Source: Actinomycetes bacterium
GTDB lineage: Bacteria > Actinomycetota > Thermoleophilia > Solirubrobacterales > Solirubrobacteraceae
Assembly (NCBI GenBank): GCA_021846845.1
Contig: JAJZWB010000028.1
Coordinates: 1 to 34,549 of the forward strand
Direction of reading: 5' to 3'
Length of the DNA stretch: 34,549 bases
How positions within the stretch are numbered: the stretch's first letter is position 1; every line of letters starts with the position of its first letter. Under the pieces are notes generated by a model. That model was not told the DNA's origin. It was given only the letters and a program-made list of their open reading frames with translations, and searched no databases. The position numbers and the translations under genes were made by a program. Shown in pieces: positions 1-34,549 of the stretch.

Positions 1-22
1 ACGATCGGCGACGTGCCGTGTT

Positions 23-1654
23 GTGGTCGGGGTGGCACGCGGACGGCTGACCCTGCGATCGGCCGCGGCGATCCTGGCGGTCGGTGCGGCGATCGGCGCC
101 ACGGTCGCCGCCTCGGGGTCGGGCGCCGGCCGGGCGAGCGCGGCGTCCCGCACGCCCGTGGCGAGGGCCGCAGGCGGACCGACCGCCCGCGGCGCGCGGC
201 TGCTGCCGCAGCCGCCGCCCGCGGCCGCCCGCCCGAACATCGTGTTCGTGCTGACCGACGACCTCTCGATGGACCTGCTGCCCTACATGCCCCAGGTCCA
301 GGCGCTCGCGCGGCACGGGATGACCTTCTCGAACTACTTCGTCTCGGATTCGCTGTGCTGTCCCTCACGAGCGTCGATCTTCACGGGCCTCTATCCGCAC
401 GACAGCGGCGTGTTCACCAACAACAGCCCCGACGGGGGGATCGGCGCCTTCTGGGCGCACGGCGACGAGCAGCGCAGCTTCAACCTGGCGCTGCAGCGGG
501 CCGGCTACGAGACGGCGATGATGGGCAAGTACCTGAACGGGTACCTGCTCGGCCCCGCGCGCTCGCCGGTGCCCGACAACTACGTACCGCCCGGCTGGAA
601 CGAGTGGGACGTCGCCGGCTGGGGCTACCCCGAGTACGACTACCTGATGAACGTCGACGGCACGGTCCGCTACTTCGGCCACAGCCCGCGGGACTACCTG
701 ACCTCGGTGATCACCCGCCGCGGGGTGCGGTTCATCGACCGCGCGGCGGCGAGCGGGAGTCCGTTCTTCCTGGAGCTCGCGACGTTCGCGCCGCACACCC
801 CGTACGTGCCGGCGCCGCGCGACGCGCACCTGTTCCGCGGCCTGAGGGCTCCGCGCCCCCCCAGCTTCGACGTGCTGCCGACGCACCCGCCCGCGTGGCT
901 GTCGGGCCACCGACCGCTGCGGCCAAGCCAGATCGCGCGGATCGATCACGTATTCCGGCTGCGCGTCAGGGACGTGCAGTCGGTCGATCGGATGATCGCC
1001 ACGGTCGAGCGCACGCTGCGCCGCGACGGTCTCACGCGCGACACCTACATCGTGTTCAGCTCGGACAACGGGCTGCACACGGGCGAGTACCGGCTGATGC
1101 CCGGCAAGCTGACCGCGTTCGACACCGACATCCACGTGCCGCTCGTGGTCGCGGGCCCGGGCGTGCCCGCCGGCACGACCAGCGGCGCGATGGCCGAGAA
1201 TGTCGACCTCGCCGAGACCTTCGCCGCGATCGGGGGCACGACGCTTTCGGCGGACGGGCACAGCCTGCTCGGCCTGATGCACGGCGCGCCGCCGATCGGC
1301 TGGCGTGACGCGGTCCTGATCGAGCACCACGGGCCGGCGACCAGCAGCCTGGACCCGGACGCGCAGAACCGGGAGAGCGGCAACCCGACGACCTACGAGG
1401 CGATGCGCACGGCGCACTTCCTCTACGTCGAATACCTGGACGGGGAGCGGGAGCTGTACGACCTGCGGCGGGATCCGTACGAGCTGCACAACATCGCAGC
1501 GAGCGCCTCGCCGCAGCTGCTGGCGACGCTGCACGCCGAGCTTCAGGCGCTCGAGGCGTGCCACGGGACGACGTGCTGGACGGCCGGACACGTGTTCCTG
1601 ACCGGGAACCGCGTGTTCGTAACCAGACAGAAACACCACCCTAACGCCTCTTAA
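23..1654 (+). CDS. Secreted type I sulfatase
   Basis: Hydrolyses a sulfate ester outside the membrane; substrate unknown. The N-terminus (residues 1-40) is basic then Ala-rich hydrophobic, consistent with a signal peptide or anchor. The fold begins at about residue 71 with NIVFVLTDD, whose DD (79-80) is the usual metal-binding pair. LCCPSRASIFTG contains the C-x-P-S-R signature, with C112 as the residue expected to become formylglycine, so maturation needs a formylglycine-generating enzyme not in this window. A later FSSDNG segment fits the second metal site. At 543 aa the length is normal for the family; the overall style resembles N-acetylglucosamine-6-sulfatase-like proteins. The start is GTG 23, with GTG 32 as an alternative; the frame is open to the window edge, so a start further upstream is possible. 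It precedes an arylsulfotransferase on the same strand. Confidence 0.9.
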   Translation: MVGVARGRLTLRSAAAILAVGAAIGATVAASGSGAGRASAASRTPVARAAGGPTARGARLLPQPPPAAARPNIVFVLTDDLSMDLLPYMPQVQALARHGMTFSNYFVSDSLCCPSRASIFTGLYPHDSGVFTNNSPDGGIGAFWAHGDEQRSFNLALQRAGYETAMMGKYLNGYLLGPARSPVPDNYVPPGWNEWDVAGWGYPEYDYLMNVDGTVRYFGHSPRDYLTSVITRRGVRFIDRAAASGSPFFLELATFAPHTPYVPAPRDAHLFRGLRAPRPPSFDVLPTHPPAWLSGHRPLRPSQIARIDHVFRLRVRDVQSVDRMIATVERTLRRDGLTRDTYIVFSSDNGLHTGEYRLMPGKLTAFDTDIHVPLVVAGPGVPAGTTSGAMAENVDLAETFAAIGGTTLSADGHSLLGLMHGAPPIGWRDAVLIEHHGPATSSLDPDAQNRESGNPTTYEAMRTAHFLYVEYLDGERELYDLRRDPYELHNIAASASPQLLATLHAELQALEACHGTTCWTAGHVFLTGNRVFVTRQKHHPNAS

Positions 1655-1753
1655 CTTACTGAGGGCTTACGGGCCCCGGCGTACGTTCTGGTGTGCATGC
1701 CCCAGGCGGGCACCGCCTCCACGGCCGGGGAGCGGACCACACCCGGACACGCC

Positions 1754-1760
1754 AGGAGGT
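1754..1760 (+). promoter_or_regulatory. Shine-Dalgarno deciding the arylsulfotransferase start
   Basis: AGGAGGT lies 7 nt before TTG 1768. It selects this TTG over the upstream ATGs at 1687-1697, which would put about 25 non-signal residues ahead of an otherwise typical signal peptide. Confidence 0.75.
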
Positions 1761-1767
1761 CTATCCC

Positions 1768-3564
1768 TTGCGCTCAGCTCTGAGAAAACGCAGTGGGGCC
1801 ACGCTGCTCGCGATCGCGCTCGCGGGCGCGGCGGCCAGCGTCGTCGCCCTGTGGGCCCCGGCGGCATCGCGGGCGTCGGTGCCGGTCGTCGACGTCTTCC
1901 CGATCCCCGGCGGCCATGTCGCCGCGCCCACCACGCAGCTCACCTTCCGCGGCATCCCGATCTCGCAGCTGGGGCCGATCACCGTCACGGGCTCGCGGAG
2001 CGGGGTGCACACGGGCCGACTGGAGGCCGACTCCGACGGCAACGGCGGGAGCTTCCTGCCCGTGAGGCCGTTCGACCCCGGCGAGACCGTGACCGTCAGG
2101 ACCTCGGCGAACATCGACGGCAGCGGCAGCGGCACGTACAGCTTCACGGTGGCCGATCCAGCCGGGCCGATCAAGGTCGGCGCGCTCCGCGCGGCCCCGC
2201 GCGTTCCCCATGACGTGAGCCACTTCTTCTCCGCGCCGCAGATGTTCCCGGCCCGGGTGGAGGTCACGCACCTGCCGCGCGGCGCGCAGCCGGGCGACAT
2301 CTTCATCGCGCCCCAGCAGGGGCCGGTCCAGAGCGGACCTGAGCTCCTGGGCCCATACGGAGGCCTGATCTGGTTCAAGACCGTGCCCAAGGGCCAGCTC
2401 GCGACCGACTTCCGGGAGCAGACCTACCAGGGCAAGCCGGTCCTGACCTGGTGGCAGGGCACGATCAACGGCGGCGTCGGAACGGGCCAGGACGAGATCT
2501 ACTCAAGCTCCTACCAGCCCGTCGCCACGGTCCACGCGGGCAACGGCCTGCAGGCCGACCTCCACGAGTTCTACGTCACGCCGGAGGGCACGGCCCTGAT
2601 CACCGCCTACTACCCGGTCTACTGGAACACCTCCGGGGTCAGGAACGGCTCGACCCACGACCTGGTGTTCGACGCCGTCGCACAGGAGATCGACATCAGG
2701 ACCGGGCTCGTGCTGTGGCAGTGGGACAGCCTGGACCACGTGCCGGTCACCGACAGCTATCAGTTCGCGCCGCCCGAGAGCGGCCACCCGTGGGACTACT
2801 TCCACATCAACGCGGTCTCGCAGGCGCCTGACGGGAGCATCGTCATCTCGGCCCGCAACACCTGGGCCGTCTATGACGCATCGGCACAGACGGGAGCGGT
2901 GAACTGGACGCTGGGCGGGCGGCAGTCGTCGTTCACGATGGGTCACGACACGCCGTTCATGTTCCAGCACGACGCGGTCCTGCACGCCAACGGCCTGATG
3001 ACGATCTTCGACGACGGCGCCGGCCCGCCGGCCGTCCACAAGCGCTCGCGAGGACTGCTCCTGAAGCTTGACACGGCCAACCACACCGCGACGATGATGC
3101 TCCAGGACGAGCACGTGCCGGGACTGCTGGCCTACTACGAGGGCAGCGTGCAGCCGCTGGCCAACGGCGACGACTTCGTCGGCTGGGGAGAGCAGCCCTA
3201 CGTGACCGAGTTCAACTCACGCGGCCGGCCGGTGTTCGACGCCCGCTTCGTGGGCCAGAACTCGAGCTACCGCGCCTATCGCTACCCGTGGAGCGGCATG
3301 CCGGTCACGCGTCCGTCGGCGGCCGAGCGCGTCGTGGGCGGCCACGCGATCGCCTACGCGAGCTGGAACGGCGCCACCCAGGTCGCCACCTGGCAGGTCC
3401 TCGGCGGATCGAGCCCGACGTCGCTGAGCATCGTCGCGACCCATCGCCGGACGGCGTGGGAGACCGACATCCCGCTTTCGCAGAGCGAGGCCTACATCGA
3501 GACCCGCGCGCTGGACGCGCACGGGAACGTGCTCGCCACCTCCAAGGCGGTCAAGCTCGGCTGA
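1768..3564 (+). CDS. Secreted arylsulfotransferase (ASST family)
   Basis: Probable PAPS-independent arylsulfate sulfotransferase, which moves sulfate from a phenolic sulfate to another phenol; donor and acceptor are unknown. The 598-residue product starts at TTG 1768 because of the strong Shine-Dalgarno. Residues 1-37 are a clear signal peptide (MRSALRKRSG then a hydrophobic Ala/Leu run). An Ig-like N-terminal part is followed by a beta-propeller carrying typical family motifs: WDYFHINAV (W342, H346), SARNTWAVYD, WTLGGRQSSF and FQHDA (H401). Histidines of this kind are catalytic in characterised ASSTs; which one acts here is inferred. It follows the sulfatase by 113 bp. The two could act on the same sulfated aromatics, or the sulfatase could be unrelated. 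Alternative: a member of the same propeller family without transferase activity. Confidence 0.85.
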   Translation: MRSALRKRSGATLLAIALAGAAASVVALWAPAASRASVPVVDVFPIPGGHVAAPTTQLTFRGIPISQLGPITVTGSRSGVHTGRLEADSDGNGGSFLPVRPFDPGETVTVRTSANIDGSGSGTYSFTVADPAGPIKVGALRAAPRVPHDVSHFFSAPQMFPARVEVTHLPRGAQPGDIFIAPQQGPVQSGPELLGPYGGLIWFKTVPKGQLATDFREQTYQGKPVLTWWQGTINGGVGTGQDEIYSSSYQPVATVHAGNGLQADLHEFYVTPEGTALITAYYPVYWNTSGVRNGSTHDLVFDAVAQEIDIRTGLVLWQWDSLDHVPVTDSYQFAPPESGHPWDYFHINAVSQAPDGSIVISARNTWAVYDASAQTGAVNWTLGGRQSSFTMGHDTPFMFQHDAVLHANGLMTIFDDGAGPPAVHKRSRGLLLKLDTANHTATMMLQDEHVPGLLAYYEGSVQPLANGDDFVGWGEQPYVTEFNSRGRPVFDARFVGQNSSYRAYRYPWSGMPVTRPSAAERVVGGHAIAYASWNGATQVATWQVLGGSSPTSLSIVATHRRTAWETDIPLSQSEAYIETRALDAHGNVLATSKAVKLG

Positions 3565-3612
3565 CGATCCGTGGGGGCGCCCCGGGCCGGCGCGGAGGCC
3601 GGCTGCGCCGGC

Positions 3613-3728
3613 CCGGGCTCGTCGTCGCCGAATAGCGAGCGGCCTGCACCGCTCAGCGGCCCGCCACGGACCACCGCGGTGCTGGCGCCGGGCTCGTCGC
3701 CGAGCAGCGAGCGGCCTCAGCCGCTCAG
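3613..3728 (+). repeat. Imperfect direct repeat with hairpins between convergent genes
   Basis: Two similar copies, 3613-3656 and 3688-3728, share CCGGGCTCGTCG and AGCGAGCGGCCT cores. Each ends in a 6-bp hairpin GAGCGG-N6-CCGCTC (3637-3654 and 3709-3726). The second copy contains the last codons and stop of the SRPBCC gene; the first lies just downstream of it. The hairpins could serve as bidirectional terminators, although there is no T-run. Confidence 0.6.
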
Positions 3729-4151
3729 GGCCCGGTCCAGGTTCCGGAGCAGGGACGCCTGGATCCGGCGCAGGCCGATCGGCGCGAACAGGCCCTCGAA
3801 GATGCCGCCGACCCCGCCGGCGCCGTTCCACGAGCTCTCGACCGTGACCTGGCTCGCGCCCTGCGATGGGGACACCGCCCAGGTGTTGACGAACGAGGAC
3901 AGCTCGTCCGCCTCCTGAATCGCGCCCGGGCTCTCGCTGACTCGCAGCCTGTAGTCGCGCTCCCTCCCGCCGGCGGCGAAGTGGTAGGCGATCAGGGTCC
4001 CCTCGCCGCTGCCTCCCTCAAGCACCCTGAAGTCGCTGTAGTTGTCGGTCAGGATGCGGGGGCGCCCGTCACGGTAGTCGCGCAGCAGCGCGAGCACCCG
4101 CTCAGGGGGAGCCTGGACGGCGATGCTGGAGCGAGCGACGACGCGGGCCAT
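3717..4151 (-). CDS. SRPBCC (START-like) polyketide-cyclase/dehydrase family protein
   Basis: A 144-residue single-domain protein. The N-terminal strand and helix pattern (ARSSIAVQAPPERVLALLRDY) is the classic opening of SRPBCC domains, and EADELSSFVNTWAVSP and TVESSWNG fit the later strands lining a hydrophobic pocket. The last helix (residues about 118-143) would cap it. The ligand and reaction are unknown; members bind lipids, polyketides or other hydrophobic molecules. ATG 4151 is chosen because residues encoded further upstream are Arg/Ala-rich and unlike the fold. It is divergent from the dehydrogenase at 4249 (97 bp between starts) and convergent with the arylsulfotransferase. Confidence 0.75.
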   Translation of the reverse strand: MARVVARSSIAVQAPPERVLALLRDYRDGRPRILTDNYSDFRVLEGGSGEGTLIAYHFAAGGRERDYRLRVSESPGAIQEADELSSFVNTWAVSPSQGASQVTVESSWNGAGGVGGIFEGLFAPIGLRRIQASLLRNLDRALSG

Positions 4152-4157
4152 CCAGCG

Positions 4158-4163
4158 ATTGTG
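4158..4163 (-). promoter_or_regulatory. Possible -10 element of a leaderless SRPBCC transcript
   Basis: On the minus strand CACAAT ends 7 nt before the A of ATG 4151, and no Shine-Dalgarno is present. It departs from TAnnnT at the first position and no -35 is recognisable, so this is a weak call. Confidence 0.25.
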
Positions 4164-4235
4164 CCAGCGCGGATCCCCGAATGCGATCGCGCGCGCCCGC
4201 GCCGCGGGCGCGCAGCACCGGCGGCGCGCTACCGG

Positions 4236-4241
4236 TAGCTT
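4236..4241 (+). promoter_or_regulatory. -10-like hexamer for a leaderless transcript
   Basis: TAGCTT (TAnnnT) ends 8 nt before ATG 4249. No Shine-Dalgarno lies in between, so transcription may begin at the start codon itself. No convincing -35 is visible. Confidence 0.4.
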
Positions 4242-4248
4242 GAGCACG

Positions 4249-5214
4249 ATGCTCGCCGCCTACGCAGCCCGGCTCGCGCCCGACGACCCGCTGAGCGCGC
4301 TTGAGGTCGGCGAGCGCCCCGAGCCCGTTCCGCGCGACGGCTGGACCACCGTCACCGTCAGGGCGGCGTCGATCAACCACCACGACCTCTGGTCGCTGCG
4401 CGGACAGGGCCTGAGCGCAGACGCGCTTCCGATGACCCTCGGCTGCGACGCCGCCGGGATCGACGAGGACGGCGCCGAGGTGGTCGTGCACGCGGTCATC
4501 TCCGACGACGCCTGGCGCGGGGACGAGACCCTGGACCCACGTCGCTCGCTGCTATCCGAGCGCCATCAGGGGACCTTCGCCGAGCGGGTGACGGTGCCGC
4601 GGCGCAACGTGCTGCCCAAGCCCCCCGAGTTGTCGTTCGAGCAGGCCGCCTGCCTGCCCACCGCGTGGCTGACGGCCTACAGGATGCTGTTCACGCGCGG
4701 AGACGTCAAGCCGGGGATGACCGTGCTCGTGCAGGGCGCCGGCGGCGGCGTGGCGACCGCGCTGATCGTGCTCGGCAGCGCGTCGGGAGTGCGCGTCTGG
4801 GTCACCAGCCGATCCGAGGACAAGCGCCGGCAGGCGCTGCAGCTCGGCGCGGAGCAGGCGTTTCAGCCGGGCGCGCGGCTGCCCGAGCGCGTCGACGCCG
4901 TGATGGAGACCGTCGGCAGGGCGACCTGGGGCCACTCGGTGCGGGCGCTCAAGCCGGGCGGCTCGCTGGTGATCTCCGGCATCACCTCCGGCGATCCGAC
5001 ACCCGCCGAGATGACCCGGGTGTTCTTCCTGCAGCTGTCGGTGATCGGCTCGACGATGGGCACGCGCGACGAGCTGGAGCGGCTGATGCGGTTCTGCGTG
5101 GAGCGGGACATCCGCCCGCTGATTCACGGGACCCTGCCGCTCTCGCAGGCACGTGAGGGGCTGCGCACGATGCTTGAAGGCGAGTTCGTCGGCAAGCTCG
5201 TGCTCACGAGCTGA
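4249..5214 (+). CDS. Zinc-independent medium-chain dehydrogenase/quinone reductase
   Basis: An NAD(P)H-dependent MDR-superfamily oxidoreductase of 321 residues; substrate unknown. The N-terminal GroES-like part contains SINHHDLWSLRG and GCDAAGI. The nucleotide-binding Rossmann fold starts at VLVQGAGGGVATA (about 161-173), and TSRSEDKR after the second strand suggests NADP. The Cys cluster of structural-zinc alcohol dehydrogenases and the GHE catalytic-zinc motif are both absent, favouring the quinone-reductase/enoyl-reductase side of the superfamily. ATG 4249 is chosen because the upstream in-frame codons overlap the divergent gene and carry no family sequence. A paralogous enzyme is encoded convergently at 5240-6172. 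Confidence 0.85.
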   Translation: MLAAYAARLAPDDPLSALEVGERPEPVPRDGWTTVTVRAASINHHDLWSLRGQGLSADALPMTLGCDAAGIDEDGAEVVVHAVISDDAWRGDETLDPRRSLLSERHQGTFAERVTVPRRNVLPKPPELSFEQAACLPTAWLTAYRMLFTRGDVKPGMTVLVQGAGGGVATALIVLGSASGVRVWVTSRSEDKRRQALQLGAEQAFQPGARLPERVDAVMETVGRATWGHSVRALKPGGSLVISGITSGDPTPAEMTRVFFLQLSVIGSTMGTRDELERLMRFCVERDIRPLIHGTLPLSQAREGLRTMLEGEFVGKLVLTS

Positions 5215-5226
5215 GCCGTGACGAGC

Positions 5227-5241
5227 GACCCGCGCCGGGTC
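5227..5241. terminator. Hairpin between two convergent dehydrogenase genes
   Basis: GACCCG-CGC-CGGGTC forms a perfect 6-bp stem in the 25-bp gap between the two convergent stop codons. It can work on both strands, but lacks a T-tract. Confidence 0.4.
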
Positions 5242-6172
5242 AGAAGACGATCAGCGCCCGGCCGCGGAGGCCGCCGGCCTGTATCGCGCGATGCGCATCG
5301 GCCGCCCGCTCAGGCGGGTAGGCGCCCGCGACGCGAAGCTGGATGCGTCCCGCCGAGGCGAGCGCGCGCAGCTGATGCAGCCACTCGGTGCGCTCCAGCG
5401 CCTCCAGCACCATCACCGGGTGGATCTTGATCCCCCGCTCGCTGTCGCCGTGGCTCCAGCCGCGCACGACGGCGAGCCCGCCGCCGTCGCGGATCGCCCC
5501 GAGCGCGTCCCTGTAGAGCAGCGCCGTGTCGTAGACGCCGGCGACGCCGGCGGGCTCAACCGCGCGGACGGCGGCCGCGAAGTCGTCGGACCGCGGGATC
5601 ACGACGTCGGCGCCGAAGGAGCGCACGAGCCGCTCATCGGCCGGCCCGGCGTCTGCGATCACGCGCAGCCCGCGCTCGCGCGCGAGCGGGATCACGTAGG
5701 AGGCGAGCAGGCCGGCGCCGCCGCTGACGGCGAGCGTGTCCCCGGGACCGAGCCCGAGCATCTCCAGGCCGAGCATCGCGGTGAGCCCGTTCATCGGGAG
5801 CGTCGCCGCCTGCTCAAGCGTGGCTCCGTCCGGGATCGGCACCACCGATGCGGCCGGCACCACCAGCAGCTCGGCCTGGGCGCCGCCCTCGGGCCGGCGC
5901 GGCATCACCGCCGCCATCACCCGATCGCCGACCTGCAGCCGATCGATGCCCTCGCCGACCGACTCCACCGTGCCGGCCGCGTCCATCCCGGGCGTCCAGG
6001 GCGGGGGCGGGTCGTCGGTCCCGCGCGTCCGCAGCGAGACGTCGGTCGGGTTGACGGCGGCGGCCGCAACCCGCATCCGTATCTCGCCAGGGCCCGGCTC
6101 CCGCACGGGGCGATCGATCACCTCGATGACCTCGGGCCCGCCGGCACGCTGGATCCCAACCGCTCTCGCCAT
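5240..6172 (-). CDS. NADPH:quinone oxidoreductase-like MDR protein
   Basis: A 310-residue MDR enzyme of the quinone-oxidoreductase/zeta-crystallin type, expected to reduce quinones or enones with NAD(P)H in the cytoplasm. MARAVGIQRAGGPEVIEV is the typical N-terminus. VNPTDVSLRTRG, GMDAAGTVESVGEG and GDRVMA mark the GroES-like domain, and LAVSGGAGLLASYVI (about 146-160) the cofactor-binding loop, with GGAG in place of the usual GAAGGVG. No zinc ligands are present. It starts at ATG 6172 with no clear Shine-Dalgarno; a TAGGCT hexamer at 6182-6187 (minus strand) may be its -10 with a very short leader. Confidence 0.85.
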   Translation of the reverse strand: MARAVGIQRAGGPEVIEVIDRPVREPGPGEIRMRVAAAAVNPTDVSLRTRGTDDPPPPWTPGMDAAGTVESVGEGIDRLQVGDRVMAAVMPRRPEGGAQAELLVVPAASVVPIPDGATLEQAATLPMNGLTAMLGLEMLGLGPGDTLAVSGGAGLLASYVIPLARERGLRVIADAGPADERLVRSFGADVVIPRSDDFAAAVRAVEPAGVAGVYDTALLYRDALGAIRDGGGLAVVRGWSHGDSERGIKIHPVMVLEALERTEWLHQLRALASAGRIQLRVAGAYPPERAADAHRAIQAGGLRGRALIVF

Positions 6173-6223
6173 GATGAAGGGAGCCTAGTACACGCCTCCT
6201 GAGAGCCGCCGGGCGCAGCCGCA

Positions 6224-6303
6224 CCTCCCGCCAGGTGCGCTATCGCGCAGCGGACGCCGCCTCCCGCCACGTGCGCTATTGCGCAGCGGACGCCGCCTCC
6301 CGC
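6224..6303 (+). repeat. Tandem 36-bp repeat overlapping the DUF1152 stop
   Basis: Unit 6224-6259 (CCTCCCGCCAGGTGCGCTAT...) is repeated at 6260-6295 with two mismatches, and a third partial unit begins at 6296 (CCTCCCGC). The DUF1152 stop codon (6276-6278) lies in the second unit, so the 3' end of the gene has been duplicated into the spacer downstream of it. Confidence 0.8.
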
Positions 6304-7229
6304 TCCAGGTCAAGCTCGGTCCGCACCCCAAGCCCGTGCAGCGCCTCGTTGGCGAGCTCCAGGCTGGGCGCGTCGGCGACCGCGCGCGCGAGGCGCCCGG
6401 CGGCGGCGAACGTAGCGGCGACGTCGAGGAAGAAGGTCTGGGGGGCGAGGCTGGTGAGCGTGAAGGTGCGCGTCCCGCCTCGGATTGAGACCTTCCCGTG
6501 GGCGCCGCGGAACGCCCGCACGGCCTGCGCGCTGGCCTCGGTGGGCACCAGCGCGAGCGACTCCTCGACGCGGGCGGCCACCGGCTCTGTCAGGCCGCGG
6601 ACGCCGCACAGCCCGCCGGCCCCGGCCACCCAGGAGATCCGCTCCAGGACCTCGTCGGCGGTCAGCTCCGAATCGCACCCCGCGCCGAACACCCCCAGGA
6701 GGATCGGCTCGCCGGCCTCGGCCAGCCTCGCCGCCACGGCCAGCATCAGCGCGTCGCAGAGCGGGCTTCGCAGACCGGGCTCATCGCCCTGTGCGAGCAC
6801 GTCGCCGCCGACGTCGACGAACACGATCAGGTCGCACTCCAGCGACCGGACGGCGCAGCGCAGCGAACCGGCCACGGCGCCGGCGCCGGCGCCGATGTCG
6901 ACGAGCAGCGTCGGGCGGCCGAGCAGCTCGGCCATGCCCGCCTCGCCGAAGCGGACGTCGCGGTCGGCGACCCGCGCCCGCGGACCGGCGAGCAGCACGC
7001 CCGGAGCCATCTCCCAGGCGCCGGCGATCTCGGCCGCACGCCGCGGGCCTGGGACGGGATCGATCGGACGCCGCTCCCACGTCAACCCGCCGACGAGCGG
7101 CTCGGCGCCGTCGTAGATCCGCATCGCCTCGGCGATCGCCAGCGCGCCGACGACATCGCCCCCGCCGCCGATCCCGAGCACGAGCGGGCGGCGCGACCCC
7201 CGCAGCAGCCCCTCGCCGTCAGCGGCCAT
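6276..7229 (-). CDS. DUF1152 family protein
   Basis: 317-residue protein matching the DUF1152 pattern: PLVLGIGGGGDVVGALAIAE near the N-terminus is a glycine-rich, nucleotide-binding-like loop, followed by ERRPIDPVPGPR, VDIGAGAGAV and LIVFVDVGGDVLAQGDEPGL. The Asp-rich glycine turns suggest binding of a phosphorylated ligand, but the family has no established function that I know of. ATG 7229 is preferred because the 21 codons upstream, inside the thioesterase gene, show no family sequence. Its start overlaps the upstream thioesterase stop (7219-7221) by 11 nt, so the two are probably translationally coupled. Its 3' end lies in a tandem repeat. Confidence 0.8.
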   Translation of the reverse strand: MAADGEGLLRGSRRPLVLGIGGGGDVVGALAIAEAMRIYDGAEPLVGGLTWERRPIDPVPGPRRAAEIAGAWEMAPGVLLAGPRARVADRDVRFGEAGMAELLGRPTLLVDIGAGAGAVAGSLRCAVRSLECDLIVFVDVGGDVLAQGDEPGLRSPLCDALMLAVAARLAEAGEPILLGVFGAGCDSELTADEVLERISWVAGAGGLCGVRGLTEPVAARVEESLALVPTEASAQAVRAFRGAHGKVSIRGGTRTFTLTSLAPQTFFLDVAATFAAAGRLARAVADAPSLELANEALHGLGVRTELDLEREAASAAQ

Positions 7230-7983
7230 CGGGTGGCCCCTGCGACCGGCCGTCGAGCAGGACGATCGAGGCGTGCAGCTCTCCGGAGACATCCAGGATC
7301 CAGCGCCGGTCGCCGTCGGCGATCACGCGCTTTGCGCCGGGCTGCGCGGGCGCCCGGAACTCCATCTCGACGTCGATCCGGCCCGGGTCCTCGCCGGCCA
7401 GCAGCTCCTCCTCCAGCGGCTCCCAGTAAGCGGCGTTGTTGACATGGCCGGCGACGTCGCACTCGGTGGCCCGGAAGCTCCACCGCTGGCCGCCGTCAAG
7501 CTCTGGGGGCAGCGGGTGGCGCAGGCGGGCCCTCACGCGACTCAGCGGCTGATCGCCGCTGTAGGCGGCCAGCTCTGCCTCGGTCAGCGGCGACGGACGG
7601 CCGAGCTCCGGGTCCAGGTGCACCCACAGGCCGACGGCCTCGACGGCGGGCGGCGCCGCGCCGGCGCTAACGGTCGCCTCGCTGTCGCCCTCGCAGACGA
7701 TGTCGATCCGGCGCTCGGCCCACATCGGGCCAACGCCGCTGCAGAAGGTCGTCAGGCGCACCTGCTCTCCGAAGCGCGGGAACCGGTTGACGCGGATCCG
7801 GGCGCGGCGCGCGACCCAGACCGCGATCCGCTCCAGCCCCACCTCGACCACGTCGTCGTAGGCGACATCCTGGATCCAGCGGGCGAGCGCGTCGAGGCGG
7901 ACGCGGCCCGACGGCGCACAGTCGGAGAACCCCGGCCGGCGGGTGTGGCCGAACACCCGTGCTCCGGGATCGGGAGCGCGCAT
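7219..7983 (-). CDS. Acyl-ACP thioesterase-like double-hotdog protein
   Basis: A 254-residue protein that probably hydrolyses acyl-ACP or acyl-CoA in the cytoplasm. It has two hotdog halves. The first (about 10-125) contains SGRVRLDALARWIQDVAYDD, RIRVNRFPRFGEQVRL and GPMWAERRIDI; the second (about 160-254) contains TECDVAGHVNNAAYWEPLEE, whose D176, H180 and N182-N183 match the D-x-x-x-H-V-N-N pattern of FatA/FatB-like and 4-hydroxybenzoyl-CoA thioesterase folds. ATG 7983 gives a standard length; the longer upstream frame is an intergenic read-through. It is divergent from the membrane-protein gene at 8230 and overlaps the DUF1152 gene by 11 nt. Confidence 0.8.
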   Translation of the reverse strand: MRAPDPGARVFGHTRRPGFSDCAPSGRVRLDALARWIQDVAYDDVVEVGLERIAVWVARRARIRVNRFPRFGEQVRLTTFCSGVGPMWAERRIDIVCEGDSEATVSAGAAPPAVEAVGLWVHLDPELGRPSPLTEAELAAYSGDQPLSRVRARLRHPLPPELDGGQRWSFRATECDVAGHVNNAAYWEPLEEELLAGEDPGRIDVEMEFRAPAQPGAKRVIADGDRRWILDVSGELHASIVLLDGRSQGPPDGR

Positions 7984-8132
7984 TCGGTGTCGCCCGCCGC
8001 TCACGACGGCTGCCACCTCTGGAGCCGGCGAACCACGGTCATCGGCCTGCAAGCTACCGAACGCAGGCCATGGATGGCGTCCTGCGCGGCGCCCGCGGGA
8101 CGCGAGCCCGCCCGGCCGCGTTCCGCCCCCGC

Positions 8133-8168
8133 GCCGGCCGCCATCCCCCCGAGCCGGCCGCCATCCCC
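8133..8168 (+). repeat. 16-bp direct repeat in a divergent promoter region
   Basis: GCCGGCCGCCATCCCC occurs at 8133-8148 and 8153-8168 (20-bp period) in the 246-bp spacer between the thioesterase and membrane-protein genes. It could be an operator or a slippage product; nothing else is recognisable in that spacer. Confidence 0.6.
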
Positions 8169-8229
8169 GCGCGCCGGACGCGGCTTCACGGACAGGCGAG
8201 CCGTCCGGCCAGGAGCAGAGAATCGAGCC

Positions 8230-8694
8230 ATGCTGACCAACGTCGGCGGTCTCGTCTACGGGACGATCCTGGTGGCGACGCTCCTGGCGGCCGAGAGCGC
8301 CGCGGGAGAGACCTATGCGCGGACGGTGGCGGCGGTGGGAGCGGCGCTGGTCGCCTACTGGCTGACGCTCTCGTATGCCGAGTACGCCGGCGAGCGGGTC
8401 AGGCGCGGGGAGCCGCTCGAGCGCGACAAGCTGATCGAGGCGGCACGCCACGAGGCGGCGCTGCTGCTCGGCGCGGCCGTGCCATTCGCCGCCCTGCTGG
8501 TCATGTGGGCGGCGGGCGTGAAGCTCGCGACCGCGATCACGGTGGCGGCCTGGTTCGCGGTCGGGGTGATCGTGACGGTCGAGGTCGCGAGCGGCGTCCG
8601 CGCCGGCCTGCGGGGCCGAGAGCTCGCCGGGCAGGTGGCGATCGGCGGCCTGCTCGGCCTGCTCGTGCTGGCGATCCGGCTGCTGCTGCACTGA
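8230..8694 (+). CDS. Small five-helix membrane protein of unknown function
   Basis: A 154-residue protein. Hydrophobic stretches at about 3-21, 31-53, 75-95, 98-120 and 133-153 predict five membrane helices. The longest soluble part is the charged loop 54-74 (GERVRRGEPLERDKLIEAARHE). I do not recognise a family. ATG 8230 starts exactly where the hydrophobic pattern begins, and AGGAG lies 14 nt upstream, a rather long spacing. The upstream part of this frame is antisense to the thioesterase and is not coding. It is divergent from the thioesterase and convergent with the GMC oxidoreductase, so it appears monocistronic. Confidence 0.7.
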   Translation: MLTNVGGLVYGTILVATLLAAESAAGETYARTVAAVGAALVAYWLTLSYAEYAGERVRRGEPLERDKLIEAARHEAALLLGAAVPFAALLVMWAAGVKLATAITVAAWFAVGVIVTVEVASGVRAGLRGRELAGQVAIGGLLGLLVLAIRLLLH

Positions 8695-8720
8695 CGCGCC
8701 CGGGGCCTCCGGCGCCGCGC

Positions 8721-8732
8721 GAGCCCGGGCTC
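8721..8732. terminator. Perfect palindrome between convergent genes
   Basis: GAGCCCGGGCTC is a perfect 12-bp palindrome in the 85-bp gap between the membrane protein and the GMC oxidoreductase. A related GAGCCCGGGT half follows 40 bp later. It could fold as a short terminator stem, without a T-run. Confidence 0.3.
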
Positions 8733-8779
8733 AGCGGCCTCGATCCCCAGGAGGCGGAGCGAGCCCGGGTCCGCGGCGT

Positions 8780-10372
8780 TCAGGACGCCTCCGCGGGAGC
8801 CGGCCCGCGGTGGCGGAGCGGCTCGACGCCGCGGATCAGGTCCGCCGCCCGCTCGGCGATCATGATCGTCGGCGCGTTGGTGTTGCCACGCACCGGCGTC
8901 GGCATCACCGAGGCGTCGACGACCCGCAGCCCATCCATCCCGAGCACGCGCAGCTCGTCGTCGACGACGCGCCCCATGCCGCAGGTGCCGACCGGGTGGT
9001 AGATGGTGGTCGTGTTGCGCTCGATGTGGGCGATCAGGCTCGCCTCGTCGTCGCCGGCCGGAGCCGCCTGGGCGCCCGTCGTCACGTCGCGGAGCGCCGG
9101 CTGGCCGGCGATCCCGAGCGCGATGCGTACGCCCCTGGCGAGCGTCGCACGGTCGTGCTCGTCGACAAGGTAGTTGTGCAGCACGCGAGGCCTGGCGGTC
9201 GGTACGCGGGAGCGGAGCTTGACCGAGCCGGCGCTGCGCGGGCGCAGCAGGCAGGCGGAGAGCGCCCAGCCGTCGACGGCGATGTCGGCGGCGCCGGCCT
9301 CGGGGAACAGCAGCGGGATCATGTGCAGCTGCACGTCCGGCGCCTCCAGGCCGTCGTCGGTGCGCAGGAAGCCACCCGCCTCGGCGAAGTTGGAGGTCAG
9401 CGGGCCGCGGCCCTCGGTCGTCAGCAGCCGCATGTTCTCGGCCGTCTCCGCACGCAGCAGCGACGTCTCGTCGGTCGTGTACGTGATCCAGGTCGACGGA
9501 TGGTCCTGCAGGCCCCGCCCGACCGGCAGCTCGTGCACCGGCTGGATCCCGACCAGCGCCAGGTCCGCCGCCGGTCCGATGCCCGACAGGAGCAGGATCT
9601 GCGGGCTCTGGTAGGCGCCGGCGCAGAGGATCACCTCACGCCGCGCCTCGAACCGCTCGGTCGTCCCGTCGCGGTCGGCCTCGACCCCGATCGCGCGCCC
9701 CTGCTCCAGCAGCAGCCGCGTTACATGGGCGCCTGTCACGGTGGTCAGGTTCTCCCGCCCGAGCGCCGGATGCAGGTAGGCCACCGCCGCCGAGCAGCGC
9801 ATCCCGTTGCGCTGCGTGACCTGGTACCACCCGGCGCCGTCCTGCACGGGCCCGTTGAAGTCGTCGTTGAGCGCCATCCCGGCCTGCTGGGCGGCCTCGA
9901 CGAACGCCTCGCAGGTGCGATGGCGGCTGCGGCCGTCGCACACGCTGAGCGGGCCCCCGGCGCCGTGCAGCTCGCCGGAGCCACGCTCGTTGTCCTCCGC
10001 CCTGATGAAGTACGGCAGCACGTCGTCCCATCCCCAGCCGCGATGGCCCATCGCGGCCCAGCCGTCGTAGTCAGCGCGGTTGCCGCGGATGTAGACCATC
10101 GCGTTGACCGACGACGAGCCTCCGAGAGTCCGACCGCGCGGCAGCTGGCGCTGGCGCCCGCCGAGGCCCGGCTCCGGGTCTGAGAACAGCGACCAGTCGT
10201 ACTTGCTGGTACCGATCGCCAGCACGCCGGCCGGCAGATGGATCTCGTCCGCGCCGTCGGGCGGACCGGCCTCCAGGAGGCACACCTCCACGTCGGGATC
10301 CTCGGTCAGCCGGGCCGCAAGCACGCACCCGGCGGAGCCGGCTCCAACGATCACGTAGTCGTAGCCACCCAT
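8780..10372 (-). CDS. GMC-family FAD-dependent oxidoreductase (choline dehydrogenase-like)
   Basis: Oxidises an alcohol using FAD; of 530 residues, the normal GMC length. [19 protein letters not shown] (residues 4-22) is the ADP-binding beta-alpha-beta motif, followed by [25 protein letters not shown] is GMC signature 1, and [16 protein letters not shown] signature 2. The catalytic pair is H459 in [10 protein letters not shown] and N499 in [15 protein letters not shown]. Such sequences are often annotated as choline or alcohol dehydrogenases, but the substrate cannot be read from sequence. ATG 10372 is preceded by a purine-rich GGAGGGAGG Shine-Dalgarno. It lies downstream of the Ser/Thr kinase on the same strand, separated by 149 bp. 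Confidence 0.9.
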
Positions 10373-10480
10373 CCCGACCTCCCTCCTCCTCGGCGCGGTG
10401 TCAGGGCATTCTCGGCGCGCGACGGCCCAGCGGTCAAGCGCCGCCTGCCAACCCGCGGCGGCCGGCCCCGCCCGGGGGGC

Positions 10481-10524
10481 GGCGCGAGCCGAGAGCGGAT
10501 CCGGCGCGAGCCGGGAGCGGATCA
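10481..10524 (+). repeat. Tandem 22-bp repeat overlapping the kinase stop codon
   Basis: GGCGCGAGCCGAGAGCGGAT begins unit 10481-10502, and a near-identical unit follows at 10503-10524. The second unit ends in the kinase stop (10522-10524), so the repeat sits immediately downstream of the coding end. The only other content of the 10373-10521 gap is the GMC Shine-Dalgarno. Confidence 0.75.
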
Positions 10525-12552
10525 GTACCAATCCTGCACGGTCACCGACCAGGCGGCCGCATCGCCGCCCGGCGCGACACGGAGCTCATAGGTCCCGGGG
10601 CCGGTGTCGAACACCTGCGACTGGGCGGAGCCCTCGGTGAGGCCGAAGCCGGCCACCGTGCGGCCGGTAGCCGCGTCCAGCACCCGCGCGGCAGGCCCAT
10701 CGCAGAAGAGGATCCATGTGCAGGTGCCCTGGAAGGCCATCCGGTAGACGATCCGCCAGCGGGCACCACGGATCGTGAACGGCCCCGAGGCGCCGCCTGT
10801 GAAGGTCCCGACCGTCCGCCAGGTGGGCGTCTCGGCGACCGACAGCACCACGATCGAGCCGGCCCCGGCCAGCCCGCCGGCCGGCGATTGGCCGGTCACG
10901 GTCCCCGGCACGGTCCCGGGCGCCGGCACCTGGCGAGCCTGCGGGCGCAGGCCGAGGCTGCGGAGCGTCCTCTCGGCGTCCGCGACGCTCTGGCCGGAGA
11001 GCGTCGGCAGCGGCACGGGGGCCGGGCCGCGACTCAGCACCGCGCGCACGCGCGTGCCGCTGCTCACGCGCGCGCCGGGTGATGGCCGCTGCGCGATCAC
11101 GGTGCCGGCGGGCGCGGGGTCGTAGCGCCCGGCCAGCGTGAGCAGCAGATGCGCGCGGCGCGCGAGCGCGACCGCGCGCCCGCGGTCCAGGTGAACGAGC
11201 TCGGGCACGCGGGTGAGCTCGGGGGCGCCCCCGAGCGCCAGCCCGCCGGCCAGCAGCGCGGCCGCGACCGCGACCACCAGTCCCAGCGCCGTGGCAGTCC
11301 CGCCGCGCCGCCCGGGGCGGGCGCCGCTCCCGCTCACCTCGCCGCGCGCCACGGGCCCAGAGCGCCCGTGACCGGCCGCGGCGCGCCGGTGGACGTGAGC
11401 GGCACGCCCGGCACCGCGGCGGCGCAGCGGCTCGGTTGCCGTCTCGCCGGCCGCATGCCTGCGCGCCGGCGCGGTCGGCGAAGGCGCGTGAGCGCTCACC
11501 GTCGCCGCGGTCGCGTACGCCGGCGCCCGCCGGGTCGGCTCGGGCACCAGCCGGGTCGGCTCGGGCACCACGCGGGTCGGCTCGGGCACCAGCCAGGTCG
11601 GGTCCGGCGCCCGCCGGGTCGGCGCGGCTCCCGCCGCGGCGGCCGCGGGCACCGGAGCGGCCGCGGGAGCTGTCCCGGGCGCCGCGACGGCCGCCGCGGC
11701 GAGCGCGTCGGCCATCTCGGCGCCGTTCGCATAGCGGCCCGCCGGCTCCTTGGACAGCGCGCGGCTCACGACCTCCGCCAGCGCTCCGGGCACCGAGGCC
11801 GGTAGCGGAGGCGGCGGATCGCGCTCGTGGCTGAGCGCGAGCTCGACCACCGAGCTGCCGGTGAACGGCGGCGACCCCGTGAGCATCTCGTACAGCACCA
11901 CGCCCGCCGCATAGACGTCGGTGGCAGGCGTCGCGGGCAGGCCGCGGCCCTGCTCGGGCGCCATGTAGCGCGGCGTGCCAGCGACCGCCGCCTCCCCGCC
12001 CGTGCTGCCGGCCGCCGCGCGCGCGATCCCGAGATCGCCGAGCTTCACGCGGCCGTCTTGCGCCAGCATCACGTTGGCCGGCTTGACGTCGCGGTGGACG
12101 ATCCCCCGCCGGTGGGCGTGCGCCAGGGCGCGGCACAGCCGCTCGGCGATCGCGCACGCCCCGCCCGGGTGCAGCGGCCCGCGACGCAGGGTGGACGCGA
12201 GGTCCTCGCCGCGCACGAGCTCGGAGACGTAGTACAGCCCCTCGGGGGCATGGCCGGCGTCGTAGATCTGGACGATCCCCGGGTCGCTCACGCTCGCCAG
12301 CAGGCGGGCCTCACGCTCGAACGCCGACGCCCATTCGGGGTCGTCGCCCCACCATGGCTTGATCACCTTGACCGCGATCTCACGATCGAGCCTGCGATCG
12401 CGGCCCTCGTAGACGCGCCCGAAGGCGCCCTCTCCGATCAGCGCGCGGAGCTCGTAGCGGCCGTCGAGTGCGCGGCCGGACAGGTCTGGGGCTTGGGGCA
12501 CGGACGGTGGGGCGGGTCGGCGGCCGGGCGCCGCCGGCGCGACGCCGCTCAC
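10522..12552 (-). CDS. Transmembrane Ser/Thr kinase with PASTA repeats and extra ectodomain
   Basis: A PknB/Stk-type kinase of 676 residues. Kinase domain about 33-285: GEGAFGRV (40-47), K62, HRDVKPAN (D155), DLG (173-175) replacing DFG as is common in bacterial kinases, and APE (198-200). A low-complexity Pro/Ala/Arg juxtamembrane linker (about 286-418) contains a 7-residue repeat. One membrane helix follows at 421-442. Outside are two PASTA domains (about 446-508 and 513-572; muropeptide binders in characterised kinases) and a C-terminal beta-rich domain (575-676) with C611 and C617. Known relatives regulate cell-wall synthesis and division; that role is inferred. The start is GTG 12552. 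It is divergent from recC by 115 bp. Confidence 0.9.
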   Translation of the reverse strand: MSGVAPAAPGRRPAPPSVPQAPDLSGRALDGRYELRALIGEGAFGRVYEGRDRRLDREIAVKVIKPWWGDDPEWASAFEREARLLASVSDPGIVQIYDAGHAPEGLYYVSELVRGEDLASTLRRGPLHPGGACAIAERLCRALAHAHRRGIVHRDVKPANVMLAQDGRVKLGDLGIARAAAGSTGGEAAVAGTPRYMAPEQGRGLPATPATDVYAAGVVLYEMLTGSPPFTGSSVVELALSHERDPPPPLPASVPGALAEVVSRALSKEPAGRYANGAEMADALAAAAVAAPGTAPAAAPVPAAAAAGAAPTRRAPDPTWLVPEPTRVVPEPTRLVPEPTRRAPAYATAATVSAHAPSPTAPARRHAAGETATEPLRRRGAGRAAHVHRRAAAGHGRSGPVARGEVSGSGARPGRRGGTATALGLVVAVAAALLAGGLALGGAPELTRVPELVHLDRGRAVALARRAHLLLTLAGRYDPAPAGTVIAQRPSPGARVSSGTRVRAVLSRGPAPVPLPTLSGQSVADAERTLRSLGLRPQARQVPAPGTVPGTVTGQSPAGGLAGAGSIVVLSVAETPTWRTVGTFTGGASGPFTIRGARWRIVYRMAFQGTCTWILFCDGPAARVLDAATGRTVAGFGLTEGSAQSQVFDTGPGTYELRVAPGGDAAAWSVTVQDWY
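11532..11615 (+). repeat. In-frame 21-bp minisatellite in the kinase linker
   Basis: Three near-identical 21-bp units (11532-11552, 11553-11573, 11574-11594; GGGTCGGCTCGGGCACCA core) are followed by a degenerate fourth. On the minus strand they encode the heptad PEPTRLV/PEPTRVV in the juxtamembrane linker. The Thr residues could be autophosphorylation sites (inference). Confidence 0.8.
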
Positions 12553-12655
12553 ATGATGGCCGATCGGCGGCGCGCGCAGCCCCGGTGGCGGACGTCGAGG
12601 GGCGCCGTCCGGCTGGCAGTTCGCCGCCGCCGCCGGCGGCGCAGTCCACGCGATC

Positions 12656-12661
12656 TACCCT
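12656..12661 (+). promoter_or_regulatory. -10-like hexamer for a leaderless recC transcript
   Basis: TACCCT (TAnnnT) ends 7 nt before ATG 12668, with only CCCGGG between and no Shine-Dalgarno. This layout fits transcription starting at the recC start codon. Confidence 0.4.
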
Positions 12662-12667
12662 CCCGGG

Positions 12668-15600
12668 ATGCTGCACGTGCACCGCGCGTCCCGCGCCGAC
12701 AGCCTGGTGGGCGCGCTCGCGGGGCTGCTGTCGGCCACGTCGGCCGATCCCTTCACCCCCGAGGTGGTCTCGGTCCCGACGCGGGGCATGGAGCGATGGC
12801 TGGCCCAGCGGATGTCGCACCTGCTCGGAGCCGAGCCCGGGCGGGACGACGGCGTGTGCGCGAACGTCCGCTTCCCGGCCCCGCGTGAGCTGCTGGCGGG
12901 CGCGGTCGCCACGGCCGCCGGGGTGCTCCCCGAGCACGACCCCTGGCTTCCCGAGCGCATGGTGTGGCCGCTGCTGGAGGTGGTGGAGCGGTCGCTGCAC
13001 GAGCCCTGGCTGTCCACGCTCAGCGCCCACCTGGGCAGGGGCGGGGCCGGGACCGAGCGCCCCGGGCGCGCCCGTCGCCTGATGACCGTCACGCGTCTCG
13101 CCGCGCTGTTCGACCGGTACGCGCGCCACAGGCCCGTGATGCTCGACGCCTGGCGCGCCGGGCGAGACGAGGACGGCTCGGGCGAGCCGCTGGCCGAGGC
13201 CTTCGCATGGCAGGCGGAGCTGTGGCGTCGCCTGCGGGCGCGGATCGGCGCGCCCGACGCCTCGCAGCGCGCCGCCGAGGCCTGCGAGCGGATCGCACGG
13301 GAGCCGGCGGTCGTCGAGCTGCCGCCAAGGCTCGCGCTGTTCGGGCTGACGCGGCTGGCGGCCGGCGAGCTGCGCGTGCTGGAGGCGCTGGCGACCGGGC
13401 GGGACGTGCACCTGTTCCTGCTGCACCCCTCGCCGGAGCTGTGGCGTCGGCTCGGCTGCGCGCCCGCGCCGTCCTCGCCGCTGCGCAGCGTCGACGCCAC
13501 CGGCGAGCTGGTGTCCAACCGGCTGCTCGCGTCGTGGGGACGCGACGCACGGGAGATGCAGCTCGTGCTGCGCTCCTGCGCGGCCGCCGCCGACCATCCG
13601 CACGATCCTGAGGCGGGCGAGCCCGCGCGGAGCCGGACCGAGCTCGGAGAGCCGGCCCGGGCCCGACCCCTGGCGGGGGAGCCGGCGCACACGCTGCTGG
13701 CGGCGATCCAGGCCGACGTGCGCGCGGACAGGCAGCCCCCCGGGCCCCCGCTTCCCGGGCGCCCAGACGCTCGCTTCGAGCTGGCGGCCGAGGACCGGAG
13801 CATCGAGATCCACGCCTGCCACGGGCGTGCGCGGCAGGTCGAGGTGCTCCGCGAGGCCGTGCTCGACGCGCTCGCATCCGACCCGACGCTGGAGCCCCGT
13901 GACGTGATCGTCATGTGCCCGGACGTCGAATCCTTCGCGCCGCTGATCCAGGCGACCTTCGAGCGCGACGAGACCGCTTCCCCGGGCCCCGGGCCGCCCG
14001 AGGCGGAGGCCCCGGACCCCGAGCCGCCCGAGCCGGAGGCCCCGGACCCCGAGCCGCCCGAGCCGGAGGCCCCGGACCCCGAGCCGCCCGAGGCGGAGGC
14101 CCCGGACCCCGAGCCGCCCGAGCCGGAGCCCTCGGACCACCGGTCCCCCGCGGCTGAGCGGCGCGGGGCCCCGCCCGGACCGATCGACCTCCGGGTCAGG
14201 CTCGCCGACCGCTCGATCCGCCGCACGAACCCGGTCCTCGACGCGGTCGCGCGACTGCTGGAGCTGGCCGAGCGGCGGCTGACGGCATCGGAGGTGCTCG
14301 ACCTGGCCGGACGGGCGGCGGTCCGGCGTCGCTTCCGCTTCGACGACGACGAGCTCTCGCTGCTGGCGCAGTGGGTCGCCGAGGCCGGGATCCGCTGGGG
14401 CCTGGATGCCGAGCACCGGGTGCCGTTCAGGCTGGAGGCGCTCGACGCGGGCACCTGGCGAGCGGGGCTCGACCGGCTGCTGCTCGGGGTGGCGATGAGC
14501 GAGGACGGGGGGCGCCTGTTCGGCGGCGCGCTGGCGCTCGACGGCGTCGCCGACGGCTCGATCGACCTCGCCGGCAGGTTCGCCGAGCTGCTCTCCCGCC
14601 TCGGCGCCGCCATGCGATCGCTGAGCGAGGCCCGCACGCCAGCGGGCTGGGCGGAGGCGATCGCGGAGGCGGCCAACTCGCTGACCGCGGCCGGACCGCG
14701 CGAGGGCTGGCAGCGCGCCGAGCTCGCGCGGGTGCTCGAGGAGCTGGTCGCCGGCGCCGGCGAGAGCGCTCCCGTGCTCGAGCCGGCGGAGATCCGTGCC
14801 CACCTGGCCGAGCGACTGGCGGGCCGGCCGACGCGCTCGAGCTTCCGCACCGGGCACCTGACGGTCTGCACGCTGGAGCCGATGCGGTCCGTTCCCCACC
14901 GCGTCGTCTGCCTGCTAGGGCTCGACGACGGGGCCTTCCCCCGCAGGGCGCCGCGCGACGGCGACGACCTCACGCTGCCGTCACCGCGGATCGGCGAGCG
15001 CGACCCGCGCAGCGAGGATCGCCAGCTGTTGCTCGACGCGCTGCTGGCCGCCACCGAGCGGCTGATCGTCACCTACGCGGGGCGCGACGAGCGAACCGGC
15101 TCGTCGCTGCCGCCGGCGGTCCCGATCGGCGAGCTGCTCGACGCGATCGACGCGACCGCCAGGGCCGGCGACCTTCCCGCCTCGTCGCGCGTCGTCGTGC
15201 GCCATCCGCTGCAGCCGTTCCACCCTCGCAACTTCATCCCCGGAGCGGTCGCGGGCCACGGGCCGTGGAGCTTCGATCGCGCCTGGCTATCCGGAGCCGA
15301 GGCGCTCGCCGGTCCGCGGCGACCGCCGGGCCGGCTCCTGGATGCGCCGCTCGCGCACCGGCCCCCGGACGTCGTGGAGCTCGACGACCTGGTCCGGTTC
15401 GTGCAGCGCCCGGTGCGCGCGTTCCTGAGCCGGCGGCTGGACATCGCGCTGCGCCACGACGACGAGGAGACCGCGGACTCGCTGACGATCAAGCTTGATC
15501 CGCTCCAGGTGTGGGGGGTCGGCGATCGGCTGCTGCGGGCGCGGCTGCGCGGGGTCGGCGAGCGGGAGGCGATCCTCGCGGAGATCGCGCGCGGCACCCT

Positions 15601-16348
15601 CCCGCCGGGGGTGCTCGGCATGCCGGTCATCACCCGGGTGTCGCCGATCGTGACCGCGATCCTGCGGGCCGTGAACGCCCGGCTGCCGCCCTGCGCCCCT
15701 CCGGATCCGGCTCGCGCCGAGCCACTCGATGCCCGCGTCGCGCTCGACGGCGGACGGATCCTGTCGGGCACGGTCGCCGGCGTGGTCGGCGACGTCGTCT
15801 TGTCGAGCACCTTCTCACGGGTCGGCCCCCGGGAGCGACTCGCCGCCTGGGCACGGCTGCTGGCGCTCAGTGCCACCTGGCCGCAGCGGCCCTTCACGGC
15901 CGTGACCGTGGGGCGCGCGAGCGGTGACGACGACATCCGGACCGTGACGGTGGGACCGCTCGGCGACAGCACGCAGGAGCGCCGCGCCGTTGCGCTGGAG
16001 CAGCTGGCACTGCTGCTCGACCTCCACGACCGCGGCATGCGGGAGCCGCTTCCGATCGCCGCGCGCAGCTCGTTCGCCTACGCCGAGGCGGCGCGCGCCG
16101 GCGGCGACCCGTCGGCTGCCGCGGCCGCCGTGTGGGACAGCGACTGGCGGCGGCGGGGCGAGGACGTGGAGCCCGAGCACGTGCTCGCGTTCGGGGGGGT
16201 GGTCCGATTCGCCGAGCTGGCGGCTGCCACGCCACGCGACGGCGAGGACGGCGCGCGCCCGTCCCCCGCCGATGGGTCCCGCTTCGGGCTCCTCGCGCTG
16301 CGCCTGTGGGACGAGCTACTGTCGCGCTCGGATGTGAGCTCGCGATGA
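12668..16348 (+). CDS. recC: Exodeoxyribonuclease V subunit gamma RecC
   Basis: Non-catalytic subunit of the RecBCD helicase-nuclease, which processes double-strand ends and, in E. coli, reads Chi. At 1226 residues it is longer than usual (about 1100). The N-terminus (LHVHRASRADSLVGALAGLL, VVSVPTRGMERWLAQRMS) and FALFGLTRL-like segments are RecC-typical. DVIVMCPDVESFAPLIQATF is followed, after the insert, by RVRLADRSIRRTNPVLDAVA, which together mark the family strongly. Part of the extra length is a Pro/Glu/Asp-rich insert (about 430-500) made of five 10-residue repeats. The stop overlaps the recB start by 4 nt (ATGA), so the genes are co-translated. Confidence 0.95.
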   Translation: MLHVHRASRADSLVGALAGLLSATSADPFTPEVVSVPTRGMERWLAQRMSHLLGAEPGRDDGVCANVRFPAPRELLAGAVATAAGVLPEHDPWLPERMVWPLLEVVERSLHEPWLSTLSAHLGRGGAGTERPGRARRLMTVTRLAALFDRYARHRPVMLDAWRAGRDEDGSGEPLAEAFAWQAELWRRLRARIGAPDASQRAAEACERIAREPAVVELPPRLALFGLTRLAAGELRVLEALATGRDVHLFLLHPSPELWRRLGCAPAPSSPLRSVDATGELVSNRLLASWGRDAREMQLVLRSCAAAADHPHDPEAGEPARSRTELGEPARARPLAGEPAHTLLAAIQADVRADRQPPGPPLPGRPDARFELAAEDRSIEIHACHGRARQVEVLREAVLDALASDPTLEPRDVIVMCPDVESFAPLIQATFERDETASPGPGPPEAEAPDPEPPEPEAPDPEPPEPEAPDPEPPEAEAPDPEPPEPEPSDHRSPAAERRGAPPGPIDLRVRLADRSIRRTNPVLDAVARLLELAERRLTASEVLDLAGRAAVRRRFRFDDDELSLLAQWVAEAGIRWGLDAEHRVPFRLEALDAGTWRAGLDRLLLGVAMSEDGGRLFGGALALDGVADGSIDLAGRFAELLSRLGAAMRSLSEARTPAGWAEAIAEAANSLTAAGPREGWQRAELARVLEELVAGAGESAPVLEPAEIRAHLAERLAGRPTRSSFRTGHLTVCTLEPMRSVPHRVVCLLGLDDGAFPRRAPRDGDDLTLPSPRIGERDPRSEDRQLLLDALLAATERLIVTYAGRDERTGSSLPPAVPIGELLDAIDATARAGDLPASSRVVVRHPLQPFHPRNFIPGAVAGHGPWSFDRAWLSGAEALAGPRRPPGRLLDAPLAHRPPDVVELDDLVRFVQRPVRAFLSRRLDIALRHDDEETADSLTIKLDPLQVWGVGDRLLRARLRGVGEREAILAEIARGTLPPGVLGMPVITRVSPIVTAILRAVNARLPPCAPPDPARAEPLDARVALDGGRILSGTVAGVVGDVVLSSTFSRVGPRERLAAWARLLALSATWPQRPFTAVTVGRASGDDDIRTVTVGPLGDSTQERRAVALEQLALLLDLHDRGMREPLPIAARSSFAYAEAARAGGDPSAAAAAVWDSDWRRRGEDVEPEHVLAFGGVVRFAELAAATPRDGEDGARPSPADGSRFGLLALRLWDELLSRSDVSSR
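13981..14130 (+). repeat. In-frame 30-bp minisatellite in recC
   Basis: Five 30-bp units: 13981-14010 (diverged), 14011-14040, 14041-14070, 14071-14100 and 14101-14130 (3' end diverged). Residues 439-488 are thereby five copies of the decapeptide PDPEPPEPEA. Units 2-4 differ by a single C/G change (CCG/GCG). Confidence 0.95.
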
Positions 16349-19300
16349 GCGCGCTCGGCGACCCGGCCCCGTTCGACGTCTGCGGTCCGCTCCCGGCGGG
16401 CGTGACGGTGCTGGAGGCGAGCGCCGGCACGGGCAAGACCCGCACGATCGCCTCGCTCGCAGCCCGCTATGTCGCCGAGGGGACAGCGCTTGACCGCCTG
16501 CTGCTCGTGACGTTCACGCGGATCGCCACGGGCGAGCTGCGCGAACGCGTCCGCGAGCGGCTGGTCGAGGTCGAGCGGGGCCTCGCGCGGGCGATCGCGC
16601 CGGCCGCTTCCCGGCCCGAGGACCCGGTCGTCGCGCTGCTCGCCGGCGGCGACGCCGAACGCTCGCGCGAGCGGCTGGCCCGTGCGATCGCCGGCTTCGA
16701 CGCCGCCACGATCGCGACCACCCACGGCTTCTGCCAGGAGATGCTCTCCGGCCTCGGGGTCGCGGGCGACCTGGATCCCGACGCCGTCTTCGCGGAGGAC
16801 CTCGGCGAGCTGATCGACGAGGTGGTCGACGACCTCTACGTGCGCCGCTTCCACCGCGGGGGGGCGGAGGCGCTCGATCGCCGCCGGGCCGGGGCGATCG
16901 CGCGCGCGGCGATCGCCAACCCCGGAACGCCGATCGCCGCGGCGTCGGACGAGCCCGGCGCGATGCGCGTGCGGCTGGCCGAGGCCGCGCGGGCCGAGTT
17001 CGAGCGGCGCAAGCGGCTGATGGCGATCATGAGCTACGACGACCTGGTCTCACGGCTGCGCGCGACCCTCACTGGAGCCGGCGCCGAGCGCGCCGCGGCA
17101 AGCCTGCGCGCCCGCTTCTCGGTCGTGCTGGTCGACGAGTTCCAGGACACCGACCCGTCGCAGTGGGAGATCCTTCGCCGGGCGTTCGCCGACGGCGGCG
17201 CGACGCTGGTCCTGATCGCCGACCCCAAGCAGGCGATCTACGCGTTCCGCGGCGCCGACGTCTACGCATACCTCGACGCGGCCGGGGCGGCCGGCTCACG
17301 CGCCACCCTGGACGTGAACTGGCGCTCGGACCAGGCATTGATCGATGCGCTGGACACGCTGCTGGCCGGCGTGCGGCTCGGTCACGAGGGGATCGTGCCG
17401 CACCCGGTGCGCGCCGCCCGCGGCCATGAGCTCGCCGGGCTGCAGGGCGCCCCGGCCGCCGAGCCGCTTCGCTTCCGCGTCACGATGCGCGACGATCCGG
17501 CGCTGTCGCTGACCGCTGCGGGCTATGCCGAGAGCGGGTCCGCCCGCCGCCACGTGGCAGCGGACGTCGCCGCCGAGATCGTCCGGCTGCTGAGCTCCGG
17601 CGCGCGCGTGGCGTGCGGGCCCGATCGCGGTCCGGCGGCCGGGCCCGGCCACGAGTCTCCGCCCGCCGGGCCCGCGCGCAGCTCCGAGGAGATCAGGCCC
17701 GCCCACCTCGCCGTGCTCGTTCGAACCAACAGCCAGGCGGCGCTGGTTCGTGACGCGCTTCGGGAGGCGGGCGTGCCGGCGGTCGTCAACGGCTCGGGCA
17801 GCGTGTTCGGCACCGATGCCGCGGCGGACTGGCTGACGCTGCTGCGAGCGCTCGAGCGCCCGGCCGCCCGCGCCCGCGCCCGGGCGGCGGCGCTGACCCC
17901 GTTGATCGGCTGGTCGGCCGCGCGCCTCGACGAGCAGCGAGACCACCGCGATTGGGAGGAGGTGCACGAGCGGCTGCACCGCTGGAGCCGGATCCTGCGC
18001 GACCGGGGCGTCGCCTCCCTGCTGGCGGCGATCGAGCGGGCGCTGTCGTCGGCGCGGGCCGGCGATCCGCCACAGGCGCTAGCGGCCAGGGTCCTGTCGC
18101 AGACGGGCGGTGAGCGACAGCTCACGGATCTGCGTCATGTCGCCCGGCTGCTGCATGCGTCGGCGTCGGAGGGGGAGCTCGGGCCCGCGGCGCTCGCGGC
18201 CTGGCTGCGCACGCGGATCGCGGAGGCCGGCCGCGGCGCGGCGGTCGAGGAGGAGCGCGTGCGCCGGCTGGAGTCCGACGCCTCGGCGGTCCAGGTCCTC
18301 ACGATCCATCGCAGCAAGGGGCTGGAGTTCCCGGTCGTCCACGTCCCGTACCTGTGGGACGTCGGCCGCCAGGGCGACGATCCCGAGCCGGTCGTGTTCC
18401 ACGACCCGGACGCGGGCGACGCGCGGACGCTCGACGTGTCGCTGAGCGGACGCTCCTACGAGACGCACCGGCTCCAGAGCGTGCGCGAGCAGCGCGGCGA
18501 GGATCTGCGGCTCCTGTACGTGGCGCTCACGCGCGCACGCCATCAGGCGGTCGTGTGGTGGGCGGGGTCCTTCCACAGCCGCAACTCCGCGCTCGCGCGC
18601 CTGCTGCTGCACCGCGGCGCGGACGGTGAGGTCGCCGATCACGGCGACCGCACGCCCTCGGACGCCGCGATGCTCGCGCGGCTCAAGGCGCTCTCCCGGA
18701 CGGCCGGACCGGGCCGGATCGCCGTCGAGCGCTCGCGGCTGGAGATGCCACGTTCATGGTCTCCGCCGCCGGAGCCGGGGGCCGAGCTGAGCATCGCCCG
18801 GTTCGCCCGGTCGCTCGACCTGCGCTGGCGGCGGACGTCCTACAGCGCGATCACGGCCGCCGCCCACGAGGCCTGGGTGACCAGCGAGCCGGAGCAGCCG
18901 CGCAGCGAGGACGAGCCTGAGCAGGCGCGGGCGCCGCTGCCCCCCGGGGACCCGCCGGGGCCCGCCGGGGACCCGCCGGGGCCCGCCGCGCCGCGCGCCG
19001 GGGACGATCTCAGCTCCCCGCTGGCGGCGCTGCCCGCCGGCGCCGACGTCGGGACGCTCGTGCACGCCGTGCTTCAGGCGACCGACTTCACGGCGCCCGA
19101 CCTCGACGCGGAGCTGGCGCTTGCTCTGGCCGCGGCGGGCGCGGGCGGGTCGGTGAGGGCCGTCCCGGAGGCGGAGCTGATCACGGGCCTCAGAGCGGCG
19201 ATCGAGACGCCGCTGCACCCGCTCGCCGGCGGCGCGCGGCTGCGCGACATCGCCCGCGGCGATCGGCTGGACGAGCTCGGGTTCGAGCTGCCGCTGGCCG

Positions 19301-19833
19301 GCGGCGAGCGCCCGCGCGGATCGTTGACCACGGCTCGGATCGGGGCGCTGCTGCGCGAGCGCCTGGCGGCCTCGGACCCGCTCTCCGCGTACGCAGCGCG
19401 GCTCGCCGACCCGGCGCTGGAGCGCAGCGTGCGCGGTTACCTGACGGGCAGCCTCGACCTGGTCGTGCGGCTGCGCGGCGACGGGGGGCCGCGCTTCGCG
19501 GTGCTGGACTACAAGACCAACCGGCTCGCGGCGCCCGACGAGCCGCTCACCGTCGGCCACTACCGGCCGGCCGCGCTGCTCGCCGAGATGCTCGACCGCC
19601 ACTATGCGCTCCAGGCGCTCCTCTACCTGGTGGCGCTGCACCGCTTCCTGCGCTGGCGGCTGGCGGGATACGACCCCGACCGCCACCTCGCGGGAGCCGT
19701 CTACCTGTTCCTGCGCGGCATGAGCGGCGCCTCCGGGCCGACCGAGGGCGGCGTTCGCCACGGGGTCTTCGGCTGGGCTCCCCCACCCGGTCTGGTGCCC
19801 GCGCTCAGCGACCTCCTGGACGGTCGGCCCTGA
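16345..19833 (+). CDS. recB: Exodeoxyribonuclease V subunit beta RecB
   Basis: 3'-5' SF1A helicase and nuclease subunit of RecBCD, 1162 residues. Walker A is ASAGTGKT (25-32, K31); Walker B is LVDEFQDTD (D264, E265). IHRSKGLEFPVVHVP and LRLLYVALTRARHQAVVWW are helicase motifs V and VI. The C-terminal nuclease domain keeps GTLVHAVLQ (H907), LTGSLDLVVR (D1038) and VLDYKTN (D1055, K1057), equivalent to the catalytic H, D, D and K of E. coli RecB, so both activities should be intact. A Gly/Pro linker with a duplicated heptapeptide separates helicase and nuclease. ATG 16345 overlaps the recC stop; the frame further upstream is antisense-like read-through within recC. Confidence 0.96.
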   Translation: MSALGDPAPFDVCGPLPAGVTVLEASAGTGKTRTIASLAARYVAEGTALDRLLLVTFTRIATGELRERVRERLVEVERGLARAIAPAASRPEDPVVALLAGGDAERSRERLARAIAGFDAATIATTHGFCQEMLSGLGVAGDLDPDAVFAEDLGELIDEVVDDLYVRRFHRGGAEALDRRRAGAIARAAIANPGTPIAAASDEPGAMRVRLAEAARAEFERRKRLMAIMSYDDLVSRLRATLTGAGAERAAASLRARFSVVLVDEFQDTDPSQWEILRRAFADGGATLVLIADPKQAIYAFRGADVYAYLDAAGAAGSRATLDVNWRSDQALIDALDTLLAGVRLGHEGIVPHPVRAARGHELAGLQGAPAAEPLRFRVTMRDDPALSLTAAGYAESGSARRHVAADVAAEIVRLLSSGARVACGPDRGPAAGPGHESPPAGPARSSEEIRPAHLAVLVRTNSQAALVRDALREAGVPAVVNGSGSVFGTDAAADWLTLLRALERPAARARARAAALTPLIGWSAARLDEQRDHRDWEEVHERLHRWSRILRDRGVASLLAAIERALSSARAGDPPQALAARVLSQTGGERQLTDLRHVARLLHASASEGELGPAALAAWLRTRIAEAGRGAAVEEERVRRLESDASAVQVLTIHRSKGLEFPVVHVPYLWDVGRQGDDPEPVVFHDPDAGDARTLDVSLSGRSYETHRLQSVREQRGEDLRLLYVALTRARHQAVVWWAGSFHSRNSALARLLLHRGADGEVADHGDRTPSDAAMLARLKALSRTAGPGRIAVERSRLEMPRSWSPPPEPGAELSIARFARSLDLRWRRTSYSAITAAAHEAWVTSEPEQPRSEDEPEQARAPLPPGDPPGPAGDPPGPAAPRAGDDLSSPLAALPAGADVGTLVHAVLQATDFTAPDLDAELALALAAAGAGGSVRAVPEAELITGLRAAIETPLHPLAGGARLRDIARGDRLDELGFELPLAGGERPRGSLTTARIGALLRERLAASDPLSAYAARLADPALERSVRGYLTGSLDLVVRLRGDGGPRFAVLDYKTNRLAAPDEPLTVGHYRPAALLAEMLDRHYALQALLYLVALHRFLRWRLAGYDPDRHLAGAVYLFLRGMSGASGPTEGGVRHGVFGWAPPPGLVPALSDLLDGRP
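18946..18987 (+). repeat. Duplicated 21-bp unit in the recB linker
   Basis: GGGGACCCGCCGGGGCCCGC begins two identical 21-bp copies, 18946-18966 and 18967-18987, encoding (GDPPGPA)x2 from residue 868, between the helicase and nuclease domains. Confidence 0.85.
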
Positions 19834-21653
19834 ACGGGCGCGATGTCACCGCGGCTCCCGAGCGGGACCCGTTCGATCCGCGCCTGGCTGGCGAGGCGTC
19901 GGGCCTGCTGCGCGAGTTCAACCGCGCCGGCGTGCTCGCGGCCGCGGACGTGCACGTCGCGCGAGCGCTCGGCCGGCTCGGCGGCGAGGATGACGAGCGG
20001 GTGCTGCTGGCGGTCGCGCTCACGGTGCGCGGGCTGCGCCTTGGACACGTGCTCGTCGGGCTCGACGGGATCGCGAGCGCCGTCGCGGTGGACGCCCAGG
20101 AGCCGGTCTCGCTCGAGGCGCTGCGATGGCCCGACCCGGTGGACTGGATCCCTCGGGTGGCGTCCAGCGGCCTGGTGGCCACGGGCCCGCGGTCGGATGG
20201 CCCGCGGCCGCTGCGACTCGACGGCTCCTCGCTCTATCTCGATCGCTGCTTCGAGCAGGAGACCCGGGTCGCGCGGGCGCTGCGATCGCTCATCGAGCGC
20301 CCGGTCGGCGGGGTCGACGAGCGGCTGCTGGACGAGGGGATCGCACGCCTGTTCGGGCCGGGGAGCGACGACCTCCAGGCGCTCGCCGCGCGCGCGGCGG
20401 TCCGCGAGCGGCTGTCGGTCGTCGCCGGCGGTCCCGGGACCGGCAAGACCACGACGATCGCCCGGATCGTCGCGCTGGTCTGCGAGCAGCCGCGGGCCGC
20501 GGGCGAGCCCGCTCCGCTGGTCGCGCTGACGGCGCCGACCGGGCGCGCCGCGGCGCGCCTGGAGGAGGCGGTCCACGCCGAGGCCGCGCAGCTCGACGTC
20601 GCGCCCGAGCTGCGCTCGCAGCTGCTGTCGATGCGAGCGCAGACGCTGCACCGGCTGCTCGGCCTGCGGCCCGGGGGCGGCGGCCAGAGGCCCGAACGCC
20701 GGCTGGCGCACGATCTGGTGGTCGTCGACGAGACGTCCATGGTCTCGCTGTCGCTGATGGCGTCGCTGACCGGGTCGCTGCGGCCGGCGACCCGCCTGGT
20801 GCTGGTCGGCGACCCGGACCAGCTCACGTCGATCGAGGCCGGCTCGGTGCTGGCCGACATCGTCGGCTCCGGCGAGCGCCCCGGGATCGTGGCGCTCGAG
20901 CGCGTCCACCGGTTCGGAGGCGGGATCGCGACCCTCGCCGCCGCGATCCGCGCCGGCGACGGCGATCGGGTGATGGAGATCCTTCGCTCGCCGCCCGGGG
21001 AGGTGACGTGGCTGCCGGGTGGCGCGGCCGCCGGCGAGCCGCCGCCCGAGGTCCTCTCCCGGGCGCTGGCGGCGGCGGCGGACACGAGCGCCGCCGCGCG
21101 CGCCGGGAGCGCCGCGCAGGCACTGGAGCGCCTGGCCCGGTTCCGCGTGCTGTGCGCCCACCGGCATGGCCCGTACGGCGCGGAGACCTGGTCGGCGATG
21201 ATCGAGGCGCGCGTGCGGCACGGCGGCGACGCAGGCGGCGGGAGCTCCGCGACGTGGTACGCCGGTAGGCCGCTGCTGGCCGTCGAGAACGATCCGGAGC
21301 TTGGGCTGTCCAACGGGGACACCGGGGTGGTCGTGGAGCTCGGCGGGGGCCGGGTGGGTTGCGCGTTCGCGCGCGGCGGCGGGATCGTGCTTCACAGCCC
21401 CAGCCGGCTCGGCCAGGTGCACACCGTCTACGCGTCGACGATCCACCGCAGCCAGGGCTCGCAGTTCGACCGCGCCGCGGTGCTGCTGCCCGAGCAGGGG
21501 TCCCCCCTGCTGACGCGGGAGCTGCTCTACACCGCGGTGACGCGGGCGCGACGCGAGCTGCTGGTGGCCGGCGAGGAGGACTCGATCCGCCGCGCCGTGT
21601 CACGGCCGGCGGCGCGCGCGTCAGGCCTGCGCGCGCGCCTCCGGGACGCCTGA
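19830..21653 (+). CDS. recD: Exodeoxyribonuclease V subunit alpha RecD, probable CTG start
   Basis: 5'-3' SF1B helicase subunit of RecBCD. Walker A is GGPGTGKT (200-207, K206), followed by TAPTGRAAARL, LVVVDETSM, LVGDPDQLTSIEAG, VHRFGG, STIHRSQGSQFD and LYTAVTRARREL. The first usual start codon in frame is GTG 19932, but the reading frame upstream encodes DPFDPRLAGEASGLLREFN, then RAGVLAAADVHVARAL. This is the conserved RecD N-terminus (actinobacterial RecDs carry a similar FNxAGVLxxxDVHVA stretch). No ATG, GTG or TTG lies in frame between the recB region and 19932. CTG 19830 overlaps the recB stop as CTGA, mirroring the recC/recB ATGA junction, and gives 607 residues. Alternative: a shorter product from GTG 19932 or a sequencing error at an original ATG. 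Confidence 0.88.
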   Translation: MNGRDVTAAPERDPFDPRLAGEASGLLREFNRAGVLAAADVHVARALGRLGGEDDERVLLAVALTVRGLRLGHVLVGLDGIASAVAVDAQEPVSLEALRWPDPVDWIPRVASSGLVATGPRSDGPRPLRLDGSSLYLDRCFEQETRVARALRSLIERPVGGVDERLLDEGIARLFGPGSDDLQALAARAAVRERLSVVAGGPGTGKTTTIARIVALVCEQPRAAGEPAPLVALTAPTGRAAARLEEAVHAEAAQLDVAPELRSQLLSMRAQTLHRLLGLRPGGGGQRPERRLAHDLVVVDETSMVSLSLMASLTGSLRPATRLVLVGDPDQLTSIEAGSVLADIVGSGERPGIVALERVHRFGGGIATLAAAIRAGDGDRVMEILRSPPGEVTWLPGGAAAGEPPPEVLSRALAAAADTSAAARAGSAAQALERLARFRVLCAHRHGPYGAETWSAMIEARVRHGGDAGGGSSATWYAGRPLLAVENDPELGLSNGDTGVVVELGGGRVGCAFARGGGIVLHSPSRLGQVHTVYASTIHRSQGSQFDRAAVLLPEQGSPLLTRELLYTAVTRARRELLVAGEEDSIRRAVSRPAARASGLRARLRDA

Positions 21654-21700
21654 GAGGCCGGCGCTCGGGCCGTGCCGAGGAGCCGGCGGGGCCGGGAGCG

Positions 21701-21706
21701 TAACCT
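21701..21706 (+). promoter_or_regulatory. -10-like hexamer for a leaderless transcript
   Basis: TAACCT (TAnnnT) ends 7 nt before ATG 21713, with no Shine-Dalgarno in between. It suggests a new leaderless transcript starting after recD. Confidence 0.4.
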
Positions 21707-21712
21707 TGTCGG

Positions 21713-22306
21713 ATGGCGACGTCGGTGCACCGTCACGCGCTGGGCCTGACCTGGGCCGAGGATTCCGGCATGCGCCGCGCCGCGCACGCGCTCGTGCACG
21801 ACGGTCGCGTCTGGCTGGTGGACCCGTTCGAGGACGCGGAGGCGCTGCGTGCCGCGGCCGAGCTGGGCCCGCCGGCCGCCGTGGTGCAGCTGCTGGACCG
21901 CCACGCGCGCGACTGCGCGCAGCTCTCGCATCGCCTGCGGGTCGCCCACCTGCGCCTGCCGGCCGTGATCCCCGACAGCCCGTTCCACGTCGTTCCGGTG
22001 CTCTGGCGGCGCTGGTGGAAGGAGGTCGCGCTCTGGTGGGAGTCCGAGCGGACGCTGGTCGTCGCCGAGGCGGTCGGCACCGCGCCCGCGCTGGCGCTCG
22101 GACGCCGCCTCGGCGTGCACCCGCTGCTGAGGCTGGCGCCGCCGCGAGCGGCGCTGACGGCGCACCGTCCCGAGCTGCTGCTCGTCGGACACGGCCCGCC
22201 GCTCGAGTCGGACGCCGCCGGGGCGATCGACGCGGCGCTCGACGCGTCCCGCTCGGACCTCCCCAGGCTCGCGATCAGGCTTCCCTCGCTGCTGCGAGGC
22301 GGGTGA
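21713..22306 (+). CDS. Metallo-beta-lactamase-like protein with degenerate metal motif
   Basis: A 197-residue protein. HALVHDGRVWLVDPFED (about 25-41) resembles the early strands of the metallo-beta-lactamase fold, and LLLVGHGPPL (155-164) its closing GHG segment. Where active members have H-x-H-x-D-H there is LLDRHARDCAQL (60-71), so at most D62, H64 and C68 could bind metal. DSPFHVVPVLWRRWWKEVAL is Trp-rich. I infer an MBL-fold protein with altered or no hydrolase activity; fold assignment rests on these motifs only. It starts at ATG 21713, 59 bp after recD. The 179-bp spacer that follows (22307-22485) shows no recognisable element. Confidence 0.6.
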   Translation: MATSVHRHALGLTWAEDSGMRRAAHALVHDGRVWLVDPFEDAEALRAAAELGPPAAVVQLLDRHARDCAQLSHRLRVAHLRLPAVIPDSPFHVVPVLWRRWWKEVALWWESERTLVVAEAVGTAPALALGRRLGVHPLLRLAPPRAALTAHRPELLLVGHGPPLESDAAGAIDAALDASRSDLPRLAIRLPSLLRGG

Positions 22307-22485
22307 TACTGACGTCCGAGCTGCGGCCCTCGCCCGATCTCGCGGGCCGCGGATCCCCTCCCGCAGGCGCCAAAGTGGCTGCAAGGGAGCCCGGAGCTGA
22401 CACCGTTCTTACGCCAGGCGGCCAGAACGCGACGATTTCCGCCCAAGGGCGACATTCCGCCCGCGGGGCTGCAATCATCGACCGC

Positions 22486-23859
22486 ATGAGGGCTCGCGAG
22501 CCGCAAGTCAGCCCACGCCGGCGCAGCGCGTGGCAGCTGGCAGCCGCCGGCGCGCCGGCGCGCTTCACGGTGTCGTCGCCGGGGGCGTGGATCGGCCTCT
22601 TCGGCCTGCTCTCCACGGCGCTCGTGATCGCCCTGGCCGCCGCGCACACGCAGATGCTGATCCCGCAGTCGCTGCGCGACGTGCCGCAGTCGCTGCGCCC
22701 CCTGCCGGGCCTGATCGCCAACGCGTTCGGGAGCGTCGGCCTCGACATCGGCCTGACCGGGATCATCGTCTCGCTCGGGCTGATGTTCGTCTCCTACGCG
22801 CTCGCGCTGGCCGCGTCGGACCGGCTCTCGCGCGGCGCGGTGCTGATCAGCATCGGAGTGCTCAACGCGGTCGCGCTGCTGGCGCCGCCGATCATGTCGA
22901 CGGACCTGTTCAGCTACATCGCATACGGCCGGCTCGGCGCCACCTACGGGATCAACCCCTACTTCCACGGGCCCAACGTGATCTGGTTCGACCCGCTCTA
23001 CCAGTTCGTCGGCGCGCAGTGGACCCACACCCCGACCGCCTACGGCCCCCTGTTCACGGCGCTCAGCTATCCCCTGTCGGAGCTCGGGATCGCGGCCAAC
23101 GTGTTCGCCTACAAGGCGATCGCAGCCGTCTCATGCCTGATCCTGGTCGTGCTCGTCTGGCACGCGGCGCGGCTGCGGGGCCTGGACCCGGTCAAGGCCG
23201 TCGCGCTCGTCGGGCTCAACCCGGTGATCGTCGTCTACGGCGTCGGAGGTGGCCACAACGACCTGCTGATGCTGGCGATCCTGATGGCGGGAGTCTACGT
23301 GCTGCTGCGCCGGCGCGAGGGCACCGGAGGCGCGATGATCGTCGCCGCGACGGCCGTCAAGCTGACCGCCGGCGTGCTGCTGCCGTTCGCGGTCGCCGCG
23401 GGCGCCGGGCGTCGCCTGGCGGGCGTGGGGCGCTCGCGGATCGTCGTCGGCGCCGCGCTGGCGACGGCGCTGTTCGGCACGTTCGGGGCGCTCATGTTCG
23501 GCTGGGGGCCGCTGCACCTGCTCGCGACCCTGTCCGGGATCCAGGCCGAGGGCGGGCTGCACAGCGTTCCGGGCTTCATCCTCACGGCGGTCGGCCTCAA
23601 CCAGCTCGCCGGCCCCCTCGACACGGTCCTGCACGTTCTCTACGCCGTCAGCATCGTGTGGCTGATCCGAAAGGTGTGGATCGGCGAGATGGACTGGATC
23701 ACCGCCTCGGGATGGGCGACCGTCGGCCTGCTGGTCACGGCCGGCCTGCTGATGCCGTGGTACGTCGCCTGGCTCGTGCCGCTCGCGGCGCTCAGCTCCG
23801 ACCGGCGGTTGAGGATCGCGGCGGTCGTGCTGACGAGCCTCGGGCTGACCTCCCTCTAG
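22486..23859 (+). CDS. MptB-like polyprenol-phosphate-mannose mannosyltransferase
   Basis: A GT-C-type integral membrane glycosyltransferase of 457 residues. About a dozen hydrophobic helices are visible, from WIGLFGLLSTALVIALAAA (N-terminal) to ASGWATVGLLVTAGLLMPWY. PIMSTDLFSYIAYGRLGATY carries the early periplasmic acidic residue (D140) typical of GT-C enzymes, followed by GINPYFHGP and TAYGPLFTALS, hallmarks of the MptA/MptB alpha-1,6-mannosyltransferase group. Members use polyprenol-phosphate-mannose to extend lipomannan-like cell-envelope polymers; the actual acceptor here is unknown. ATG 22486 is the natural start, just before a basic N-terminus. It ends 12 bp before the LigD-polymerase gene, so the two may be co-transcribed although functionally unrelated. 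Confidence 0.8.
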   Translation: MRAREPQVSPRRRSAWQLAAAGAPARFTVSSPGAWIGLFGLLSTALVIALAAAHTQMLIPQSLRDVPQSLRPLPGLIANAFGSVGLDIGLTGIIVSLGLMFVSYALALAASDRLSRGAVLISIGVLNAVALLAPPIMSTDLFSYIAYGRLGATYGINPYFHGPNVIWFDPLYQFVGAQWTHTPTAYGPLFTALSYPLSELGIAANVFAYKAIAAVSCLILVVLVWHAARLRGLDPVKAVALVGLNPVIVVYGVGGGHNDLLMLAILMAGVYVLLRRREGTGGAMIVAATAVKLTAGVLLPFAVAAGAGRRLAGVGRSRIVVGAALATALFGTFGALMFGWGPLHLLATLSGIQAEGGLHSVPGFILTAVGLNQLAGPLDTVLHVLYAVSIVWLIRKVWIGEMDWITASGWATVGLLVTAGLLMPWYVAWLVPLAALSSDRRLRIAAVVLTSLGLTSL

Positions 23860-23871
23860 CGCTTCGCGACC

Positions 23872-24807
23872 ATGGCCGCCGGGGGGCGCGAGGCGGCGGA
23901 GCTCACGGTCGGCTCTCGGACGATCAGGATCTCCAACCCCGACCGCGTCTACTTCCCCGCCCGCGGCGAGACCAAGCTTGACCTCGCCCGCTACTACGTC
24001 TCCGTCGGCGAGGGGATCGTCCGCGCGCTGCGCGAGCGGCCCTGCATGCTGCACCGCTACCCCCGCGGGGTCGGCGGCGACAAGGTGCACCAGAAGCGGC
24101 TGCCGGCCGGCGCCCCCGACTGGCTGCAGACGGTCAGGGTCGACTTCCCCCGCTTCGGCCGCCACGCCGACGAGCTGTGCGTGACCGAGCCGGCGAGCGT
24201 GATCTGGGCCGTGCAGATGTCGACCGTGGAGTTCCATCCGTGGAGCTCGCGGCGGTCCGACGTGGAGCACCCCGACGAGTGGCGTATCGACCTCGATCCG
24301 ATGCCGGAGGCCGGGCTGGAGCGGGTGCGCCGGGTCGCGGGCGTGGTGCGCGAGCTGCTGGACGAGCTGGGTGCTGTCGGGTGGCCGAAGACGTCGGGCG
24401 GCGAGGGCCTGCACGTCTACGTCCGGATCGAGCCCCGGTTCGGCTTCCGTGAGGTCCGCCGGGCGGCGCTCGCGTTCGCGCTGGAGGTCCAGCGCCGCGC
24501 CCCCGCGGACGCGACCGCCACCTGGTGGCGACGGGACCGCGACCCGCGGCACGTGTTCGTGGACTACAACCAGAACGCTCGCGATCACACGGTCGCCTGC
24601 GCATACTCCGCGCGCGGGGTCCCCGAGGCGACCGTATCGACCCCGATCACGTGGGAGGAGGTCGCCGACGTCCAGCCCCGTGAGCTGACGATCGCAACCG
24701 TGCCGGCGCGGTTCGCGCGGCTCGGCGATCTGCACGCGGGGATCGACGACGCCCGGTTCGAGCTCGAGCCGCTGCTGGAGTGGGCCGATCGCGAGCGGCT
24801 CGAATAG
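23872..24807 (+). CDS. Stand-alone LigD-type polymerase/primase domain (NHEJ)
   Basis: A 311-residue archaeo-eukaryotic-primase-superfamily polymerase matching the LigD POL domain. Such enzymes fill gaps and add ribonucleotides at broken ends during Ku-dependent end joining. ISNPDRVYFP and TKLDLARYYVSVGEGIVRAL are the standard opening; RYPRGVGGDKVHQKRLP is the 5'-phosphate/DNA-binding stretch. The catalytic acids are D140 and D142 (RIDLDPMP) and D231 (VFVDYNQNA); SGGEGLHVYVR contains the conserved H181. Neither ligase nor phosphoesterase domain is fused and no Ku gene is in the window, so it is a single-domain form. ATG 23872 follows the mannosyltransferase by 12 bp. It could alternatively act in translesion or primer synthesis. 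Confidence 0.9.
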   Translation: MAAGGREAAELTVGSRTIRISNPDRVYFPARGETKLDLARYYVSVGEGIVRALRERPCMLHRYPRGVGGDKVHQKRLPAGAPDWLQTVRVDFPRFGRHADELCVTEPASVIWAVQMSTVEFHPWSSRRSDVEHPDEWRIDLDPMPEAGLERVRRVAGVVRELLDELGAVGWPKTSGGEGLHVYVRIEPRFGFREVRRAALAFALEVQRRAPADATATWWRRDRDPRHVFVDYNQNARDHTVACAYSARGVPEATVSTPITWEEVADVQPRELTIATVPARFARLGDLHAGIDDARFELEPLLEWADRERLE

Positions 24808-24833
24808 AGCGCCGCAGGCTCCGCGCCCGCCGC

Positions 24834-24839
24834 TAGCAT
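24834..24839 (+). promoter_or_regulatory. -10-like hexamer upstream of the methyltransferase
   Basis: TAGCAT (TAnnnT) lies 43 nt before ATG 24883. A transcript from about 24846 would include the purine-rich GGGGGTGAGG (24871-24880) as Shine-Dalgarno and exclude the alternative ATG at 24838. Confidence 0.3.
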
Positions 24840-24882
24840 GCCGGTTGCTCAGGCTCGCAAGACCGACCATGGGGGTGAGGCG

Positions 24883-25707
24883 ATGCAAGAGGCCAGGACC
24901 TATTCGCTGGGCGCGTCGGACTCCGAGCTGGCCCGCCTCGACGCGCAGGCCGCCAGCATCGCCGCGGCGACGGCCCTGTTCCTGCGCAGCGCCGGGATCT
25001 CGCCGGGGATGCGGGTGCTCGACCTCGGCACGGGCCTCGGCCACGTCGCCTTCCAATTGTCGGAGCTGGTCGGCTCCGAGGGTGCGGTCGTCGGGATCGA
25101 CCGGGCGACGGAGATGCTCGCCGTCGCGGAGCAGCGCCGCGTAGCCGCCGGCATCGAGAACGTCTCGTTCGTCGAGGGCGACGCGCAGGCGTTCAGCGAC
25201 GGGATCTTCGACGCCGTGGTCGGCCGCCTGATCCTCTTTCACCTGCCCGAGCCGGTCGGGGTCCTCCGTCATCACGCGGGCCGCCTCGAGCAGGGGGGCC
25301 TGATGGTGATGATCGACTTCGACGCCGGGGCGGTTCGAAGCGAGCCCCCGGTCCCGCTGTTCGAGCAGGCGCGCGGCTGGATGATCGAGGGGTTCCGGCT
25401 CGACGGTGCCAACCCGACGGTCGGCACCAGGCTCGGGCCGCTGCTGCGCGACGCGGGCCTGACCGACGTCCAGACGTTCGGCGTTCAGAGCTACCTGGCG
25501 GCGGACGACCCGGCCGGGCCGGCCCTGCTCACGGGCGTCCTCACCAGCCTCGCCCCGGCGATCGTCGCGGGTGGCCTGGCCACCGAGGAGGAGATGGCCC
25601 TCGACTCCCTGCGCGAGCGGCTCGCCCGTGCCCTTCAGGCCGGCGGCGCGATCGGCCTGCCACCCGCGGTGGCGGGCGCCTGGGGCCGACGGCGAGCGGG
25701 AGCCTGA
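24883..25707 (+). CDS. Class I SAM-dependent methyltransferase
   Basis: A 274-residue methyltransferase of the UbiE/Methyltransf_11 kind; substrate unknown. VLDLGTGLGHVAFQL is motif I (D47 to G53), VVGIDRATEMLA (69-80) carries the acidic-loop motif II, and FVEGDAQAF and DAVVGRLILFHLPEP are motifs III-IV. A C-terminal part of about 110 residues is typical of small-molecule methyltransferases. ATG 24883 is chosen because GGGGGTGAGG sits just upstream and YSLGASDSELARLD is the usual family N-terminus; ATG 24838 would add 15 residues. It is convergent with the c-di-GMP protein gene, 70 bp apart. Confidence 0.85.
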   Translation: MQEARTYSLGASDSELARLDAQAASIAAATALFLRSAGISPGMRVLDLGTGLGHVAFQLSELVGSEGAVVGIDRATEMLAVAEQRRVAAGIENVSFVEGDAQAFSDGIFDAVVGRLILFHLPEPVGVLRHHAGRLEQGGLMVMIDFDAGAVRSEPPVPLFEQARGWMIEGFRLDGANPTVGTRLGPLLRDAGLTDVQTFGVQSYLAADDPAGPALLTGVLTSLAPAIVAGGLATEEEMALDSLRERLARALQAGGAIGLPPAVAGAWGRRRAGA

Positions 25708-25786
25708 GGACGCCTCGGCGCGGCCGGCCCCGGGGTCGCCCAGCCCGGCTCGGAGCCGCCCACGCGAGACGGACGCCTCAGCGGCC
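25708..25786 (+). repeat. Short direct repeat flanking a convergent gap
   Basis: GGACGCCTCGGCGCGGCC (25708-25725, directly after the methyltransferase stop) is echoed by GGACGCCTCAGCGGCC (25771-25786, spanning the EAL-protein stop). The first copy also forms a small GAGG-ACG-CCTC hairpin. The rest of the 70-bp gap shows nothing. Confidence 0.45.
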
Positions 25787-28700
25787 CCCGTCGACCCCGA
25801 CCGCGATGCCCTCGGCGTCCGACCGACGATCGGCGTGGCCGGCGAGGCCATCCGCCCCGCCGGCCGGCGGGGCATCGATGCCATCGGCACGCCGCGCCAG
25901 GTACTGGATCAGCTCGGCCGCCGGCATCGGCCGCGCGAACAGGTAGCCCTGTCCGGTCTGGAAGCCCAGCGCTTGCAGCGTGCCGGCCTGCTCCGGGTAC
26001 TCGATCCCCTCGGCGACCACCTCCAGCCCGAACGTCCTGCCGATCCCGACCACCGCCGAGGCCAGCCCGGAGGTCACCGGAGACGCGCCGGCCGCGAGCA
26101 GAGAGCGGTCCATCTTGAGCACGTCGAGCGGAAAGCGGCTGATGTAGCTGAGCGACGAGTAGCCCGTGCCGAAGTCGTCCATCGCGAGCTGCAGGCCGAG
26201 CGCGCGCAGCTCCGCCAGGCGGCGGGCCGCCAGCTCGGTGTCGGTCATCATCACCGACTCGGTGATCTCCAGCGTCAGCGCGTCGCCCGTGAGGCCGGCC
26301 TCGGCCAGCGCGTCGGAGACGTCGGCCACGATATCGGGGTCGAGCAGCTGCTTGACGGACAGGTTGATCCCCACCTTCGGCACGACCGGCCCGCGGATCA
26401 GCTCGCGGATCGCCCGCGCCTGGCGGCAGCCCTCACGCAGCACCCAGCGGCCGATCGGGACGATCAGCCCGGTCTCCTCCGCGAACGGGATGAACTGGTC
26501 AGGCGGTACCAGCCCGCGCATCGGGTGGCGCCAGCGCAGCAGCGCCTCGGCCCCCGTCACGATCCCGTCCGAGAGCCGCACGAGCGGCTGGTAGTGCAGC
26601 TCCAGCTCTCCCCGCTCGACCGCCAGCTGCAGGTCGCCCAGCAGCTCAAGCCGCGCCAGCACCCGCTCGTGCATGGCCGGCTCGAACACCCGGTAGCCGC
26701 CCTTCCCGTCCGCCTTGGCGATGTACATCGCGGCGTCGGCGTTGCGAATCAGCTCGTCGGCGTCGGTCGGGCCACCCGGCTCCGCGACCGAGATCCCGAG
26801 GCTGGCGCGGAGCGTCAGGTCGTTGTGCTCGAGGCGCAGCGGCTCGCCGAGCGACTCAAGGATCCGTGAGGCGGCCTCGACCGCGGCCTGGACGTCGGGG
26901 ACGTCCTCCAGCAGGATCGCGAACTCGTCCCCGCCGAACCGCGCCGCCGTGTCGGCCGATCGCACGGCGGCCGAGATCCGCTTGGCGACCTCCAGCAGCA
27001 CCCGGTCGCCCGCCGCGTGGCCGAGGCTGTCGTTGACGGTCTTGAAATCGTCCAGGTCGATGAACAGGACCGCCATGCCGGCCTCCTCGCGAAGCGCCCT
27101 CGCGACCGCGTGGTGCACGCGCTCGTTGAACAGCGCGCGGTTGGCCAGGTGCGTCACCGGATCGTGGAACGCCTGATGGGCGAGCTGCTCCTCGAACACC
27201 CGGCGCTCGGAGACGTCGCGTCCGTTGAGCACGATCCCGCCGACCGAGGGGTCCGAGAGCAGGTCGGTGTGGAGGATCTCGAAGTGCCGGCGGGTGCCGT
27301 CCTTGTGGGCCAGAAGGCACTCGATCACCTCGCCGCGGCCGCCCGCCGCAGCACCGTCGGTCAGCCTGCGCAGGAACCGGTCCTGCTCGTCGGGGTGCAG
27401 CAGCCGCTCGAACGGCAGCCCCGTGACCTCGGCGTCGGTGTAGCCCAGCACCCGCTCGATCGAGGGGCTCTGGTAGAGGATCCTGCCGTCGGCGTCGATC
27501 ACGGTGATCAGGTCCGTGGAGTTCTGCACCAGCGTCGAGAAGCGCGCCTCCGAAGCCCGGCGGTGGACCTCGGCCGAGAGCTGCGCGCTGCCGAGCGCGA
27601 GCGCGACCTGGTGCGCGAGCGCGCGCAGCGTATTGCGGGTGTCCTCGCCCCGCGTCGCCGGCCCCGCGACGATCATCGTCATCGTCGCCCCCTCGGGGCC
27701 GCTGCCTCGCAGCTCGAGGCTCAGCACCGCCTCGCGACCCGGCGCCAGCCGCAGCTGCTCACGCGCGTAGGCCGGCATGCTCACCAGCCCGCCCGCGCTG
27801 CGATCGGCGATCAGCGCCGCGACCTCGCCGGGGAGCGTCCAGTCGGCCAGCGCGCCGCGAGCGTCGATCGCCTGCACCCGGGCGCTGTCTCCCGCGATCC
27901 GACACAGCCGCGCCTGGACGCCCTCACGGCCCAGCTCCGCGACCGCCCGCAGCGCGGCGACCACGATCTCCTGTGGGTCCGTCGCACAGACCAGGAGACC
28001 GCCGGCCGCGGCGAGCGCGCGCTCGCGGGCCGCGGCCCGCTCACGCTGGCGCACCAGTCCGGTCATCCGCGCCACCACCAGGCAGAAGAGGACGACGGAG
28101 GCGCCGGCGGCCCCGAGCGCGTCCCAGTCGTTGTGCGGGATCGTGCGCAGGATCACCAGCGCCGGAGCGATCAGCGTCGCACCGGCCAGCACCCCGAGCC
28201 GCGCGGTGGTCAGGCGCTGCTCGCCCGGCGGCGCGGGCTCCGACACGCTCGCCATCGAGGGGTGCAGCGCCGCCGCCGCCCACAGCAGGTAGACGGCGAA
28301 ACGCGTCACGGCCACCACGGCCTGGCCGTGATAGTCCCCCGCGACCCGCAGCACCCCCCAGACGAGGTCGCTCGCCTGGAGCATCACGACCGAGGAGCCC
28401 AGCAGGATCAGCGACGGCCGGCGGCGGCCGCCGTCGATCGCCAGACGGACCACCGCGCCCAGCGAGAACAGGTCGCCGATCGCGTGACCGATCAGCATCA
28501 CGCGCGTGCCGGCGTCCAGGCCGGCATCGCCGAACGCGGGGGCGATCACGAATATCCCCGGGATCAGGCTGAGGCCGAGCGTCACGATCAGAGCGTCGAC
28601 GAGCTCGCTGCCGTGCGCGCGCGGGCTGCGCCGGCGCGACAGGATGCTCAGCCCTGCGATCAGCGGCACGTAGGCCGCCAGCGTCAGCAGACCGGCGAGC

Positions 28701-28984
28701 AGCGGCAGCGGACGCCTGGCGGCGCTCGTGCCGCCGATGGCGGCGTCGACCGCGCTCAGCCAGAAGATCGCGATCGAGGCGGCCAGGCAGAGCCATGGAA
28801 CGGCGTGCGCCGGCCGGCGCAGGGCGATCCCCGCGGCGACCCCGGCGAGCGCGTAGAGCCCGATCGCCGCGAGCGCGATCCGGCCGGCCTGAAGGCCGGG
28901 CACGGCGAGATAGGCGCCGCATGCGATCGCGCCGCCGCCGAGATGGAACACCCACAGGTTGTGGGGACCCGCCCTGGCTCTCAT
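25778..28984 (-). CDS. Membrane-anchored GAF/PAS-GGDEF-EAL cyclic-di-GMP protein
   Basis: A 1068-residue inner-membrane protein that should make and/or degrade c-di-GMP. About eight membrane helices occupy 11-310. A helical stretch and GAF-like region follow (about 315-470), then PAS (about 478-595; ARFSTLVQNSTDLITVIDAD). The GGDEF domain (602-770) keeps an intact active site (684-688) and the inhibitory RxxD site RSAD (675-678). The EAL domain (780-1030) keeps EALLRW (813-818), EITES, DDFGTGYSSLSY (936-947), KMDRSLL and EGIEYPEQ. Both halves look catalytically competent. ATG 28984 is chosen because the hydrophobic region begins there and it lies 10 bp after the preceding gene's stop; residues encoded further upstream are antisense to that gene. 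It is the last gene of the four-gene operon. Confidence 0.93.
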   Translation of the reverse strand: MRARAGPHNLWVFHLGGGAIACGAYLAVPGLQAGRIALAAIGLYALAGVAAGIALRRPAHAVPWLCLAASIAIFWLSAVDAAIGGTSAARRPLPLLAGLLTLAAYVPLIAGLSILSRRRSPRAHGSELVDALIVTLGLSLIPGIFVIAPAFGDAGLDAGTRVMLIGHAIGDLFSLGAVVRLAIDGGRRRPSLILLGSSVVMLQASDLVWGVLRVAGDYHGQAVVAVTRFAVYLLWAAAALHPSMASVSEPAPPGEQRLTTARLGVLAGATLIAPALVILRTIPHNDWDALGAAGASVVLFCLVVARMTGLVRQRERAAARERALAAAGGLLVCATDPQEIVVAALRAVAELGREGVQARLCRIAGDSARVQAIDARGALADWTLPGEVAALIADRSAGGLVSMPAYAREQLRLAPGREAVLSLELRGSGPEGATMTMIVAGPATRGEDTRNTLRALAHQVALALGSAQLSAEVHRRASEARFSTLVQNSTDLITVIDADGRILYQSPSIERVLGYTDAEVTGLPFERLLHPDEQDRFLRRLTDGAAAGGRGEVIECLLAHKDGTRRHFEILHTDLLSDPSVGGIVLNGRDVSERRVFEEQLAHQAFHDPVTHLANRALFNERVHHAVARALREEAGMAVLFIDLDDFKTVNDSLGHAAGDRVLLEVAKRISAAVRSADTAARFGGDEFAILLEDVPDVQAAVEAASRILESLGEPLRLEHNDLTLRASLGISVAEPGGPTDADELIRNADAAMYIAKADGKGGYRVFEPAMHERVLARLELLGDLQLAVERGELELHYQPLVRLSDGIVTGAEALLRWRHPMRGLVPPDQFIPFAEETGLIVPIGRWVLREGCRQARAIRELIRGPVVPKVGINLSVKQLLDPDIVADVSDALAEAGLTGDALTLEITESVMMTDTELAARRLAELRALGLQLAMDDFGTGYSSLSYISRFPLDVLKMDRSLLAAGASPVTSGLASAVVGIGRTFGLEVVAEGIEYPEQAGTLQALGFQTGQGYLFARPMPAAELIQYLARRADGIDAPPAGGADGLAGHADRRSDAEGIAVGVDGGR

Positions 28985-28994
28985 GACGACCCGG

Positions 28995-30140
28995 TTACTC
29001 GGCCGGGACGCTGCGCAGCTTGACCGGCGAGGGGACCGAATCGAGCGCCAGCCGGAGCTGGTCGACCTGCTCATCGGTGTGAGCCGCGGTGATGCGGACC
29101 ACGGGACCGCCGGTCGGGCCCCGGGCGGGGGCGTGGATCCCGTGCTCCAGCAGCGCCTCGCGGGCGCCGCGCTCAAGCTCCATGGCCGGGAACGCAGGGA
29201 TCCCGCGCGCCGCCCGCTCGCCTGCGCGCAGCGGCCCGAGCGCTCGCTCGGCGAGCCGGTGAAGCCGTGCACGAAGCAGATCGCCGCGCCGCTCGTTGAC
29301 GCCCAGGCCCTCGATCGCGATCGCCAGAGCCGCGACGAACTGCGGGCACGGTCCGGTCGCTGCAGCCGCTGCGTCCAGCGGGCGCGAGACCGGCTCCGAG
29401 GAGGCTACGAACGCCACGGGCGAGGCGCACAGGGATGACAGGGACGCGGCGATCACGAGCGCCGCGGGGTCGGCGTCGAGGTGGGCGGCCGTGCCGCTGC
29501 CCCGGATCCCGTAGGGCGATGGCTCGAACGGCGAGCGCTCGCCGAGCACGCCAAGCGCGGCCGTGTCCTGGACGTAGAGCAGCGCCCCGTGGTCGCGGGC
29601 CACCGTCGCGAGTGCGGCCAGCGCCGCGGGGGCGCCCGTCAGCGGGTCGACGCCCTCGACGCAGATCAGCCCTGGACGCCGCCAGCCGCCGCGGAGCTGC
29701 GCGACGAGCCGATCCGGATCGCCGCGGCGCAGCGGGCGAACCGTCGCCCCGTGGTCGCCGGCGACCGCCGCCGCGTCCACGAGCGACCGTCCCGCACGGT
29801 CGTCCAGGAACACCGTCCCGGTGCCGGCGAGCGCCGGGAGCGCGAGCAGGTGCGCGCGCTCGATCGATGGGGCGAGCAGCAGCCGCTCGCACCCCACCAG
29901 CCGCGTCAGCGCCGACGAGAGTCGCTCGTGCAGGACGGTCGGCGGCGACCAGGACGCCTGCGCCCCCCAGCGCGCCAGGTACTCGGGGACGGCGTCGATC
30001 ACCTCCTCATCGAGGTCCAGGCCCAGGTGGCAGGCCGAGCCGAAGTCGACCAGCCAGCGCTCGCCGATCCTGACGTCGCGTCCGTCGACCTCCTCGATCG
30101 CCGCGCTCACGCGGCCGCGCTCGGCGTCCCTGCTTCGCAT
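28995..30140 (-). CDS. Alpha-oxoamine-synthase-fold protein lacking the PLP lysine (pseudoenzyme)
   Basis: A 381-residue protein with the layout of AONS/KBL/CqsA-type PLP enzymes: DGRDVRIGERWLVDFGSA and CHLGLDLDEEV at the N-terminus, RSLVDAA, CVEGVDPLTGAPAALAAL, YVQDTAALGVLGERS (189-203), and VVRITAAHTDEQVDQL (347-362). The catalytic positions are lost. By motif alignment with E. coli BioF, the PLP-stacking His is G117, the ring-binding Asp is Q191, the next active-site His is A194, and the Schiff-base Lys region reads AASLSSLCASP (231-241) with no Lys. The only lysine in the protein is K374, near the C-terminus. It therefore cannot form a normal internal aldimine; it may bind a ligand or partner instead. 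It starts at ATG 30140, 8 bp after the kinase stop and 10 bp before the c-di-GMP gene. Confidence 0.85.
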   Translation of the reverse strand: MRSRDAERGRVSAAIEEVDGRDVRIGERWLVDFGSACHLGLDLDEEVIDAVPEYLARWGAQASWSPPTVLHERLSSALTRLVGCERLLLAPSIERAHLLALPALAGTGTVFLDDRAGRSLVDAAAVAGDHGATVRPLRRGDPDRLVAQLRGGWRRPGLICVEGVDPLTGAPAALAALATVARDHGALLYVQDTAALGVLGERSPFEPSPYGIRGSGTAAHLDADPAALVIAASLSSLCASPVAFVASSEPVSRPLDAAAAATGPCPQFVAALAIAIEGLGVNERRGDLLRARLHRLAERALGPLRAGERAARGIPAFPAMELERGAREALLEHGIHAPARGPTGGPVVRITAAHTDEQVDQLRLALDSVPSPVKLRSVPAE

Positions 30141-30148
30141 CAGCGGCC

Positions 30149-31075
30149 TTATCGGACGGGGCGAGCTGGTTCTGTAGGTGCTCTGGCCGTTGTGGCGGGC
30201 GTGGATTGGGCGATCGCGATCGCTCCGAGGACGCCGGCGCGCGACCCCAATCGCGGCGCCACGAGGTACTCGCCGATCCGCTCCCCGAGCAGCGGCGTGG
30301 GTGGATAGCCGGCCGCCAGCGCGCGCAGCCGGACGCGCACCGCGTCAAGCAGGGCGGGGCGGGCGAGCACCCCGCCGCCGAGGATCATCCGGTGCGGCGA
30401 GGCGACCGAGACGATCGCGAGGATCCCGAGCGCCAGGTACTCGGCCTCGAGCGCCCACGCCGGGTGATCGTCCGCGAGGGTCCTCGCTTCGGCGCCCCAG
30501 CGGGCGGCGATCGCCGGGCCCGACGCCAGCCCCTCCCAGCAGTCGCCGTGCACCGGGCAGACGCCCGCGAACGGGTCCGCGCCGCGGTCGTGAGGGATCC
30601 GCAGGTGGCCCGCCTCGGGGTGGACGAGGCCGTGGTGGCACCGACCGTCTATCACCAGGCCGGCCCCGATGCCGGTGCCGACGGTGAGATAGCACACCGT
30701 TCCGGCGCCGGCGCCGGCCCCCCACCGCTGCTCGGCCAGGGCGGCGGCCGCGACGTCGGTGTCGATCCCGACCGGGACGGCGAGCGCATCCCGCAGGCCG
30801 GGCGCCAGCGGGAATCCGCTCCAGCCCGGCTTCGGCGTGGCGGTGACGTGGCCCCAGGTCGGCGAGCCGGGATCCAGGTCCAGCGGCCCGAACGCGCCGA
30901 TCCCGACCGCTGACGGCCTGGGATGCGCCGCGAAGAAGTCCGCGATCCGCGCGACGGTCCGCTCCGGCGGCCCGGTCCTGAAGCGATGCTCGGCGAGGAT
31001 CCGGTCCGGGCCGGTCCCGAGCGCGCATGCGCACCAGGTCCCGCCGGTCTCGACCCCGCCGAAGACCTCGCTCAT
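30149..31075 (-). CDS. ROK-family fructokinase (YdhR/GmuE type)
   Basis: Phosphorylates a hexose, most likely fructose, with ATP in the cytoplasm; 308 residues. VFGGVETGGTWCACALG (4-20) is the phosphate-1 loop, SAVGIGAFGPLDL the sugar-side motif, GIDTDVAAAALAE holds the catalytic Asp (D107), and YLTVGTGIGAGLVIDG the phosphate-2 loop. HPEAGHLRI with CPVHGDCWEGLASGPAI gives the ROK zinc site H157, C173, H176, C179. The run HGDCWEGLASGPAIAARWG and the ending PRLGSRAGVLGAI match Bacillus fructokinases closely. One oddity: the usual GGTK has W14 instead of Lys. ATG 31075 overlaps the glycosidase stop by 4 nt (ATGA), so translation is coupled. Confidence 0.88.
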   Translation of the reverse strand: MSEVFGGVETGGTWCACALGTGPDRILAEHRFRTGPPERTVARIADFFAAHPRPSAVGIGAFGPLDLDPGSPTWGHVTATPKPGWSGFPLAPGLRDALAVPVGIDTDVAAAALAEQRWGAGAGAGTVCYLTVGTGIGAGLVIDGRCHHGLVHPEAGHLRIPHDRGADPFAGVCPVHGDCWEGLASGPAIAARWGAEARTLADDHPAWALEAEYLALGILAIVSVASPHRMILGGGVLARPALLDAVRVRLRALAAGYPPTPLLGERIGEYLVAPRLGSRAGVLGAIAIAQSTPATTARAPTEPARPVR

Positions 31076-32775
31076 CTCGCGGTGGCGGGCGCCGTCCTGA
31101 CGGGCGGGAGCGTCAGCAGCGCGGCGCTGCCCGGCGCCAGCCTGATCCTGTAGGCGCCGGCGCGCGGCTCGGCCGACTCCGGCACCGGCGCCGGCAGCGA
31201 TCCGGTCGCCGTGAGCGATCCGAAGCTGCGTCCGCCGAGCGACACTCCGCCGGTCGAGTACGCGCTCGCGGCGCGCAGGCGCTCGAGCGCGGCCGCCGCG
31301 CTCGAGGACGCGCCGCCGGCGCGGCCCGCGACCCTCACGAGCGCCAGCGCGGTGCTGCTCAGGCTGTCGTTGATCAGCAGCACCCGGACCCGTCCGTCGG
31401 GCGCGGTCGTCGCCCAGGACCTCAGCGTCACGGGGTCGGCGGAGGTCGCCCGCAGCAGCCGCGAGCCCGCGGGAGCCGCCTGCGTGAACATCAGCGCGCC
31501 GTAGTAGAGCGGGTGGACGCTGGCCAGCCAGTCGCCGCCGGCGTGGGTGAAGTCGAACAGGTCGTTGACCAGACCGGAGAAGTTGTGCAGCTGCACGCCG
31601 TCGATCCCGGCGGCGTCCACCCGGAACAGGGCGTCCAGCAGCCACAAGGCGGAGGCGAGCGTGTCGCTGACCCCGGCGCGCCCGTTGCAGCTGATCGAGC
31701 CCATCTCGTCGATCAGGAACTTCGCGCCGTAGCGGTGCGCGAGGGCGATCCCGGGTCCGAGGCCGCGCACGGCCCCGCTTGCGGCGGCCGGCGTGAGCAG
31801 GTTGGGGACGCTCGGGTAGCCGGACGAAGCGGGGTTGCCGTCGCAGCGGCTGAGCGGATAGTCGTGCACGGCGATCAGTCGCAGCCTGGATCGCGGCCCC
31901 AGGCGCCGCTCGAAGCCCTGCAGCAGCGACGGCGTACCGTCGTCGGGACCGGCGAGCGGCACGCCCTTGGGCAGCGCCGCCGCGACGCGTGACCATTCCC
32001 GCTCGTACGCGGCCGGTCCGTAGGTCGGCGCGCGTCCGTAGACGGCCGTCCCGCCCTGGGAGTACCAGGGGATCGCCTTGCCGTGCAGGATCCGGTACCA
32101 GGGGATCTGCGAGTACAGCATCGGCTCGTTGCCGATCGTCAGCGCCTCGGTCATGCCCCCGAGCCCCGCCAGCAGATGCCCCGCCTCGACCGCGTCGATC
32201 CGCGGCCGGTCGGCCTCGAGCCCCAGGCCGAGGATCAGCTTCGCGTTCAGCGCCTGCGCGAGCGCGGCGGCCGACGCCACCCACGCGGGCGTCAGGTCAT
32301 AGGTGATCCCGGGCGGCCGCGGCATGCCGGGTACCGGCCACCAGCTGCGGTCGGCGCTCTGCCCGCCGATCCGCAGCACCGTGCCACCGGCGGGATCCAG
32401 CGCGTGCACGAGCGCGACCAGCACCGGGTCGACCGCGGAGGCGCTGCGGGCGCCCGCCAGGGAGGGGATCGAGCGGTACTCGAGCGCCAGCCCCAGGAAG
32501 CCGGGCGCAAGCGGCCGGCCCCGGGCGACGCTGCCGACGTCGACCGCGATCGGGACAACCGGGGCGGCGTGGGCGACCGGCACCCGCTGCCGCATGGCGG
32601 GGAGGGACAGAGCCCGCCCTGCGGCGCGGGCGGCCGGCACGGCCTGGGCGGCCGAGGCGACGGGCACGATGTGGACCGCGCAGGCGACCGCGATCCCCGC
32701 GGCCAGCGCCACCGCCGGCCTCGTCACGAGCGCCCGCGTCCGGCGCCGGACATGCATGTCGCGGGTCGCTCGCAT
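31072..32775 (-). CDS. Secreted GH79-like glycoside hydrolase
   Basis: A 567-residue secreted protein. A basic N-terminus and hydrophobic stretch (about 18-42, ending VASAAQA) form a signal peptide. The mature part resembles GH79/clan GH-A beta-glucuronidase-like enzymes: FLGLALEYRSI, VLRIGGQSADRSWW, TIGNEPMLYS with the acid/base Glu (E217), and FLIDEMGSISC with the nucleophile (E357), followed by a C-terminal beta domain (about 440-560). It would release a sugar, perhaps a uronic acid, from an extracellular glycan; the substrate is inferred only. ATG 32775 is chosen because a -10-like hexamer sits 8 nt upstream; TTG 32784 and ATG 32757 are alternatives. It is the first gene of a four-gene operon. 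Confidence 0.8.
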   Translation of the reverse strand: MRATRDMHVRRRTRALVTRPAVALAAGIAVACAVHIVPVASAAQAVPAARAAGRALSLPAMRQRVPVAHAAPVVPIAVDVGSVARGRPLAPGFLGLALEYRSIPSLAGARSASAVDPVLVALVHALDPAGGTVLRIGGQSADRSWWPVPGMPRPPGITYDLTPAWVASAAALAQALNAKLILGLGLEADRPRIDAVEAGHLLAGLGGMTEALTIGNEPMLYSQIPWYRILHGKAIPWYSQGGTAVYGRAPTYGPAAYEREWSRVAAALPKGVPLAGPDDGTPSLLQGFERRLGPRSRLRLIAVHDYPLSRCDGNPASSGYPSVPNLLTPAAASGAVRGLGPGIALAHRYGAKFLIDEMGSISCNGRAGVSDTLASALWLLDALFRVDAAGIDGVQLHNFSGLVNDLFDFTHAGGDWLASVHPLYYGALMFTQAAPAGSRLLRATSADPVTLRSWATTAPDGRVRVLLINDSLSSTALALVRVAGRAGGASSSAAAALERLRAASAYSTGGVSLGGRSFGSLTATGSLPAPVPESAEPRAGAYRIRLAPGSAALLTLPPVRTAPATAR

Positions 32776-32782
32776 TGCGGGC

Positions 32783-32788
32783 AAGTTA
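32783..32788 (-). promoter_or_regulatory. -10-like hexamer of the glycosidase/c-di-GMP operon
   Basis: On the minus strand TAACTT (TAnnnT) ends 8 nt before ATG 32775, with no Shine-Dalgarno between, consistent with a leaderless transcript of the four-gene operon. A convincing -35 is not visible. Confidence 0.4.
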
Positions 32789-32815
32789 GGGCACCGGGCG
32801 GCGCGGACACCGTCT

Positions 32816-32873
32816 GGACGGTTCCCTGGTCAGTTCGTCCAACCCCCTGTGGGACATCGCCGATCCGGGCGAT
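32816..32873. promoter_or_regulatory. Two inverted repeats in the divergent control region
   Basis: GGACG (32816-32820) pairs with CGTCC (32836-32840), and ATCGCC-GATCCG-GGCGAT (32856-32873) is a 6-bp stem. Both lie between the divergent start codons at 32775 and 32907 and could be operators. No regulator is identifiable. Confidence 0.3.
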
Positions 32874-32891
32874 CAACCGGATAACCGATCC

Positions 32892-32898
32892 AAGGAGG
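32892..32898 (+). promoter_or_regulatory. Consensus Shine-Dalgarno of the 61-residue gene
   Basis: AAGGAGG lies 8 nt before ATG 32907, one of the two strongest ribosome-binding sites in the window. It implies high-level translation of the small protein. Confidence 0.8.
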
Positions 32899-32906
32899 AA
32901 GCCCCG

Positions 32907-33092
32907 ATGGCTATCAGTGCAGTGAGCAGCTCGATGCCGCAGCAGATCCAGACGTCCCAGGTCTCCCAGGCGGCCCTGCAGGCCGCCAGCAACGATGGGG
33001 ATGGCCGGACCGGGGTCGCCGCCCTCAACGACGGCGACGCCGCCGCTCAGGCGGCGGCACAGAGCGCGGGCCACGTGAACGTCAAGGCGTGA
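32907..33092 (+). CDS. Small Ala/Gln/Ser-rich protein of unknown function
   Basis: A 61-residue acidic-to-neutral peptide with no membrane segment or signal peptide. The N-terminal half (MAISAVSSSMPQQIQTSQ, then VSQAALQAAS) has helix-forming Ala/Gln spacing; the middle holds two NDGD motifs (NDGDGRTG and LNDGDAAA) that look like loose Ca-binding loops; the end is Ala-rich and finishes in NVKA. I recognise no family. Reality is supported by the consensus Shine-Dalgarno at the correct distance and a clean ATG. It is divergent from the glycosidase/c-di-GMP operon (131 bp between starts) and convergent with the hydroxyacyl-CoA dehydrogenase gene. Its surface-appendage or secretion role, if any, is unknown. 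Confidence 0.75.
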   Translation: MAISAVSSSMPQQIQTSQVSQAALQAASNDGDGRTGVAALNDGDAAAQAAAQSAGHVNVKA

Positions 33093-33123
33093 GCTGCAGC
33101 GGCAGCGGCTCGGTCGCCCGGGG

Positions 33124-33140
33124 CGGCCGTGCCGTGGCCG
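33124..33140. terminator. Possible hairpin between convergent genes
   Basis: CGGCC-GTGCCGT-GGCCG can form a 5-bp stem in the 52-bp gap between the small-protein stop and the dehydrogenase stop. It has no T-run. Confidence 0.25.
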
Positions 33141-33144
33141 TGTC

Positions 33145-34014
33145 TCATCGCGCTGAGAGCGCCTCGATCACGCGCAGCAGCGCGCCGTCACGCTCGGCCG
33201 CCGGGTCGCTGCCGGGGGCGTAGTCGTAGAAGCCCGCCCCGGCCGTGGCGCCCAGGCGTCCCCGCCGCTGGAGGTCCGTGAGGACCTGCTGCGGCTCGAC
33301 CGCGTTGCACAGCCGTGGGTAGAGCTGGCCCGCGACCGCCACCGCCGTCGCAACCCCCGCCAGATCGGTGCTGCGCATCGGTCCGACGACCGCCCAGCGA
33401 AGCCCCAGGCAGTCGGTCAGCGCGGAGTCGATCTGCTCCGGGGTGGCCAGCCCCGAGTCCACCAGGGCCAGCGCCTCACGGATCAGGGCGTACTGGAGGC
33501 GGTTGACGAGGAACCCGTCGATCGCCGGCGCCAGCGTCGGTCGCTTCCCCGCGGCCTCCAGCTGCGCCACGGACCATTCGACCACGCCGGCGTCCGTCAT
33601 CGGCGTCGGCACCACCTCGACGAGCGGGATCAGGTGCGCCGGGTTGAACCAGTGCCAGCCGAGGAATCGCTCTGGCCGACGCAGCGGCTCCGCCAGCCGC
33701 GCCAGCGGAAGCGATGAGGTGTTGGTGGCCAGCACGGCGTCCTCGGGCGCGGCCTCCTCGGCCTCGGCCAGGACCCGGTGCTTGAGCGCCAGCGACTCCG
33801 GCACCGACTCGATCACGACGCCGGCCCCGGCGACCGCCTCCGGGATCGACGACACGAACTCGGCGCCGGCGCCGTGCCTCACTCCGAGAGCCAGGCGCGC
33901 CAGCTCCAACGTCGAGGAGCTGCGCGAGAACAGCGCCACCTCGTGTCCGGCCTGGAGCAGGACGCGCGCGATGTTGGATCCCATCACCCCCGCGCCGATG
34001 ACCGCCGCCCTCAC
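33145..34014 (-). CDS. 3-hydroxyacyl-CoA dehydrogenase family protein
   Basis: NAD-dependent dehydrogenase of 289 residues, probably acting on a 3-hydroxyacyl-CoA such as 3-hydroxybutyryl-CoA. AVIGAGVMGSNIARVLLQAG (4-23, GAGVMG 7-12) is the Rossmann loop. VIESVPESLALK holds the catalytic Glu (E73); TNTSSLPLARLA is the substrate loop; and GWHWFNPAHLIPLVEVV holds H121 and N124, in place of the usual H-F-F-N-P. The C-terminal helical domain (about 160-289) has DGFLVNRLQYALIREAL. Alternatives within the superfamily include a gulonate dehydrogenase-like enzyme. The GTG start at 34014 overlaps the upstream stop as GTGA, so it is translationally coupled to the partial gene that follows. Confidence 0.88.
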   Translation of the reverse strand: MRAAVIGAGVMGSNIARVLLQAGHEVALFSRSSSTLELARLALGVRHGAGAEFVSSIPEAVAGAGVVIESVPESLALKHRVLAEAEEAAPEDAVLATNTSSLPLARLAEPLRRPERFLGWHWFNPAHLIPLVEVVPTPMTDAGVVEWSVAQLEAAGKRPTLAPAIDGFLVNRLQYALIREALALVDSGLATPEQIDSALTDCLGLRWAVVGPMRSTDLAGVATAVAVAGQLYPRLCNAVEPQQVLTDLQRRGRLGATAGAGFYDYAPGSDPAAERDGALLRVIEALSAR

Positions 34015-34549
34015 GGCCGCCCGCCCCCCAGCCTTCGCAGCTGCTCAGCGCTCCAGCGCCCGCTGACGTCGCCGGGGGTGATGACCACGCCCCCGCCGCG
34101 ATCCGGCCATTCGCCCGCGACCGACGCGACGCCGAGCTCGCCGCCACCGTGCACCCAGCCGCGGACGCTCCCGTCAACCTCGCAGATGCCGAGCACCGGC
34201 CGCCCGAACAGCTCGCCGATCGCGGCGGCCCGCCTGACGGCGGCGCCGACCTCGTCCGCGTCGGTGCCGTGGACCGCCAGCGCGTCCGCGCACGCCCGCA
34301 GGAAGCCGAGGGCCAGGTCGCTGAACGCGTCCTCGGCCGGCTCCGGCTCGTCGCCCCCGAGGTCCCGGCACAGCAGCGGCGGCGGGGGCAGGACCGGGAC
34401 GACCGCGTGATCGGCCACCTCGTGCACGCAGGCGATCAGCTCCGCGCCGCGGACCGCCGCTTCGCCGCTCGCAAGCGCGTCGATCGCCTCGTCCCCGCCC
34501 GCCCCCGCCGCCAGCGCGCCGCGGACCGCCTCTCGCGCCGTGAACGTGA
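34011..34549 (-). CDS. Hypothetical protein, 5' end beyond the window
   Basis: The reading frame runs from the right window edge without a stop (at least 178 residues), so the start is missing. An internal GTG at 34427 would give 138 residues, but the upstream residues (TFTAREAVRGALAAG, then GGDEAIDALASGEAA) look equally coding. I do not recognise it. Features: a Pro-rich patch VLPPPPLLC, an acidic helix-forming middle (DALAVHGTDADEVGAAV), and a Gly-rich strand-like end (VRGWVHGGGELGVASVAG). Its stop overlaps the dehydrogenase start by 4 nt, implying a shared operon and possibly a shared pathway. Confidence 0.65.
   Translation of the reverse strand, partial: TFTAREAVRGALAAGAGGDEAIDALASGEAAVRGAELIACVHEVADHAVVPVLPPPPLLCRDLGGDEPEPAEDAFSDLALGFLRACADALAVHGTDADEVGAAVRRAAAIGELFGRPVLGICEVDGSVRGWVHGGGELGVASVAGEWPDRGGGVVITPGDVSGRWSAEQLRRLGGGRP

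Follow-up and report, generated by a model that had tools for sequence, protein, structure and literature searches.

The window analyzed here, a stretch of 34,549 nucleotides of contig JAJZWB010000028.1, carries on its minus strand a run of closely spaced genes, one of which encodes a protein of the alpha-oxoamine synthase (AOS) fold, designated P0001. The features considered below are as follows.

25778-28984, minus strand: gene of the partner, a 1068-aa membrane receptor-like protein with about nine hydrophobic segments (residues 10-314), PAS, GGDEF and EAL domains
28995-30140, minus strand: gene of P0001, a catalytically dead AOS-fold protein of 381 aa, ortholog of an intact AOS subfamily
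29433-29435, minus strand: codon of Ser236, in place of the Schiff-base Lys that is invariant in 31 intact relatives
29559-29570, minus strand: QDTA at residues 191-194, replacing the DDAH motif in an alignment with 31 intact orthologs
29568-29570, minus strand: Gln191, in place of the ring-N Asp (same alignment)
29559-29561, minus strand: Ala194, in place of the O3' His (same alignment)
29790-29792, minus strand: codon of Gly117, in place of the PLP ring-stacking His (same alignment)
30149-31045, minus strand: ROK-family kinase gene, standing upstream of the P0001 gene in the same run

The reading frame of P0001 is open from ATG to stop. The ROK kinase gene ends 8 nt ahead of its start and the receptor gene begins 10 nt past its stop, in agreement with the tight operon with a c-di-GMP enzyme described in the initial annotation. 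The catalytic motifs of the receptor, GGDEF and EALLRW, are intact. Upstream of the ROK kinase gene, in the same gene run (31072-32784, minus strand), lies a gene whose 570-aa product has a hydrophobic stretch at its N-terminus and matched no Pfam family. On the plus strand, the RecC, RecB and RecD genes follow one another as an ordinary recBCD cluster (12668-21653). A ROK kinase gene beside the AOS gene was not seen in relatives, and the MFS gene that follows the receptor gene in several relatives was not found in the window.

To assign P0001 to a family, sequence profiles and structure prediction were combined. Its NCBIfam matches were BioF (E 6.5e-24) and serine palmitoyltransferase (SPT; 3.6e-16), both far under the curated cut-offs; P0001 failed the BioF/KBL/SPT equivalog test, with 84 bits against the bioF cut-off of 426 and lower scores for the others. 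AOS enzymes of the PDB were matched down to 5e-11 (phmmer). Pfam returned no family for P0001 at 1e-3, and an intact relative matched Aminotran_1_2 at 2.7e-27. The AlphaFold2 model of P0001 had a pLDDT of 71.9, below the 80.1 of an intact relative. The top 50 Foldseek matches of this model were all AOS-family chains, and VIA-align placed it on BioF, KBL and SPT with Z values of about 30-31. The AOS scaffold that the initial annotation had read from the sequence is thus borne out by homology and predicted structure alike.

Relatives were sought in 232 genomes of the order, in a 399-genome sample of the class and in two related families. The search of the order and class recovered a subfamily about 40% identical to P0001, including 31 full-length members that are about 72% identical among themselves. 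The PLP-site His, both Asp, the second His and the Lys are invariant in all 31. In 30 of the 32 loci the AOS gene stands directly upstream of a receptor ortholog on the same strand, and the two reading frames mostly overlap by 4 nt. The window shares this AOS-then-receptor arrangement on one strand, with a gap of 10 nt, which showed that the P0001 gene is the syntenic ortholog of the intact subfamily.

Alignment with these orthologs revealed the replacements H117G, D191Q, H194A and K236S in P0001, so that the residues given earlier for the Schiff-base Lys, the ring Asp and the two His were all correctly assigned; K374 is indeed the sole Lys of the protein. Two Arg residues that never vary in the intact relatives, Arg66 and Arg347, are absent as well, and four loop segments, bearing LLG, YLY, IDAVGRF and YPLVPK, are deleted. 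P0001 therefore has the fold and the full-length homology of a catalytic AOS but lacks its Schiff-base Lys, both His and the ring-N Asp, showing an AOS fold in which the PLP site is wholly destroyed. That it still works as an enzyme, through another nucleophile or with PLP held non-covalently, is scarcely credible: the retained fold is all that speaks for it, and the replaced Lys, His, Asp and Arg residues and the lost loops stand against it.

Loss of the Lys or of the PLP site was found in no other genome among the 232 of the order and the 399 of the class, nor did a closer dead ortholog turn up in the order, the sampled class or the two related families; a scan of genome contigs gave only two ordinary AOS genes, in which the Lys is intact. 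P0001 is thus confirmed as a real, lineage-specific pseudoenzyme. A non-catalytic protein of this fold might in principle form a heterodimer with a catalytic AOS, by analogy with LCB1/SPTLC1 and its partner LCB2/SPTLC2; eukaryotic SPT offers the precedent (PMC3794620), and AOS enzymes dimerize, their active site lying at the interface. However, no paralog of the P0001 subfamily is left in the genome, and the only other AOS found there is KBL-like (contig 19, 29% identical); genus mates that have no dead AOS possess this type too. We therefore regard a heterodimer as very improbable.

To judge whether the gene is still selected, we compared rates of change and, in simulations with simple mutation models, let intact genes diverge neutrally until the observed identity was reached. 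AOS identity falls from 72% among the intact members to 39% for the window copy, but that of the partner only from 56% among relatives to 46%, which implied an acceleration confined to the AOS gene. At 75% GC, the simulated neutral gene kept zero stops with P 0.03-0.43, so the lack of stops is uninformative at this high GC. Sites invariant in the intact relatives were retained at 0.525 in P0001, against 0.51 +/- 0.05 under neutrality. The intact frame was accordingly rejected as proof of selection, and the argument of the initial annotation from an intact frame to a selected protein is not supported in that form.

Other measures depart from neutrality. GC1-GC2 of the P0001 gene is 0.256, compared with 0.235 in intact genes and 0.137-0.153 in the neutral simulations; the neutral null was rejected with z 2.9-4.6 in 12 settings, and the observed value was unreached in 1800 runs. 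In composition the gene matches the ordinary genes of the window, the replacements are more conservative than neutral ones (z about 2-3.3), and the internal indels, about four, are all in frame, with no frameshift. The partner, used as a positive control for the neutral test, gave little power because partners already differ much. All three features, codon-position composition, replacements and indels, speak against simple decay. As for the outcome that would have told against a selected pseudoenzyme, namely a Lys loss unique to this sequence under relaxed selection, the loss is unique to P0001 among the genomes searched, and the picture of selection is mixed, with strong acceleration yet constraint-like composition, replacements and indels.

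A frame might also be kept merely as a translational spacer, the protein itself being functionless, since stops or frameshifts would exert a polar effect on the receptor gene. The gaps of 8 and 10 nt and the 4-nt overlaps of most intact relatives would suit such a role. It does not, however, predict the preserved codon-position composition and the conservative replacements, and genus mates possess the receptor gene with no AOS gene upstream; we consider a spacer improbable.

The history of the pair within the genus was examined through the receptor. An AOS tree for placing P0001 was rejected, as its end branch was off scale (10 changes per column) and the placement meaningless, and the receptor tree was used instead. 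In this tree the window groups with six genus mates with support 100, some of the assemblies being incomplete (69-93%). Five of these genus mates, with readable flanks, carry the receptor with neither an adjoining AOS gene nor a remnant; the receptor of the sixth is cut off by the contig end. Lenient tblastn of the region preceding the receptor gene in genus mates gave chance-level matches only, and a profile search of 28 genomes in the genus found no AOS ortholog in the other genomes. The relatives and the window thus form a loss series of intact pair, dead synthase with receptor, and receptor alone. The five genus mates suggested that the receptor outlives the synthase in this genus, the window belonging to the only genome in which a synthase, though dead, would be left.

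The membrane domain of the receptor was then compared across these states, its identity being expressed relative to that of the catalytic half. This ratio was 0.78-0.97 in 26 AOS-paired receptors and averaged 0.74 in ten receptors from AOS-less genomes (Mann-Whitney P 5e-5, uncorrected for phylogeny). The five AOS-less genus mates gave 0.67-0.70, and the window had the lowest value of any GGDEF-EAL member, 0.59. Among unpaired receptors with an AOS elsewhere in the genome, two resembled paired ones (0.85 and 0.86) and one stood at 0.74. That the membrane domain diverges when the AOS is dead or missing suggests that this domain is constrained by the AOS product, which the receptor may sense.

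These observations bear on whether P0001 is a late-stage relic, that is, whether the synthase became dispensable and its gene, recently freed of all catalytic constraint, is now drifting in frame towards the deletion that has already taken place in its genus mates. The loss of invariant sites at the neutral rate, a probability of no stop as high as 0.43, the five genus mates with receptor and readable flanks but no AOS or remnant, and a receptor membrane domain that is degenerating too all agree with a relic. On the other side, GC1-GC2 is too high and the replacements too conservative for pure drift, and the indels are all in frame, as judged against simulated nulls with assumed mutation models. 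We take the relic to be a serious but somewhat doubtful explanation, and altered selection is slightly favoured over it. That P0001 is still selected as a folded protein, freed of catalytic constraints, stands for us at about an even chance, and the relic keeps the weight it has, because the nulls rest on simple mutation models and the dead form occurs in one genome only.

Our preferred explanation, a pseudoenzyme under changed selection after loss of the synthase, would run as follows. The intact AOS would join an amino acid and an acyl thioester into an aminoketone-type molecule, which the multi-helix N-terminal domain of the partner would sense; the GGDEF/EAL output of the receptor would then set c-di-GMP, in a logic resembling that of CqsA/CqsS. 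In the window lineage, synthase function would have been lost and the receptor membrane domain released from its ligand, and the dead AOS would persist as a folded, non-catalytic protein under weaker, altered selection at the protein level, its most plausible role being that of a subunit or regulator contacting the receptor or another protein. As a whole, this account seems to us evenly poised between right and wrong. A bolder form of it, in which the intact relatives provide the synthase of an undescribed AOS-to-c-di-GMP signalling pair and the dead synthase has become the protein partner of the receptor, as ligand binder or regulator, with contact replacing synthesis, is rather unlikely.

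The dead copy also exposes a conserved two-gene unit, an intact AOS with a multi-helix PAS-GGDEF-EAL protein, that occurs in three or more families of this class (L058-L069, L090-L109) and is possibly an undescribed synthase-receptor pair with c-di-GMP output. The tie to signal-synthase-like biology proposed in the initial annotation gains support from this conserved pairing. Since the constraint on the membrane domain drops when the synthase is dead or absent, the AOS product as receptor ligand is directly testable, and the intact pair may merit more attention than the dead copy. Two genomes, G202 and G200, have an intact AOS with no adjoining receptor and a receptor homolog on another contig (L067 and L129; L063 and L132, respectively), which suggests a split pair. 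A separate, PRK07505-like AOS subfamily with an FGSCSYLGLE motif and an unassigned C-terminal extension adjoins GGDEF-EAL genes as well (L057:3494-5826, L074:6244-8697), the neighbour in L057 bearing a CHASE domain; AOS and c-di-GMP genes are thus neighbours more than once.

AOS-fold proteins without the PLP lysine are already known from LCB1/SPTLC1 (PMC3794620), and CqsA and LqsA are AOS-like enzymes whose signals are received by multi-helix membrane kinases, the products of adjoining genes (PMC3376566). Our literature search found no paper linking an alpha-oxoamine synthase with c-di-GMP and no bacterial non-catalytic AOS protein, such proteins being known from eukaryotic SPT. Compared with BioF, KBL, SPT and ALAS, P0001 shares the fold type I AOS scaffold over its full length (Z about 30, with BioF and SPT model matches) but has no PLP site and scores far under the curated cut-offs. 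It resembles LCB1/SPTLC1, the non-catalytic subunit of eukaryotic SPT, in having an AOS fold without the PLP lysine, and differs in being bacterial, in sharing an operon with a c-di-GMP enzyme and in that its genome carries no catalytic paralog of the same subfamily as a cognate partner. The autoinducer-synthase (CqsA/LqsA) model gave 22.8 bits for P0001 and 85 for the intact relatives against a cut-off of 428, and the subfamily is nearer in sequence to BioF and SPT than to CqsA, the window copy moreover being dead. The partner, too, falls outside the CqsA/LqsA type, with a PAS-GGDEF-EAL architecture and no cognate sensor histidine kinase gene. The intact relatives nevertheless resemble CqsA/CqsS and LqsA/LqsS in that an AOS-fold synthase is co-encoded with a multi-helix membrane receptor, the receptor here being a PAS-GGDEF-EAL protein rather than a histidine kinase.
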